The notes under the pieces were generated by a model, which saw nothing but the letters and a program-made list of their open reading frames with translations, had not been told where the DNA came from and made no database searches. A DNA stretch of 54,777 bases from Nitrososphaerota archaeon (GTDB taxonomy: Archaea; Thermoproteota; Nitrososphaeria; Nitrososphaerales; Nitrosopumilaceae): NCBI GenBank assembly GCA_027315065.1, contig DAHUYT010000005.1:1-54777 (forward strand), in the 5' to 3' direction. A program made the translations under genes and the position numbers. Each line of letters begins with the position of its first letter. Position 1 is the stretch's first letter. Below are positions 1 to 54,777 of the stretch, one piece after another.

Positions 1-92
1 ACCAAAATTAGGACAGGATGGTAGCCGAGTCCCTCTAGAATAAGACCACCTCAGGACACAGACTTTTTGAACAATACGGGAGGCATGACATC

Positions 93-158
93 ATGGTAAC
101 AAAGTGGACACCACATGAGAAGGCAAGAATTGTAATAGAATCTCTTACTTTTTGTTGA
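93..158 (+). pseudogene. possible N-terminal scrap of a transposase (HTH part)
   Basis: A 21-codon reading frame begins at the ATG at 93, preceded by a purine-rich GGGAGG at 78-83. It reads MVTKWTPHEKARIVIESL and then stops at a TGA. The pattern W-T-x-x-E-K-x-x-I-V-x-E-S-L resembles the first helix of transposase OrfA or helix-turn-helix segments. No continuation was recognised after the stop, where the TFB gene region begins. It is probably a dead fragment left by an insertion sequence, but the similarity is from memory of the family pattern and the match is short. Confidence 0.3.
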
Positions 159-1267
159 AGTTTGATGATAGATCTATGAAAATAAAAAATGCACAATACC
201 ACCGTTCTTATTGCTTGACAGACATGCAATACCGTGATAAACTGATGCTTTCTCTTGATTCGGATTCGTACATGAAGTGTGCTCGCTGTGGAAAGGATAC
301 CGTGGTAACCGACGGCTCCACTGGAGAGAGGTTTTGTGGAATATGCGGGTTTGTCATTAACGAACGAATCGAAGACTCTGGTCCTGAGAGGCGTTCATTC
401 TCAAAGGATGAACATGAGGATAGGTCAAGAACAGGTGGGCCATCATCTCTTGCAATCCACGATATGGGACTTGCAACAATGATAGGGCGCGACAATAAGG
501 ACGCAACTGGAAAGCCGCTTTCAACATCAATGAAGAGTACCATAACACGTCTTAGAACATGGGATGGCAGGAGCCAAGTCAATGAGTCCCAAGAGAGAAA
601 CTTCAGACAGGCATTCAGCGAGCTTAACAGAATGAAGGACAAACTTGCACTATCTGACGCTGTGGTTGAAAAGACTGCATACATTTACAGAAAAGCAGTA
701 GAGAAAAACCTTGCAAGAGGAAGATCTATCCCTGGATTGATTTCTGCAGCAATGTACTTGGCATGTAGAGATACCGGTACGCCGAGAACATTGAACGAAG
801 TGGCACGCCAAATCAATATAAAAAGAAAAGATGTGTCAAGATGTTACAGATTACTCTTGAAAGAACTCGACCTGAAAATGCCAGTATTAGATCCCAGGAA
901 ATGCATGTCACGAATATCAAGTCAGGCGGGCCTAAGCGAAAAAGTGAAACGACGGGCGCTTACAATTTTAGAAGATGCAAGCAGGCTGGAAATTACAGCG
1001 GGAAAAGATCCCATGGGGCTAGCTGCGGCTGCATTGTATCTTTCATGTGTCATAAACAAAGAAGATACGACACAGAAAGTTATCGCTATGGCATCTGGAG
1101 TTACAGAAGTTACAATAAGAAACAGGTGCAAAGGATTACGAGAATTACTAAACATAAAGATCCCATACAAATTGAACTTAAGACTAGACTGCCCTGAAAA
1201 ATCCGTGAATTCAGCTATCCAAATGACTACACCTAATAGTGCTCAATCTAAAAAAACACAGATATAA
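152..1267 (+). CDS. tfb: transcription initiation factor B (TFB), copy 1
   Basis: Archaeal TFIIB homologue that bridges TBP-bound promoter DNA and RNA polymerase. The N-terminal zinc ribbon has C-x2-C (CARCGK) and C-x2-C (CGICG), followed by the B-reader region and two cyclin-like repeats. Each repeat carries the family phrases (GRSIPGLISAAMYLACR; GLAAAALYLSCV, VTEVTIRNRCK). The longest frame starts at 152, but an in-frame ATG at 224 or one just before the zinc ribbon could be the true start, because the first about 40 residues are not TFB-like. A probable operon follows: an SRPBCC gene 33 bp downstream and a glycosyltransferase. It is one of three TFB genes in the window, as expected for thaumarchaea with expanded TFB sets. 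The C-terminal tail after the second repeat is a short polar extension. Confidence 0.95.
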   Translation: MLKFDDRSMKIKNAQYHRSYCLTDMQYRDKLMLSLDSDSYMKCARCGKDTVVTDGSTGERFCGICGFVINERIEDSGPERRSFSKDEHEDRSRTGGPSSLAIHDMGLATMIGRDNKDATGKPLSTSMKSTITRLRTWDGRSQVNESQERNFRQAFSELNRMKDKLALSDAVVEKTAYIYRKAVEKNLARGRSIPGLISAAMYLACRDTGTPRTLNEVARQINIKRKDVSRCYRLLLKELDLKMPVLDPRKCMSRISSQAGLSEKVKRRALTILEDASRLEITAGKDPMGLAAAALYLSCVINKEDTTQKVIAMASGVTEVTIRNRCKGLRELLNIKIPYKLNLRLDCPEKSVNSAIQMTTPNSAQSKKTQI

Positions 1268-1300
1268 AATATAATAAATAGGAAGACAGAACACCAAGAT

Positions 1301-1717
1301 ATGGCTGAGATTCAAGCATCAATTGAGATCAATGCTCCACTCGATAAAGTTTGGAATATTGTATCAGATCTTGATTCAGAGCCAAAGTTTTGGAAGGGAA
1401 CCAAGGAGGTACGAAACATATCAAAAGAAGGGAATACAGTAAATCGGGAAGTTACTATTGCCTTTAAGGACTCTAAATGTATGCAGATTGTCACCATTTA
1501 CCCCAAAGAAAAAATCCACGTGCAATTTACAAAGGGAATCATCAATGGAACAAAAACTGTATCTATATATTCACAGGGAGATAAAACAAAGATTGACGCT
1601 GTTTGGGACATCAAGCTTTCAGGCATGATGGGAATGTTTACTGGCATGATCAAAAAGCACATACAGAGTGGAACAGAACAGGCACTTCAAAGCATCAAAG
1701 AAGAAATTGAGAGATAA
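1301..1717 (+). CDS. SRPBCC (START-like) domain protein, copy 1
   Basis: 138-residue single-domain protein of the SRPBCC/Bet v1-like superfamily (polyketide cyclase, CoxG and similar), a helix-grip fold with a hydrophobic ligand cavity. The N-terminus IEINAPLDKVWNIVSDLDS followed by FW.GT and a long C-terminal helix is typical of the fold. The ligand is unknown. It lies 33 bp after TFB copy 1 and 6 bp before the glycosyltransferase, so co-transcription is likely. A clear paralogue at 19383-19874 shares the stretch RNISKEGNT, then a KC.Q...IYPKE pattern and KG-I-x-GTK, and it also adjoins a TFB gene. The cytoplasmic location is inferred from the lack of a signal peptide. The function is not known. 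Confidence 0.85.
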   Translation: MAEIQASIEINAPLDKVWNIVSDLDSEPKFWKGTKEVRNISKEGNTVNREVTIAFKDSKCMQIVTIYPKEKIHVQFTKGIINGTKTVSIYSQGDKTKIDAVWDIKLSGMMGMFTGMIKKHIQSGTEQALQSIKEEIER

Positions 1718-1723
1718 CTCCAA

Positions 1724-2932
1724 ATGAATATAGTTATAGACGTATTCAATTATGCCCTAGTCTTAATATTGACGGGCGTCTCCCTAACATGGATTCTTTT
1801 GATCAGATCTATGCGTATTACCTTTCGTGACACTCCATTCTTGGACAGGTTTGACCCAAAGCTGCATGACACTCCAAAAGTTTCCGTTATTTTACCTGCA
1901 AGAAATGAAGAAGGCTTCATCAGCAAATGCCTAAACTCGCTAATTGATCAAGACTATGAAAATTATGAGATAATTGCAATAAATGATAGATCAGATGATA
2001 AAACAGGCGAGATAATCAAGGAGATCTCCCAAATCAGTCCAAAAATAAAGTATGTACTTGCAGCACCTAAACCTGACAAGTGGATGGGAAAGAATTGGGC
2101 TTGCGTAGAGGGTTTCAAGAAAGCTACAGGGGAACTGTTACTTTTCACAGATGCAGACACAATCCATTCACGAAATACTATTTCTCTTTCAGTGTCACAT
2201 CTCCTAAGCTATGATTTGGATGCCTTGACTGTAATTCCAAAAATGCTTTGTCTTGATATATGGACAAAGATCACCTTACCTGTGCTGTCAACATTTTTAC
2301 ATACAAGATTTTCCGCTCTTCGTGTAAACGATTCATCGAAAAAGACAGGTTATTTTTTTGGTAGTTTCTTCATCATAAAAAAAGATGCATACGAAAAAGT
2401 TGGTACGCATGAAGGCGTAAAAGGTGACATAGTTGAAGATGGCGCACTTGGTAAAAAAGTAAAAGAAGCAGGGTTTAAGATGAAGATGGTTCGCGGCGAA
2501 CATCTAGTCGAGGCGGTTTGGGCAAGAGACTGGCCAACATTATGGCATGCACTAAAACGACTGATGACCCCGCTATATATTCAAGCAAGTGGTATCGCTG
2601 TTGGAATCTTTATTGCGGTGCTATTTTTGTTATTCATGCCATTTCCAATTCTTGTCTATTCTGCAATCTTTGAACCCCGATCCTTGTCGTTTACCATATT
2701 GTTTGCAGTATCTTCCATTGCAGCAAGTCTTGCGTATCTTGCAAGCATGATAGATGCCACGAAAGGGCTGGGGCTTTCTGCCAAGTATGCATTGTGTTCA
2801 CCTCTTGGGGGTTCCATAATTGTTGGAGGATTTGCAAGTGGAATACTAAATGCAAAAAGTAACAAAGCTGTAACTTGGAGGGGCAGAACATATTCAATGA
2901 TAGATACTGCGCAACATTCCATTAATTTGTGA
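1724..2932 (+). CDS. membrane glycosyltransferase, family 2
   Basis: 402-residue GT-A type glycosyltransferase. An N-terminal membrane helix at about residues 8-28 is followed by the nucleotide-sugar binding start VSVILPARNEEGFISKCLNS and NDRSDDKT. The metal-binding DxD sits in LLFTDADTIH, and the acceptor-side acidic motif is VEDGALGKKVKEAG. Two or three C-terminal membrane helices lie from about residue 285 onward. It resembles the HpnB-like/lipid glycosyltransferase group, so it probably glycosylates a lipid or cell-surface carrier. The substrate cannot be read from sequence. It starts 6 bp after the SRPBCC gene and is the last gene of the TFB-SRPBCC-GT2 run. Confidence 0.85.
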   Translation: MNIVIDVFNYALVLILTGVSLTWILLIRSMRITFRDTPFLDRFDPKLHDTPKVSVILPARNEEGFISKCLNSLIDQDYENYEIIAINDRSDDKTGEIIKEISQISPKIKYVLAAPKPDKWMGKNWACVEGFKKATGELLLFTDADTIHSRNTISLSVSHLLSYDLDALTVIPKMLCLDIWTKITLPVLSTFLHTRFSALRVNDSSKKTGYFFGSFFIIKKDAYEKVGTHEGVKGDIVEDGALGKKVKEAGFKMKMVRGEHLVEAVWARDWPTLWHALKRLMTPLYIQASGIAVGIFIAVLFLLFMPFPILVYSAIFEPRSLSFTILFAVSSIAASLAYLASMIDATKGLGLSAKYALCSPLGGSIIVGGFASGILNAKSNKAVTWRGRTYSMIDTAQHSINL

Positions 2933-3029
2933 ATGAATAGGTGTTAGATAACAAGACTTGAGAAATGAGATCTAATTTTGTCTTGAATAATAAGAAAGAA
3001 GTTTAGATAACGTTAGAGGTTACCCCCAC

Positions 3030-3941
3030 ATGACACAACCAAATATCAAATCTACTAGAATCGGATACGCGTCGGCTGTTTTGTGTGCCATTCTAGTAGG
3101 ATCCATCTCTACTGCCTCCAAACCCGTACTTGCAAATACAAATCCTCTGATGTACGCAGCATTAGTGTACCTGCTGGCTTCACTTGCTTCTGTCCCTTTA
3201 TCCTACAAGACAAAAGGATTTCAGATAAGATTAAGGGATTGGCCACTCATACTGGCAATAACCATATCAGGTGCAGTATTGGCACCAAGTTTATTTTTCA
3301 TTGGACTTGAACAAACTACTGCATCAGATACTACAATCTTATCCAATTCAGAGACTATATTCACAGTTCTTTTTGCATTGATATTTTTCAAAGAAAAGCT
3401 CAGACCGCGCGGTTATCTAGCCGTGGCATTGGTTTTGATTGGAGTGATTATTGTTACGACGAATCTGCAGTTCTCAAACTTTCTTTCAAACCTAAAAAAT
3501 GAAGGTGACTTGCTCATAATATCATCAATGGCACTGTGGGCATTGGATAATAACATGAGCAAGATAGCGTCTCACCGTATTGATATTTCAAGGCTAGTAC
3601 AACTCAAGGGATTCATTGGAGGAGGCATACTCTTTATTTTTGCATTAGTTGCCAAGATTCCAGTTAATATCATGCCCACTGAAATTCCAAATATACTTCT
3701 AGTCGGAATGGTAGGTTTTGGTATCTCGCTTTACTTATTTTTACACAGTCTAAAGAGAATAGGTACCGTAAAAACCATGTTAATCTATTCAACTGGTACA
3801 GTGTTTGGTTTGATGTTTGCGTCTGTATTTTTACATGAAAAAATTGGGTGGTATCAGATTTTGGCTATTGTGTTAATGTTAACAGGCATCTATCTTGTCA
3901 CAAAGGAAAGTAAAAATGTTGAAAAAGTCCATCAAAATTAA
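3030..3941 (+). CDS. EamA/DMT-family transporter
   Basis: 303-residue integral membrane protein with about ten hydrophobic helices in two similar halves. This is the arrangement of drug/metabolite exporters with two EamA domains. Typical features are the first-half end SDTTILSNSETIFTVLFALIFFKEKL and the equivalent second-half SVFLHEKIGWYQILAIVLMLTGIYLV. The substrate is unknown; relatives export amino acids, nucleobases or drugs. It stands alone: about 100 bp separate it from the glycosyltransferase, and the next gene has its own TATA box. The start is the ATG after CCCCAC. Confidence 0.88.
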   Translation: MTQPNIKSTRIGYASAVLCAILVGSISTASKPVLANTNPLMYAALVYLLASLASVPLSYKTKGFQIRLRDWPLILAITISGAVLAPSLFFIGLEQTTASDTTILSNSETIFTVLFALIFFKEKLRPRGYLAVALVLIGVIIVTTNLQFSNFLSNLKNEGDLLIISSMALWALDNNMSKIASHRIDISRLVQLKGFIGGGILFIFALVAKIPVNIMPTEIPNILLVGMVGFGISLYLFLHSLKRIGTVKTMLIYSTGTVFGLMFASVFLHEKIGWYQILAIVLMLTGIYLVTKESKNVEKVHQN

Positions 3942-4030
3942 CAATTAGGTTTCTTGGGTCAAAAGGTATCATTATAATCTGATAAAACTCAACGATTTCA
4001 GCATTTTTGAGTTTTGTTGTGTGAAACAAA

Positions 4031-4039
4031 ATATTATAT
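4031..4039 (+). promoter_or_regulatory. TATA box for the HtrA-type protease
   Basis: The sequence ATATTATAT lies about 29 bp before the TTG start at 4064. That is the spacing expected if transcription starts at or near the start codon (leaderless). A hairpin formed by AAAACTCA and TGAGTTTT lies just upstream, around 3985-4015, and may end the preceding transporter transcript. Confidence 0.5.
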
Positions 4040-4063
4040 GACTAACAACTATAGTTCACATCC

Positions 4064-5188
4064 TTGGATAAGACTAGGGCCATTTTAGGTGGAATGTATT
4101 GTGTAGTGGCATTAGTTTTGGTATCCATTTTTGTTGCATCTCCGCTCAAATTAGAGGATTCGTATAAGATAGTTCAGATCAACTCTTTTGATCAAACCAT
4201 CAAAGAACCACAGTTAAGCTTAGCTGATCTTTTTGCCCAGTCTGACCAAGGTGTAGTTCAGATAATAGTTGATAAATCAAATGGTTCTACACATAACAGA
4301 GATCTTGGATCAGGAATTGTTTACGATACAAGTGGTCATATTATAACAAATAATCACGTAGTACAAGATGGCACCAAGATTCAAGTTGTTTTTCATGATG
4401 GTAAATCATTACCAGCTACAATAGTCGGTACAGATCCATATGCTGATCTAGCGGTTGTCAAAGTAGTACCCGATACATATGTTTTGCATCCCTTACCGCT
4501 TGGAAATTCATCTAATCTTAGAATTGGAGACCAAGTAGCCGCAATTGGAAATCCTTTTGGTCTTAGTGGCTCGATAACATCAGGAATAGTAAGCCAGTTA
4601 GGTAGACTGCTTGATCCTCCAAACAGTTCCTTTTCCATACCAAACGTTATCCAGACAGACGCACCAATAAATCCTGGCAATTCCGGAGGCCCACTCCTTA
4701 ACATGCAGGGAAAAGTAATTGGCATAAACACTGCAATTCAGTCTGAAACGGGGGAATTTTCTGGCGTAGGTTTTTCAATTCCGTCAAATACCATGAAGAG
4801 AATAGTCCCAGTCCTCATACAAACTGGCCACTATGAACACCCATGGCTTGGCATAACTGGGATAAGTGTAGACCAAGACTTGTCCAGTATCTTACAATTA
4901 CCGGTCTCATCTGGTTTTATGATTAATACTGTGATACCAAACGGTTCTGCCGCAAAGGCAGGGCTTCACGGATACAAGGAAACAAAGACGATTAATGGTA
5001 CGCAGTATCAAATAGGGGGCGATATCATCATAGCGGCTGATGGTCATCCTATTCAAAAAATCGAAGATTTACTCAACTATCTACAGGATCAAAAATCAGT
5101 GGGTGACAATATGACTCTGACAATAATTCGAGACGGTAAAACCATGCAGGTTACTCTTACCCTTCAGGAAAGACCAAGCCAGTTCTAG
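4064..5188 (+). CDS. HtrA/DegP-type serine protease with PDZ domain
   Basis: 374-residue S1C protease, anchored by one membrane helix at about residues 5-27 with the catalytic part probably outside the membrane. All three catalytic residues are visible: His in ITNNHVV, Asp in DPYADLAVVKV, and Ser in NPGNSGGPLL. The C-terminal third is a PDZ domain (GFMINTVIPNGSAAKAGL to LTLTI). The family degrades or refolds damaged exported proteins. The start is TTG, chosen because a TATA box sits about 29 bp upstream and the membrane helix follows directly. It is monocistronic by spacing. Confidence 0.93.
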   Translation: MDKTRAILGGMYCVVALVLVSIFVASPLKLEDSYKIVQINSFDQTIKEPQLSLADLFAQSDQGVVQIIVDKSNGSTHNRDLGSGIVYDTSGHIITNNHVVQDGTKIQVVFHDGKSLPATIVGTDPYADLAVVKVVPDTYVLHPLPLGNSSNLRIGDQVAAIGNPFGLSGSITSGIVSQLGRLLDPPNSSFSIPNVIQTDAPINPGNSGGPLLNMQGKVIGINTAIQSETGEFSGVGFSIPSNTMKRIVPVLIQTGHYEHPWLGITGISVDQDLSSILQLPVSSGFMINTVIPNGSAAKAGLHGYKETKTINGTQYQIGGDIIIAADGHPIQKIEDLLNYLQDQKSVGDNMTLTIIRDGKTMQVTLTLQERPSQF

Positions 5189-5227
5189 TACAAGAATAAA
5201 TACAACTCCCCCAAGCTACAAAACTAG

Positions 5228-6397
5228 TTGAGCGAGATAGTTCTAAATTCTGAATTACTAAACAAAGTATTTGATGGAAAAGAAATTACACATGACGATG
5301 CATGTCAGATTTATCAGGAATTAGAAGGCAACCCGTTTGAGATTTACAAAGCAGCACAGATACTTAGAAACAAAAACAAGGGAAGGATTGTCACATATTC
5401 TAGAAAGGTTTTTTTCAATTTGATCAATCTCTGTCGAGATACTTGTTCTTATTGTACTTACAAATCAGAGCCCGGAGAATATAAGATGTCTATGATGTCA
5501 AAGCAAGACATCTCAAGTCTTGCGTTGTTAGGAAGCAATCACAGGTGCACCGAGGCATTATTTGTCACAGGTGAAAGACCAGAGCAAAAATATAACGAGG
5601 CCAGAACGTGGCTTAAAGAAAATGGTTTTACAAGTACTGCGGAGTATCTTATTCATGCATCTGAAATAGCATTGAATGCAGGGCTATTCCCTCACACCAA
5701 CGCTGGAAATCTAACAAAATACGAGATGCATCAGTTGAAGAACACCAACCCAAGCCTTGGAATAATGCTTGAAAATTCAAGCAATAGACTTGTGGAGAAA
5801 GACATGCCTCATGAGTTTGCACCAAGCAAAAATCCAAGAGCCAGAATTCATGTATTAGAGAATGCTGGGGAGTTGTCAATACCAATGACAACTGGACTCT
5901 TGATAGGAATTGGTGAGACCCCCTTTGAGATAATTGATTCCATCTTTGCTATAAAATCTATTCATCAGAGATATGGTCACATTCAAGAAATAATATTACA
6001 AAACTTTCAACCAAAGCCTAATACCGCGATGCAAAATGTACCTGGACCAGAAGAAAGATATTTCAAGACAATGGTTGCCTTGACTAGGTTAATAATGCCA
6101 CAAATGAACATACAGATTCCCCCAAATCTATCTCCTGATTCCTACTCAGGTTTTCTTCAAACTGGCATAAATGACTGGGGAGGAATATCCCCAATAACTC
6201 CAGATTATGTAAATCCTGAATTTTCTTGGCCTTCAATTGATACCGTGCAAAAAAAATGCGAGGATGCAGGATTTGAGATTAGGGCGCGATTTCCAGTCTA
6301 TCCCGAGTTCTTTTCCATGGTGAATCCTGATTTGAGGTCCAGAATGCTAGAGATTGCCGATTCTGGTCATCTTGTGAGTAAGGAATATTTGAAATGA
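5228..6397 (+). CDS. cofG: FO synthase subunit 1, CofG
   Basis: 389-residue radical SAM enzyme. With CofH it makes 7,8-didemethyl-8-hydroxy-5-deazariboflavin (FO), the chromophore of coenzyme F420. The [4Fe-4S]/SAM motif C-x3-C-x2-C is CRDTCSYC, followed by CofG-typical phrases such as GERPEQKY, LLIGIGET and INDWGGISP. The start is TTG, with AATAAATA about 30 bp upstream serving as a TATA box. It overlaps cofH by four bases (ATGA), so translation is likely coupled. Ammonia-oxidising archaea are known to carry F420 pathway genes. Confidence 0.95.
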   Translation: MSEIVLNSELLNKVFDGKEITHDDACQIYQELEGNPFEIYKAAQILRNKNKGRIVTYSRKVFFNLINLCRDTCSYCTYKSEPGEYKMSMMSKQDISSLALLGSNHRCTEALFVTGERPEQKYNEARTWLKENGFTSTAEYLIHASEIALNAGLFPHTNAGNLTKYEMHQLKNTNPSLGIMLENSSNRLVEKDMPHEFAPSKNPRARIHVLENAGELSIPMTTGLLIGIGETPFEIIDSIFAIKSIHQRYGHIQEIILQNFQPKPNTAMQNVPGPEERYFKTMVALTRLIMPQMNIQIPPNLSPDSYSGFLQTGINDWGGISPITPDYVNPEFSWPSIDTVQKKCEDAGFEIRARFPVYPEFFSMVNPDLRSRMLEIADSGHLVSKEYLK

Positions 6398-7659
6398 AGA
6401 CACAGACTTCCCTCTTTGATTCACTGCTAAGACTTGCTGATCCTCTGATTTCAGATACTCTAGACAGAGCCCTATCAGAAAAAGAAATAACTATACCAGA
6501 AGCCACAAGATTGTTTTCTGCAAATGGTATAGACTTTCATCTTGTGGTTATGGTAGCAGATGAGATTCGCAAGAGACGCGTAGGTGATATAGTTACTTAT
6601 GTTGTGAACAGAAACATCAACTTTACCAATGTCTGTATCAAACAGTGTGGTTTTTGTGCATTTAGTAGAGACTTTCGTGAAGAGGAAGGATATTTTTTGC
6701 CAATAGAGGAAATAGTAAAGAGAGCAAAGGAGGCAAGTGTGCTTGGCGCAACCGAGGTATGTGTACAAGCAGGACTTCCACCAGATATGGATGGAAATAC
6801 TTATGAGAATATATGCAAGTCAATAAAAAAAGAGATCGGGAATATTCACATACACGGATTTTCACCAGAAGAGGTCCTATATGGTGCAACTAGATCAAAT
6901 CTCTCGATTCAAGAATATTTGCAAAGATTAAAGGATGCAGGAGTAAACTCACTTCCTGGTACCGCTGCAGAGATCTTGGACCAATCACTACGCGATAAAA
7001 TTTCACCTGGAAGAATTAGCGTAAAAAAATGGATCGAGATAATAAAAACAGCTCATAGGTTAGGAATTCCATCTACATCCACCATGATGTTCGGACACCT
7101 TGAAACACATGAGGATAGGGTGAAACACATAGGTATTCTTCGAGACATACAAAAGGAAACTGGTGGTTTTACTGAATTTGTTCCATTAAATTTCATTCAT
7201 AGTGAAGCTCCTATGTTTAGGGAAAAACTACACACCGGGATAAAGAGTGGCGCTGATGGAAGTGATGTCATATTGACGCATGCTATTGCACGTATCATGT
7301 TAAACAACCGTATCAATAACATCCAGACATCATGGGTCAAAGAAGGCGCCAACATGTCACAATTATTACTCACATGTGGAGCCAATGATTTTGGAGGAAC
7401 ACTAATCAATGAAAGCATCTCGACAGCTGCAGGGGCAGGCCATGGTCAGCTCATAAGACCGCATAAAATAAGACAGATTGTAAGAGAGATAGGGAGAATC
7501 CCAGCCCAGAGAACAACAGGATATAAGATAATCAAAATGTTCGGTTCAGACGAAGAAGAAGACATTCTTGATAAAATAGAAAATGTTAGCCAATTTGGTT
7601 CTTATCAAGAATTGATAAAACTGGACAGATACAGATATAGAAATAACAGGCGAAACTAG
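6394..7659 (+). CDS. cofH: FO synthase subunit 2, CofH
   Basis: 421-residue radical SAM enzyme that forms the 5-amino-5-(4-hydroxybenzyl) intermediate from tyrosine and the flavin-pathway diaminouracil, which CofG then closes to FO. The cluster motif is CIKQCGFC. Other family signs are HGFSPEEV, PGTAAEIL, STMMFGHLE and GANDFGGTL. The ATG overlaps the cofG stop as ATGA. The next gene begins 2 bp after this stop, giving a tight cofG-cofH-pmbA run. The length is slightly above the usual 350-390 because of a longer charged C-terminus. Confidence 0.95.
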   Translation: MKTQTSLFDSLLRLADPLISDTLDRALSEKEITIPEATRLFSANGIDFHLVVMVADEIRKRRVGDIVTYVVNRNINFTNVCIKQCGFCAFSRDFREEEGYFLPIEEIVKRAKEASVLGATEVCVQAGLPPDMDGNTYENICKSIKKEIGNIHIHGFSPEEVLYGATRSNLSIQEYLQRLKDAGVNSLPGTAAEILDQSLRDKISPGRISVKKWIEIIKTAHRLGIPSTSTMMFGHLETHEDRVKHIGILRDIQKETGGFTEFVPLNFIHSEAPMFREKLHTGIKSGADGSDVILTHAIARIMLNNRINNIQTSWVKEGANMSQLLLTCGANDFGGTLINESISTAAGAGHGQLIRPHKIRQIVREIGRIPAQRTTGYKIIKMFGSDEEEDILDKIENVSQFGSYQELIKLDRYRYRNNRRN

Positions 7660-7660
7660 T

Positions 7661-9016
7661 TTGTCAAATTGCGAACATGTTCTTCGCAAAGCAACAAGAT
7701 TTCACATTGACGAATGTGAGGCAGTATATGTCAGAAAAAAGACCATCACTGTCAGAATAACAGACTCTGAAATAGCAGAGATAAAACAAAATGATGAACA
7801 AGGACTAGGAATAAGAATAATAAATGAAAAAAAGATCCTAACTGCAGTTACCAACGATATAGAAGAAACTGGTTTGATTGAAAGAGCCCTTCAGCAAAAA
7901 TCTTTCATACAGCCAAAAAGTTTCTGGAAATCACTTGCCCATCCTTCAAAGTTTACAAGAGTTCAAAAAACCTTTGATAAAAAACTAGAGAGTTTAACAG
8001 GATTTGAGTCAATAGAGATAGCAAATCTTATGATAAATTCTGCTACACATAAAAAAATAACAAGTGTTTCGGGATCGTTAAATATTGTATATGAAGAATT
8101 TGAGGTTGAAAATACCAATGGCTTGAGTTGTTCAGACAAGGCTACGTACATAGCTGGAACCATCAATACTGATTCAGAGTATGGAAATATTCCAGTAAGT
8201 GGTATTGGTGCATTATCTTCAAGAACTATGGATTCATTTTTCCCAGAACAAATCGGAAGTGATGCAAGAGAGATGTGTATCAACTCAATTAATCCACAGA
8301 GTTGCAATCCAGAAGATTATTCCATAATTTTTGAACCCTATGCAATTGGAGAGATGCTTGCATTTGTTTTTGCGTCAAATTTCAATCTAAAGACATATTC
8401 TGAGAAAAGAAGCTGTTTTACTGAAAAACTTGGAAAGAAAATTGCAGTGGATAAATTTAGCTTAATTGACGATCCTCATTTTCCAGATAGTATTGGAAGC
8501 AAACCCTTTGATGACGAAGGCATCCCGACAAAAACAAGATACCTAATAGAATCAGGAATTTTTTCAGACATATATTCTGACTCTTATCATGCCTTCAAAG
8601 AGAACCTTCAACCAACTGGCAATGCTGGTAGAGTGGGATCTCCAATGGGAAGAGCCCCAACACCCATCCCAAGCCCAATGCCACACAATCTAAGAATAAA
8701 AGAAGGTAAGACAAGCAGAGACGAGATGATCAAAGAGACTAGAAAGGGTTTACTTGTTGGAAGACTATGGTACACATATGCAGTAAATCCAGAACGTGGT
8801 GATTTTTCATGTACGGCTAGAAGCGGAATCAGAATAATAAAAGACGGAAAAATAATAAGTTCTGGCAAGTCTGTAAGAATAATACACAATCTGCCCATAC
8901 TGCTTCAAAACGTATCAGATATAGGAAATGATTCACAAAACGTGCTTCAATGGAATGCACTTCCCTGCATCACGCCTTCTGTCAAGGTAGAGGGAATCAG
9001 AGTAAATCTTATTTAA
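7661..9016 (+). CDS. pmbA: TldE/PmbA-family protein
   Basis: 451-residue member of the TldD/PmbA (U62) family, which trims modified peptides as a TldD-TldE heterodimer. The C-terminal phrases FDDEGIPTKTRYLIESGIF and the late NPERGDFS...RSGIRI segment are characteristic. The HExxxH metal motif of TldD is absent, so this is the TldE (PmbA) type. No TldD partner is in the window. The start is TTG directly after the cofH stop, implying co-transcription with FO synthesis. The physiological link is unclear. The 3' end overlaps the convergent exchanger gene by four bases. Confidence 0.87.
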   Translation: MSNCEHVLRKATRFHIDECEAVYVRKKTITVRITDSEIAEIKQNDEQGLGIRIINEKKILTAVTNDIEETGLIERALQQKSFIQPKSFWKSLAHPSKFTRVQKTFDKKLESLTGFESIEIANLMINSATHKKITSVSGSLNIVYEEFEVENTNGLSCSDKATYIAGTINTDSEYGNIPVSGIGALSSRTMDSFFPEQIGSDAREMCINSINPQSCNPEDYSIIFEPYAIGEMLAFVFASNFNLKTYSEKRSCFTEKLGKKIAVDKFSLIDDPHFPDSIGSKPFDDEGIPTKTRYLIESGIFSDIYSDSYHAFKENLQPTGNAGRVGSPMGRAPTPIPSPMPHNLRIKEGKTSRDEMIKETRKGLLVGRLWYTYAVNPERGDFSCTARSGIRIIKDGKIISSGKSVRIIHNLPILLQNVSDIGNDSQNVLQWNALPCITPSVKVEGIRVNLI

Positions 9017-10020
9017 TGGCCAGAAATGACAAATTGGAATCCAATGCCAACTACATAGAGTGCCAACAGCAATACGCCTGAACGTAGACCTAACTTGTTT
9101 CGGAACATAGGTATCAACGCAATAATTGTTATAACAGTGATAAGTATCATTTGATTTTCTAAAAGTGTAGTGTTTGGGATCTTTGCACTCAATCCTTTGT
9201 AACTTATTGCCGCAAAAATAGCTACAGACAGCAATAATGTGTTATTGACAATCTTGGAACCAAGTACGTTTGAAATTGCAAGTGATACACCTTTGTTTCC
9301 CTTCCTTGCCAAGAGAATCATGGATATCTTCTCAGGCATCTCTCCAGCTATTGGACTTATAATTACAGCAAGCATTACAACTGATACTCCCAAGTCAGAC
9401 GCTGATCCCTGTAATGTATGAACAAAGGGTCCAGCTCCGGCAAAGATTCCCACTGTCCCAATAACAAAGAAAATCACGGAACGACCAAAATGCTTTTTCG
9501 ATGTTTCTTTGGAAATAGCGCTGTGGAGTTCATTCTCAGGTCCCTCTTGTTCTTTTTCTTTTTTCATCTCCCGATATGCAAGATAGATATATGTTCCAAA
9601 TAATCCAGAAAATAATATTCCGTCTGCCATGTCATATCCATTTACGAATGTTACGGCACCGATAACTGCGGTAACAACGAGAAGGATTTTATCCATCTTA
9701 AACTCCTTGACATCGATAAATTGCTGCGGTGATTTTGAAAGACGAGTGGTTGCTATTATCAACATGACTGATAAACCTAATGTCATCATGAACAGATTGC
9801 TGCCAAGTGCAGAACCCAACGCCACATCGTAGGATCCATTTTTTGCAGCAGCCACGACAATACCAATTTCAGGCAAGGTGGTAGCAACACTAAGTAGAGT
9901 TCTGCCAACAAATCTTCCGCTCCATCGTTCTGACATACGTTCTGCTCCTTCGGAGAGCAACCAGCTTGATACAAGTAGTTCCCCTAACCATACCAGAAGC
10001 ATGATAAAGTTGTTAGTCAA
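9013..10020 (-). CDS. sodium/calcium exchanger-type antiporter (CaCA family)
   Basis: 335-residue membrane protein with about ten helices in two inverted halves. The alpha-repeat signatures are GSALGSNLFMMTLG in the first half and ISNVLGSKIVNNTLLL in the second, with an acidic SPIAGEMPEKISMI segment. CaCA proteins exchange Na+ or H+ for Ca2+ or other cations across the plasma membrane. The ion specificity cannot be read. A charged cytoplasmic loop (EMKKEKEQEGPENELHS) separates the halves. It is convergent with pmbA with a 4-bp overlap. Confidence 0.88.
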   Translation of the reverse strand: MTNNFIMLLVWLGELLVSSWLLSEGAERMSERWSGRFVGRTLLSVATTLPEIGIVVAAAKNGSYDVALGSALGSNLFMMTLGLSVMLIIATTRLSKSPQQFIDVKEFKMDKILLVVTAVIGAVTFVNGYDMADGILFSGLFGTYIYLAYREMKKEKEQEGPENELHSAISKETSKKHFGRSVIFFVIGTVGIFAGAGPFVHTLQGSASDLGVSVVMLAVIISPIAGEMPEKISMILLARKGNKGVSLAISNVLGSKIVNNTLLLSVAIFAAISYKGLSAKIPNTTLLENQMILITVITIIALIPMFRNKLGLRSGVLLLALYVVGIGFQFVISGH

Positions 10021-10074
10021 TCTACCATATCCTGTTGGGGTGATTTCTATTAAATGATAGAAAACAATGACATG

Positions 10075-10311
10075 TTATTGATCTTTAACAATTATCATAG
10101 TGAGTGTAGATTTTATGCCATCTAGTTTTCTAACCTTAGAAGTTATCGTTTCACGCAAGGCATCCATGGAATCTGACTCTATTATCATTAAAACATCATA
10201 AACACCATAAACTGGATAGACTTCCTTAACATTAGGGATTTTTTTAATCTCATCGACAATATCATTTTCCTTTCCAAGTTCAGCATTCATAAGAACAAAT
10301 GCGCTATGCAT
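10075..10311 (-). CDS. stand-alone Lrp/AsnC ligand-binding (RAM) protein A
   Basis: About 78 residues from the ATG that begins MHSAFVLMNAELG; a longer in-frame extension to 10344 is less likely because the RAM fold starts at that Met. The pattern AFVLMN...E..I......V..VYPVYG.YD.LM.IE is the AsnC_trans_reg ligand-binding domain with no DNA-binding helix-turn-helix. Such small proteins can bind amino acids or act as partners of full-length Lrp regulators. A related protein is at 11966-12190. The function is not established. Confidence 0.8.
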   Translation of the reverse strand: MHSAFVLMNAELGKENDIVDEIKKIPNVKEVYPVYGVYDVLMIIESDSMDALRETITSKVRKLDGIKSTLTMIIVKDQ

Positions 10312-10526
10312 GTCATGATTACAACAAGTCTTGAATAAAAACAAATGCCTCTTTCAACTTAACTGCAGATGTTTATCCCGATTTTCTTCGTAAATTAAAA
10401 ATTTCCGTATTTGATACATCTTAATTTATTTGATATTGCACATGTCATGTTCAAAAAAGCTACCAATCAGTTCAAAAATTTCACCGTATAATTTAATAAG
10501 GTACATTACCGTACTCATACTGTAAT

Positions 10527-10871
10527 ATGCGACCTAGGATGACTTACATGCCAGTGGAAGTAGCTGATCAATTTTCTGAATTTATAATAAAAAGGGACGA
10601 GCAGGTATTAGATTCTGTGAAAACTAGGACTCGAGATTTCAGTACGATTTCCATTCTCAAACTACTATACCAACTAAGGTGTGAGCCAATAACATTTTCA
10701 GATCTTTATGTAAAATCAAACATTAGAATGAAAAGATCCTTTTTAAACTATCTCCATCTTTGTATGACATACAATTTCATACGAAAAGAGCCAATTGGAT
10801 CAAACATGGTTTATTTTATAACAGATAAAGGTAGAACCATGTTGAACTTGTTTACACAAAAGCCTAACTAG
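10527..10871 (+). CDS. winged-helix DNA-binding protein
   Basis: 114-residue protein. The segment from about residue 40 (STISILKLLYQLRCEPITF) through a recognition-type helix (RMKRSFLNYLHLCMTYNFI) to a wing (NMVYFITDKGRTML) fits the winged-helix fold common in small archaeal regulators. The N-terminus is polar and probably helical. The upstream region has TATAATTTAATAAG at about 10487-10500, close to the start. A GTAC-rich stretch between that box and the ATG may be its own operator. The targets are unknown. Confidence 0.75.
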   Translation: MRPRMTYMPVEVADQFSEFIIKRDEQVLDSVKTRTRDFSTISILKLLYQLRCEPITFSDLYVKSNIRMKRSFLNYLHLCMTYNFIRKEPIGSNMVYFITDKGRTMLNLFTQKPN

Positions 10872-10938
10872 CACATACATACCACATATACATACGTGAT
10901 ACAAAATTCTTTTATTCTGATCAACTGGAGCAGATTCA

Positions 10939-11961
10939 TTGGGAATTACATACAGGGACGCTGGAATTGACATTAGAAGAATAAAACAAAGTCAAACTAG
11001 TATTGGTAGATTAATTTCGTCAACTCATAAATTGCAAAAAGGGACAAAGACAATGTCTGGATTTGGGCACTATGCAGGAATCGTAGAGATCCCAGGTGAA
11101 AAGCTATTGGCCACACATACAGATGGCGTTGGTACAAAGGTAATAATCGCACAGATGATGAGAAAATACAATACTATTGGAATAGACTGCATAGCAATGA
11201 ATGTAAATGACATCATATGCATTGGTGCCGTTCCGATATCATTTGTTGATTACATTGCGGCAAACAGAAATGATCAGGAAATCTTCAAAGAAATTGTTCG
11301 CGGTCTGGTCACTGGAGCCAAGAAAGCCAAAGTGCCCATCGTGGGTGGTGAGACAGCTATACTGCCAGATCTAATATCAGGAAAAAATTTTTCGTTTGAT
11401 TTAGCAGGAATGGTAGTAGGAATCTTAGATAAACAAAATGTGATTCTCGGAGATGCGATTAATTCGGGAGACATAATAATTGGCGTGAAAAGTAGCGGAT
11501 TGCATTCTAATGGGTATTCTCTTGCCAGGAAAGTCTTACTTTCAAAGTATTCTTTGCATGACAAGATAAAGGGATTAGGTGTGTTAGGGGACGCACTTTT
11601 GGAACCAACTGAGGTGTACGTTCAACCAGTGCTTGAGGCCATAAGAGAATGCGATATTCACGGACTTGCACACATAACAGGAGGATCTTTTACCAAACTT
11701 TTACGTCTCAAAAAAACCGGATATGTGATTGACAATCTTCCAGAACCTCCAGAAATATTCCAGTTGATAGAAAACCAAGATGTAGAAAAAGAAGAAATGT
11801 ACAAGACATTTAACATGGGAATTGGCTTTTGTGTGATTGCACCAGAAGAAGAAGAAGAGAGAGTTGATGAGATATTCAAAAAGTACGGATTACAAAGTAG
11901 GCAGATTGGTGAGGTTACGAATAAAAAGGGCGTATTTGTAGACTCGCAAAAAATAGCATGA
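10939..11961 (+). CDS. purM: phosphoribosylformylglycinamidine cyclo-ligase (AIR synthetase)
   Basis: 340-residue PurM, the ATP-dependent enzyme that closes FGAM to AIR in purine synthesis. Family phrases are all present: YAGIVEIPGEKLLATHTDGVG, GIDCIAMNVNDIICIGA, PIVGGETAILPD, SSGLHSNGYSLAR and HITGGSFTKLLR. The length is normal. The start is TTG (GIT...), as expected from alignment to the family. The downstream RAM protein is convergent, 4 bp away. The neighbours are regulators rather than other pur genes. Confidence 0.95.
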   Translation: MGITYRDAGIDIRRIKQSQTSIGRLISSTHKLQKGTKTMSGFGHYAGIVEIPGEKLLATHTDGVGTKVIIAQMMRKYNTIGIDCIAMNVNDIICIGAVPISFVDYIAANRNDQEIFKEIVRGLVTGAKKAKVPIVGGETAILPDLISGKNFSFDLAGMVVGILDKQNVILGDAINSGDIIIGVKSSGLHSNGYSLARKVLLSKYSLHDKIKGLGVLGDALLEPTEVYVQPVLEAIRECDIHGLAHITGGSFTKLLRLKKTGYVIDNLPEPPEIFQLIENQDVEKEEMYKTFNMGIGFCVIAPEEEEERVDEIFKKYGLQSRQIGEVTNKKGVFVDSQKIA

Positions 11962-11965
11962 AATG

Positions 11966-12190
11966 CTATAGTGTAAGAAGTGTCATAGTTGTACGCACAT
12001 GTGGAATTTTCCTTATCTTCATAACCGTGTACTCCAATTCCTTTGCAGTGTTAGCTTCTATTTTGCATATGATATCATATAATCCCATCACAATACTTGC
12101 TTCCTTTACATGAGATGTGTCCACGATGCGCTCGTATACATGCACTTCTTTTCCTATATCACAGTGGAGTGCCACATACCCAATCGTCAT
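11966..12190 (-). CDS. stand-alone Lrp/AsnC ligand-binding (RAM) protein B
   Basis: 74-residue protein made only of the RAM fold: GYVALHCDIGKEVHVYERIVD followed by VMGLYDIICKIEA and a closing strand RTTMTLLTL. There is no DNA-binding domain. Full Lrp proteins pair such domains with an HTH; here the domain stands alone, like the protein at 10075-10311. It is divergent from elp3 with about 100 bp between them and convergent with purM. It may oligomerise with the full-length Lrp-type regulator encoded at 45775-46281 or with others elsewhere. Confidence 0.8.
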   Translation of the reverse strand: MTIGYVALHCDIGKEVHVYERIVDTSHVKEASIVMGLYDIICKIEANTAKELEYTVMKIRKIPHVRTTMTLLTL

Positions 12191-12292
12191 TTTATCATGC
12201 TCTTAATGTAAAGATCATCACTATTACCAAAAAGGGTTGTGTTTTGACACATACAGATTAGGATTTAATACCCAAATTTATTCATACATGAT

Positions 12293-13882
12293 GTGCAACA
12301 GATAAAGATTAGCTTTGAAGATGCGTGTAGAGAAATTTCTCACAATCTCCTTTCCATAGCATCAGAACCTACAAACAATGACGTAAAGCGCGAGATTAAG
12401 CGCATTTGCGTCAAATACTCACTGGAACGAATACCAAGAAATTATGAAATTCTTGCATCAGTTAGGGGACAGGACTTTGTAAAGCTCCAGCGGTCTTTGA
12501 TTAGAAAGCCTGTAAAGACAGCTTCTGGAGTAGCGGTGATTGCACTCATGCCAAAACCATACGCTTGCCCTCATGGGAGATGCACGTATTGTCCTGGCGG
12601 AGTTGAATTCAACACTCCCAATAGCTACACAGGACGAGAGCCGTCTACACAAAATGCCATAGCAAATAAGTATGATCCAAAGAAACAGATTCTCGATAAA
12701 CTTAATCATTTGATTGGGTATGGGCATGACAGTACCAAGCTTGAGATAGTGATTGTTGGAGGAACATTTCTTTTCATGCCTCATGATTACCAAATATCTT
12801 TTATCAAGTCGTGTTTTGATGCAATAAATGGATTTGATTCATCAGACTTGGAATCAGCCAAGAAAAATAACGAAACTGCAAATATAAGAAATGTTGGTTT
12901 TACTATAGAAACAAAACCAGATTATTGCAAGGCAATGCATGTAGACTGGATGCTCGATTATGGAATAACAAGAGTTGAGATCGGCGTCCAGAGTCTTCAT
13001 GAAAGAGTTTATCAAATGGTCAACAGAGGGCATACGCTTGAAGATGTAGTGGAATCGTTTCAGGTGTCAAAAGACGCAGGCTACAAGGTGGTGGCACATA
13101 TGATGCCAGGTCTACCAACTATGACTCCAGAAGAAGATATCGATGATTTCAAACGATTATTTTCTGACCCTGCTTTCAGGCCAGACATGTTAAAGATTTA
13201 TCCAACATTGGTTCTTGAAAATACTGTATTACACCAGTCATACAATGAAGGAAAATTTACACCGTATTCCCAAGATGAGATGATATCAGTATTAACCGAG
13301 ATAAAAAAGATCATACCAAGATGGACACGGATAATGAGAATGCAAAGAGAAATTTCGTCTGATCAGATCATTGCAGGCCCCAATCTTGGCAACCTACGAC
13401 AGATAGTGCAACATAATCTCAAAAAGCAAGGTCTCTCTTGCAAGTGCATCAGGTGCAGAGAAGCGGGTCTGTCTGAAGATACAATTAACATCGACGACAT
13501 CAGATTGAATAGAGAGAACTATGAATCTTCAAGTGGGCAAGAAGTGTTTTTGTCGTACGATGATTCAAAAGACAGAATATTTGGATTTTTGAGATTGCGA
13601 AGACCAAGCAATATGGCACATAGGAACGAGATGACCAGTAACACATGCATAGTAAGAGAACTACATGTGTATGGAAAATCTCTCAAGTTAGGGGAGCGTG
13701 ACAGATACAGTGTTCAACACCTAGGACTTGGAAAGAACTTGATTAGAGAAGCAGAAAGAATTTCAAGAGAAGAGTTTGATGCAAAAAAAATGCTTGTCAT
13801 AAGTGCGGTAGGTACAAGAGAATATTATAGAAAGTTAGGTTACTCAATTGATGGCCCATATATGTCAAAGGAATTATCATAA
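12293..13882 (+). CDS. elp3: Elp3, tRNA uridine-34 modification enzyme
   Basis: 529-residue two-domain enzyme: a radical SAM domain with CPHGRCTYC (C-x4-C-x2-C) and a C-terminal GNAT acetyltransferase domain (HLGLGKNLIREAE, REYYRKLGYSIDGPYMSK). Archaeal Elp3 acts without the eukaryotic Elongator partners to make cm5U at wobble U34. The start is GTG. The phrases VRGQDFVKLQRSLIRKPV and IETKPDYCKAMHVDWMLDYG are characteristic. The stop overlaps the lysS start (TAATG), so the two tRNA-related genes are coupled. Confidence 0.96.
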   Translation: MQQIKISFEDACREISHNLLSIASEPTNNDVKREIKRICVKYSLERIPRNYEILASVRGQDFVKLQRSLIRKPVKTASGVAVIALMPKPYACPHGRCTYCPGGVEFNTPNSYTGREPSTQNAIANKYDPKKQILDKLNHLIGYGHDSTKLEIVIVGGTFLFMPHDYQISFIKSCFDAINGFDSSDLESAKKNNETANIRNVGFTIETKPDYCKAMHVDWMLDYGITRVEIGVQSLHERVYQMVNRGHTLEDVVESFQVSKDAGYKVVAHMMPGLPTMTPEEDIDDFKRLFSDPAFRPDMLKIYPTLVLENTVLHQSYNEGKFTPYSQDEMISVLTEIKKIIPRWTRIMRMQREISSDQIIAGPNLGNLRQIVQHNLKKQGLSCKCIRCREAGLSEDTINIDDIRLNRENYESSSGQEVFLSYDDSKDRIFGFLRLRRPSNMAHRNEMTSNTCIVRELHVYGKSLKLGERDRYSVQHLGLGKNLIREAERISREEFDAKKMLVISAVGTREYYRKLGYSIDGPYMSKELS

Positions 13883-15480
13883 TGGAAGAACAAAAAATAA
13901 TAGGAAAAGGAACATGGATCGACAAGCTTGCGTCTGAGCTTCTCGAAAAAGAAAAGTATCTCGGAAGAGATACAGGTATGATAAGAGTCGAAAGCGGCCT
14001 TGGCGCATCAGGGATTCCACACATTGGAAGTTTAGGAGATGCCGTTAGAGCATATGGTGTAAAGATTGCACTTGAAAACTTTGGGTTCAGATCAGAACTT
14101 GTTGCTTATTCAGATGATCTTGACGGATTGAGAAAAATTCCTGAGGGATTCCCAGACTGGTTAAAGGAACATATCGCAAAACCTGTTTCATTTATACCTG
14201 ACCCGTTTGGATGTCATGATTCTTACGGATTGCATATGAGTAGCCTTCTACTAGATGGGCTTGACAAACTTGGAATCAAGTACAAATTCCAGCGCGGAGT
14301 TGACACTTACAGAAGTGGTTTACTAAAAGATCAAATTCATTCCATCCTGATAAATAGCAAAAAAATTGGAGAAAAAATTGCAGAGTTGGTAGGCCAGGAA
14401 AAATATCAGGAGTCTTTGCCATATTTTCCTGTTTGTGCAAACTGTGGAAGATTGTATACCGCAATTGCTTACGAATATCTCTCAGATGAAAAAAAGATCA
14501 AGTACAAGTGTAGCGGAACCACAATTGGCTCCAAAGTTCTTGAAGGATGTGGGCATGATGGGATTACAGATATTACAAAAGATTTAGGAAAGCTTGCATG
14601 GAAAGTAGAATTTGCGGCAAGATGGCAAGCATTTGACATTAGATTTGAAGCGTATGGGAAGGACATTATGGATTCTGTCAAGGTCAATGACTGGGTATCA
14701 GACGAGATACTAAATTTCCACCATCCCATGCATGTACGATACGAGATGTTTTTGGACAAAGGCGGAAAAAAAATATCCAAGTCACTTGGAAATGTTGTGA
14801 CATCACAGGCTTGGTTGAGATACGGAACAGTAAAATCAATTCTGTTACTTTTGTATAAACGAATCACTGGAACACGTGAAGTAGGCTTTGATGACATCCC
14901 TGCATTAATGAGCGAATATCATGAACTCGAGAATATTTACTTTGGAAAAATAAAACTAGACAACGAGAACAAGACAATAAGAGCAAAAGGACTGTATGAA
15001 TATGTAAACCTGCTGAGTCCTCCAAAAAATCCTACGCCATATGTAAATTACAGATTGTTGGTTCAATTATGTATGATATTCAGAGAGGATAGAATTTCCA
15101 AAGTTACAAAGAAGCTCATAGAATATAGAACCATAAAAGAGTCGTCATCTGAAATTGATGATTTAATAATGTTAGCAGGTAATTACGCAGACGATTTCGA
15201 CAAGCCAACAAAAGTTGAAGTTCAGATAGACGACATGTCAAAGAAAGCGCTGATAGAACTGATAAAGATCTTGTCTGTAGAAAGTGAACCTGATGATCTA
15301 CAAAATACCATATACAACATAGCAAAAAGTAATGGGATTCAACCCAAAGACTTTTTCAGGATTTTATATCAAATAATACTGGCTTCTGACAGAGGACCAA
15401 AGTTAGGTCCGTTCATACTTGACATAGGATGGAAAAAAGCTGCCTTGACAATATCTGAGCACCTAAACCATGGCACATAG
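13882..15480 (+). CDS. lysS: lysyl-tRNA synthetase, class I
   Basis: 532-residue class I LysRS, the archaeal type unrelated to the class II bacterial enzyme. The HIGH-equivalent is PHIGS in GLGASGIPHIGSLGDAV and the KMSKS-equivalent is KKISKSLGNV. A zinc-type insertion carries CANCGRLY and a later CSG...GCGH. The C-terminal alpha-helical part is the anticodon-binding domain. It sits between elp3 and a small membrane protein with overlapping ends, so the three form an operon. Confidence 0.96.
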   Translation: MEEQKIIGKGTWIDKLASELLEKEKYLGRDTGMIRVESGLGASGIPHIGSLGDAVRAYGVKIALENFGFRSELVAYSDDLDGLRKIPEGFPDWLKEHIAKPVSFIPDPFGCHDSYGLHMSSLLLDGLDKLGIKYKFQRGVDTYRSGLLKDQIHSILINSKKIGEKIAELVGQEKYQESLPYFPVCANCGRLYTAIAYEYLSDEKKIKYKCSGTTIGSKVLEGCGHDGITDITKDLGKLAWKVEFAARWQAFDIRFEAYGKDIMDSVKVNDWVSDEILNFHHPMHVRYEMFLDKGGKKISKSLGNVVTSQAWLRYGTVKSILLLLYKRITGTREVGFDDIPALMSEYHELENIYFGKIKLDNENKTIRAKGLYEYVNLLSPPKNPTPYVNYRLLVQLCMIFREDRISKVTKKLIEYRTIKESSSEIDDLIMLAGNYADDFDKPTKVEVQIDDMSKKALIELIKILSVESEPDDLQNTIYNIAKSNGIQPKDFFRILYQIILASDRGPKLGPFILDIGWKKAALTISEHLNHGT

Positions 15481-15658
15481 TGAACACAATAGACCTAAAG
15501 GAAGTGGTATGGCATTAATCATAATTGGAATATTCATTTTCATATTTGCCCCAAGCTATTTCAAAAATAACTTTATCGGCGGCTTGGCCATAATCATATT
15601 TGGGTTTGCCATTGGAGGATTTGGATTCTACATAAGCTTTCTGAGGAAGAATAAGTAG
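15470..15658 (+). CDS. small two-helix membrane protein
   Basis: 62-residue protein with a polar N-terminus (MAHSEHNRPKGSG) and two hydrophobic helices at about residues 14-27 and 36-57, ending in basic LRKNK. It overlaps the lysS 3' end by 11 bp, so it is probably translated from the same mRNA. No family was recognised. Small hydrophobic proteins of this kind often appear in conserved archaeal gene strings. Confidence 0.7.
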   Translation: MAHSEHNRPKGSGMALIIIGIFIFIFAPSYFKNNFIGGLAIIIFGFAIGGFGFYISFLRKNK

Positions 15659-15724
15659 ACACCTGATCATATCTTGCCGCAAAAGAGGAAATGCTTTTCT
15701 TACCATGTGCAATAAGCCCTATCA

Positions 15725-16538
15725 ATGGGACTCTTTGGTCGCTCAAAGGAATCAGGAAAAAAAGAAGTTGATCAGGTAAAGACTGCAGAACAGATCAAAA
15801 AAGAACAATTACAGAATAACATAGACCAAATGGAAAAAGAGATTCAGAAATGTACTCTCGTGTTGGAATCTCGTTCTATGGAGATCGGAGGTATAAAAAC
15901 GGAGATGGACATCATTACAAATGAGGTCAAGGCTGCAAAAGAAGAGCTTGATTCCTTAAAAATGGAAATTATTTCATCCAAGGCAGAACGTGAATCATAC
16001 ATAGAACAGATCAGAAAAGCCAAATCTGATCTTGAGATGATAAAATCTCAGTACAGTCAAAGAGACATAGACATGATCAAACAACAAATTCAGCAAGCAA
16101 GGGATGAGTTGGTTTCAATTGATTCTCAAAAAAAAAAACAAATGCGAAGAGCTTGAAAAAATCCAATCAGAAATTGATGATGCTAGAAAAGAGATTGATG
16201 AGGCAAATACCGCAATGCAAAAAGCAAAAACAGAACTTGACTCTTTGAAATCTCAACAAGAGTTAAAGAAAAAGGAGATAGTGATAACCAAAAATGAATT
16301 AGAATTCATAGAGAAAGAACTTTCCATTGTTGGTAAAAAGGATGACTCCAAAAAAATTGTAGAAGCAGCTGGTGCTGTAGCAGCCGCGCTAAATTCAAAG
16401 TACGCATCGGCGAAAAAAGAGCTTGAAATAGTGAAGACTGCGTTGGATAGAACAAGAGTCGAATACGAAGCAGCCAAAAACGAGATAAACCTACTTAAAA
16501 CCAAGTCTAAAAGCCAGGATGTTGCAAGTCAGTCCTAG
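15725..16538 (+). pseudogene. coiled-coil protein interrupted by a frameshift at an A11 run
   Basis: Two overlapping frames together encode one long coiled coil of about 270 residues. Frame A (15725-16156) ends after SIDSQKKKQMRRA. Frame B (open from about 16104 to 16538) resumes with KCEELEKIQSEIDDARKEID. The break is at a run of 11 adenines, 16128-16138. Removing one A, or adding two, joins the frames smoothly with heptad-like K/E/L-rich sequence on both sides. It begins MGLFGRSKES and ends DVASQS. No head domain or known family was recognised. The cause could be a sequencing error, a real mutation, or productive slippage at the A run; sequence alone cannot decide. Confidence 0.75.
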
Positions 16539-16544
16539 AACTTG

Positions 16545-18029
16545 TTACTTGACATGAGTTACAGATTTGGAGACAGACCTGCTCAAAAATATGGCAAATC
16601 CAATTGATGCAATACCAATAATTGAAGAAATAAGAAATATCATGTTGTAAGAATCCGAAGTTGGAAACGTACCAGATATACCCGGCAACGAAGTCTTATG
16701 AGTCTGCATTAGCATTCCAGCCATTGCAGGTCCCACGGACGCGCCAATTATTCTAATCATGGTACTCATCCCTAACGATATACCTACATTTTGTTTTGGT
16801 GTTGTGATTAGGATTACATTCATTGCACCTACATTGGTAAGTGACAGACCTGTAGATAATATTGCAAGATTTGTTGAGATCATAAATTCTGTTGAATGAT
16901 ACATGAAAAGACTGACAAATCCTGCGGTGCTTATTATGCTACCAGTTATTATCGGTTTTGTGGAACCCATCTTGGATATGATAAAACCTGAAGTTGGACC
17001 AAAGATTAGTAAAACAAGAGCAAATGGAAGTTGTACGTTTGTAGTAGCCACTGGATCTGCCCCGAATCCTAGTGGTAATGGACTGCGTATCAGTACCGGG
17101 ATGGTCTGAAAAACCATGAACATTGACATACCTACAATCATTATCAGTATGTTTGATGGAAGTATTGTCTTGTTGAGAAGTATTTTTAGATCTACTAATG
17201 GGTATTTTGATCTTTTTTCGATTATTGCAAAGAGAACCATGTAAACAATCCCGATTACAACTAACCCTATCATAGTTGATGGCCCTGCCGAGTCTCCCGT
17301 CTCGACAAATGTCAGCGCCATCAAAAATGCAGTTACAGATACTGCCAGAGTTATGGCACCCTGAATATCAATCCCATTTTTTGGCATAATGTTTTGTTCT
17401 GTAGACTTTTCAGTTTTCCAGTGAGGATGAACATCGTCTACATGTATGAACCACTTGATTACCACTAACAATGCAAGTGCGATTGGGATTATTGAGAAGA
17501 AAGTAGATTGCCAGCCATAGTTTTGAATCAAATGCCCTCCTACAATTAGTCCTATTACTGCTCCTCCTGCAAACATAGAAGATATGATTCCCTGCCCTAT
17601 TGCAAGTTTTTTTATTGGAAATTGCTCCCTTATCATTCCAAAAGCTATTGGAAACATGGACATTCCAATTCCCTGTATTACTCTTACTACTAACATCTCG
17701 TAAATATTTGTGACAAAACCTCCCAGAGAAACGCCTATTGCATAAATTATCATGATAATAAGCAACATCTTTTTCTTTCCATAGATGTCAGACAGCTTAC
17801 CTGCAATTGGAGTCATTATTGCACCAGCCACAAGATATGTTGTTAGAATCCATGATGATGTACTATAAGAAATATTGAAATCTTTTATCAGGTCAGGAAT
17901 TGCCGGTACAAGCATTGTTTCTGCATACATGGCCATTGTCGCAAGTAAGCTTAGAACGATGAGTGTCTTCCATGCTCGTGACGATATAGCATCAGAAGAT
18001 GAGTCTATTGGATTCTTTGACATTACCAT
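16545..18029 (-). CDS. MFS drug transporter, DHA2-like (14-helix type)
   Basis: 494-residue transporter with about 14 hydrophobic helices. Motif A-like GKLSDIYGKKKMLL lies after helix 2, and the motif C-like region GMIREQF...GIISSMFAGGAVIGLIVGGHL follows. The long loop after helix 6 (HVDDVHPHWKTEKSTEQN) is typical of 14-helix drug:H+ antiporters. A MarR regulator lies just upstream on the same strand with a 6-bp gap, so the pair likely forms a ligand-induced efflux unit. The substrate is unknown. Confidence 0.92.
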   Translation of the reverse strand: MVMSKNPIDSSSDAISSRAWKTLIVLSLLATMAMYAETMLVPAIPDLIKDFNISYSTSSWILTTYLVAGAIMTPIAGKLSDIYGKKKMLLIIMIIYAIGVSLGGFVTNIYEMLVVRVIQGIGMSMFPIAFGMIREQFPIKKLAIGQGIISSMFAGGAVIGLIVGGHLIQNYGWQSTFFSIIPIALALLVVIKWFIHVDDVHPHWKTEKSTEQNIMPKNGIDIQGAITLAVSVTAFLMALTFVETGDSAGPSTMIGLVVIGIVYMVLFAIIEKRSKYPLVDLKILLNKTILPSNILIMIVGMSMFMVFQTIPVLIRSPLPLGFGADPVATTNVQLPFALVLLIFGPTSGFIISKMGSTKPIITGSIISTAGFVSLFMYHSTEFMISTNLAILSTGLSLTNVGAMNVILITTPKQNVGISLGMSTMIRIIGASVGPAMAGMLMQTHKTSLPGISGTFPTSDSYNMIFLISSIIGIASIGFAIFLSRSVSKSVTHVK

Positions 18030-18035
18030 TTTATT

Positions 18036-18518
18036 TTATTCCCTATTTTTCCTTGAAGATTCCATATGTGGGTGAACCTCAAAAATCGTTGACAGATTTT
18101 TTGATATCCTGTGCAGTGTTTCCAATGTGGTTTCGAGTTCATCTTTTGATATATCCGTGGTAGAAACTTTCCTTATGTAAATAGCGCACTCTGTCATCGA
18201 ACTCCATAAAGAATCTGCTTTTTTTGTAAGATATATTCTGTTTACTCTCCTATCTTTTGTATCCAGTTTTCTTTTGAGTAGTCCCTCATTTTCCATTTTG
18301 TCAATTATTGGAACCAGTGTAGCACCTTCTACTCCTACTTTATCAGCAATTTCCTTCTGGGTCAAACCTGGTTGTTGCACCAGGGATGCTACTACACGCC
18401 ACTGACCAAGTGTAACTCCCACATTTTTTCTAAGTTCAAGATCTAGTGTTTTTTGAAATGCTTTTGCGGTATTATTTACTACAAATCCCACACTGGCTTC
18501 AAAATCATACTTTTTCAT
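18036..18518 (-). CDS. MarR-family transcriptional regulator
   Basis: 160-residue winged-helix repressor. The core is GQWRVVASLVQQPGLTQKEIADKVGVEG (HTH) followed by the wing DTKDRRVNRIYLTKKA, the classic MarR DxRxxRxxxLT pattern. N- and C-terminal helices provide dimerisation. It is the first gene of a two-gene operon with the MFS exporter, so autoregulation and control of efflux by small aromatic or drug-like ligands is the expected mode (inference from the family). Confidence 0.92.
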   Translation of the reverse strand: MKKYDFEASVGFVVNNTAKAFQKTLDLELRKNVGVTLGQWRVVASLVQQPGLTQKEIADKVGVEGATLVPIIDKMENEGLLKRKLDTKDRRVNRIYLTKKADSLWSSMTECAIYIRKVSTTDISKDELETTLETLHRISKNLSTIFEVHPHMESSRKNRE

Positions 18519-18721
18519 ATCAATAGATACCTAATGATTTGGCATCTAACGATTATAAACTAATCCCAAACAATAGATCACATAAAGCATGACTCTCACT
18601 TGTGGCAAAAAAACTAGCCATCGAATTTGCATGTATGACAAGTATTAAAGTTTCAGATAGTCGATCTTGCAATAAAAAGAAAACTGGATAAAAAAAAGCA
18701 GTTTTCAGACACGAAGATATA

Positions 18722-18821
18722 TGCAGAGGGAGGGATTTGAACCCCCGAACCCCTAAAGGAAAGGATTTCCCATGCCATGATCTTGAGTCCTTCTCGGTTG
18801 GCCGGGCTTCGATACCTCTGC
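18722..18821 (-). tRNA. tRNA-Leu(CAA) with a 15-nt intron
   Basis: On the minus strand the acceptor stem GCAGAGG pairs with CCTCTGC, with discriminator A at 18722. The D-stem is TCG/CGA. The anticodon stem AAGGA/TCCTT encloses the loop CTCAAGA, giving anticodon CAA. The variable arm has 14 nt, as expected for a class II leucine tRNA. The T-arm is GGGGG-TTCAAAT-CCCTC. The mature length is 85 nt after removal of 15 nt between positions 37 and 38. No CCA is encoded. A TATA box lies about 26 bp upstream. Confidence 0.95.
18767..18781 (-). other. intron of tRNA-Leu(CAA)
   Basis: 15 nt (minus strand ATCATGGCATGGGAA) between G37 and A38, the canonical archaeal site. Removing it restores the loop CTCAAGA and the AAGGA/TCCTT stem exactly. 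It would be cut by the splicing endonuclease at a bulge-helix-bulge. Confidence 0.85.
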
Positions 18822-18842
18822 AACGAGAGATCCAAACATTGA

Positions 18843-18850
18843 ATATATAA
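18843..18850 (-). promoter_or_regulatory. TATA box of tRNA-Leu
   Basis: Minus-strand TTATATAT, centred about 26 bp upstream of the first tRNA base at 18821, the standard archaeal spacing. Confidence 0.75.
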
Positions 18851-19259
18851 CTGAAAGGTCGCCTCAACGCACCAGACACAAAGAGTACACTTGGCAATAT
18901 CAACTAGACAAAAGATTACGTGCATCCCAAGTCAACAGGTGATCCTAGTCTCTTCATCTAATCTGACTATATCAGTAGCAAGATCAAGAAATTCCATTCA
19001 AAGTTTTCATCAATTATTAATAAATTTGTAGTTGGATGCTGCAAGTATGTTCTGATCCTTGTAATGAAAACCCATTAGTTATTTCTTGAGAATGACATTT
19101 TTTTTAAATTCGTCACATGAATTTTATCAGTTCACCATACACGAAGCAATGAATCACAAACACTTTAGATCTTTTACAGATACATACGAAATGAATCATC
19201 CATAAGGTAAATGATGACGTAAAAAATAAAATCAAATCATTGTTAAAAAATATTAAACA
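18851..19259. other. intergenic region without a recognised gene
   Basis: About 410 AT-rich bases between the tRNA-Leu promoter and the micro-ORF at 19260. No reading frame with family-like sequence, no tRNA and no long repeat was found on either strand. Confidence 0.5.
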
Positions 19260-19343
19260 TTACGGCCCCCAGATGTCATGACCACATTCATAACATTCTT
19301 GAGAAAATGAAGGCAGGTACTAGTACACTTTTACAAACGCCAT
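19260..19343 (-). other. micro-ORF with in-frame TAG and a CxxC motif
   Basis: Minus-strand frame: ATG at 19343-19341, six sense codons (AFVKVY), a TAG, then 19 sense codons containing ECYECGHD, and TAA at 19262-19260. Two cysteines and a histidine suggest a zinc-knuckle peptide. An AGTATAC box about 25-30 bp upstream could be a TATA element. The TAG at codon 8 means that it is a decayed gene, that it starts after the TAG, or that it is chance. It lies in the region just upstream of the second SRPBCC-TFB pair. Confidence 0.25.
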
Positions 19344-19382
19344 AAAAATTCAGTGTAGTGCAGTGTATACTTACCAAGATTT

Positions 19383-19874
19383 ATGCTAAATCGATGTATG
19401 CTATACGTGGTCAAAATTAAGGTAAGATTACAGATTAATGCGTCACAAGAAAGAGTATGGGGTGTAGTATCCGATGTTGATAATGACTCGGATTTTTGGA
19501 GAGGAATTACACGTATCAGAAATATCTCCAAAGAAGGAAATACAATAACTCGTGAAATAATACTAGGCGCAAACAACAAATGTATTCAGAAACTATCTAT
19601 TTATCCAAAAGAAGAAATTAGCATAAGATGGGTTAAAGGAGTAATAACTGGAACAAAAGCTATTCTGTTAACCTCAATAGGACATGCAACGCTTCTTGAA
19701 GTTCAAATGAACTATGAATTTTCAGGTGTAGGTGATATTGCCTCTAAAAGACTAACAACTCTTTTTCAAAATGAAGCTGAACTTGCAGTAGACCTGATAA
19801 AAGAAAAAACAGAATGGCATAAGCACAGTGTTTCTATGACAACAAAAAATAATGGTTGGTATAACTATGGTTAA
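19383..19874 (+). CDS. SRPBCC (START-like) domain protein, copy 2
   Basis: 163-residue paralogue of the protein at 1301-1717. Shared features are N-terminal INA...VW..VSDVD, an FW.G.T.IRNISKEGNT stretch, KCIQKLSIYPKEEI and KGVITGTKA. It has a C-terminal extension of about 20 polar residues. The first eight residues before VVKIKVRLQINAS may not be translated; a GTG at 19407 is the alternative start. It overlaps the start of TFB copy 2 by 23 bp, so the two are surely co-transcribed. The ligand and role are unknown. Its repeated adjacency to TFB genes suggests a regulatory or shared-operon role. Confidence 0.82.
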   Translation: MLNRCMLYVVKIKVRLQINASQERVWGVVSDVDNDSDFWRGITRIRNISKEGNTITREIILGANNKCIQKLSIYPKEEISIRWVKGVITGTKAILLTSIGHATLLEVQMNYEFSGVGDIASKRLTTLFQNEAELAVDLIKEKTEWHKHSVSMTTKNNGWYNYG

Positions 19875-20877
19875 AACAAATAAAACTAAACAAGTCTTTC
19901 GTGATGATTCCTACTGTGGTGATACATCTAAAAAGAAAACAGGTGATGAAGTTTTAGATGCAGTGTCACCAAAATGCCCAATATTAGGATGTAAAGGTGA
20001 ACCTACAATCACAGATACCTCATCTGGAGAGATAATTTGTGGTTCCTGTGGACGCGTTCTTCTTGAGAGATCAATAGACCCAAATCCAGAACATATTGTT
20101 GATACTACAGAGTTTGTCTCAAAGACAAGGACTGGACCTGAACAGTCGCTTACCATGTATGATATGGGAATGATGACAGTTATTTCAAATAAAGACGCGA
20201 TGGGTAACTCGCTGTCCAGTTATATGAAGAATACGTTCGGGAGATTAAAGATACTCAACAGTAGAAGTAGGACAGCATCAACTAACAGGACATTGAGATC
20301 AGCTCTGTTACTTCTTTATTCTCTCAAAACAAAATTGGGACTCCCAGATTCAACAGCAGAAAATGCAGCATATCTTTATCGCAAGGCTATGCAAAAGAAA
20401 ATCACAGTAGGACGCAGTGCAAAAGGTATAATGTGTGCATCTCTATATCTTGCATGCAGACAGACTACAATTCCTCGTTCTCTTTCTGACATATCTCAAG
20501 CAGCAAATGTAAGCAAGAAGGAGGTCAGCCGTGCTTGCAGGAATTTAATTGAAAATCTCGAGATGTCATTAGATCCATGCAATGCCTCAGAGTTTGTCAC
20601 CAAAATAGCAAATGCAGCAAACATCAGTGAAAAGGTACGCAGGGATGCATTAAGGACTCTTTCACAGTTGGCTGAAAAAGGAACCTCCGCAGGTAAGAAT
20701 CCGTTGGCATTAGCAGCTGCAACACTTTACTTGGCATGCATTCTAAACGGCGAGAAAAAAACTCAATCCGAAGTAGCAAAAGCTTCAGGCATAACTGCTG
20801 TAACCATACGAAACCGCTATTCTGCATTAAAAAAAGAACTTGGATTCGAAGATAACGTACTAGAGAACCCTAACTAG
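19852..20877 (+). CDS. tfb: transcription initiation factor B (TFB), copy 2
   Basis: 341-residue TFB. The zinc ribbon is unusual: the first knuckle is C-x4-C (CPILGC) instead of C-x2-C, followed by the normal CGSCG. Two cyclin repeats follow, with GRSAKGIMCASLYLACR and LALAAATLYLACIL and the HTH ITAVTIRNRYSALKKEL. The N-terminus before the ribbon is an approximately 40-residue charged extension. It is translated from a start inside the SRPBCC gene, giving a 23-bp overlap. By family it recruits RNA polymerase to a subset of promoters; which subset cannot be told. Confidence 0.95.
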   Translation: MVGITMVKTNKTKQVFRDDSYCGDTSKKKTGDEVLDAVSPKCPILGCKGEPTITDTSSGEIICGSCGRVLLERSIDPNPEHIVDTTEFVSKTRTGPEQSLTMYDMGMMTVISNKDAMGNSLSSYMKNTFGRLKILNSRSRTASTNRTLRSALLLLYSLKTKLGLPDSTAENAAYLYRKAMQKKITVGRSAKGIMCASLYLACRQTTIPRSLSDISQAANVSKKEVSRACRNLIENLEMSLDPCNASEFVTKIANAANISEKVRRDALRTLSQLAEKGTSAGKNPLALAAATLYLACILNGEKKTQSEVAKASGITAVTIRNRYSALKKELGFEDNVLENPN

Positions 20878-20930
20878 AAGAAAAAATCCAGGCAAGATTA
20901 CGCAATTCACGCTGTAATCTTCTCCTGATC

Positions 20931-21716
20931 TTACTTCTCGTGTGTCTCAAGGATCAGAATAATCACTTTTTGTACCTTTGAAAGTACCTTCATGCATAGC
21001 CTTCCTACAGCTTCCGGAGTCTTTTCTTTTGCATAGGATGCAATGTAATGCCAAGAGAAACTGGTTACGTCATATCCATAAAGTTTTGCAAGTATACATG
21101 CCGAGAGCTGTGCAACTGTCTCTTGCTCTGGATCTTGTACCGGCTTGAGATCTTCAAATGTTGAATGGGCCTTGTGTGCAAGCTCGTGGAAGAAGGTGTC
21201 AGGGTTTTCTTGACTCAGTTTGATAAGATTCGTAACAAGATTGTAGGATCCACCTTCTCCAAGTACTGTTGGACAATATTCCACCTTGACTCCAAATTTT
21301 TCTGCTACGTCAAGAAGTGGCGGAATCCTCCTTGGCTGATACTCTTCAACTGGTCGCCCTTCCGTGTCTTCATACCTGAATACTGGAACACCGACAAATC
21401 CAACAGGGAATTCTACATCTTCTTTCTTACCAGTATCTTTATTCTCGATCTTCTTGTGTCTCATCATAGGAGCAAGGATATAGAGCCCCTTTGAGCCCTT
21501 CCTGACATATCTGCCTGCCTCCTGCCACTGCCTGTATCCTCGTGCATCCGCTGTACCATTCAACAACATGACAAGCTTGTTACCTAGGGACCAGTGTCTC
21601 GACGGTCCAATGTTCTTTATAAATACCTGTCTGCACATCTCTGGCAGCAGCTCCTGATTTGAGAAAAGCTGTACGACATTTCCAAGCTCTTCTAGTGCTT
21701 TTTTGGTACTAGTCAT
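20931..21716 (-). CDS. ArdC-type protein: ssDNA-binding plus zincin metallopeptidase
   Basis: 261 residues. The N-terminal ArdC-like (DUF1738) domain shows SRHWSLGNKLVMLLNG, RGYRQWQEAGRYVRKGSKG and then LYILAPM. The C-terminal part has the zinc-peptidase motif HELAH in DTFFHELAHKAHSTF and a downstream glutamate helix (EQETVAQLSACILAKLYGYD) that would supply the third ligand. Plasmid ArdC proteins protect incoming single-stranded DNA from restriction. Chromosomal archaeal copies are uncharacterised and often mark mobile DNA. It is divergent from the CARF-like regulator, with a 16-bp palindrome between them. Confidence 0.85.
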   Translation of the reverse strand: MTSTKKALEELGNVVQLFSNQELLPEMCRQVFIKNIGPSRHWSLGNKLVMLLNGTADARGYRQWQEAGRYVRKGSKGLYILAPMMRHKKIENKDTGKKEDVEFPVGFVGVPVFRYEDTEGRPVEEYQPRRIPPLLDVAEKFGVKVEYCPTVLGEGGSYNLVTNLIKLSQENPDTFFHELAHKAHSTFEDLKPVQDPEQETVAQLSACILAKLYGYDVTSFSWHYIASYAKEKTPEAVGRLCMKVLSKVQKVIILILETHEK

Positions 21717-21783
21717 TTAGTTTTGCACCTCTGAAATAATTACCACAATCATTACGCTTGAATCAAGTGTAACTGTTTGCGTG

Positions 21784-21799
21784 ATTATCATATGATAAT
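21784..21799. promoter_or_regulatory. 16-bp perfect palindrome, candidate operator
   Basis: ATTATCATATGATAAT reads the same on both strands. It sits in the divergent intergenic region, 68 bp from the ArdC start and 58 bp from the regulator start, and upstream of a TATA-like TTATTATATAATATAG for the rightward gene. Position and symmetry fit a dimer-binding operator. A near copy with an extra AT is at 53015-53032. Confidence 0.55.
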
Positions 21800-21856
21800 T
21801 ATGGAACCAAAATTATTATATAATATAGTCTTAGTATTCATACCGTATATACTATC

Positions 21857-22600
21857 ATGAGCGGAATTGCAAATCTTCGAGTACACATAGCCCCAGTAGG
21901 CTTCGAAATAGACAGAATTGTAATACCGATAAAAAAGATGAAGGCAGACAGGGTCTGGCTGTTAGTACACGATAATCCTACAGAAGATAAAGGAAGGCCA
22001 TATGTAGAAAAGATCCAAACCCAGCTCAGAAAGACGGATGTTAAAGTTGAGATCTTCAAAGTAAACAGACTCGAGCTCTTCAAGATAATCAGAGCAGTAA
22101 TAGACATTGTTGAAAAAGAAAAGAGAAACGATATCTATGTCAATGTTGCATCAGGGTCAAAGATACATGCCATAGCTTGCATGATGGCTTGCATGATACT
22201 TCGTAAGAAGAAAAACATCACGCCTTTCTATGTAGAGGCAGAAAAATATGCTGCATTTGAAGGTATACAACAATCTTCAGGTGTCAAGAAAATGATGTCG
22301 CTTCCTACCTATGAAATTCAAACTCCAAAGCCAGAAATTATTGCAGCGTTGAAAATAATTAGAGAAAAAGGCGGGCGAATAACTAAAAAGGAGATGGCAC
22401 AATTAGCTGATGATTCAAAAATAATCACGGTAGGAGCAAGAGAAGAAAATTATGAGCAAGCTAGATTTGCAAGTCTTGATAAAAATATCATCCAACCTTT
22501 AGTGGATCAATGGAAATTCGCCGAAGTAGAAAAGATTGGAAGAAATAGATGGATAAAGATAACAGAGTCTGGATTACAGGCTGCAGAATTTTTAATTTAG
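21857..22600 (+). CDS. CARF-like/wHTH regulator (HFX_2341, DUF6293 type)
   Basis: 247 residues. The N-terminal about 150 form a Rossmann-type sensor domain: VHIAPVGFEIDRIVIPI, VWLLVHDNP, and the ligand-loop-like NVASGSKIHAIACMMACM. The C-terminal about 90 are helix-turn-helix (IREKGGRITKKEMAQLADD, then RWIKITESGLQAAEFL). This matches the HFX_2341/DUF6293 family, related in fold to CARF proteins such as Csa3 that sense cyclic oligonucleotides. No CRISPR array or cas gene is in the window, so a CRISPR role is not supported. It is divergent from the ArdC gene and may control it. Confidence 0.82.
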   Translation: MSGIANLRVHIAPVGFEIDRIVIPIKKMKADRVWLLVHDNPTEDKGRPYVEKIQTQLRKTDVKVEIFKVNRLELFKIIRAVIDIVEKEKRNDIYVNVASGSKIHAIACMMACMILRKKKNITPFYVEAEKYAAFEGIQQSSGVKKMMSLPTYEIQTPKPEIIAALKIIREKGGRITKKEMAQLADDSKIITVGAREENYEQARFASLDKNIIQPLVDQWKFAEVEKIGRNRWIKITESGLQAAEFLI

Positions 22601-22636
22601 ATTGATTGATATTCGCAAGTTATTTTTTATAACTCT

Positions 22637-22769
22637 AGTTTAACGGTTGAAATGCTCAACATCATATTTTATAATTCAAAATATAATTTAAAATCATAAC
22701 ACGTACTGGATAAAGATAAATTGTTAGATCAAGAAAAATTTTACAGTTACTTTCATAAACCGTTAAACT
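22637..22769. repeat. 133-bp segment bounded by 12-bp inverted repeats
   Basis: AGTTTAACGGTT at 22637-22648 and its exact complement AACCGTTAAACT at 22758-22769 flank about 109 bp of very AT-rich DNA. It could be a small non-autonomous element, a large hairpin or paired regulator sites. No obvious target-site duplication flanks it. Apart from this, 22601-22922 holds no recognisable gene. Confidence 0.45.
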
Positions 22770-22922
22770 GAATTGATTGAAAATGCATTCTAGCATCACA
22801 GGTCAGTTAAGATAAAAGATATCAAAATTAAAATAATTAAATAGTACAACGCCTTCACTCTCACATATTCCGCATTAGGTGTTTATAGAACAGGCAAGGA
22901 TCTAAAGATACCAAAAACTATT

Positions 22923-23024
22923 TTAAGACTCCAGAGTTTGGCACTGGGTATTACGTGCCTTTTTTGCTCTTTTCTGTTTTTGTTTGCGGTTTAGCTCGTC
23001 AAATCCTCGATGGTTTTTGCCCAT
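22923..23024 (-). CDS. 33-residue highly basic small protein
   Basis: The minus-strand ATG at 23024 begins MGKNHRGFDELNRKQKQKR and ends QTLES. Over a third of the residues are Lys/Arg. A TATA-like TAATAAATA lies about 22-30 bp upstream (about 23041-23050, minus strand), so the mRNA would be leaderless, as in other genes here. No family was recognised. The charge suggests RNA or DNA binding. Its short length makes chance possible, but the promoter placement supports it. Confidence 0.5.
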   Translation of the reverse strand: MGKNHRGFDELNRKQKQKRAKKARNTQCQTLES

Positions 23025-23088
23025 AGATAGTCAATAGCAGTATTTATTAGAAAATTTTTCTATCAAATAGTCATAGGAAAACAACATT

Positions 23089-24300
23089 ATGAATCACAAA
23101 CTGCCAGGACCAAACGCAATACGCATCATAAATACAATGAAAAAATATGTTTATGATTCCACATTCATCTATCCTCTAGTCATTGCAAATGGTCATGACT
23201 GCATCATTGAAGATCCAGACGGCAACAAGTTCTTAGATTTTACTTCCAACATAGGAGCATGTCCTATAGGATATTCTCATCCTGATGTCATGGAAGTGTT
23301 AGCAGAGTATTCCACAAATGGCACACATAAGATCGCAGGTCAGGATTTTTATTCCAAGGAACATGCAGACCTTGCAGAAACAATATCGACAATATTGCCA
23401 CAAAATTTCAAGACATTTTTCACAAATAGTGGTGCAGAAGCAGTAGAAAATGCAATAAAGATTGCATATAGAAGAATGGGCCCTCTGCCTGGAATTTCAT
23501 GTTTTGGAGCATTTCATGGTAGAACGCTTGGTGCACTCAATTTTACCTTTAGCAATCCAGTACACAAGTACAACTTTCCAGAGTTACCAGTCAAGAGAAT
23601 CAAGTTCTGTACAAAAGATGATGATCCTGAAATTGATGTGACGGAATCTTTGCTCAAGGAAAACAAGATTGCGTTTATCCTAACCGAGACGATTCAGGGA
23701 GAGGGAGGATATTATGTCGCAAGTAAAAAATTCATCAAGAATTTGAGAAAGTGTGCTACACAGTACGGAGTACCGCTTATTTTAGATGAAGTACAATCAG
23801 GTATTGGGCATACAGGCAAGTGGTGGGCCTTTGAACATTATGGAGTGACACCTGACATCATAAGTGCGGCCAAGGCGCTACAGGTGGGGGCTACAATATA
23901 CAATAAAAAATTGGAGCCAAGCAACAAGTCTGCATTATCTAGCACATGGGGAGGAGGCAATAGGATAGACATGGCTATAGGAATGAGGACAATCCAGGTA
24001 ATAAAACGCGACAAGTTACTAGAGAATGCAACCAAGATGGGAACCATGCTAATGAAAGGATTGCACGAACTTGTTGGCAAAAATGGAGTGACAGATGTGA
24101 GGGGATTAGGTCTAATGATCGGTCTAGAGTTTGACACCAGAACACGTAGAGATAAAAAGTTGACCAAGTTGTTCAGAAATGGCCTTCTCACGCTTGGTGC
24201 TGGCCATAAATCCATGAGGATAATACCGCCTCTTGTGATAACTAGAGATCAGATAGAGCGCGGTCTAGCCATAATGAACCAAGTCTTGTCCAGGAACTAG
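23089..24300 (+). CDS. class III aminotransferase (PLP-dependent)
   Basis: 403-residue fold-type I enzyme of the acetylornithine/4-aminobutyrate aminotransferase group. It contains TNSGAEAVENAIKIAYR for cofactor phosphate binding, TETIQGEGGYYV, LDEVQSGIGHTGKWWAFE, and the Schiff-base lysine in ISAAKALQVG. The C-terminal part RGLGLMIGLEFD is normal. The substrate is not determined; in these archaea such enzymes are often annotated as 4-aminobutyrate or ornithine-type aminotransferases. It is convergent with the acyl-CoA dehydrogenase with a 4-bp overlap. Confidence 0.93.
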   Translation: MNHKLPGPNAIRIINTMKKYVYDSTFIYPLVIANGHDCIIEDPDGNKFLDFTSNIGACPIGYSHPDVMEVLAEYSTNGTHKIAGQDFYSKEHADLAETISTILPQNFKTFFTNSGAEAVENAIKIAYRRMGPLPGISCFGAFHGRTLGALNFTFSNPVHKYNFPELPVKRIKFCTKDDDPEIDVTESLLKENKIAFILTETIQGEGGYYVASKKFIKNLRKCATQYGVPLILDEVQSGIGHTGKWWAFEHYGVTPDIISAAKALQVGATIYNKKLEPSNKSALSSTWGGGNRIDMAIGMRTIQVIKRDKLLENATKMGTMLMKGLHELVGKNGVTDVRGLGLMIGLEFDTRTRRDKKLTKLFRNGLLTLGAGHKSMRIIPPLVITRDQIERGLAIMNQVLSRN

Positions 24301-25550
24301 TAGGCCTGATACTTGTCACCAAGTTCAAGCGAGGCTATCTTTAGTTTCAGTACCTCGTTTGCGCCTTCATAAATAATTATGGCCCTAGAGTCAAGAAAAT
24401 GTCTTGCCATCCTGTTTGTTTTCTGATATGCAAAGGAACCAAATACCTGTACTGCCCTATTTGCAGAGTCAAAAGCTGCACTAGCAGAATGCAGTTTTGC
24501 TATTGCTGCAAGTCTATCTGCCTTACTTCTCAGTACAGAATATTCCTTGTCTTCGCGGTTTAGTCTTTCCTGCCAGTTTTGATCTTTTTCCTTTAGGTTT
24601 TCCACATAATCATGAAGTTTTTGTCTTTCCATGGCAGATCGATAAACAAGCCATCGCGAACTTTCTACATTTAGGATCATCGAGGACAGATGATCTTGTA
24701 TTAGTTGCTTTTTGGCAAGAACAGAACCATGTTGTACTCTTTTTTGCGAGTGTGCTATAGACTCATCAAGACAGTCTTTCATTACCCCTATTGCACCTGC
24801 AGCTACACTCAGCCTGCCATCTATCAACGCACTGTAAGCTATGCTCAGTCCTTTGCCCTTGGTTCCCAAAAGATTCTTTTTTGGAACAACACAATTTTCA
24901 AATGTAATCTCGGCATTTTTTATACTAAGCAAGCCCATCTTGTTTTTCATTTCTTCTGCATGAAATCCTTCAGAATCAGTATCCACAATAAACGCTGAAA
25001 TTCTCCCATCTGGGCCTCGTGCATATATGGTCATTACTTTTGCAATGGTTCCGTTTCCCACCCAATGTTTTTTTCCGTTTAGAATAAAATTATCCCCACT
25101 TTCTTCAAATTTTGTAGTCAATGAACTTGGATCACTTCCTGCATTAGGCTCAGTAAGCCCAAACGCCATAATGCTCTTACCTGATGTAGTGTTAGGAAGA
25201 TATCGCTTTTTTTGTTCCTCGTTGCCCCAGTTTTGTAAAACCAGCTGACCTATTGATACATGTGCGGAAAAAAATGTACGTAATGAATTTCCTTCCCTTC
25301 CTATCCTTTCCAGTGCAAGCATATATGTCAATATATCAAAACCTAGGCCACCATATTTTTTTGAGATTGGACATCCAAGCATTCCAATCTTTTCAAACAC
25401 TGGAACTATCATGTCGTTTGATTTTTCTTCAAGATAGCATTTGGTTTCATGATCCCGAATGGATTTGCATGCTTGGTCTACTTGTTCAAGAAATGTTTTT
25501 TGTTCATCAGAGACCTCAAAATTCATTTTGGAGATGTTAGAGTATGACAT
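24297..25550 (-). CDS. acyl-CoA dehydrogenase
   Basis: 417-residue FAD enzyme that introduces a 2,3-double bond into an acyl-CoA. It contains AFGLTEPNAGSDPSSL for FAD binding, GNGTIAKVMTIYARG, the helical C-domain, and the catalytic-base region IIYEGANEVLKL. Glu in YEG matches the short-chain/glutaryl-CoA class. A polar insert of about 30 residues around ENLKEKDQNWQERLNREDKEY lengthens the helical domain. It lies 40 bp downstream of the small C2H2 finger gene and probably shares its transcript. In thaumarchaea a role in the hydroxypropionate/hydroxybutyrate cycle or acyl catabolism is possible but not shown. Confidence 0.93.
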   Translation of the reverse strand: MSYSNISKMNFEVSDEQKTFLEQVDQACKSIRDHETKCYLEEKSNDMIVPVFEKIGMLGCPISKKYGGLGFDILTYMLALERIGREGNSLRTFFSAHVSIGQLVLQNWGNEEQKKRYLPNTTSGKSIMAFGLTEPNAGSDPSSLTTKFEESGDNFILNGKKHWVGNGTIAKVMTIYARGPDGRISAFIVDTDSEGFHAEEMKNKMGLLSIKNAEITFENCVVPKKNLLGTKGKGLSIAYSALIDGRLSVAAGAIGVMKDCLDESIAHSQKRVQHGSVLAKKQLIQDHLSSMILNVESSRWLVYRSAMERQKLHDYVENLKEKDQNWQERLNREDKEYSVLRSKADRLAAIAKLHSASAAFDSANRAVQVFGSFAYQKTNRMARHFLDSRAIIIYEGANEVLKLKIASLELGDKYQAY

Positions 25551-25590
25551 GATGTATCCCCCAAGCCTTGGGCAATAAGATTATCGAGTT

Positions 25591-25713
25591 TTATACTTTT
25601 ATTAGATTTATTTCTCTTACTGCATGTTTTGATAGATCTACATGCAAGTCAGCATGGGATGCGTCTGTAAAAACAAGATTACACCTATAACATTTCCACG
25701 CTTTTGAGCTCAT
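25591..25713 (-). CDS. 40-residue single C2H2 zinc-finger protein
   Basis: The minus-strand ATG at 25713 starts MSSKAWKCYRCNLVFTDASH and runs 40 residues to LIKV. The spacing C8-x2-C11-x12-H24-x5-H30, with Phe15 in the C-x3-F position, is a classical C2H2 finger. A TATA box centred 23-25 bp upstream means a leaderless mRNA starting at the ATG. The gene precedes the acyl-CoA dehydrogenase by 40 bp. Single-finger micro-proteins are known in archaea and may bind nucleic acid or protein. The target is unknown. Confidence 0.75.
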   Translation of the reverse strand: MSSKAWKCYRCNLVFTDASHADLHVDLSKHAVREINLIKV

Positions 25714-25731
25714 ACTATAGTTATACAATTT

Positions 25732-25740
25732 TTATTTATA
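25732..25740 (-). promoter_or_regulatory. TATA box of the C2H2 micro-protein
   Basis: Minus-strand TATAAATAA within TTATAAATAAA, centred about 23 bp upstream of the ATG at 25713. The remaining about 130 bases to 25860 show no gene. Confidence 0.65.
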
Positions 25741-25910
25741 AGCATATTGAACGATTCGTCTATTTCTTTACAAAAAAGTCACCTTTTAGCACATTGTTTT
25801 ATAAAATATAAGAACAATAGCTACAAATTCCAAGATCCTCAACCATATACGATTGATGGCTCACATAACCAGTTTATGTTCATATATACAATAACTCAGA
25901 TTTGATTTCT

Positions 25911-26549
25911 ATGAAAAAGACAAATCCCATTGAAAAATTAAAAGATCAGGTAAAGAAAGAAACAGGGAAAAATGATCCCGCGCATGACTTTGATCATATC
26001 ATACGAGTTTACAATAACGCCAAAAGGCTCGCAAGGATGGAGCGGACAAACCCAAGACTTGTGCTTGTTGCTGCACTCTTGCATGACATTGTATCTCATC
26101 CAAAATCAGATCCAAGGTCCAAGCATTCATCAGTAGAAAGTGCAGTAAAAGCAAGAAAGATACTATCAAAATACAATTACATGCAAGATGAGATAAAAGT
26201 AATTTCAGATGCAATACAAGACCATAGTTTCTCCAGAGATACAATACCAGAAACATTAGTAGGAAAAATACTTCAGGATGCAGACAGGCTTGACGCAATA
26301 GGTGCAATAGGCATTGCGAGAGCGTTTTCCGTTGGGGGATCTGAAAAAAGATCATTTTATAACAGCATGGATCCTTTTTGCAAGACCAGAAATCCAGATG
26401 ATGCCAAATGGACTTTAGACCATTTTTACAGAAAGTTGTTACATTTGGAGAAAAAAATGAATACAAAGAGTGCAAAAATGGAGGCAAGAAAAAGAACGAA
26501 GATAATAAGACAGTTCCTAGATGATCTCAGAGAAGAGATTTATCCATAA
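25911..26549 (+). CDS. HD-domain phosphohydrolase
   Basis: 212-residue HD superfamily protein. The metal-binding series is H in DPAHDFDHIIRVYNNA, HD in LLHDIV, H in QDHSF and D in LQDADRLDAIG, the pattern of YedJ-like hydrolases acting on nucleotides or phosphates. The ATG at 25911 is preferred to the upstream in-frame TTG at 25902, because a TATA sequence (ATATATAC, about 25879-25886) lies 29 bp before it. It is convergent with the 103-residue protein, with a 10-bp overlap. The substrate is unknown. Confidence 0.9.
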   Translation: MKKTNPIEKLKDQVKKETGKNDPAHDFDHIIRVYNNAKRLARMERTNPRLVLVAALLHDIVSHPKSDPRSKHSSVESAVKARKILSKYNYMQDEIKVISDAIQDHSFSRDTIPETLVGKILQDADRLDAIGAIGIARAFSVGGSEKRSFYNSMDPFCKTRNPDDAKWTLDHFYRKLLHLEKKMNTKSAKMEARKRTKIIRQFLDDLREEIYP

Positions 26550-26851
26550 TCTAGGTATCTTTTAAATCTCTTTTCTATTTCTTGGTTTCTTCCTTTGAGT
26601 ATTCGCTCTATCTCGTCTTGATTTCTTATCTTGATGTGTCTTGTCATATCTACAAATTTTTCATCTTTAGAGTAGATATCAACTAGAGGATCAAGCATTA
26701 CATAATATTCCGCAACTTTGTTTCTGAATTCTTCTATGCTTGGCCTTCTAATCCTGTTTACTCTGAACCATATGGTGGCCCAGCTTGCACCTACAACATG
26801 TGGCAATAGATCAAAAGCCCTATCGATCTCAAATCCTTCGTCGTTTCTCAT
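26540..26851 (-). CDS. 103-residue protein linked to hemB
   Basis: A mostly helical, charged protein (DRAFDLLPHVVGASWATIWF near residue 10; ERILKGRNQEIEKRFKRYL near the end). It shows no membrane segment and no recognised domain. Its ATG overlaps the hemB stop (ATGA), placing it last in sirC-hemA-hemB. The tight coupling suggests a function in, or regulation of, tetrapyrrole synthesis, but this rests on context alone. Confidence 0.72.
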   Translation of the reverse strand: MRNDEGFEIDRAFDLLPHVVGASWATIWFRVNRIRRPSIEEFRNKVAEYYVMLDPLVDIYSKDEKFVDMTRHIKIRNQDEIERILKGRNQEIEKRFKRYLDYG

Positions 26852-27840
26852 TTTTCATCAAGAGCTTTTGCAGCAATCTTTGAGAAATAGGTTATCATCA
26901 TATCAGCTCCTGCCCTCTTAATTGCGGTCAGAATTTCTAGCGTGACCTCTTTTTCATCTATCCAACCCTGCTGCGCAGCAGCTTTTACCAAGGCATATTC
27001 CCCCGATACGCTGTATGCTGATATTGGTATGTTGAACTTTTGCCTTGTCAATGCGATCAAATCAAGATATGCCAGCGCAGGCTTTATCATTACGATATCC
27101 ACACCTTCCGCAATGTCTGTCTCGACTTCCCGCATAGCTTCCTTTGGATTAGTATACGGTAGTTGGTAGGTCTTTCTGTCTCCAAACTGCGGAGCGGAAT
27201 GTGCCATGTCTTTGAACGGAGAATAAAAAGATGACCTATGTTTTGCAGAGTGGGACATTATTGCCACATCTGAAAATCCTGCATCATCAAGTGCATGCCT
27301 TATTGCTTTTACTTGCCCATCCATCATGGCAGACGGAGATACAATGTCTGCACCTGCCTGAGCATGACTTACAGCTATCTTTGCAAGCGTATCAAGAGTG
27401 GAATCATTGTCAATCTTATCACCTTTTACTAGCCCACAATGTCCTGAGATGGTATATTGACATAGACAGACATCAGACATTATCGCAATCTCATTACCCA
27501 GATTTTCCTTAATTTCAGAGATTGTCTTTTGCACGATACCATCTGAAACAAACGCGTGGGTTCCCTGGTCATCTTTGTGTGATGGAATCCCAAAAACCAT
27601 AATAGCTGGAATCTTCAATTCTGCAATAGAATGTATTTCATCCACCACATCTTTTAATGGTAATCTTTCAAAACCAGGCATTGATTCTCCCTGAAGTTTA
27701 GATTTTAGATCTTCTTGTACAAATACTGGACAGACCAAGTCTTTTGGAGAAAGTCTGACCTCCTCTAATAGCTCGCGGATCTTACTAGTCTTTCTTAACC
27801 TTCTAAGTCGTACATTAGGATAAGACATTACAAAAATCAC
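26848..27840 (-). CDS. hemB: delta-aminolevulinic acid dehydratase (porphobilinogen synthase)
   Basis: 330-residue HemB joining two 5-aminolevulinates to porphobilinogen. Visible are the zinc-type metal site in DVCLCQYTISGHCG (three Cys and a His) and both active-site lysines, in SHSAKHRSSFY and VMIKPA. YLDLI and YSVSGEYALVKAA are family phrases. The start is 19 bp after the hemA stop, and the stop overlaps the next gene. It is the third gene of the minus-strand tetrapyrrole operon. Confidence 0.97.
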   Translation of the reverse strand: MIFVMSYPNVRLRRLRKTSKIRELLEEVRLSPKDLVCPVFVQEDLKSKLQGESMPGFERLPLKDVVDEIHSIAELKIPAIMVFGIPSHKDDQGTHAFVSDGIVQKTISEIKENLGNEIAIMSDVCLCQYTISGHCGLVKGDKIDNDSTLDTLAKIAVSHAQAGADIVSPSAMMDGQVKAIRHALDDAGFSDVAIMSHSAKHRSSFYSPFKDMAHSAPQFGDRKTYQLPYTNPKEAMREVETDIAEGVDIVMIKPALAYLDLIALTRQKFNIPISAYSVSGEYALVKAAAQQGWIDEKEVTLEILTAIKRAGADMMITYFSKIAAKALDEK

Positions 27841-27859
27841 GAGTTCCTAGCAATATAAT

Positions 27860-29113
27860 TTACTCTTTCCTATAGTCAAAGAGCTTTGTAACAGTTCTAA
27901 GAATTTCAGAATCTCCCTGCTCAGACGCTTTTCTTAGGTTATTCATTGGAACTGATATGATGTCTTCCACTATGGCTTGTGTGAGCTGATCAATAATTCT
28001 AATTTTTTGTGCGTCCGTCTCACCAAGCATTTGCAGAGCTTTTTTTAGCTCCTTTACTCGTGCATGATCAATTTCCTTGAAGACGTTCTTTACTATTGGT
28101 TCTATTTCGATCCTCTTCATTGTCGCTTCCATTACTGGTAGTTCCTCGTTAATTATCTTCTCCGCTGACGATACTACACCCATTCTTGTACGCATGTTTT
28201 TGTCCACCATCTCTGCAATCTGATCAAGATTCATCATTTTTATCTTCTTTATGGTTGAGACTCGTTCGTCAACAGTTCTTGGATTTGAGAGATCCATTAT
28301 CAGCATGCCATTTTTGCGTGATTCCATTGCTCCTTTTACTTTATCATATGTTACCAAGAAGTACGGAGCTACGGTTGCGACAAAAAGTATGTCAATAGAC
28401 TTGAAGTTTGTTATTACATCCTCAAACTTGAGTGGGTTTCCTCCCACCGTTTCTGCAAAAGATTTTGAGCGTTCAAATGTTCTACTTGTTATGTTAAAGT
28501 CAATTCCACGTTTTTTGAGGGATTTTGCCACAAGACTTGCGGCCTCACCTGTGCCAATCAAGAGAATGTTTTTGGATTTTAGGTCATCGATGTTTTCTGC
28601 GGCAAGCTTGACTGCCATGGAGCCAATAGATATACTCCCCTTGCTGATTCCTGTTGCTTGTCTTACTCGCGTTCCCACATGGATTGCTTTGTCAAACAAG
28701 GTGTTCAATGCACTACCTGATGCTCGCAATTCCCGTGCTGCACTAATTGACTCTTTTATCTGTCCAAGAATTTGTTCTTCACCAATAACAAGCGAGTCAA
28801 GCCCCGACGTAAGTTTTAGAAGATGGTGGTATGCCTCAGATCCCTGGCTTATCTCCAGATTTTCTTTGAAGACATTTTCTTCAAGGCCCGATACAGACGC
28901 CCACGTCTTTTTTATCTTTTCAATATCTTCATTACTTCCAAATCCAAATAATTCCACCCTATTACAAGTTTGCAATAGCACACATTCCTGTAGTCCAGAA
29001 TATTTTAGGAAGGATTCGTATGCTGAATCAAGGTTTCCAAATGTAAACCTCTCAAGCATGTGTATTGGAGACTTTCTAAAAGTAACTCTAGCGTTGATTA
29101 CATTGCTTGTCAG
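27860..29113 (-). CDS. hemA: glutamyl-tRNA reductase, probably with a CTG start
   Basis: NADPH-dependent reduction of glutamyl-tRNA to glutamate-1-semialdehyde. The catalytic Cys is in LLQTCNRVE; LVIGEEQILGQIKES and the Rossmann LLIGTGEAASLVA follow. The first ATG (29059) would cut the conserved first strand. The in-frame codons upstream read INARVTFRKSPIHM, which fits the family N-terminus, yet no ATG/GTG/TTG exists between that ATG and the upstream in-frame stop. A CTG at 29113-29111 overlaps the sirC stop TGA as CTGA and is the best candidate, giving 417 residues. The reading frame is certain; the start codon is inferred. Confidence 0.88.
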   Translation of the reverse strand: MTSNVINARVTFRKSPIHMLERFTFGNLDSAYESFLKYSGLQECVLLQTCNRVELFGFGSNEDIEKIKKTWASVSGLEENVFKENLEISQGSEAYHHLLKLTSGLDSLVIGEEQILGQIKESISAARELRASGSALNTLFDKAIHVGTRVRQATGISKGSISIGSMAVKLAAENIDDLKSKNILLIGTGEAASLVAKSLKKRGIDFNITSRTFERSKSFAETVGGNPLKFEDVITNFKSIDILFVATVAPYFLVTYDKVKGAMESRKNGMLIMDLSNPRTVDERVSTIKKIKMMNLDQIAEMVDKNMRTRMGVVSSAEKIINEELPVMEATMKRIEIEPIVKNVFKEIDHARVKELKKALQMLGETDAQKIRIIDQLTQAIVEDIISVPMNNLRKASEQGDSEILRTVTKLFDYRKE

Positions 29114-29802
29114 TTTAGATCACCTAACATTTCGATCACTTGTTTCTGTGCTTTTTTTAAATTTCCATCAGCTATTAATTGTTTGATATGATTATCATTC
29201 ATGACATGATAAAGGAATTTTTTGCGCTCAGGAAAAGTGCTGAGTTTTGTCTTTGCTGCCTTTCTAGCAAAGTCTTGTAGTTTTATTTGATAAATGTCCT
29301 CCTTCTTGATTAGTTTCTTGAAGACCTTTTCTGCCTGAATTCTCAATCTGCGCGCCATTGCCGGACTTCGTCCGCCTGTGGATACCGCAATCTGTACAGT
29401 ATCCTGTATGTTTATGACGGAACCGAATGCAAAGTCGCTAACTTCAGGATCGTCGGCAGCATAAGCGTAGCACCTCATCACCTTTGCTTGTTCTACTATC
29501 TTCCTGTTCAGATCCCTATCATCAGTAGTAGCAAGCACTGCAAATGGTTTGTATTTTTTTATAAAATCAGCGTTTACAAGTTTTATTTTTTTAAATTCAA
29601 TCTTTTTTTGTCTGACATATTTGTCTATTTGCCTGTTAGTTGAGTCACTGATAAGAAGAATTTTGCAATCTTGGGTTAGTAATGCATTGACCTTCTTTAG
29701 TCCCTCGTTTCCCCCACCCACGACAATTACCAGATTTCCCTTGAGATTCAGATCAACTATCAATGATTCTCGCTGCCTATGCAAGATATTTATAGATTCC
29801 AT
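29110..29802 (-). CDS. sirC: precorrin-2 dehydrogenase / siroheme synthase N-terminal-type protein
   Basis: 230 residues. The NAD-binding start is LVIVVGGGNEGLKKVNAL, followed by ATTDDRDLNRKIVEQA and the Met8/CysG-like STGGRSPAMARRLR motif. It oxidises precorrin-2 to sirohydrochlorin and may also insert iron. It is first in the operon sirC-hemA-hemB-small protein and divergent from the AhbA/B fusion. The context suggests that siroheme is made here as a heme precursor. Confidence 0.93.
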   Translation of the reverse strand: MESINILHRQRESLIVDLNLKGNLVIVVGGGNEGLKKVNALLTQDCKILLISDSTNRQIDKYVRQKKIEFKKIKLVNADFIKKYKPFAVLATTDDRDLNRKIVEQAKVMRCYAYAADDPEVSDFAFGSVINIQDTVQIAVSTGGRSPAMARRLRIQAEKVFKKLIKKEDIYQIKLQDFARKAAKTKLSTFPERKKFLYHVMNDNHIKQLIADGNLKKAQKQVIEMLGDLN

Positions 29803-29852
29803 GAAAATCTAGGTAACATTTTTAATTGTAAGCGAGATTCGATGTGGTATTC

Positions 29853-30866
29853 ATGGACAAGTTGGATAAAGAGATTCTAAATGAAATTCAGTGGACCTTT
29901 CCTCTTGTTCCAAGACCGTATTCTGATATTGCAAAGAAATTTCAAATATCAGACGAAGAATTGATGAATAGGCTACGAACACTCAAAGAGGCCGGCATAA
30001 TAAGACAACTTAGTGCAATCTTTGATACAAGAAGACTAGGTTACAAAAGTGCGCTAGTTGCAATGGCAATTGATGCCGACAAGCTTGACAGTATTGCAAA
30101 TCAAGTAAACAAGCATCCAGGAGTCAGCCACAACTATGAAAGAAATCATGAATACAACCTATGGTTTACCTTGGCCGTTCCACCTGGTTCAGACCTGAAA
30201 TCTGAGATTGACAAGTTTTCAAAGTTACATGGTATCAATAAAGTCAGAATGCTACCAACGATAAAGCTCTTCAAGATTGGCGTAAAACTTGAGATGGTGG
30301 AGGAAAAAAAGGCAGAAGTTAGGCCTGTTGAAGAGAAGAAGAAGATTCGTGAGGTGAAATTTGTTGCAACCGAAGAGGACAAGAAATACATCCGTGAGTT
30401 GCAAAAAGATCTTGAGATAACTGAGAGACCATTTTTGAAGGCTGCGCAGAATCTAGGAATAACAGAGGAGCAGATTCTCGAAAAGGCCAAATATTACGAA
30501 GAAATTGGCGTGATGCGTAGATTTGCAGCCATACTAAGACACAGAGAGGTAGGCTTTTTGGCAAATGGTATGATAGTATGGAACGTACCAGAAGAAAAAA
30601 TAGATCAAGTAGGAGCACAACTAGGAGCATTTCCCCAGGTAAGTCATTGTTATCAGAGACCGGTTTATCCTGACTGGCCTTACAACGTATTCTCAATGAT
30701 TCACTGCAAATCAAACGATGATGCTCAAAAAATTGCGCGTGAGATACAGGAGCAGATAGACGTACACGATTACAAGATATTATTCAGTTCTAAAGAATTC
30801 AAAAAAACTCGAGTTGAATACTTTGTAGAACATGAGTTTAAGATAGAAGAGACGATTACAGCATAA
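29853..30866 (+). CDS. ahbAB: siroheme decarboxylase, AhbA-AhbB fusion
   Basis: 337 residues containing two Lrp/AsnC-like halves. The first (LDKEILNEIQWTFPLVPRPY ... YERNHEYNLWFTLAV) matches AhbA. The second, from about residue 180 (EITERPFLKAAQNLGI ... CYQRPVYPDWPYNVFSMIH), matches AhbB. A charged linker joins them. AhbA/B together remove two carboxyl groups from siroheme to give 12,18-didecarboxysiroheme; here both subunits lie in one chain. The ATG at 29853 is preferred over a GTG 9 bp upstream. It is divergent from sirC. Most described systems have two separate genes, so the fusion is notable. Confidence 0.9.
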   Translation: MDKLDKEILNEIQWTFPLVPRPYSDIAKKFQISDEELMNRLRTLKEAGIIRQLSAIFDTRRLGYKSALVAMAIDADKLDSIANQVNKHPGVSHNYERNHEYNLWFTLAVPPGSDLKSEIDKFSKLHGINKVRMLPTIKLFKIGVKLEMVEEKKAEVRPVEEKKKIREVKFVATEEDKKYIRELQKDLEITERPFLKAAQNLGITEEQILEKAKYYEEIGVMRRFAAILRHREVGFLANGMIVWNVPEEKIDQVGAQLGAFPQVSHCYQRPVYPDWPYNVFSMIHCKSNDDAQKIAREIQEQIDVHDYKILFSSKEFKKTRVEYFVEHEFKIEETITA

Positions 30867-30901
30867 AGTCAATACTGGAATAAAAAACAAGAAAGAGCAT
30901 T

Positions 30902-31297
30902 CTATGATATTTCTATTTTTGGACTGGAAGTAGAACTTAGCACCATCTTTATTTCTCTTACTTTGCTTTTATACATAAAGTACTTTTTACCAGCATCGTT
31001 TGTTGCCCCCGAGATGCGAACAAGTCCCATCTTGTGCAACTTTCTAACCCACCGATATACCTGAGTGAGAGGAATATCATACGTTGTACTGATTTCATAT
31101 GCGGATTTTGGCGAGTCTATACTGCATTCAAGTACTTGAATGGCCTGTTCGTTTGAGATTATCTTCAATATGTCATTACGCATGCTTTCTTGGTCCACAT
31201 CTCTGCCCAAAAGCAGTATCTGCATAGCATCTACACTGTTCCTGTCAATATAACCAAGAAGATTAGAATGCACACATGTGCAAATAGTTGTAAGCAC
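30902..31297 (-). CDS. winged-helix regulator, second gene of an RHH-wHTH pair
   Basis: 131 residues, GTG start directly abutting the stop of the RHH gene. The centre (NEQAIQVLECSIDSPKSAYE then IPLTQVYRWVRKLHKMGLV) is an ArsR/TrmB-like winged helix, followed by a wing (KKYFMYKSKV). The N-terminus, LTTICTCVHSNLLGY, has two cysteines that might sense metal or redox, though the true start could be further in. The ligand and targets are unknown. Confidence 0.75.
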   Translation of the reverse strand: MLTTICTCVHSNLLGYIDRNSVDAMQILLLGRDVDQESMRNDILKIISNEQAIQVLECSIDSPKSAYEISTTYDIPLTQVYRWVRKLHKMGLVRISGATNDAGKKYFMYKSKVREIKMVLSSTSSPKIEIS

Positions 31298-31828
31298 CTA
31301 GTCGCTGAACGTAAATGATATCATACCAGCATTATAGTCAAATTGGACTTTTTTATCAAGAACATCTACAAATATCAAATCAAGAACGGTCTTATGGTAT
31401 AAAGACCAGTTGTCGCCAAGATCATGTTTTACAATAAATGTGTGATAACCATTTTTTATGTTGTGATTTATTTCTATTGAAGAAGCCTTCATTCTCATCT
31501 CAAACCATGACAAAAAAGAGGTTAGGCTAATATCGCCTTTCATAAACAACGCGATATCTCGAACAACATTCTTTCCTATACGGTTAGCCATATCTATGAT
31601 TTCATCTTTTGTCATCTTTCCGAAGAGTTCAACTATTATTGGCTTGGCAACAGGTACCATTCCAACCTTTGATTCAAACATGTCCCATTCCACATATCTC
31701 TTAAAGATCTGATTAACAAACGTATTAAGACTAGTCTCCCTGTGTTCAGACTCTTTCCGTAGTTTATTTAAAATGTCTTCATCAATTCGAAATGTCATAG
31801 TTGATGTTTTTTTAGTAGTCAAGACCAT
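31298..31828 (-). CDS. ribbon-helix-helix DNA-binding protein
   Basis: 176 residues. The first about 50 (TMTFRIDEDILNKLRKESEHR, then ETSLNTFVNQIFKRYVEWD) are a MetJ/Arc-type ribbon-helix-helix. The rest (about residues 55-176) is a mixed domain ending in beta strands (HTFIVKHDLGDNWSLYHKTV) that resembles archaeal heme-NO or V4R-like sensor ends, but no family is assigned. It is directly followed by a wHTH gene with no gap, suggesting two regulators made together. Confidence 0.78.
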   Translation of the reverse strand: MVLTTKKTSTMTFRIDEDILNKLRKESEHRETSLNTFVNQIFKRYVEWDMFESKVGMVPVAKPIIVELFGKMTKDEIIDMANRIGKNVVRDIALFMKGDISLTSFLSWFEMRMKASSIEINHNIKNGYHTFIVKHDLGDNWSLYHKTVLDLIFVDVLDKKVQFDYNAGMISFTFSD

Positions 31829-31912
31829 CCCGTTCTATCTCCCTTGATAAATATAAAGAAGAGCATTATTAAAAATACTTGGCAATATAGGATTCAGAGA
31901 AAGTATAACTCC

Positions 31913-32911
31913 TTATGCAGTTTGTGCAGACGCCTTGAGTTCATACGTAGGCCACTTGTTGAAGAGATCGATTATCTCTTTCTCATCGGACGAATTGAGA
32001 TATTTTCCATCGGACATTTCTGAGAACATTGTAATCTCTTCTTCACTTACAACAGTTGGAAGTACTGACGAAATTCCAGTGTGTGACAAGATAAACTTGA
32101 TTGCAAGTTCGGTGATATTCCACCCGTATCGTTTTGCAATTGGCATAAGCTGATCAACCTTTTGAAGTGATTGTTTTATCCAATCACCAGTCCTTACAGA
32201 ACGATGATCCTTTTCGCTAATCTTTGTGTCTGCCGTGACCTTTCCGGTTAGTATGCCAGAAGCATCAGGGACACGGACAAGAATGCCCACATTGTGTTTT
32301 ACGCCATGCTCTAGCAACAAGTTCCCAGGGTTTTGCTCCAAGATGTTATAGACTGTCTGGACTGCGGTAGTATTTGTAAGATCCATTGCCTGTAGCCCCT
32401 CCTCAGTCCATCCAATAGCTGGGCCCAGAGCAATTTGATAGCTTTTGATAATGCCTTCTTTTACTTTCTTATCTAGATGATCAAATAATTTCTGGTCTCT
32501 AATAGTATGGATCTTTGGATTGTGTAAACCATAGACGTCAAGATAGTCAGTCTGCAGTCTCTCTAGGCTCTTCTGCAAAGCAAATTCAGTAAATTCTGGA
32601 GTGAATTTCTGTGGAAGTTCCTTGTGACCTATCTGTTCATTGCTGTAAATATCGTATCCATATTTGGTGGATATTACAACCTCGTTTCTCATTTCAGAGA
32701 AGACTTCACCAATCAGTTGCTCGCTTTTTCCTCTTCCATATATATCCCCAGTCTCGAAATAATTTATTCCCAAATCATATGCGCGTTTTAGCAATCGCCT
32801 AGCCTCATCGTCTTCAACCTTTTTTCCCCACCAATCAAGACCCAAGGTCCACGCTCCAAATCCAATCTCAGAGACCTTTATTCCACTTTTACCAAGTGTC
32901 CTGTACTTCAA
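31913..32911 (-). CDS. aldo/keto reductase
   Basis: 332-residue NADPH-dependent reductase with a TIM-barrel fold. The catalytic tetrad is visible: Asp and Tyr in FETGDIYGRG, Lys in ISTKYG and His in YGLHNPK. The phrases IGFGAWTLG and the cofactor-binding FILSHTGISSVLPTV agree. It is the last gene of the operon chlorite dismutase-like/DUF1802/AKR, with a 4-bp overlap to DUF1802. The substrate is unknown. Confidence 0.93.
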   Translation of the reverse strand: MKYRTLGKSGIKVSEIGFGAWTLGLDWWGKKVEDDEARRLLKRAYDLGINYFETGDIYGRGKSEQLIGEVFSEMRNEVVISTKYGYDIYSNEQIGHKELPQKFTPEFTEFALQKSLERLQTDYLDVYGLHNPKIHTIRDQKLFDHLDKKVKEGIIKSYQIALGPAIGWTEEGLQAMDLTNTTAVQTVYNILEQNPGNLLLEHGVKHNVGILVRVPDASGILTGKVTADTKISEKDHRSVRTGDWIKQSLQKVDQLMPIAKRYGWNITELAIKFILSHTGISSVLPTVVSEEEITMFSEMSDGKYLNSSDEKEIIDLFNKWPTYELKASAQTA

Positions 32912-33456
32912 TTTACAATTCTCCTAAACTCTTCCAATTTTTGTTGTAGTTCTGTATCGCTCAAAACAGACTTTTCAGAGTCAGAGTTTACATTTAATTC
33001 TATCCAAGATTTGCATCCATGATAATCTGGTAAGACCTGTATCTCAGTTGGTGTAATCTTGAAAACCTTGAGAAAAATAGCCTTCATTGGTTTAGACGGC
33101 ATCCAATTCATCCTTTCCATAATATAAGAATCACCCCATATATGAAATGGCGATAGTTGTTCAATTTTTTCAATTGAGAAAACATCGTGCTCCTCAATTA
33201 CCTGCGCAGTAGATGTAATTCTATTGTACCCTTCCTCAGGTTTGCCTTCTCTTACATCGGCAAGATACCCATAATATTGCGATTTCAGTGATGCGTTATC
33301 CTGATGCTCATGAGTTGGAAACAGCGCAAACTTTGTTGCCTCAATCCTAAATCCAGATTTTGTCTCAAGTATTCCACCCTTTCTCAATAAAACAGTCTGA
33401 TTTCCGTTCTCAAGCGCTTTTACTACAGTCGCCCATTCCTTTAATGCCTTCATCAT
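32908..33456 (-). CDS. DUF1802 family protein
   Basis: 182 residues. The opening ALKEWATVVKALENGNQTVLLRKGGILE and the later FALFPTHEHQ match the DUF1802 family, whose function is unknown. It is a soluble alpha/beta protein. It overlaps both neighbours by 4 bp, so it is translationally coupled between the chlorite dismutase-like protein and the aldo/keto reductase. Confidence 0.83.
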   Translation of the reverse strand: MMKALKEWATVVKALENGNQTVLLRKGGILETKSGFRIEATKFALFPTHEHQDNASLKSQYYGYLADVREGKPEEGYNRITSTAQVIEEHDVFSIEKIEQLSPFHIWGDSYIMERMNWMPSKPMKAIFLKVFKITPTEIQVLPDYHGCKSWIELNVNSDSEKSVLSDTELQQKLEEFRRIVN

Positions 33457-34124
33457 CCCAGACTCCTTATCAGGGAAATAAGGTCTTTTTTTACACAGAC
33501 TATCATAGGTGTATCAACCTGAACATATTCACTAACACGGGTCTCTCTCAAATCCATTATCAAGTCCTGAAACTTGTCCAAGTTATCAGTTTCAAATGCA
33601 AGCATAAAATCTTCATCGTGTATTCCAAAAGAGTACGTAGTGTTCAAATTTACTTCGGGATATTTTTGTCCAACTGCAATGTGTTCTGACATCATCTCTT
33701 TTCTTTTTTCGAGCGGGAGAAGATACCATCCTCTAGTTTTGATAAAAGGATATACTATTACATATTTTCTTTGTTCTTCACCACCAAGCCATCCCCGTGT
33801 TGTTGAATTTTTTGCATACACTGATGGTCTTGTGCATGAAAGATAAACATGCGTTGGAACTATGTATTTACCAAAAACTGTCAAGTATAATTTTGAGATT
33901 ACGTCCTGTATCTCATCTATAGATTCCGATGCAAACCAAAGCAGAAACTCTGCGTCATCTCGTAGTCCCAGTGTAGAATATGATCTATAAGGCATCTGCG
34001 AATTTTTTAGTATGATTTCTACTTCTTTTGCAGACTCGTCCTTTGCAAGATCTGCCATCCATCGCCATTTCGGATCAACCTTAAAGAATGAGAAATTGAA
34101 GAATGTTCTAGGATGTTCACTCAT
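33453..34124 (-). CDS. chlorite dismutase-family heme protein, coproheme decarboxylase-like
   Basis: 223 residues, two ferredoxin-like halves. The catalytic-type motif YPFIK gives Tyr125 and Lys129. The proximal-ligand-type His148 is in RKEMMSEHIAVG, and TTYSFGIHDEDFMLAFE is the family signature. YPxxK with this His is the pattern of coproheme decarboxylase (ChdC/HemQ) rather than chlorite dismutase. It would convert Fe-coproporphyrin III to heme b. It is the first gene of a three-gene operon; the TATA-like TTATTTAAAAT lies about 25 bp upstream. A pure heme-sensor role is the alternative. Confidence 0.85.
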   Translation of the reverse strand: MSEHPRTFFNFSFFKVDPKWRWMADLAKDESAKEVEIILKNSQMPYRSYSTLGLRDDAEFLLWFASESIDEIQDVISKLYLTVFGKYIVPTHVYLSCTRPSVYAKNSTTRGWLGGEEQRKYVIVYPFIKTRGWYLLPLEKRKEMMSEHIAVGQKYPEVNLNTTYSFGIHDEDFMLAFETDNLDKFQDLIMDLRETRVSEYVQVDTPMIVCVKKDLISLIRSLG

Positions 34125-34204
34125 GTCTTCTTGATTTGTTTATGGTTATTTAAAATCTAATCATGGTATTCACGGTTTGCAAATAGGAGGTATTCTTCGA
34201 TAGA

Positions 34205-34345
34205 ATGAATAAGATGGGAATTAAAGCACATGTGGGGATAGTCAAAATGAGCAGAAAAAAAGTACTGACAATTGCAATGGGTTCTATTTTTGGGGCTTTT
34301 ATAATAACACTGGTCTTCATGGTTTGGAGTGCCTATTCATCATAA
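34205..34345 (+). CDS. small single-helix membrane protein (46 or 32 aa)
   Basis: The frame from the ATG at 34205 has 46 codons; a second in-frame ATG at 34247 gives 32 residues, MSRKKVLTIAMGSIFGAFII and on. A basic start is followed by one hydrophobic helix and ends in WSAYSS. A strong Shine-Dalgarno-like AGGAGGT lies at 34185-34191, 13 bp before the first ATG. The promoter region is shared divergently with the chlorite dismutase-like gene. No family was recognised. A tail-anchor or accessory subunit is conceivable. Confidence 0.6.
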   Translation: MNKMGIKAHVGIVKMSRKKVLTIAMGSIFGAFIITLVFMVWSAYSS

Positions 34346-34595
34346 TCTCGTCATTTATTCAAGCATGCAAAATCTATTCAAAAGACTAAGGATATTCATA
34401 ATATATTGCGATACTATTTCCACGCATGTAGCACAAAACAAACATTTCCAAGTAGACCGGAATGAATTGATTTTAATAAAATAAGTTCTGGTAAGTCTTT
34501 GGGGTTTATACCTAGTTTTTTTAATGTATTAAGTTTCGGGGTTTAAGTTTTTAGATTTATAGGATTCTCTGTAAGTGGCTTTGGTTATTTCCCTA

Positions 34596-34877
34596 TCATA
34601 ATACCAAATCTACCCTAACACCAAGTTTTTGTAACTCTTCTTTTTTCTCTTGAAATTCATGTGTCCAAAAATCGATTTTTTTAGACCAATATGTGATGCT
34701 TCCTGACATCTCTTGATATCTTCTGTCTGTGATAAAGTTAGGATTTTTAGAAGCAATATCTTCACATTTGTACATCCAATTATTTATCATCTTGGTGTAG
34801 TATTGAACATAGCCATAATCCTCGAGGGCTATACGTTTCAAAACTGCAATTTTGGCTGACTTGAGTGGATTCATCAT
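34596..34877 (-). CDS. 93-residue helical protein of unknown function
   Basis: Soluble, aromatic- and lysine-rich: YGYVQYYTKMINNWMYKCED, then ITYWSKKIDFWTHEFQEKKE. Probably all alpha-helical; no domain was recognised. It lies next to a broken insertion sequence, so it may be accessory DNA. The region 34346-34595 before it contains only AT-rich sequence with two similar GGGGTTTA stretches. Confidence 0.55.
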   Translation of the reverse strand: MMNPLKSAKIAVLKRIALEDYGYVQYYTKMINNWMYKCEDIASKNPNFITDRRYQEMSGSITYWSKKIDFWTHEFQEKKEELQKLGVRVDLVL

Positions 34878-34939
34878 TTCATACTGGTTTTATAATTTCC
34901 GCTATAAATTAGAGAGTATGTATTGAAAAATAACTAGCT

Positions 34940-36010
34940 TTAGTTCTTCCTCTGTGAAGCTAACTTGATTAAACTTTCTATTTTATTCTGTCCTAAATCC
35001 AATTTTATTCCTGCCTGTTCCGCAGGAGTATTACCAATAGAACTATGATTTCTGATAAAGTTGTAGTGAATCCTAAATGCATCTATTGTTTTCTGAGCAG
35101 ATTCTTTGTGATCCATACCTCTCATTACCTTCTCTCTGTCTCTGAAAACTCCATTCAACCTTTCAACTTTCTGATTCAAGCCTTTGTGTCTCACACTTAC
35201 TGACCTGATATTTCTAGTTCTTGGGCTTGCCATTGTATGATATTCCTTCTCAAATGCCTCATTGTACGAATGTAATCCGTCATGGATTATGGCTATTGGT
35301 TTTGGGGTTTTTGATTTTGCATCCTGAAAAACTGCTCTAGCATCTGCAACTTCTCTTTTGAGAAACCTTACTAGAAATCCAAAATCTTGTAGTATTATCC
35401 ATCATGTTCCATAACCATTGATAGTGACCTTTGTCTGTCTGCTCTTTTCTGACATGGACTACCATTTCGTCAATGTGGTAAACGCCTGACATTTCTTTTG
35501 GAACTAGAGAATCTACAAATGGAGTTACTACTTTCTCGAACTTGCGAATCCATCCTAGAATAGCAACATGGGATACGCTTACTCCATAAAAGAACTTGAT
35601 GTGTTCTTTGATCTTTCGTAGTGGTATGCCTTTGAAGAACAAGTCTAGTGAAGCGGTTATGATTTTAGAGTTTACCTTGTTCTTGGCAAAGCCTAATTGT
35701 CTGACCATTTTGCATTACATAACTTGCACTTGAATCTCTGAATATCACCTGACTTATTATGCCTGATTCCTGTCTTGATTATCTCCATAGAACCGCATTT
35801 GCAGATTACTTCTTGCTCTGTTTCAATCTCTTTTACATCTGAATTTGGTACTATCTTTCGTAGTTGTTTTGAGATTAAGACTGATTTGATGTGTTTGCAA
35901 TCACCTACTTTTACATGGTTGAAAATGTAATCAGGACAAGAACAAGTCCAGTTGCCATCAGACTTGTATGGATGTTTTACATCATACCAGAAATTCGTAT
36001 CAAAACACTT
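34940..36010 (-). pseudogene. IS6-like DDE transposase, broken by two frameshifts
   Basis: Pieces of one transposase lie in order on the minus strand. First, at about 36010-35705, a zinc-finger part (CSCPDYIFNHVKVGDCKH of SWIM type, then CKCGSMEIIKTG...CKLCNAKW). Second, at 35708-35337, an HTH plus the first catalytic Asp (VYHIDEMVVHVR). Third, from about 35350, IAIIHDGLHSYNEAF with the second Asp and GLNQKVERLNGVFRDRE with the Glu, ending at 34940. The frame shifts near 35705 and again near 35350, and no clear start codon precedes the zinc part. Terminal repeats were not found. The element is inactive as read. Confidence 0.8.
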
Positions 36011-36038
36011 ATTATTTGAATATGAAAAATTTTATCGA

Positions 36039-36338
36039 ATGCCAAACATAGGTCAACTCAACAAACCACAAAACAGGTTAGAACCTGTTGAGGGAATCAT
36101 AGGCAGTATAAGCGAACCAAGAACTGTCAACCTCAAGACAGGTGGACAGGCCCAAGTTGTAGATGCAGTTCTAAAAGATGACACCGGAGAGATCAAGCTT
36201 ACCTTATGGGATGCACAGATCAAGATGGTAAAACAGGGTTCAAAGATCAGAATTGAAAACGGATACATCTCTACATTTAGAGGAGAGAATTCTCTCAACG
36301 TAGGCAAGTATGGCAAACTCGAAGTGTTAGAATTCTAG
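36039..36338 (+). CDS. OB-fold nucleic-acid-binding protein (SSB/RPA-like)
   Basis: 99 residues from the ATG that begins MPNIGQLNKPQNRLEPVEG. A single OB fold runs GIIGSISEPRTVNLKTGG, VVDAVLKDDTGEIKLTLWD, then KQGSKIRIENGYIS and LNVGKYGKLEVLEF. This is the archaeal one-domain SSB arrangement without a C-terminal tail, so it may be a partner or small RPA subunit. The longer upstream frame overlaps the transposase remnant and is rejected. It is convergent with the next gene with a 4-bp overlap. Confidence 0.85.
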   Translation: MPNIGQLNKPQNRLEPVEGIIGSISEPRTVNLKTGGQAQVVDAVLKDDTGEIKLTLWDAQIKMVKQGSKIRIENGYISTFRGENSLNVGKYGKLEVLEF

Positions 36339-36940
36339 ATATATCTAGACTGATTCCTGTTCTTTTTCCAATCCACTACTCCAAGTACAAGTCCGGAGAT
36401 GATTACAATTATCCCAATTATCAGCATAAAGCCAGCAGTAGCAAGCGGTACAATGTTTTGATTGAACGGTGAATTAGGGTCAGTTAGTGCCTTTGATTTT
36501 TCTGGATTTTCTGTGAACATAGCCTCTACTGTTACTGCCGAGTTACCCATGTTTTCCACATTAAAGCTATATGTGTCCACCTTTGGTATCATGAATGATT
36601 TTATGAATATTGACTCCCCATCTTCAAATGAGCCAAACTTGTCACCGAAGATATTGGTGACGTTCACTGCAACTTTGTCAACTGGTTTGTAATCTGGCAT
36701 GTATAAACCCCACATCAACGGTACCTGAGATGATGAAGTCGTATAAGAAAATGCATATGCGGTTCCAGGATCAATTGTTTCTTTTTCTGATACTTTGTCA
36801 AACATGTTTTCTGGTGACGGAAAAAATCCGCCCTTACTAGAGTTTAGCCCTACTCGCTCCATAATGGAATAAGACATTACAAAAGCAGTAGATATCAACA
36901 CTACACCTATAATCATCACAATTGGCCCACGTTTTTTCAT
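36335..36940 (-). CDS. membrane protein with an extracellular beta domain
   Basis: 201 residues: an N-terminal membrane helix (about 7-25, IVMIIGVVLISTAFVMSY), an extracytoplasmic beta-rich domain of about 130 residues (SYTTSSSQVPLMWGLYMPDY; SFNVENMGNSAVTVEAMF), a second helix (about 168-190) and a short basic tail. Its start is 2 bp after the PAC2 stop, so both share a transcript. No family was recognised; the sandwich-like middle suggests an interaction domain. Confidence 0.75.
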   Translation of the reverse strand: MKKRGPIVMIIGVVLISTAFVMSYSIMERVGLNSSKGGFFPSPENMFDKVSEKETIDPGTAYAFSYTTSSSQVPLMWGLYMPDYKPVDKVAVNVTNIFGDKFGSFEDGESIFIKSFMIPKVDTYSFNVENMGNSAVTVEAMFTENPEKSKALTDPNSPFNQNIVPLATAGFMLIIGIIVIISGLVLGVVDWKKNRNQSRYI

Positions 36941-36941
36941 T

Positions 36942-37718
36942 TCAGCTAATATATCCTAGCCTTCTATCATGTTGTGACATAGGCAGTGATTCCGGAGAGG
37001 ACCTGCCGCCCATTTGTTCCTCTATTGTTTTGACAAGTTGTTCTGTATCTTGTGCCTTTTTTGAAAGGCCAGCTAGATCTAGTTTTAGGTTGAGCATCTT
37101 GGCAAGAGTTTCAATGACAGTTTTTGATGCCTTTGCATCAACCACATATCCTGAAGTTTCCCCAAGCAGACAAACACCAGTTATGTTTTTTCTCTTTCCT
37201 ACTCCGATTATCAATCCATTCATTCCCGTAATACTTCCACTATTCATTGGATGAACTTCATACTTTGGAAATTCTTTTACAATCTCAGATGAAGTACTTG
37301 TTCCATAAACCCTCTGAGTTTTTGTGAATGCTCCTGTAATGTAGGCAGCAAGTGTATAGATCGTCTTCACACCAAGATTTTGACAGAGTTTGGTTATCTC
37401 ATCGGCCATCTCATACTCGCTTTCTGGACTAACAGGTTGAGCATCGCCGCTGAGAAGAATGAGATCGCATGGTTTACTCTTGCAATAATATAGCGTATTT
37501 TTCATGAGGTCTGCAGTACCATCAGATTGGATCAAGACTTGAGGAGGAAATGATGATGAAAAGATATTTGCAAATTGAATTCCCTTCAATTCTTCAATTA
37601 GATGATCAACGGCAAGTTTTCCAACATAACCGCTTCCAGGAAGACCGCAGATTAGTGAGGGATTGTTGAGCTTTGGAGTATCAGTTATTTCCACTATGAT
37701 TCGGTTAGAAAGCGGCAT
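36942..37718 (-). CDS. PAC2 (proteasome assembly chaperone) family protein
   Basis: 258 residues with the PAC2 core: NPSLICGLPGSGYVGKLAVDHL, DLILLSGDAQPVSPESEYEMAD, and GMNGLIIGVGKRKNITGVCLLGET. A C-terminal coiled segment ends DTEQLVKTIEEQMGGRSS. Archaeal PAC2 relatives are thought to assist 20S proteasome assembly or act with ATP-grasp enzymes; the precise role here is unknown. It is first in a two-gene operon with the membrane protein. Confidence 0.9.
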   Translation of the reverse strand: MPLSNRIIVEITDTPKLNNPSLICGLPGSGYVGKLAVDHLIEELKGIQFANIFSSSFPPQVLIQSDGTADLMKNTLYYCKSKPCDLILLSGDAQPVSPESEYEMADEITKLCQNLGVKTIYTLAAYITGAFTKTQRVYGTSTSSEIVKEFPKYEVHPMNSGSITGMNGLIIGVGKRKNITGVCLLGETSGYVVDAKASKTVIETLAKMLNLKLDLAGLSKKAQDTEQLVKTIEEQMGGRSSPESLPMSQHDRRLGYIS

Positions 37719-37883
37719 AGTTTACAGAAAAAAAGATATTCAATATTAATTATAGTATTAGATTGAGTATGTAGATATACTATCCTGAAATCAACATACA
37801 GCGTCACCAGCAATTATTCTTCACGGATATGAAATAAAACCCATTCGCAATATCTAATTGTAGCAAAACAGTTAGGATGTAAA

Positions 37884-39179
37884 ATGCGTGAAAAGTTTTT
37901 TGTGTTATTTTTAGTTGTTGTTTTGATTTTTCTGTCACTGATATACCCAGTCAATGCAGAAGGCTATCACCTGAATCCTTATTTTGAGAGATATTTGAAA
38001 AACCCTCAGATGCATACTGCTGTTGGCATTGCTTCTTACGGTCTTTATCCAACCAGCAATGGATTTGGCCGTTATACCATAGAAACAGACAGGATAATAG
38101 CAAAAGCTACAGTCAATTCGCTTCAAGCATATGACAGATCATCGTCAAGTTTACTGCCTGCGAGTAATTCCAAGTGTATAACTGGACAGGAATATCAGCC
38201 ATCGAATTCAGACATACAAAACGGTGCCAACCTTCAGTTCAATGTCATGATGCAAGTCATTACCACCGAAGGCTCACAAACAATATGGCTTCAGGATACA
38301 GCTCGGTTCAATACGATACAGATGACAGTAAACATACCACGTGATATAGTTGCAAATCTTACATCTGGGGGAAATGAAAATATATCTTATGGAAACGGTG
38401 TTGTCAATCCACTTCAACATGGAATTGAATATTACGAATACGAGGGAACGTGTTACAGGTATTCGTTGCCTTTAACAATCACGTATGAAATAGATGTACA
38501 CAAGATCTCAGGTAGTTCGGTACAAGTTATATTCAAAAATGATGATAGATCTTTTGATACCGTCTACCTTCCAATACCAAACGTGGAATCAGCATATATT
38601 GTAGTGACTCCCAATCAACATGAGATTCCATATGACGCCGAGTTTGTATGGTCCGGATACTGTTGTTCTCAAGAGTCTGCGTTTACACAGATGAATTCGA
38701 CTTTATCTATGTATTATGAAGGAAAGGATAACAAATTGCATGAATTCCCGTTCCTTTTTACCTTTGGAACTAATACCGCAGAAACTGCAAATAACCTTCT
38801 TGTTAAAAGAGATAGCCAAGGGATACATGTAGTCACAGGTAGAAACAACAACGTATTACTCGAATGGGAAAAAAACTCTACATCTATCACCACATTACGT
38901 GGAAATACAACCATTCCACCATGGGTTAAAAACACCGCCAAGTGGTGGTCTGAAGGTCAGATTAGAGATACTGATTTTATAAAAGGCATGCAGTACTTGA
39001 TACAAAATGGAATCATGTATGTTCCTGTTACACAATATAATTCCGGCACAGCACAACAGATACCGACATGGATAAGGAACAATGCTGGCCTATGGGCAGA
39101 CGGGCAGATATCAGACGGAGAATTTATCAGGGCGATGCAGTATCTCGTCAGCAATAGCATAATTCACATAAACCCGTGA
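37884..39179 (+). CDS. secreted protein with two C-terminal tryptophan-rich tandem repeats
   Basis: 431 residues. A signal peptide (EKFFVLFLVVVLIFLSLIYP, then VNA|EG) is followed by a large beta-rich ectodomain of about 320 residues with paired Cys (SKCITG; GTCYR; YCCS). Two tandem repeats of about 45 residues follow: IPPWVKNTAKWWSEGQI...FIKGMQYLIQNGI and IPTWIRNNAGLWADGQI...FIRAMQYLVSNSI. This repeat is frequent at the C-termini of secreted thaumarchaeal proteins and probably binds the cell surface or a partner. The ectodomain was not recognised. Confidence 0.83.
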   Translation: MREKFFVLFLVVVLIFLSLIYPVNAEGYHLNPYFERYLKNPQMHTAVGIASYGLYPTSNGFGRYTIETDRIIAKATVNSLQAYDRSSSSLLPASNSKCITGQEYQPSNSDIQNGANLQFNVMMQVITTEGSQTIWLQDTARFNTIQMTVNIPRDIVANLTSGGNENISYGNGVVNPLQHGIEYYEYEGTCYRYSLPLTITYEIDVHKISGSSVQVIFKNDDRSFDTVYLPIPNVESAYIVVTPNQHEIPYDAEFVWSGYCCSQESAFTQMNSTLSMYYEGKDNKLHEFPFLFTFGTNTAETANNLLVKRDSQGIHVVTGRNNNVLLEWEKNSTSITTLRGNTTIPPWVKNTAKWWSEGQIRDTDFIKGMQYLIQNGIMYVPVTQYNSGTAQQIPTWIRNNAGLWADGQISDGEFIRAMQYLVSNSIIHINP

Positions 39180-39228
39180 ATCAGTATTGTTATAATAACC
39201 CCCTACTTTTTCATACATGATACTTTTT

Positions 39229-39396
39229 CTAGATTAAAACCGATGATTTTTCAGTTGACAGTTTTTCAGATATTGCTGGCATCGTATAGAAAAATTCATC
39301 TTCAAAAGCAAAGTCCTGTTTTCCCTGCTTTCTTAATGACTCGAAATATTTCATGCATTCAATATAGAAACTATTTGACTGGTTTTCTTGTGACAT
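39229..39396 (-). CDS. 55-residue acidic small protein
   Basis: The minus-strand ATG at 39396 begins MSQENQSNSFYIECMKYFES and ends KSSVLI. The codon pattern gives a plausible soluble protein, with aromatic-acidic FAFEDEFFYTMP in the middle. A TTAAAA box lies roughly 30 bp upstream. No Shine-Dalgarno. No family is known to me. The rest of 39180-39556 holds no other recognisable gene; a T-run at about 39461-39468 could terminate transcription. Confidence 0.45.
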   Translation of the reverse strand: MSQENQSNSFYIECMKYFESLRKQGKQDFAFEDEFFYTMPAISEKLSTEKSSVLI

Positions 39397-39556
39397 AACG
39401 GTATTTTCAGAAAAGATGTTTCTTTTAATGTGTAAGAGATTTTAGACATTATTATTGTCTTTTTTTTACTTTTATACATTATCCGAGAGGATTTTACAGG
39501 TAGATACAGTCATTTCATCGTCACCACTCCTGCATTACCATGAAGATACAATATAC

Positions 39557-39578
39557 ACTATAGGTGACTTCTAAAAAC
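39557..39578 (+). repeat. left terminal inverted repeat of the IS5-like element
   Basis: 22 bp, the exact reverse complement of 40231-40252; contains GGTGACTTCTAAAAAC. Confidence 0.9.
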
Positions 39579-39647
39579 GCGATCAAATAATCAAGATAAC
39601 ATGACAGGACGGATCCAAATCTTGCCTTGCGCCACTTATCCACCATG

Positions 39648-40121
39648 GGCATTCGAAAGCTATTGAGAGCAGAATACAAGAGGCGCTTCAAAAAGGACGA
39701 CAGGCTTGGCAGGGTTGCAAACCTTGTCAACTGGTAGGCGTTCAGGCCTATACTCGAACCGCTTTTTGCCAACACGGGCGAGGGAAGGCCGCACATCGAC
39801 GTCGTCCTGATGACAAAGGTGCTCGTACTCCAGTCGTGATACGGCATCTCGGACGAGCAGGTGGAGCACGACTGCAACGACAGGCTGACGTTTATGAACT
39901 TCCTTGGGCACCCGCTCGAAGAAAAGGACATGACACTGAACAAGTTCCTCGCAAAGGTGATGGCTCCTGTGGAGCACCAGTTCTCCGTAATCAAGAGGGT
40001 CTTCCATGCAGGCCGCATCTTTGCAACGACTGTACGCAGGGTCAAGGTGAGGATGACCTTTGTCTGCGCCTGCTACAACGTGTGGAGGTCCCTTGTGCTG
40101 TGCGGAAAGACGATCGGGTGA
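39648..40121 (+). pseudogene. IS5-family transposase remnant (two in-frame stops, middle deleted)
   Basis: One frame from ATG 39648 gives a typical IS5 start: MGIRKLLRAEYKRRF...LVNW, TAG, AFRPILEPLF...GRPHIDVVLMTKVLVLQS, TGA, YGISDEQVEHDCNDRLTFMN and on. The TAG and TGA replace sense codons (TGA most likely a former TGG). After LEEKD the frame jumps to the family C-terminus, VEHQFSVIKRVFHAGRIFAT, so the catalytic DDE core is missing. Intact relatives are about 300 residues; this has about 156 codons. It cannot encode an active enzyme. Confidence 0.85.
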
Positions 40122-40230
40122 GGAAGAAAACATGGTGTCAAAAAAGACGGTTGATGCAGCTGTAAAGAAACGGTATCTTGTCTGACAGTACCACGGCATG
40201 GATCTCTTGAAAAAGATCTGATGATCTTTA

Positions 40231-40252
40231 GTTTTTAGAAGTCACCTATAGT
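40231..40252 (-). repeat. right terminal inverted repeat of the IS5-like element
   Basis: 22 bp; its reverse complement is identical to 39557-39578. Confidence 0.9.
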
Positions 40253-40303
40253 ATGAATAACCACATTGTACTTCATTTTGAAAAGTGAGTTTTATTTAAT
40301 CAT

Positions 40304-41092
40304 CTAGGAAGCGGTTTGTTCAGAAGCGTCTTGGATTCCTAGCCACGTATACCCTTTTTGTTCCAGCTCGTCTGCAAGTTCCTTTGGACCTTCTTTTATC
40401 ATCTTTCCCTGTGCCATAACATGCACATAATCAAGTTTGTCCAAGAATTTGAGAATTCTCGCGTAGTGAGTAATCACTATCACAGTTGCGTCTTTTCTTG
40501 AGACTTGACTTATTGCCTTTGCAACTGCTTGGACTGCATCAATATCCAACCCAGAATCAGGCTCATCTAGAATTGATATTTTTGGTTGCAGTACTGCCAT
40601 CTGTAAAACCTCAGATCTCTTTTTTTCACCACCAGAGAATCCCTCGTTTAGATATCTTGACAGGAAATCATGCCTTAGCCCCACCTGATCAAGATTCTTT
40701 TTTAGATAGTTTTGAAATTCTCTTACTGTCAAGAAGACCTCGCGGTTTTGATCTCCAAGTGATTTGCTTAATGCATTGTAAGCAGTTCTTAGAAAATGCG
40801 AATACCCAACTCCTGCTACCTCCGTCGGGTATTGAAATGCCAAGAACAATCCTTTCTTTGATCTTTCATCAGCTGACATTCCCAATATGCTTTCTCTGTC
40901 AAGAAGAATGTCACCTCCTGTTACCTCATATTTTGGATGACCTAAAATTGTATAAGCTAGAGTGCTTTTTCCCGATCCATTTGGACCCATTATTGCATGT
41001 ACCTCACCAGGACCGGTCTTGAGGTTTACTCCTTTGAGGATCTCCTTGCCTTCTCTTTGAGCGTGAAGATCTTTGATTTCAAGTACTGCCAT
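40304..41092 (-). CDS. sufC: Fe-S cluster assembly ATPase SufC
   Basis: 262-residue ABC ATPase of the SUF system. Walker A GPNGSGKSTL, signature GFSGGEKKRSEV, Walker B ISILDEPDSGLD and the H-loop VITHYAR are all present. The SufC-specific phrases FLAFQYPTEVAGV and KLDYVHVMAQGKMIKEG fit. SufB/SufD partners are not in the window; in related genomes they lie next to sufC. The C-terminal extension LEQKGYTWLGIQD is typical. Confidence 0.96.
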   Translation of the reverse strand: MAVLEIKDLHAQREGKEILKGVNLKTGPGEVHAIMGPNGSGKSTLAYTILGHPKYEVTGGDILLDRESILGMSADERSKKGLFLAFQYPTEVAGVGYSHFLRTAYNALSKSLGDQNREVFLTVREFQNYLKKNLDQVGLRHDFLSRYLNEGFSGGEKKRSEVLQMAVLQPKISILDEPDSGLDIDAVQAVAKAISQVSRKDATVIVITHYARILKFLDKLDYVHVMAQGKMIKEGPKELADELEQKGYTWLGIQDASEQTAS

Positions 41093-41546
41093 CTTGTACC
41101 TACCAACTTGATTTCGATATATAATCTAACAAAAAATTAGATCAAGCTAATTGCGCTTGTCCAACGGTCATGATCCAGACTATCATCATACGACTTTATA
41201 ATGATCAAGGTTTGCAAGAGTACAAGCATATCATGATTTGTGATGTAGGCGCTATTTTCTAGATTGCCTAGAAAATTTCCTGGTTTTAAAAATTAGAATT
41301 TCCTTGTCTGAGAAGACATTGCCTTGAGGTCTCAATCAGCACGCCCTGCAATGACAGGCATGTTGTTGATCAATTGGTCTTTCATTACAATTACGGTAAA
41401 AGCGTAATATGTTATCTAGGAATCAAGAGTGACTCAGAGCCAATAGGACCAAGAGTTGACAGGGTTTGAGTTGAAGATAGTGTAATCACATCAAAGTCTA
41501 GACTAGATATACAGACATGGGATAATAGAAAACAAAAAGGAAGGGA
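41093..41546. other. intergenic region with decayed short frames
   Basis: 454 bp without an intact gene. On the plus strand, one frame from about 41310 reads through about 50 codons (ending GIKSDSEPIGPRVDRV), meets a TGA near 41470, and continues for 26 more (VEDSVITSKSRLDIQTWDNR) to a TAG near 41549. This could be a decayed small gene. On the minus strand a 17-codon frame (MKDQLINNMPVIAGRAD) also ends in TGA and continues in frame. Neither is convincing as a gene. Confidence 0.25.
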
Positions 41547-42506
41547 TTAGTTTTTGGCTAACGCTGGTTTTAAGATAACCCTCATCTTATACGCAGTCAG
41601 AATTTCCTTGCACCTGTTTCGTATAGTAACCTCGGTAATTCCTGCAACACTGGATACATCTCTTTGCAGGACACTCTGTCCAAGCAGTGTTGATGCAATG
41701 TAAAGATATGCAGCGGCAAGACCGTTGGGCGCTTTTCCATCTGCCAAGTTGTGGTCTTCAGTCTTTTCTGCAATCTCAGCAGCGAGTCTTTCTACACGTA
41801 CATCAAGTTTTGCAAGATTTGCAATCTTTGATATGTATTTTTCAAGGGTTACTACGGGTGATGTATTTGATCCAAGTTCCATCACAAGCATTCGATAGTA
41901 TTTCGCAGTCAGCTTTACGTTCATTTTTTCGTCCTTCGTACTTCCAGTTGCAGAGCAAATCTCATCTAATGATCTTACAACATCACACTGCTTGCATGCC
42001 ATGTAAACGGTTGCAGCGGACATACATGCAACAGATTTTCCCTTTGCCTCTGTTTGACTATCAAAGTTTCTGTATATTATTGACGCAGTCTCAATTACAT
42101 TTCTTGATAGTGCTAGTGACTGACATGTCTCTCCTATCTTTGTGAGTATGTTCACAAGTCGTCTCTCTTTTGGAGAGGCTACTCTGATTCTTGTCTGCCA
42201 CTTCCTTAGGTTGTACATCTGAAGTGCCATGTCGCTTGAAATTGTTTTGCCACTAAAGTCTTTTGTTCCTAGTGCTATCTCCGTTCTTATTCCAAGGTCA
42301 TGTTGTGCATAAGTTGTTTGACCAGTTGCTCTTACAGTTTTCATTTTTTCTTCTGGATTTGTCGATCTTGATTCTGGACCGTAATCTGACATCTGCTCCA
42401 TTGCGACCAGTCCGCAGCCAGAACAAATTTTTTCTCCACTATGAATGTCATCAACCAAGGCTGATCTACATTCTGGACAATTGGTTTGTAGTTCTGTCAT
42501 GTTCAT
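41547..42506 (-). CDS. tfb: transcription initiation factor B (TFB), copy 3
   Basis: 319-residue TFB with a standard zinc ribbon (CPECRSALVDD...CSGCG), reader segment, and two cyclin repeats (GKSVACMSAATVYMACKQ; PNGLAAAYLYIASTLLG, ITEVTIRNRCKEIL). It has a short N-terminus and no odd insertion, so it looks like the housekeeping copy. The ATG overlaps the gar1 stop (ATGA); a gar1-tfb linkage is widely conserved in archaea, which also argues for the core TFB. Confidence 0.96.
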   Translation of the reverse strand: MNMTELQTNCPECRSALVDDIHSGEKICSGCGLVAMEQMSDYGPESRSTNPEEKMKTVRATGQTTYAQHDLGIRTEIALGTKDFSGKTISSDMALQMYNLRKWQTRIRVASPKERRLVNILTKIGETCQSLALSRNVIETASIIYRNFDSQTEAKGKSVACMSAATVYMACKQCDVVRSLDEICSATGSTKDEKMNVKLTAKYYRMLVMELGSNTSPVVTLEKYISKIANLAKLDVRVERLAAEIAEKTEDHNLADGKAPNGLAAAYLYIASTLLGQSVLQRDVSSVAGITEVTIRNRCKEILTAYKMRVILKPALAKN

Positions 42507-42772
42507 CTTCTGTTTCCTCTGAATCTTTTTGGTTTCATCACAGGAGATTCTTCGACGACGTAAACATGCTTCCCGATGTGTCTTTTTATATTATTGGTAA
42601 GCGGAATAGCTGACGCATATGGTGCATCAACTGGACCTATCATTTCCGAAACTTTGGCTACTTTGGTCCCAGAATTATCTACTACGATCTGACCGTCATG
42701 TAACGGTTTAGAAAGTCTAATCAAGACTCTACCGCTATTTGCTAAATGCAATACTTCGCCTACCTCCTGCAA
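42503..42772 (-). CDS. gar1: H/ACA RNP protein Gar1
   Basis: 89 residues with the Gar1 beta barrel: GEVLHLANSGRVLIRLSKPL, VDNSGTKVAKVSEMIGPVDAP, YASAIPLTNN, and a basic tail KPKRFRGNRR. It is part of the H/ACA pseudouridylation complex with Cbf5, Nop10 and L7Ae. It is translationally coupled to TFB copy 3 by an ATGA overlap and preceded by SRP19. Confidence 0.92.
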   Translation of the reverse strand: MQEVGEVLHLANSGRVLIRLSKPLHDGQIVVDNSGTKVAKVSEMIGPVDAPYASAIPLTNNIKRHIGKHVYVVEESPVMKPKRFRGNRR

Positions 42773-42846
42773 TTATTGAATCAACCGAATACTGTTATCA
42801 ATAGAGTTCTGTCAAAATTACTTTAGCTCTAAGCTAGAATATCGGT

Positions 42847-43146
42847 TTACTTGGTCTGTTTAGCCCTTCGCGATACCATCTTGTCCGAGATTGCAGAAAT
42901 TATTTTGGCTTTTGGTTGTGCCTTTACAAGTGCAATATAACCTGACCTGACATATGGCCTCCTTGGAAATCTCACCTGCTCGTTAGTTTCAGTTGGCTCA
43001 AATCCAGCTGCCTTGGCAGCATCTATCAATTCTTTGAGGGATGGATCAAAAATACTTTTTTCTCGCGATACACGCCGACCCAGTTTTTTTGGAAGCGTCT
43101 TATTGAAATAATCCAACCAGATTACGACGTGTTCGTAATCTTTCAT
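42847..43146 (-). CDS. srp19: signal recognition particle protein SRP19
   Basis: 99 residues. The start VVIWLDYFNKTLPKKLGRRVSRE and the later FPRRPYVRSGYIALVKA are diagnostic. SRP19 binds 7S RNA and prepares it for SRP54, whose gene is at 48592-49917. The start is 7 bp after the S8e stop. Confidence 0.93.
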   Translation of the reverse strand: MKDYEHVVIWLDYFNKTLPKKLGRRVSREKSIFDPSLKELIDAAKAAGFEPTETNEQVRFPRRPYVRSGYIALVKAQPKAKIISAISDKMVSRRAKQTK

Positions 43147-43153
43147 TTTTTAA

Positions 43154-43534
43154 TCACTTTATCAAAATTGCGTTTACTGCCCCATCTTGTCCGGGCCTTG
43201 AAACTACTTTGCACTGTCCATCCTCGGTTTCCAAAATCGCGCCCTTTGAAATTACACCACGCCTTTCATAATCACTACTTGCTGGATTTTTTAGAACTTT
43301 GAGTATCTTTACTCTCTTCACTTTTCCATCTGGGATAGCTAGATTTACAAAATCGGTGGTCTTAAGAGCAGTCTTTCGGTTATAGCCTCGTACTTTTCTT
43401 GTAATGGTGACATGAGCACCTGGAATTGCCTCAACCGAATATCGATCAATTTCATACTTCCTTCTGGTTCTAAGAGGATATCGTCTGCCCCCTGTTATCT
43501 TGCTTGTAGCAAGATTCTCCACAGATTTCTTCAC
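43154..43534 (-). CDS. rps8e: 30S ribosomal protein S8e
   Basis: 126 residues from a GTG at 43534. It begins VKKSVENLATSKITGGRRYP, then RTRRKYEIDRYSVEAIPGA, and continues through VRGYNRKTALK to the C-terminal GAILETEDGQCKVVSRPG. A longer in-frame ATG at 43585 is rejected because a TATA box at 43558-43567 lies 28 bp before the GTG, meaning the mRNA starts there, and the extra residues are not S8e-like. SRP19 follows 7 bp later. Confidence 0.92.
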   Translation of the reverse strand: MKKSVENLATSKITGGRRYPLRTRRKYEIDRYSVEAIPGAHVTITRKVRGYNRKTALKTTDFVNLAIPDGKVKRVKILKVLKNPASSDYERRGVISKGAILETEDGQCKVVSRPGQDGAVNAILIK

Positions 43535-43557
43535 AAGCAGACAATAAAGTGACTCTA

Positions 43558-43567
43558 ATTTATACCA
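43558..43567 (-). promoter_or_regulatory. TATA box of the S8e-SRP19 transcript
   Basis: Minus-strand GGTATAAATT, centred about 28 bp before the GTG of S8e. It decides the short start and indicates a leaderless mRNA for this operon. Confidence 0.65.
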
Positions 43568-43599
43568 TTTAGAACAAAGGCCCATATTGCATCTAGTCT

Positions 43600-44190
43600 T
43601 TACTGATTTTGTGTCATGGGTTTTACATCTTCAGTCTGCGATGCGGATTGGCTTGGAGAGTTTTGGTTCGAAGATCTGACTTTTGTGAAGAGTTTCTGTT
43701 TTAACAAATCTTTGTCACCTTGGATTCCAAAATATTTCTGGAATTTTTCTGTTGTGTTGTATATCTTGAGCCTCCCAACATTTTGATGTTCAATATATGC
43801 CAGCTGCTCAAGCAGTCTGAGGTGCAAATATACGCCGGAACCGCGGACCTCAACCAATCTTTTTGATGAAATCGGTTGCATATATGCAACATATGATAGG
43901 GTCTTCAGTGTAGCGGTTGGGAGCAAGGGTTTTGATGCATATTTTCTGATAACAGTATTGTATTCTGGTCTTAGCTGAAAAACGTACGACCCATCAGGCA
44001 GGGATACTATCTCTAGTGCCCTAAAGGCAGATTTTGTCTTTTTCATAATTCCTGTCATGAGAGCAAGCGTCTTGGCTCTGGATTCAGTACCAGAGGCCTT
44101 TATCAACTCCTCGATTGTAAGTGGCCTTCCTGCAGAATACAGGGCCGCTTCTAGTCTTGCAATTGCCTCATCATCTTCAATCTTGCCCAT
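43600..44190 (-). CDS. scpB: segregation and condensation protein B
   Basis: 196 residues, two winged-helix domains: AIARLEAALYSAGRPLTIEEL at the start and LLPTATLKTLSYVAYMQPIS followed by SKRLVEVRGSGVYLHLRLL in the second. A polar Ser/Gln-rich tail (SSNQNSPSQSASQ) extends it. ScpB pairs with ScpA on SMC to form condensin. Upstream is scpA with a 68-bp gap. Confidence 0.9.
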   Translation of the reverse strand: MGKIEDDEAIARLEAALYSAGRPLTIEELIKASGTESRAKTLALMTGIMKKTKSAFRALEIVSLPDGSYVFQLRPEYNTVIRKYASKPLLPTATLKTLSYVAYMQPISSKRLVEVRGSGVYLHLRLLEQLAYIEHQNVGRLKIYNTTEKFQKYFGIQGDKDLLKQKLFTKVRSSNQNSPSQSASQTEDVKPMTQNQ

Positions 44191-44258
44191 GTATACAAAA
44201 AGAGTCAGAAGATTACTTAAAGGAAATCCCTATTGACAGTTGATTTACTTGTAAATTT

Positions 44259-44981
44259 CTATTTTGTAAAAGAGACCATTATATCGTCTTCTGTCTGCTC
44301 CAAGTCGACCTTCATATCTCTTGCCAAAAATAATATTGCAAAGAAACACCTGATCACGTCTACCAGTTCAAGGCCAGAGGTGATGTTCTTAAAGGAACCT
44401 GACCCTGTAGACCTTATCTTGTTCATTATTAGATTCTCATATTGACCAATTATCTTCTCAAGTGAGATGAAATAATCGTCAAAATTTGGTATCTGGACTG
44501 GCTCAAACTCCATCTGCCTACGACTTGAGCGTGGATTTGCAATAGTCCCAATCAGGTTCTCAAGTACGGAAAGCAATTCATCCAAGGTGACAGGATACGT
44601 AGACTCGTGTCGGTAAGGCATGTCGATTATTTCAATATCTACATCTTCTCGCTGGCTTAGGGACCGCTTCTCCATAGCCGCCTTTTGTAGCGCAAATATG
44701 CTTTCCACCTTCATTCTGTGAATCATTGCAGACGAAAGGGCCGCAATTCCAGCTACACGTAGATCTTTCTTGTCTGTCTGGTTTAGAATTGAGATCAGCA
44801 TCTCCAGTATACGAGTGATATCTATACTCCAGACATCTTTTTTAGATATGTCAAGAGGTGTAAATAGAATGTTAACAGGAGGTTGTGCAATCCCGGTGCC
44901 GGTGTTTTCCTCAGCCACTAGGTACAATCCACCTGTCTTTATAATATATGTTTGATTTGCTCTTTTGATAGCCCAAGTCAA
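44259..44981 (-). CDS. scpA: segregation and condensation protein A (kleisin)
   Basis: 240 residues from a TTG at 44981. The core begins about residue 35 with PVNILFTPLDISKKDVWSID and continues ILNQTDKKDLRVAGIAALSS, the ScpA N-terminal SMC-neck region. The C-terminus (LELVDVIRCFFAILFLARDM) is the winged helix that binds the SMC head. The first 30 residues are not family-typical, so an internal start is possible. With scpB it forms the kleisin complex. Confidence 0.88.
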   Translation of the reverse strand: MTWAIKRANQTYIIKTGGLYLVAEENTGTGIAQPPVNILFTPLDISKKDVWSIDITRILEMLISILNQTDKKDLRVAGIAALSSAMIHRMKVESIFALQKAAMEKRSLSQREDVDIEIIDMPYRHESTYPVTLDELLSVLENLIGTIANPRSSRRQMEFEPVQIPNFDDYFISLEKIIGQYENLIMNKIRSTGSGSFKNITSGLELVDVIRCFFAILFLARDMKVDLEQTEDDIMVSFTK

Positions 44982-45007
44982 GATTTTTACCGTTTTTGCA
45001 ACTCAAA

Positions 45008-45016
45008 AAATATAAT
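45008..45016 (+). promoter_or_regulatory. TATA box of the orphan response regulator
   Basis: AAATATAAT is centred about 24 bp before the GTG at 45036 (a TTG follows at 45039), supporting a leaderless transcript and this start. Confidence 0.55.
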
Positions 45017-45035
45017 CTTGTACCATCTAATACAA

Positions 45036-45782
45036 GTGTTGGATAAAGACATTGAAAAGTTTGACTTAGCATGCACCTACTTGAAAAATGATCAGAGTAT
45101 ATCAGCGCATAATCTGTTCATGTCTCTTGCACAAGATGCTATGAAAAAGGACGACTTCAAGGCTGGGATATATCTCATTCTTGCCTCAGAATGCAAGGCA
45201 AGACAAGACAAAGACAACAAAGAAGAATTCGACATGGCTGCAAGATACTATCTCATGGTTGCAAAAAAAGACAAGTTCAGTTCATCTTATGCATACCAAT
45301 GCGCCGCAAGATGTTTTCTCAAGTCAGGACAGATAGACAGGGCAATGAAAGTGTCAGATGAGGCAAAAAAACACATGTCAGTAATTATTGAAGAGAAAAG
45401 ACCAATTGTCATAGTAGATGATAGTCCGGCAATTACGTTACGCCTCAAGAGTTACCTGGAGCAGCTTGGATATGGAGACATCAAGACGGCAAATAACGGA
45501 AATAGCGCCATTAAACTTGTTACAAAATTAATCAATGACTCACAAAATCCTCTCATATTACTCGATATGCAGTTACCTAACTTGACTGGAGACGCTGTTG
45601 CTAAGAAACTTCTAGAGAAAAAACCAGATCTTTCCATCATATTGATAACTGCAGATGAAAAAAATAATCCGCGAGTTCGCAATACAATCGGATTTGGTTC
45701 CGTGGCATTCATTCAAAAACCATTTACAATAAATGAGTTAAAAAATGCACTTGATATCACAGAGCAAAGCCGCATCAGATAA
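45036..45782 (+). CDS. response regulator with N-terminal helical (TPR-like) repeats
   Basis: 248 residues from GTG 45036. The N-terminal about 115 are helical pairs (ISAHNLFMSLAQDAMKKDDF; AARYYLMVAKKDKFSSSYAY; AARCFLKSGQIDRAMKVSDE), resembling TPR units. The C-terminal part is a receiver domain: acidic pair in IVIVDDSPAI, phospho-Asp in LILLDMQLP, Thr in LITADE and Lys in FIQKPF. No DNA-binding output and no histidine kinase are nearby, so it likely acts through protein contacts. It is divergent from scpA and convergent with the Lrp gene, with an 8-bp overlap. Confidence 0.88.
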   Translation: MLDKDIEKFDLACTYLKNDQSISAHNLFMSLAQDAMKKDDFKAGIYLILASECKARQDKDNKEEFDMAARYYLMVAKKDKFSSSYAYQCAARCFLKSGQIDRAMKVSDEAKKHMSVIIEEKRPIVIVDDSPAITLRLKSYLEQLGYGDIKTANNGNSAIKLVTKLINDSQNPLILLDMQLPNLTGDAVAKKLLEKKPDLSIILITADEKNNPRVRNTIGFGSVAFIQKPFTINELKNALDITEQSRIR

Positions 45783-46281
45783 GAAGCAAGAGAGACATGT
45801 TCAAGAGATTGATATCTTTTACTCGAAGACTGTTTATTCTATAATCAGAAATTTGATCAGAGAATTTTTCAATTATCTTTGATGTTGGATTTTTCTCATC
45901 GCTGTCAAGTCTCACGACTACTAACATATTCCAATCGCCGTCAAGCGTTGCAATAAAAAGATAATTTGGAAATGTCTTTACAAAATCTTTTATCGATTCC
46001 ACTTGACTGTTAATTGAACGTGTAATCTTTAATTTCAAAAACAGTGCCTCAAACTCATCGGTGATAGATATGCCACTCAAGACTGCCGTGTAGCCTTTTA
46101 TAATTCCGCTCTTCTCTAATCGCTCAATTCTCTTTCTGATGGTTCTATCCGAAACGTCCACTCCTGCGTTTCTAAGATCAAACGCAATATCCTTGGAAGG
46201 AGTTCTTGCATTCTTGTTTAGAATCGCAATTATCTTTTGGTCTATTTCATCTAAAGAGGACCAGCCTGAATCTCCCGGCAT
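45775..46281 (-). CDS. Lrp/AsnC-family transcriptional regulator
   Basis: 168 residues: an HTH (DEIDQKIIAILNKNARTPSK, then VSDRTIRKRIERLEKSGIIKGYTAVL) followed by a RAM ligand-binding domain (ALFLKLKITR; FIATLDGDWNMLVVVRLDS). It is a full-length Lrp protein, unlike the isolated RAM proteins near purM. The target is unknown; autoregulation is common in the family. A tRNA-Tyr gene lies just upstream on the same strand. Confidence 0.93.
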   Translation of the reverse strand: MPGDSGWSSLDEIDQKIIAILNKNARTPSKDIAFDLRNAGVDVSDRTIRKRIERLEKSGIIKGYTAVLSGISITDEFEALFLKLKITRSINSQVESIKDFVKTFPNYLFIATLDGDWNMLVVVRLDSDEKNPTSKIIEKFSDQISDYRINSLRVKDINLLNMSLLLLI

Positions 46282-46322
46282 TACTAGTATAACAAATCAA
46301 GTGTTTTTGAGTTTTATGATGA

Positions 46323-46445
46323 TGGTCCCACGCGCAGGATTCGAACTTGCGACTCTCCGGTTTCTGTAAGCCTGATAGGCTGATGACGGTCAGCCAAGAG
46401 CCAACCACTACAGCCGGATGCTCTACCAGGCTGAGCTAGCGTGGG
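46323..46445 (-). tRNA. tRNA-Tyr(GTA) with a 46-nt intron
   Basis: Minus strand. Acceptor CCCACGC pairs with GCGTGGG; discriminator A at 46326; CCA appears encoded at 46325-46323. The D-arm is GCTC...GAGC. The anticodon stem TCCGG/CCGGA encloses CTGTAGA after splicing, anticodon GTA. The T-arm is GCAAG-TTCGAAT-CCTGC, with one A-C mismatch in the stem. The mature length is 74 nt without CCA. The 46-nt intron lies between G37 and A38. Confidence 0.94.
46362..46407 (-). other. intron of tRNA-Tyr(GTA)
   Basis: 46 nt at the canonical 37/38 site; it begins TGGTTGGCTC and ends CTTACAGAA on the minus strand and can fold on itself (GGCTGA with TCAGCC). Removing it restores the anticodon arm exactly. 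Confidence 0.85.
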
Positions 46446-46464
46446 ACATCGATTCTCATCCAGT

Positions 46465-47199
46465 TTGTTCGTATTAAATAATTATCGGCTAGGAAAAATA
46501 GTCACATATTTCCCAAAATTTGAAACAGATCTAGAAAAATTGAGTTCTATCAAACTACATATAAGAAGGCAGTTTGATCCCGATCACGTGGCTGATTCGG
46601 AGATTGCGGAGGGAGGATATGTATGTACACCATATTTGCACAATGAATCGTCGTCAAAATTGAAAGAAATACTGGAAAATTCTGCCTACATTGATGACGT
46701 GTATTTTGCCACTGCCACTTTTTCAGAAGATGGTAATGCATACTTTCCGTCGCATAACAATACATATCTTCTTGCAAGATTTCGAGACAGACATAACACA
46801 TTAGAAGAAGTTAACAAGTACAAGCAAGAGCAGCCAACATTTGTCTTCTCAAGATATACAGAGTTCTTTGAAAGATTCAACGATCAAAAACTCAATCTTG
46901 TTTCTGTTTATTATCTTGATCACGGTCACTCTGAATCTGATCTCTCAGACTTGGCACTGATAGTAGCAAAACGCAATAGAGTAAGACGGGCAGAATGTGG
47001 AACTTTGTACACATCATCAACGGAGGCTCCCAAGTTTACTTTTCCATATGTGGATAATTTGGTTATCTTCGAGGTCTCAAGTGGAAACACACATCAGAGT
47101 GACAACAAATATTGTGAAAAAACAAGAAAGGAAGTTGCAAGAAAAGGAATCAGGATGACCAATTTGTTGAACCTTTCGGTTATAGAAAAAATCAAATAA
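46465..47199 (+). CDS. protein of unknown function, about 245 aa
   Basis: The open frame begins inside the tRNA region; a TTG at 46465 is a possible start but none is well supported, and there is no in-frame ATG for most of the gene. The body is alpha/beta and soluble: KLHIRRQFDPDHVADSEIAE, YLHNESSSKLKEILENSAYI, LVSVYYLDHGHSESDLSDLA, KFTFPYVDNLVIFEVSSGN. No family was recognised. The late VFSRYTEFFERF segment is aromatic. The gene is followed 32 bp later by aIF5A. Confidence 0.7.
   Translation: MFVLNNYRLGKIVTYFPKFETDLEKLSSIKLHIRRQFDPDHVADSEIAEGGYVCTPYLHNESSSKLKEILENSAYIDDVYFATATFSEDGNAYFPSHNNTYLLARFRDRHNTLEEVNKYKQEQPTFVFSRYTEFFERFNDQKLNLVSVYYLDHGHSESDLSDLALIVAKRNRVRRAECGTLYTSSTEAPKFTFPYVDNLVIFEVSSGNTHQSDNKYCEKTRKEVARKGIRMTNLLNLSVIEKIK
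46472..46480 (-). promoter_or_regulatory. TATA box of tRNA-Tyr
   Basis: Minus-strand TATTTAATA, centred about 30 bp upstream of the tRNA 5' end at 46445. Being near-symmetric, it could also serve the rightward gene. Confidence 0.6.
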
Positions 47200-47234
47200 A
47201 AAAGTTATATACTCTGCCAAATTCTGTTTGTGTG

Positions 47235-47642
47235 ATGAGCAAGCCTTCTGAACTAGGTTCACTTAAAATTGGTTCATACATCTTGTTACCTGTTGATGCC
47301 CCAAACCAAGAACCATGCAAGATAGTAGAATATGATACCAGTAAACCAGGAAAACATGGAGCCGCGAAGGCAAGAATCGTAGCTGTTGGAATATTTGACA
47401 AAAAAAAATACCCGCATGTTTCCCCTGTGAGTGCACAGGTGCAGGTACCGTTAATTGACAAGAGGGTGGGCGCTGTCATATCAAAAACAGATGTAATTGT
47501 TCAGGTAATGGACTCTGAGAGCTTTGAAGTCTTCGATGTGTCACAGATAGAAGACGAGGTGGTGGATAAGGTAGCCCAGGGACAAGATGTCGAATACTGG
47601 AAGGTAATGGATAGAACTATTATAGTCCGAATCAAGAATTAG
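47235..47642 (+). CDS. eif5A: translation factor aIF5A
   Basis: 135 residues from ATG 47235. The hypusine/deoxyhypusine loop is KPGKHGAAKARIVAVGIFD, with the modified Lys in GKHG. The N-terminal SH3-like barrel (SLKIGSYILLPVDAPNQEPC) and C-terminal OB fold (ISKTDVIVQVMDSESFEVFD) follow. It promotes peptide bond formation on stalled ribosomes. The TATA-like GTTATATAC lies about 28 bp upstream, suggesting a leaderless mRNA. Confidence 0.96.
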   Translation: MSKPSELGSLKIGSYILLPVDAPNQEPCKIVEYDTSKPGKHGAAKARIVAVGIFDKKKYPHVSPVSAQVQVPLIDKRVGAVISKTDVIVQVMDSESFEVFDVSQIEDEVVDKVAQGQDVEYWKVMDRTIIVRIKN

Positions 47643-47908
47643 GTTCGGATGCTGATGATGACGAGAAAAGCCAACTGATATCATCGTGATGAAGATTATG
47701 AGTAATTGAAGCATCCAGGCTTTCTCTTTCTCGAATGAGTTATACACAATGACATGCGTACCTAATACGTGAAAGGCCTGTGCCACGTATGTCTTGCATC
47801 AAACGTTGAAGTTACATTAAGGGGGCATCTGGCTCTGTGTTACAGCTGCCTCAAAAAAGTATCCGAGCTGGAAAAAAATTAATTGAATAGATACAATAAG
47901 AGTACAAA

Positions 47909-48598
47909 TTGAAACTTGGATCACTTTTCTCAGGAGGAAAGGACAGCACCTTTGCCACTTACAGGGCAAAGTTGGAAGGCCATGACATAGCATGTCTTGT
48001 GACCATATTCCCAAAATCTGAGGAGAGTCACCTGCTGCATCATCCAAACATTGGTTTGAGTGTACTTCAGGCAAAAGCTATGAACATACCTCAAATTACT
48101 GTCGGTCTTGATTCTGATGATATTACAATAGAAGTTGATAATCTAAAAAAAACACTAAAGGCTGCAAAAGAGCAATTCGGGATAGATGGAATAGTACATG
48201 GAGGAATCCGCAGCGTATTTCAGAAAAACCACTTTGAAATAATTTGCCGCAGTCTGAGCCTTGACGTTATTGCCCCACTTTGGAATATAAACGAGATATC
48301 ATATCTACGTGAGATGGTACAAACTGGATTTCGGTTTATTGTCACAAGTGTTACTGCACATGGACTTGATGACTCATGGCTTGGAAAAGAAATAACTGCA
48401 CCAGATGTAGAAAAATTAATTGCCATATCAACCAGGTTTGGGTTCAACGTGTCATTTGAGGGAGGAGAGGCAGAGACATTTGTGGTATCATGCCCTTTGT
48501 TTTCCGGACATATCAAGATTGTAAAATCAAACAAAATATGGGATGGGTACAGAGGAAGGTTTGAAATAACCGAAGCTGTTTTAGAAGAGCAATGTTAG
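47909..48598 (+). CDS. dph6: diphthine-ammonia ligase (Dph6-type)
   Basis: 229 residues from TTG 47909. The ATP-pyrophosphatase P-loop LFSGGKDSTFATY starts it. The Dph6 phrases VHGGIRSVFQKNHFE, APLWNINEISYLREM and the end FEGGEAETFVVSCPLF follow. It amidates diphthine on aEF2 in the last step of diphthamide synthesis. The 3' end overlaps the srp54 start by 7 bp, linking two translation-related genes. The region 47643-47908 before it has no recognised gene. Confidence 0.9.
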   Translation: MKLGSLFSGGKDSTFATYRAKLEGHDIACLVTIFPKSEESHLLHHPNIGLSVLQAKAMNIPQITVGLDSDDITIEVDNLKKTLKAAKEQFGIDGIVHGGIRSVFQKNHFEIICRSLSLDVIAPLWNINEISYLREMVQTGFRFIVTSVTAHGLDDSWLGKEITAPDVEKLIAISTRFGFNVSFEGGEAETFVVSCPLFSGHIKIVKSNKIWDGYRGRFEITEAVLEEQC

Positions 48599-49917
48599 AT
48601 AGCCTCAAGACAGGCCTCCGGGCTGCATTGAAAAAAATAGTCAACTCGTCTGCCATAGATGAGGTACTAATCAAAGAATTATCTAAAGACATTCAGAGAT
48701 CACTGTTACAGTCTGATGTCAATGTAAAACTTGTCTTTCAGATTACAAAAAACCTAGAGGAGCGCTCACTCAACGAGACTCCGCCGCCCGGACTATCAAG
48801 AAAGGACCACATTGTAAAGATATTGTATGATGAACTTTCAAAATTGCTGGGAAATGAGAACGAATACACTTTCCAGCCAGGAAAGATGAACCGTGTGCTA
48901 ATGCTTGGAATTCAGGGTAGCGGCAAGACAACAATAACGGCAAAACTTGCAAAATATCTGACAAAGCAAGGATACAGGGTCTGCGTGGTTGGTGCAGACA
49001 CATACAGACCCGGAGCCTTGACTCAACTCAAGACAATGTGCGAGAGAGCAAATGTTGAAGTGTATGGCGAGGAAGATAATAAGGACTCACCTGAAATTGT
49101 AAAGAACGGCCTGAAACATTTTGAGGGAAAGAACTTTGATATTGTACTGATAGATACTGCTGGGCGACACAAGGAAGAAAAAGATCTATTCGATGAGATG
49201 ACTCGAATAAGTCAGGTAGCAGATCCTGACTTGGCATTGCTTATCATTGATGGTACAATAGGACAACAGTGTTACAACCAGGCAGAAGCGTTTCATAAGA
49301 TAGTTCCAGTTGGCGGCATCATCATAACCAAATTAGATTCTAGTGCAAAGGGCGGTGGGGCTCTTGCGGCTGCAGCTGCTACCGGTGCTAAAATAATGTA
49401 TATTGGAACAGGCGAGCGAATTGATGATCTGGAGAAGTTTTCACCAACTAGGTTTGTTGGTAAGATGCTTGGTATGGGAGATATTCAAGCCCTGCTTGAT
49501 ATGGCAGCAAGACTGGAGACTGAGGGAAACGAAGCAAGACTCAAGCGCATATCACATGGTAAGATGAACATGGAAGATTTCTATTTCCAAATAGAAGAAG
49601 CTACAAAGGCAGGAGGTCTACGAAGCATAATGGAGAACATGCCTGGAATATCTGGAATGGTAAAAGAAGACCAGCTGGATCAGCAAGAGGAAAGGATGGA
49701 AAGGTGGAGATATGTAATCCAATCTATGACAAAAGAGGAAAAGGCCGATCCAGATCTCATCAACGCATCGCGTGTAAAAAGAATTGCACGAGGTTCTGGC
49801 TGGTCTGAACATGAGGTAAAGGAGTTACTCAAAGCATACAAAAACTCCAAAACCATGATGAAGGCATCAAAGGGCAGGCAACTGCAAGGAATGCTGCGCA
49901 AGATGGGTCTTGGGTAA
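48592..49917 (+). CDS. srp54: signal recognition particle GTPase SRP54
   Basis: 441 residues: N domain, GTPase G domain (G1 GIQGSGKTTITAKLA; DTYRPGALTQLK; DTAGRH; TKLDSSAKGGGAL) and the methionine-rich M domain (GKMNMEDFYFQIEEATKAGG; NASRVKRIARGSGWSEHEV), which ends MLRKMGLG. It binds signal sequences and 7S RNA for co-translational targeting. It overlaps dph6 and works with SRP19 encoded at 42847-43146. Confidence 0.97.
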   Translation: MLDSLKTGLRAALKKIVNSSAIDEVLIKELSKDIQRSLLQSDVNVKLVFQITKNLEERSLNETPPPGLSRKDHIVKILYDELSKLLGNENEYTFQPGKMNRVLMLGIQGSGKTTITAKLAKYLTKQGYRVCVVGADTYRPGALTQLKTMCERANVEVYGEEDNKDSPEIVKNGLKHFEGKNFDIVLIDTAGRHKEEKDLFDEMTRISQVADPDLALLIIDGTIGQQCYNQAEAFHKIVPVGGIIITKLDSSAKGGGALAAAAATGAKIMYIGTGERIDDLEKFSPTRFVGKMLGMGDIQALLDMAARLETEGNEARLKRISHGKMNMEDFYFQIEEATKAGGLRSIMENMPGISGMVKEDQLDQQEERMERWRYVIQSMTKEEKADPDLINASRVKRIARGSGWSEHEVKELLKAYKNSKTMMKASKGRQLQGMLRKMGLG

Positions 49918-49995
49918 ATTCCGGCATGTCAGTAGTATTTTCAGGAAGATTCAATTTATGCAGGAATATCAATGTATTCGGCTGAAAAGCGAGTT

Positions 49996-50529
49996 TCAGA
50001 TAAGCGGGGCTACAAACATAACAATCACAGATACGCCCATAATTACGACAGTCATCCAACCAAGGATGTTTGATAACAATCCATTTGTCTTATTACCAAG
50101 TATTTTCTTGTCATTTGAAATCTTCAACAGCATTACAAGTGGCATATTTGGTACAATTAATTGAACGGAGGATCCCATTGCTCCAATGTATGAACCAATG
50201 TTTATCGTGTTGGCGATCAGCAGTGCGACAATAGGAGTTGTCGTCTTTTTGGAATGTCTCGCTTTTAGGACACTTACAAGACCCTTCCCAGTGACAAGAT
50301 AGACTACAGCAACAAGTGCTATCACCCATGGCAGAAAAATCCCGCCATGCCAATACATGTTGAGTCTATAGAATATGTCCGGAGTCCAGTGGTTATTGTA
50401 TGCCGGATTTAGAAACGGCGTCACGTAGTTTACTATTGGGGATATTGCCATAACTCCTACTGCCCATACCATAGCCCAGCAGAACAGGAATTTAGCGTTA
50501 AAATACCGTTTAATGAGATTTCCCATCAA
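49996..50529 (-). CDS. multi-helix membrane protein of unknown function
   Basis: 177 residues with about five hydrophobic helices (about 13-33, 64-83, 98-117, 122-137, 156-175). A conserved-looking NMYWHGGIFLPW segment lies at the start of helix 2; the His could be a metal or heme ligand. No family was recognised. It stands alone between srp54 and the site-2 protease, separated by more than 70 bp on each side. Confidence 0.72.
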   Translation of the reverse strand: MMGNLIKRYFNAKFLFCWAMVWAVGVMAISPIVNYVTPFLNPAYNNHWTPDIFYRLNMYWHGGIFLPWVIALVAVVYLVTGKGLVSVLKARHSKKTTTPIVALLIANTINIGSYIGAMGSSVQLIVPNMPLVMLLKISNDKKILGNKTNGLLSNILGWMTVVIMGVSVIVMFVAPLI

Positions 50530-50769
50530 CTTGTCTCTATTACATAATGCATAACTCGCCAGTTAAAAGATGCAACAAGAATTTCATTACTGAAAATCAA
50601 CAGCAACTGCACTCTTTCCTTGTATCATTTTATGAACATTATACGCGGTACCTCAACTTGGTGTTTTCTTGACATCTTCAGGTGCAAAGAACCTGCCATA
50701 TTTGAAATTCTTGAAATGTATTTTAATAAAAATGCCTCATGTATGTCATGTGATTATGAGTAAAACAAA

Positions 50770-51933
50770 TTAACTGCCCTTTACGGTTTGCAGATACTTT
50801 TGTCTCTCACTTGCAAGTTCAATAATGTCTGTTTTGCTTACCACTCCCAAAAGCGTTCCATCTTTGTCACAGACAAATACCTTTCCTACTCGTTTTTGAA
50901 CCATCTGTAGAAGAGCTTTTTCTACGGCCATATCTGACGGTACAACTGCAAGGTATTTTGAAGGAATCATGATTTCTTGCACCTTTAGAGTATTTCTTTG
51001 ATGTTCTGGAACAGTCATTATTGCCTTGAGAGTTACCATCCCCAAGAGATGTCCTTGGCCATCAGTTATAGGAAGTTCGCTTTTCATGCTGGTCATAAAA
51101 AAGCTCTTGAGTACTAGATCAACAAATTCATCCCCTTTAACCGATATTATTTTGGTGTTCATGATGTTGCCTATCACTATACCCCTTAGCGCAGTTGTTA
51201 GCTCAAATTGAGACATGTATGATTGGGCGCCACTGTGCAAGAACCAACCTATCAGAACAATCCACAATCCACCTACAAAATCTCCTCCAAAAATTGTCAT
51301 GAATCCAAATCCCATGAAAACATATGAAATTATTACTCCTAATGTGGTTACAATCTTTGTTGCATAGTGATAATCCTTTTTCCATCTCATCAACCCTGCA
51401 CGCAAGACTCTTCCTCCATCAAGAGGAAAAGCTGGAACCAGGTTGAAGGCACCTAGCATAAGATTGGCAATAGCTTCATAGAACAATATGCCTTTGATCT
51501 GGCCAAAGTATGCTGCAGCGTTACCTAGATTTGCCCCATTTTGTGAAACTAGCCATATCAATAGTACAAAAAATGCTCCAAGACCTATGCTAACAAGAGG
51601 ACCCGCAATAGACATTTTGAATTCTTGATGAAAATCGCTTGGCTCCTTTGCAATGTCTGACACCCCTCCGAAAATAAATAGTGTTATACTTTTGACTGGA
51701 ATGTTGTATCTCATGGCAACAATTGAATGCGCCAACTCATGAAGCAGTATGGAGAAAAATAAAAGTACTGTTGCAATAGTGCCCATAGTCCAATAATCCA
51801 CAGATGTTAGACCTTTCACGTAATCTGGCATGAAATATGTCGAAAGGGTCCAGGCTATTAGGAAAAATGTGATAATTAATGTGAAATGTAACCGGATACT
51901 AATTCCCTTGATGCGACCTACTTGAAAAGACAT
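50770..51933 (-). CDS. site-2 protease (M50) with C-terminal CBS pair
   Basis: 387 residues. Membrane zinc protease: HELAH in ILLHELAHSIVAM and the second ligand motif LVPAFPLDGGRVLRA. About six helices are followed by two CBS domains (NTKIISVKGDEFVDLVLKSF; ASERQKYLQTVKGS at the end). S2P enzymes cut membrane-bound regulators; CBS domains sense adenylates. A four-CBS protein gene lies upstream on the same strand with a 29-bp gap, so the two may work together. The substrate is unknown. Confidence 0.93.
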   Translation of the reverse strand: MSFQVGRIKGISIRLHFTLIITFFLIAWTLSTYFMPDYVKGLTSVDYWTMGTIATVLLFFSILLHELAHSIVAMRYNIPVKSITLFIFGGVSDIAKEPSDFHQEFKMSIAGPLVSIGLGAFFVLLIWLVSQNGANLGNAAAYFGQIKGILFYEAIANLMLGAFNLVPAFPLDGGRVLRAGLMRWKKDYHYATKIVTTLGVIISYVFMGFGFMTIFGGDFVGGLWIVLIGWFLHSGAQSYMSQFELTTALRGIVIGNIMNTKIISVKGDEFVDLVLKSFFMTSMKSELPITDGQGHLLGMVTLKAIMTVPEHQRNTLKVQEIMIPSKYLAVVPSDMAVEKALLQMVQKRVGKVFVCDKDGTLLGVVSKTDIIELASERQKYLQTVKGS

Positions 51934-51962
51934 TTTTGTATATCATCTAGTTGATTTTTTCA

Positions 51963-52754
51963 TTATGAATTGAGACTTTGGCTCATCTCCATCTGATAGG
52001 CATCTACAATATCTCGTGCAGTAACAATTCCAACAAGAGAGCCGCCTTCTGTCAACCCCAATCTCTTGATTTTTTTCTTCGTCATGATATCTGCAGCTTC
52101 ATTTGCCAAAATACCTTTCTCTGCAGTAACAAGTGGAAATGAGGAATATTTCCCAACCTTATCTTCCAGAACTGCCCCCTTTGCAATAGCTCTGACTAGG
52201 TCTCGTTGAGTGAATATTCCGTATACTGTATCTTGCAATATCAGAATACTCCCAATGTTTTTTTCATGCAATAGATTTGCGGCGTCCAACACAGTTGTAT
52301 CATATGGACAATGATAGACCTTTGTGCTTATGACCTTCTCCAAGCTCTGCGCATTTCCTGTTTCTCTAAATGCCCTTAGCATATCCGATGCCGTGATGGT
52401 TCCAACAAGTTTGTTTGTATCTGCAAATACTAGCAACCTTGACCTCTTAGATATCATCAGTCTTGCTGCCTCTATAACAGTGGTGTCTGGCGTAACGGAA
52501 ACAAACGGCTGGATAAAAGTTTGTTTTACTCTTTGATCCATGCTCTTTTCTCCAGATACGACATGCCGAAGAATCTCTCGTTCTGTCAATATCCCAAGAG
52601 GCATTGGATTTTCTTCATCCATAACAATTAAGGTGGCAAAGCCACTATCTGCCATGAAACTTATCACAGTATTGAATGAGACATCAGGTTTTACGGATAT
52701 TGGATACTCTGACATGTAATTTCCAACTAAGAGGTTTTTTACGTCTAATATCAT
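51963..52754 (-). CDS. four-CBS-domain protein
   Basis: 263 residues made of two Bateman modules (four CBS repeats): YPISVKPDVSFNTVISFMAD, then QPFVSVTPDTTVIEAARLMI, VYHCPYDTTVLDAANLLHEK and FPLVTAEKGILANEAADIM, each followed by a G-I/V-x-T-x-x-D/R core. CBS pairs bind ATP, AMP or SAM and regulate partner proteins. It is upstream of the CBS-containing site-2 protease and probably co-transcribed. No catalytic domain. Confidence 0.92.
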   Translation of the reverse strand: MILDVKNLLVGNYMSEYPISVKPDVSFNTVISFMADSGFATLIVMDEENPMPLGILTEREILRHVVSGEKSMDQRVKQTFIQPFVSVTPDTTVIEAARLMISKRSRLLVFADTNKLVGTITASDMLRAFRETGNAQSLEKVISTKVYHCPYDTTVLDAANLLHEKNIGSILILQDTVYGIFTQRDLVRAIAKGAVLEDKVGKYSSFPLVTAEKGILANEAADIMTKKKIKRLGLTEGGSLVGIVTARDIVDAYQMEMSQSLNS

Positions 52755-53125
52755 AAATGTGGTTCTAGATCAAGGTATTTGACTTTAACTAGAGATATCA
52801 AAGATGATAATGTGATTCCAAGTTTAAGTAAGAGCATATCTCAGACTGAAGATTGAAAAACATTTGGCTCTAAATATAGCAGCACGACTAAACATTCTAA
52901 AACTAGATTTTTTAACAGGTTCATTACATTCAAAGATATTTTCTTTAGACAAAAGTTTAGAATTTCATTCTTGATAATCTGTTAAATTTTCACGCTAATT
53001 GAAGATTACACGTTATTATCATATATGATAATCTCCTTTTCTGTTAAAATAATTTCCATGTTAACTTCTTGTGATATGCATATTATCTATGAATGGCACA
53101 TATTTGAAGATTCAAGAAATTCTGG
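52755..53125. other. intergenic region with an 18-bp palindrome
   Basis: 371 bp without a recognised gene. It contains the palindrome at 53015-53032, TTTAACAG/CTGTTAAA arms at about 52911 and 52979, and a possible 18-codon frame (ATG at about 53090) whose TGA overlaps the MNEKL start of the next gene. Confidence 0.4.
53015..53032. promoter_or_regulatory. 18-bp perfect palindrome, candidate operator
   Basis: ATTATCATATATGATAAT, the same half-site (ATTATCAT) as the palindrome at 21784-21799 with two more central bases. It lies about 110 bp before the Cys-rich peptide gene. Confidence 0.5.
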
Positions 53126-53311
53126 ATGGATTTACACATGAATGAAAAGTTGATTGATGAGACTTCACGTGATGTTGTTTGTACCTGCAAAGTCTGCAAT
53201 CACGACATAGCTCGTGACTGCATAAAGGCAAACTGCGCTTGTTGCAAGACTGAGGATCACTCTATGATCTTGGATGGAATGATAGGATTTGGCTCAATTC
53301 ATAAAAAATGA
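53126..53311 (+). CDS. Cys-rich small protein, probable zinc binder
   Basis: 61 residues (or 57 from ATG 53138, MNEKL). Cysteines form VCTCKVCNHDIARDCIKANC followed by ACC, i.e. C-x-C-x2-C, C-x4-C-x-CC with histidines nearby, enough for one or two zinc or metal sites. No family was recognised. The stop overlaps the next gene, so it is coupled to an alpha/beta hydrolase and a phosphoribosyltransferase. A metal-storage or sensor role is possible but unproven. Confidence 0.7.
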   Translation: MDLHMNEKLIDETSRDVVCTCKVCNHDIARDCIKANCACCKTEDHSMILDGMIGFGSIHKK

Positions 53312-53966
53312 GAGACACGACTCGATTAAAATTGGAATTGATGCCATTGAACTATTTGGAGATCTTGTCATCCCTCAAGGATCAGATGGCATTGTATTAT
53401 TTGCCCATGGTAGTGGTAGCAGTAGATTGAGCCCAAGAAATCAATTCGTGGCAGGCGAGCTTAACAAAAAAAGAATCGCGACTTTACTGTTTGATCTGTT
53501 AACTCAAAAAGAAGAAGAGGCCGATCGTTTTACAGGACATATCAGATTTAATATTGCTTTATTGGCTAACAGACTGGTAAAGGTTACAGACTGGATCCTT
53601 AAAAACCCCAAAACAATGAAACTCAAAATAGGATATTTTGGGTCAAGTACGGGTGCAGCCGCAGCGTTAATGGCAGCTGTAGAAAGATCAACTATTGTCA
53701 AGACTGTGGTCTCTAGAGGTGGAAGGCCAGACTTGGCTGACAGTCTTGGGAATGTCAAGTGTCCTGTGTTATTAATTGTCGGTGGTTACGATCAGGAAGT
53801 AATAAAATTAAATAAAATAGCCATGTCTCAAATAGGCAGTAAAAAGAAATTGATTATAATTCCTAATGCTACTCATCTATTTGAGGAACAAGGAAAGCTA
53901 GAAGAGGTTTCGCATTACGCATGCGAGTGGTTTGCAAAGTATATTGGAGAATCAAAGAACATATGA
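53289..53966 (+). CDS. alpha/beta hydrolase (dienelactone hydrolase-like)
   Basis: 225 residues from a TTG at 53289. The oxyanion region is VLFAHGSGSSRLSPRNQFVA, the nucleophile motif GSSTGA, the acid in VGGYDQEV and the His in NATHLFEE, completing a Ser-Asp-His triad. It overlaps the Cys-rich gene by 23 bp and the phosphoribosyltransferase by 4 bp. In many genomes this hydrolase is linked or fused to this phosphoribosyltransferase. The substrate is unknown. Confidence 0.9.
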   Translation: MAQFIKNERHDSIKIGIDAIELFGDLVIPQGSDGIVLFAHGSGSSRLSPRNQFVAGELNKKRIATLLFDLLTQKEEEADRFTGHIRFNIALLANRLVKVTDWILKNPKTMKLKIGYFGSSTGAAAALMAAVERSTIVKTVVSRGGRPDLADSLGNVKCPVLLIVGGYDQEVIKLNKIAMSQIGSKKKLIIIPNATHLFEEQGKLEEVSHYACEWFAKYIGESKNI

Positions 53967-54610
53967 TATTCAAGAACAGGCTTGATGCTGGAGAGAAACT
54001 TGCAAAAAAACTCGAGTCATTAAAAAATGAAAATCCGATCATCTTGGCAATCCCTAGGGGCGGCGTGGTAACAGGAGATGCCATAGCAAAGGCATTAGGC
54101 ATAAAACTTGACATAATAGTCTCAAGAAAGATAGGTTTCCCACATAATCCCGAAGTTGCTATTGGGGCTGTCATGCACGATGGCAGTTTTTTTCCAAATA
54201 CTGATATTATACAATCTACCAATATATCAAAAAAATACATAAGCCAAGAAATTGCCACAGAATTAAAAGAGATAGATAGGCGATTAATGAAATTTAGGGG
54301 AAGTAAGGAATATCAACTAAGTGGTAAAACAGTTGTACTTGTAGATGATGGTATCGCCACTGGTGCCACAGTGTTTGTTGCAGTAGAATGGGTCAAAAAA
54401 CAAAACCCGAAAAGAGTAATTGTGGCAGTACCTGTAGCTCCAAAAGACACAGTGAACAAACTATCTAAAATTGCAGAGGTGATAGTATTGGATGCTCCGG
54501 TGTTCTTTAATGCAGTAGGAGAGTTTTATGAAGAATTTGAACAGGTGGAAGATTACAGAGTAGCTGAGATAATGAGCAGTTATGGATATAGACCAAAGAT
54601 CCTAAAATAA
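53963..54610 (+). CDS. phosphoribosyltransferase domain protein
   Basis: 215 residues from ATG 53963 (overlap ATGA with the hydrolase). The PRPP-binding motif is VVLVDDGIATGATVFVAVEW, and the early AIPRGGVVTGDAIAKALGI with ISRKIGFPHNPEVAIGAV matches the erythromycin-esterase/hydrolase-linked PRTase group. A longer in-frame start at 53921 is rejected. Last gene of the three-gene run. The base specificity is unknown. Confidence 0.9.
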   Translation: MIFKNRLDAGEKLAKKLESLKNENPIILAIPRGGVVTGDAIAKALGIKLDIIVSRKIGFPHNPEVAIGAVMHDGSFFPNTDIIQSTNISKKYISQEIATELKEIDRRLMKFRGSKEYQLSGKTVVLVDDGIATGATVFVAVEWVKKQNPKRVIVAVPVAPKDTVNKLSKIAEVIVLDAPVFFNAVGEFYEEFEQVEDYRVAEIMSSYGYRPKILK

Positions 54611-54777
54611 TCGCAAGTATTTGAGCCTCGGACATTATTCATCGTGATAAGAATCACAGTAACTGTCTAGCTTTTTGAAGTTCCCAGACCATCAGATCTG
54701 TTATTTTTGACAGATATCCTTTCTGATCAGTACCACACCATTATTGCCATTGCAGAATGATTCCTTAGAATATTTCC
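54611..54777. other. right edge, no gene assigned
   Basis: 167 bp to the end of the window. A minus-strand frame (EYSKESFCNGNNGVVLIRKD) is open to the edge and ends at a TAA near 54708. It might be the tail of a gene outside the window, but nothing confirms it. Confidence 0.2.

Follow-up and report, generated by a model that had tools for sequence, protein, structure and literature searches.

A probable hybrid heme pathway in ammonia-oxidizing archaea, predicted to run from siroheme decarboxylases to a coproheme decarboxylase

A gene cluster in a Nitrosotalea-like ammonia-oxidizing archaeon (AOA) appears to form part of a hybrid, oxygen-compatible AOA pathway to heme b, in which the siroheme route would end in a predicted coproheme decarboxylase (ChdC); judging from sequence comparisons, we put the probability of this reading at about 0.8. 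Two radical-SAM enzymes, AhbC and AhbD, usually complete the archaeal siroheme (AHB) heme pathway. In the window considered here (the whole stretch of DNA that was analysed, 54,777 nucleotides long), a gene of the chlorite dismutase (Cld) family lies beside a fused siroheme decarboxylase gene, ahbAB, and neither AhbC nor AhbD was recognised in the genome. It is this combination that points to a mixed pathway, with one step left without a recognised enzyme.

Results

The genes surrounding ahbAB are listed in Table 1. An initial annotation had placed an AhbA/B enzyme at this locus, and the ORF indeed encodes an AhbA–AhbB fusion that passes both NCBIfam siroheme decarboxylase models (NF040708 for AhbA, 285 bits, cut-off 140; NF040707 for AhbB, 276 bits, cut-off 125). 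The Cld-family gene, which the same annotation had put about 3 kb off, is separated from ahbAB by 2.6 kb. A Pfam search with the small ORF downstream of hemB gave no match. The DUF1802 ORF overlaps each of its two neighbours by 4 bases; its predicted model (pLDDT 82) has no significant match in the PDB, where ASCH-like proteins come closest (E about 0.07). As the missing AhbC-step enzyme the DUF1802 protein is an unlikely candidate, since it was not found in 16 of the 80 named loci (2 of those 16 end early).

Table 1. Genes of the heme locus and their neighbours in the window
Feature	Coordinates	Strand	Evidence or occurrence
Small conserved ORF downstream of hemB, 103 aa	26540..26851	-	In 51/80 named AOA loci; many others end early
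hemB, porphobilinogen synthase	26848..27840	-	NF006762, 450 bits (cut-off 297); PF00490
hemA, glutamyl-tRNA reductase	27860..29059	-	TIGR01035, 324 bits (cut-off 210)
sirC, precorrin-2 dehydrogenase-type protein	29110..29802	-	TIGR01470, 107 bits (cut-off 62); PF13241 and PF14824
ahbAB, fused siroheme decarboxylase, 340 aa	29844..30866	+	NF040708 and NF040707, above cut-offs
TrmB-like HTH regulator	30902..31297	-	PF01978; in only some near relatives
176-aa ORF	31298..31828	-	No Pfam match; in only some near relatives
Aldo/keto reductase (AKR), constant Cld neighbour, candidate for the AhbC-less step	31913..32911	-	PF00248
DUF1802 protein, not always part of the run	32908..33456	-	PF08819; in 64/80 named loci
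Cld-family protein, 223 aa, proposed coproheme decarboxylase (ChdC)	33453..34124	-	PF06778, 194 bits

When window ORFs of at least 100 aa were compared by BLAST with three reference proteins, neither AhbD nor AhbC was found, in keeping with the earlier statement that the window holds no AhbD. At the scale of the whole genome, the best match to the AhbD profile (TIGR04545) reached 57 bits and the best match to the AhbC profile (TIGR04546) 55 bits, neither of them a recognisable enzyme; the radical SAM family closest to each of these two proteins is PTO1314, although both score far under its cut-off. Together with Tes (tetraether lipid synthase) and a QueE-like protein they make up the genome's four model matches, among which we rejected a hidden AhbD or AhbC. 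A complete AHB pathway, with both AhbC and AhbD, was therefore not recognised in this genome. No recognisable ahbD in the genome speaks against the hybrid reading; the assumption that AhbC supplies the coproheme was not supported.

The same pattern recurs across the phylum. In a sample of 398 genomes, AhbAB was counted as clear where AhbA matched at E 1e-20 or better, as it did in 146 (73 from the AOA families f1–f3 and 73 others). Cld was present in 76/76 AhbAB genomes without an AhbC/D-type enzyme and in 19/70 of those with one, counts that ignore kinship. The limit for an AhbC/D-type match was 1e-45, picked once the scores were known, and 1e-20 for f1–f3; at E 1e-20, TIGR04545 matched no f1–f3 genome, with up to five candidates per genome scored in this search. 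Among the matches listed, which give near kin first, no genome of the same order was without Cld and no TIGR04545 match was seen. AhbA matches between E 1e-10 and 1e-20 (85 of 231 genomes) were too weak to enter the count; these are presumably AsnC-type regulators, and some of the genomes concerned (e.g., G177 and G134) lack both Cld and any strong AhbD-type match. Nearly every f1–f3 genome carries one copy of Cld, and in 66/73 of them Cld and AhbAB are convergent and at most 6 kb apart, a linkage which argues that the pairing is not due to chance. Apart from the AOA, three of the 19 genomes of family f22, which we take to be Sulfolobaceae-like, are without the AhbC/D type and keep Cld (G067, G081 and G244); throughout these 19 genomes, Cld and AhbAB are distant or on different contigs.

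Within the order, 40 of 121 sampled genomes match the AhbC model at 1e-18. Full scores (493–551 bits) occur in only six, none from f1, f2, f3 or f67 and none among the 85/121 genomes with Cld. The other matches are partial in four f3 genomes and G447 (67–127 bits), range from 87 to 175 bits in genomes of f4, f72, f78 and f79, and reach up to 231 bits in some of f71, f74 and f75; all but the six full ones are probably other SPASM-type proteins.

The YPxxK and His pattern reported for the Cld-family protein is present as Y125-P-F-I-K129 and H148. In an alignment of 119 rows (118 Clds of AhbAB-type genomes plus G338), Y125, K129, W133 and H148 are invariant, and the catalytic Tyr, Lys and Trp and the proximal His are invariant also in 17/17 coproporphyrin-linked rows. 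By alignment to the 6xub fragment, Y125 equates with the catalytic Y135 of CdChdC, near propionate 2, and this Tyr is kept in all 57 tree-set rows as well; K129 provides the Lys/Arg that pairs with propionate 4, and H148 the proximal His. The window protein has neither the distal Gln of Firmicutes nor the distal His of Actinobacteria: the Firmicute Gln position is Leu in 117/119 rows and Ile in 2 (Ile in 15/17 and Gln in 2/17 coproporphyrin-linked archaeal relatives), and the actinobacterial His column is without conservation. According to part of PMC7611857, however, the ChdC distal residue differs by clade, so that it does not define ChdC as a whole. Against the actinobacterial NCBIfam model HemQ_actino the protein scores 142 bits (cut-off 235), and the relative in G338, from a coproporphyrin cluster, only 129. 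The PF06778 match is accompanied by an AlphaFold model with pLDDT 80 and pTM 0.77, for which the top Foldseek matches are ChdC structures (TM about 0.83), led by 9mhq (E 4e-19, TM 0.83); chlorite dismutases match almost equally (TM about 0.84). In sequence and in fold, the solved structures closest to the protein are actinobacterial ChdCs. We conclude that the protein is probably a coproheme decarboxylase of the ChdC type.

The setting of its relatives points the same way. In other families of the order, Cld sits within coproporphyrin-pathway clusters, in the order hemA-C-D-B-Cld-L-E-H; related Clds adjoin hemE and/or hemH in 15/17 loci, the remaining 2 being cut off by the end of a contig, and none of these stretches revealed an AhbAB. 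This placement suggests that two upstream routes feed one final enzyme. In the tree, the AhbAB-linked Clds form one group (support 92/65, with long branches flagged) and 15 of the 17 coproporphyrin-linked Clds form another (100/99).

Alternative explanations

The Cld-family protein could be read instead as an enzyme resembling chlorite dismutase that either serves detoxification or produces oxygen, with the AOA heme route ending in an unrecognised AhbD, a reading that draws on the family name and on the chlorite dismutases among the structural matches. However, the window protein has L160 and N161 and no Arg in residues 149–172, where we take the distal Arg of true Clds to be expected, and it carries Tyr at position 125. 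The single copy in nearly all f1–f3 genomes and the linkage to hem genes fit biosynthesis, and relatives of the protein are located in coproporphyrin clusters. A section of PMC7611857 gives true Clds a distal Arg, and Ile at the ChdC Tyr position; in a portion of PMC10432482, the function of the AOA Cld-like enzyme is called unknown. We reject a true chlorite dismutase on the strength of active-site residues and gene context, and consider the reading as a whole improbable. It is extremely improbable that coproheme in AOA comes from the coproporphyrin route (HemE, CgoX and CpfC), with AhbAB used for another purpose: other families of the order do have HemE and ferrochelatase beside a related Cld, but neither HemE nor ferrochelatase (CpfC) gave a match in the five AOA genomes searched, namely this one (G000), G120, G386, G215 and G197. 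We therefore reject a coproporphyrin-dependent pathway for these five.

Two candidates for the AhbC step stand as equal rivals. A divergent radical SAM protein, unseen by the AhbC models, may perform it, a tentative possibility. Among the matches listed, eight AOA genomes have 12–23 radical SAM matches each, and one unassigned 293-aa protein (L205), a candidate for this step, recurs at 52–84% identity across seven of the eight, in three families; four f3 genomes have partial AhbC-model matches of 68–127 bits. Yet 8 of the 12 radical SAM proteins scanned in our genome (of 17 matches) exceed another family's cut-off (CofH, MqnC, a CofH-family protein, MiaB-like, BioB, RlmN, TYW1 and Tes), and no radical SAM gene lies beside AhbAB in the window. 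The AKR of the Cld run, for its part, might perform or enable an AhbC-less removal of the two acetates, which seems to us rather doubtful. Of the genomes of the order that were tested, all 17 with both AhbAB and Cld contain a close orthologue (E 1e-97 to 1e-225), while in the 18 of other types it is either missing or matches far less strongly. The AKR occurs in 78/80 named loci, the remaining 2 stopping shortly past Cld, and its Tyr, Lys and His, presumably members of the catalytic tetrad, are kept in 119/119 rows. It still directly adjoins AhbAB even where Cld lies elsewhere (G311, L257), and in G447 and G455 Cld, AKR and ahbAB overlap on the same strand, with sirC and hemA close behind. Against it, related AKRs (33–42% identity) occur in AhbC/D-type genomes (16 of f22 and two each of f15, f13 and f25) and in G410, a coproporphyrin-type genome; in two f15 genomes the AKR is about 0.7 kb from AhbAB, but with a small opposite-strand ORF between and an identity of about 33% this carries little weight. 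The AKR may also do no more than remove an aldehyde by-product, or have no connection with the pathway, and, to our knowledge, no AKR cleaves such a C–C bond, which counts against it. Bolder, and unlikely on present evidence, is a siroheme route wholly free of radical SAM in AOA and some other aerobic archaea: AhbAB, an unprecedented didecarboxysiroheme deacetylation requiring the AKR (as catalyst, or in clearing glyoxylate from an oxidative cleavage by ChdC), then ChdC. Were it true, the number of distinct heme pathway variants would rise to four.

Discussion

In the hybrid pathway that we favour, SirC would oxidise precorrin-2 on the way to siroheme, and the fused AhbAB, whose family membership is clear, would decarboxylate the acetates of rings C and D. 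Didecarboxysiroheme would then be stripped of the acetates on rings A and B, yielding coproheme, by an enzyme other than a recognisable AhbC; because this step has no known enzyme here, coproheme production is itself something we infer. Residues, context and relatives suggest that the Cld-family protein would act as coproheme decarboxylase in place of AhbD: peroxide would oxidise the bound coproheme, the radical would reside on Tyr125, and the two propionates would be converted to vinyls, giving heme b. The earlier proposal of a ChdC-like last step finds good support in the patterns of presence and absence, in synteny, in active-site residues and in the coproporphyrin context of relatives, once the part played by AhbC is dropped.

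A ChdC ending a siroheme route is not new in kind, being known from Haloferax genetics, and part of PMC8587615 names HemQ among the enzymes that can complete that route. New, as far as we searched the literature, are the assignment to AOA, the module swap and the sharply defined gap at the AhbC step. The literature describes the heme route of AOA as open: extracts of PMC3004389 report that N. maritimus is without both nirJ-type genes, and an extract of PMC4010524 sees a need to screen AOA genomes further for genes of heme synthesis. AOA are abundant nitrifiers, and the present reading ties the puzzle of their heme route to that of their Cld-like enzyme: a last step is now assigned by prediction, the gap is narrowed to one reaction and candidate genes are named. 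An HPLC assay in E. coli, described in part in PMC3942049, could be applied to them.

The closest known system is Haloferax volcanii, which in the consulted part of PMC5746218 relies on ChdC (PitA) under aerobic and on AhbD under anaerobic conditions; deletion of pitA impairs growth in the former, a defect that heme complements. Almost every haloarchaeon carries chdC, and two thirds have ahbD as well (PMC8305020, in part). H. volcanii shares with AOA the AhbAB-type siroheme decarboxylases and ChdC, but its PitA carries a fused ABM-like domain, unlike the AOA Cld, and it retains AhbC and AhbD, whereas AOA have neither in recognisable form and link Cld to AhbAB and the AKR. Excerpts of PMC3403918 and PMC3004389 describe siroheme decarboxylase genes without AhbC and AhbD, as in AOA, in Natrialba magadii, Haloquadratum walsbyi and Sulfolobus acidocaldarius, the first also with a chlorite dismutase gene; in the 19 f22 genomes, unlike AOA, Cld is remote from AhbAB or on another contig. 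The Gram-positive coproporphyrin-dependent pathway likewise places ChdC last, and hemE-hemH-Cld clusters occur in the order's other families, but the five tested AOA are without HemE or CpfC. With the AHB pathway of Methanosarcina and Desulfovibrio, in which AhbC and AhbD follow, AOA have AhbAB and SirC in common.

Organization of the ahbAB–Cld locus

Both genes named in the initial annotation proved real: the two halves of the fused siroheme decarboxylase AhbAB score far above the NCBIfam cut-offs, and the neighboring protein (hereafter Cld), proposed as a coproheme decarboxylase (ChdC), matches PF06778. Cld, a DUF1802 protein, and an aldo/keto reductase (AKR) overlap by four bases each from neighbor to neighbor, and thus look like one operon. 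The closest named Clds (94–95% identical) come from one Nitrosopumilaceae MAG and two further ammonia-oxidizing archaea (AOA), one of them a Nitrosotalea. The genome assembly is a 1.74-Mb draft (86 contigs, 97.7% complete). Transposase remnants lie shortly upstream of Cld. The genome also holds a second intact Cld gene on contig C76, with the four catalytic residues kept and a tree position near Nitrosotalea-like Clds on a longer branch; it is alone in having two copies among 74 same-order Cld genomes of our phylum sample.

Features of the locus and of related stretches (L, fetched stretch; G, genome)
Feature	Stretch	Coordinates	Strand	Remark
ahbAB, fused AhbA-AhbB siroheme decarboxylase	window	29844-30866	+	
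Cld	window	33453-34124	-	
sirC, hemA, hemB	window	29802-26848	-	surround the ahbAB/Cld pair
DUF1802 protein	window	33456-32908	-	downstream of Cld, same strand
AKR	window	32911-31913	-	downstream of Cld, same strand
Transposase remnants	window	34940-35708		integrase-core piece (PF13683), IS66-type piece (PF03050)
Second Cld	L001	1462-2166		window's genome
MqnC match	L203	409-1527		window's genome
MqnE match	L206	468-1589		window's genome
Radical SAM protein, 293 aa	L205	730-1611		window's genome
hemA-adjoining radical SAM protein	L181	2768-3940		G410
hemA-adjoining radical SAM protein	L182	4052-5194		G478
hemA-adjoining radical SAM protein	L183	3182-4516		G472
Cld copy	L139	890-1585		G392
Cld copy	L140	3514-4190		G392

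Across the three AOA families (f1–f3), 66 of 73 genomes have Cld and AhbAB less than 6 kb apart (at most 3.4 kb between matches), with their 3' ends toward each other; in the remaining seven they are 11–17 kb apart (G283, G227), far apart (G108, G311), or on separate contigs (G397, G334, G362). For 80 named Cld loci, the fetched stretch contains AKR in 78, AhbAB in 64, and DUF1802 in 64. The two loci lacking AKR (L084, L103) stop soon after Cld. Some of the 16 lacking AhbAB end early; others, L087, L098, and L118 among them, are full-length, and in these the linkage is therefore truly broken.

Absence of recognizable AhbC and AhbD

The initial annotation proposed that AhbA/B and AhbC deliver coproheme, with a ChdC-like protein then acting instead of AhbD, and called for a genome search for ahbC and ahbD. 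Profile searches of the genome reveal no recognizable AhbD (best TIGR04545 match, 57 bits), and the assumed AhbC finds no support either (best TIGR04546 match, 55 bits). Because the curated cut-offs are by themselves too stringent for a decision (each search passes just 1 of 14 controls), we examined score gaps; full AhbC proteins of relatives reach 493–551 bits. Four proteins of the genome match the AhbC/AhbD models: two are closest to the PTO1314 radical SAM family, though both score below its cut-off, and the others are Tes and a QueE-like protein. Neither HemE nor ferrochelatase was found in this genome or in four other AOA genomes tested. Passages of earlier work report that N. maritimus, S. 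acidocaldarius, and H. walsbyi have neither nirJ-type gene despite other ahb-nir genes (Storbeck et al. 2010, PMC3004389), leave unsettled how AOA make heme (Park et al. 2014, PMC4010524), and tabulate one chlorite dismutase-like enzyme for each of seven AOA (PMC5817080). The window's genome, that of an AOA, also encodes matches to MqnC (over the cut-off) and MqnE (under it), enzymes of the futalosine menaquinone route.

A single set of 398 phylum genomes was searched for Cld and with the AhbD and AhbA models. Within the order, Cld occurs in 74 genomes, 73 from f1–f3 and one (G338) from f4; all except G338 have AhbAB, and the TIGR04545 matches at E 1e-20 include none of the 74. We counted as AhbA-positive any match at E 1e-20 (73 genomes of f1–f3 and 73 others, with 85 weaker matches dropped), and outside f1–f3 applied an AhbC/D-type limit of 1e-45 that was set after the scores were seen. 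On this basis, Cld is present in 76 of 76 AhbA-positive genomes without an AhbC/D-type enzyme and in 19 of 70 with one (16 in f22, 3 in f15), counts that are not phylogenetically independent, such that a Fisher value is not the probability of the hypothesis. Three members of the Sulfolobaceae-like family f22 (G067, G081, G244) belong to the 76 while the remaining 16 retain an AhbC/D-type enzyme, which has therefore been lost more than once. Looser AhbA limits would admit genomes, G177 and G134 for example, that lack both Cld and a strong AhbD-type match; we infer their weak AhbA matches to be regulators.

Related Clds on two upstream modules

In G338, which has no AhbAB match at 1e-10, Cld sits in the run hemA-hemC-hemD-hemB-Cld-hemL-hemE-hemH (families profile-scanned for every gene except hemD; hemA below cut-off). 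Six earlier loci and 20 stretches drawn from additional families of the order were then compared with reference proteins. We assigned 17 loci to a coproporphyrin type (f4, f79, f72, f69, and f78 in the order; f17 and f59 in the phylum), with hemE and/or hemH beside Cld in 15; L185 and L140, where a contig border follows Cld directly, were assigned by other genes or by their genome. AhbAB was not found within the fetched stretches of the 17 (for G338, the whole genome); outside its fetched stretch, the G071 genome gives a weak hit to AhbA (3e-13) and one of AhbD type (1e-72). Clusters of AhbAB type with Cld and AKR recur in f67 (G398, G411) and in f76 g187 (G447, G455); in the latter pair the Cld, AKR, and ahbAB genes share a strand and overlap, and sirC and hemA come no more than 16 bases later. 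A third type combines AhbC with an adjoining AhbD-like protein and lacks Cld (G458, G446, G399; G446 and G399 also have AhbAB). The G458 protein taken as AhbD reference scores better with TIGR04053 than with the AhbD model, and thus its name is uncertain. Full AhbC scores occur in six genomes of the order (G458, G399, G420, G418, G446, G412), none of which belongs to the 85 Cld genomes of the order sample. In a tree of 57 Clds, the AhbAB-linked proteins group together (92/65), as do 15 of the 17 coproporphyrin-linked ones (100/99), the other two (G071, G410) falling with the f22 group under a long-branch warning. Clusters and tree together indicate that related last enzymes attach to two different upstream modules, both of which would end in coproheme; this swap is the strongest argument for a ChdC function of Cld.

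Two side observations concern the coproporphyrin-type loci. A radical SAM protein like the AhbC partner of G458 (TIGR04053 best) adjoins hemA in three clusters that were compared without a CgoX reference, and might be relevant to coproporphyrinogen oxidation. The G392 draft carries two similar Cld copies, one at a contig end, which may be an assembly duplicate.

Across 119 aligned Clds (118 from AhbAB-type genomes, including the second copy in the window's genome, plus G338), Y125, K129, W133, and H148 never vary; where Firmicutes have the distal Gln, 117 have Leu and 2 have Ile, and residues differ in the column of the actinobacterial distal His. All 17 coproporphyrin-linked Clds share these four residues; their distal residue is Ile in 15 and Gln in 2. 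Passages of PMC7611857 describe Tyr and Lys/Arg as important to ChdC catalysis and the distal residues as differing by clade, with true Clds having a distal Arg, and Ile where ChdC has Tyr. For an AlphaFold model of the window's Cld (37 sequences, pLDDT 80), the top PDB matches by E-value are ChdC structures (9mhq, 9miq, 9mhr, 8qwc, 6xub/6xuc); Nitrospira Cld ranks after them with similar TM-scores, and therefore the fold alone does not decide between ChdC and true Cld.

Candidates for the AhbC step

AhbC takes the ring A and B acetates off didecarboxysiroheme, as stated in part of PMC3942049. A role of AKR in this missing step is plausible: it is the constant partner of Cld/AhbAB in AOA, and still directly adjoins AhbAB in G311, where Cld has moved. 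Among 60 chosen genomes, all 17 members of the order that combine AhbAB with Cld (13 from f1–f3, two each from f67 and f76) yielded an orthologue with an E-value no worse than 1e-97. Nine further genomes from f68, f75, and f76, six of them carrying full AhbC, reach 6.8e-24 at best, and seven of the nine show no match at 1e-20; the top E-value is 3.5e-26 for eight genomes from f4 and f72, and 5e-66 for the coproporphyrin-type G410 (f79). The wider AKR clade is set apart from paralogues (100/100), and at what we take to be the catalytic tetrad positions all 119 aligned sequences have Tyr, Lys, and His, and 110 carry Glu in place of Asp. Conceivably, a ring hydrogen next to the acetate-bearing carbon would be abstracted and the carboxymethyl group then lost, aromatizing the ring; under air, the fragment set free might then be converted to glyoxylate, a substrate of the AKR type. 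Distant AKR relatives (33–42% identity) occur in 19 of 19 f22 genomes, with or without AhbC/D, and in two genomes each of f15, f13, and f25 with AhbD-type enzymes, which speaks against AKR as a simple replacement of AhbC. Just as probable is that a divergent radical SAM enzyme performs the step: eight AOA genomes have 12–23 radical SAM matches each, and an unassigned radical SAM protein of 293 aa on contig C86 of the window's genome (L205), with no NCBIfam match at 1e-30, is 52–84% identical across seven of these eight, from three families.

Discussion

We consider it likely (probability roughly 0.8) that Cld acts as a ChdC performing the last step of heme synthesis in AOA, leaving their heme route with a well-defined missing step plus candidates. 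In the open PubMed Central literature we found no paper assigning the AOA Cld to heme synthesis. New here are AOA without a recognizable AhbC, the AhbAB-Cld-AKR cluster, and the upstream module swap; a ChdC following the siroheme route is not new in kind. A passage of PMC8587615 gives HemQ or AhbD as that route's last step, and haloarchaea are described in part of PMC8305020 as having chdC in nearly all cases and ahbD in two thirds. In H. volcanii, according to passages of PMC5746218, deletion of pitA harms aerobic growth and deletion of ahbD anaerobic growth, with heme helping both, and N. magadii, as described in part of PMC3403918, has a chlorite dismutase gene without AhbC and AhbD.
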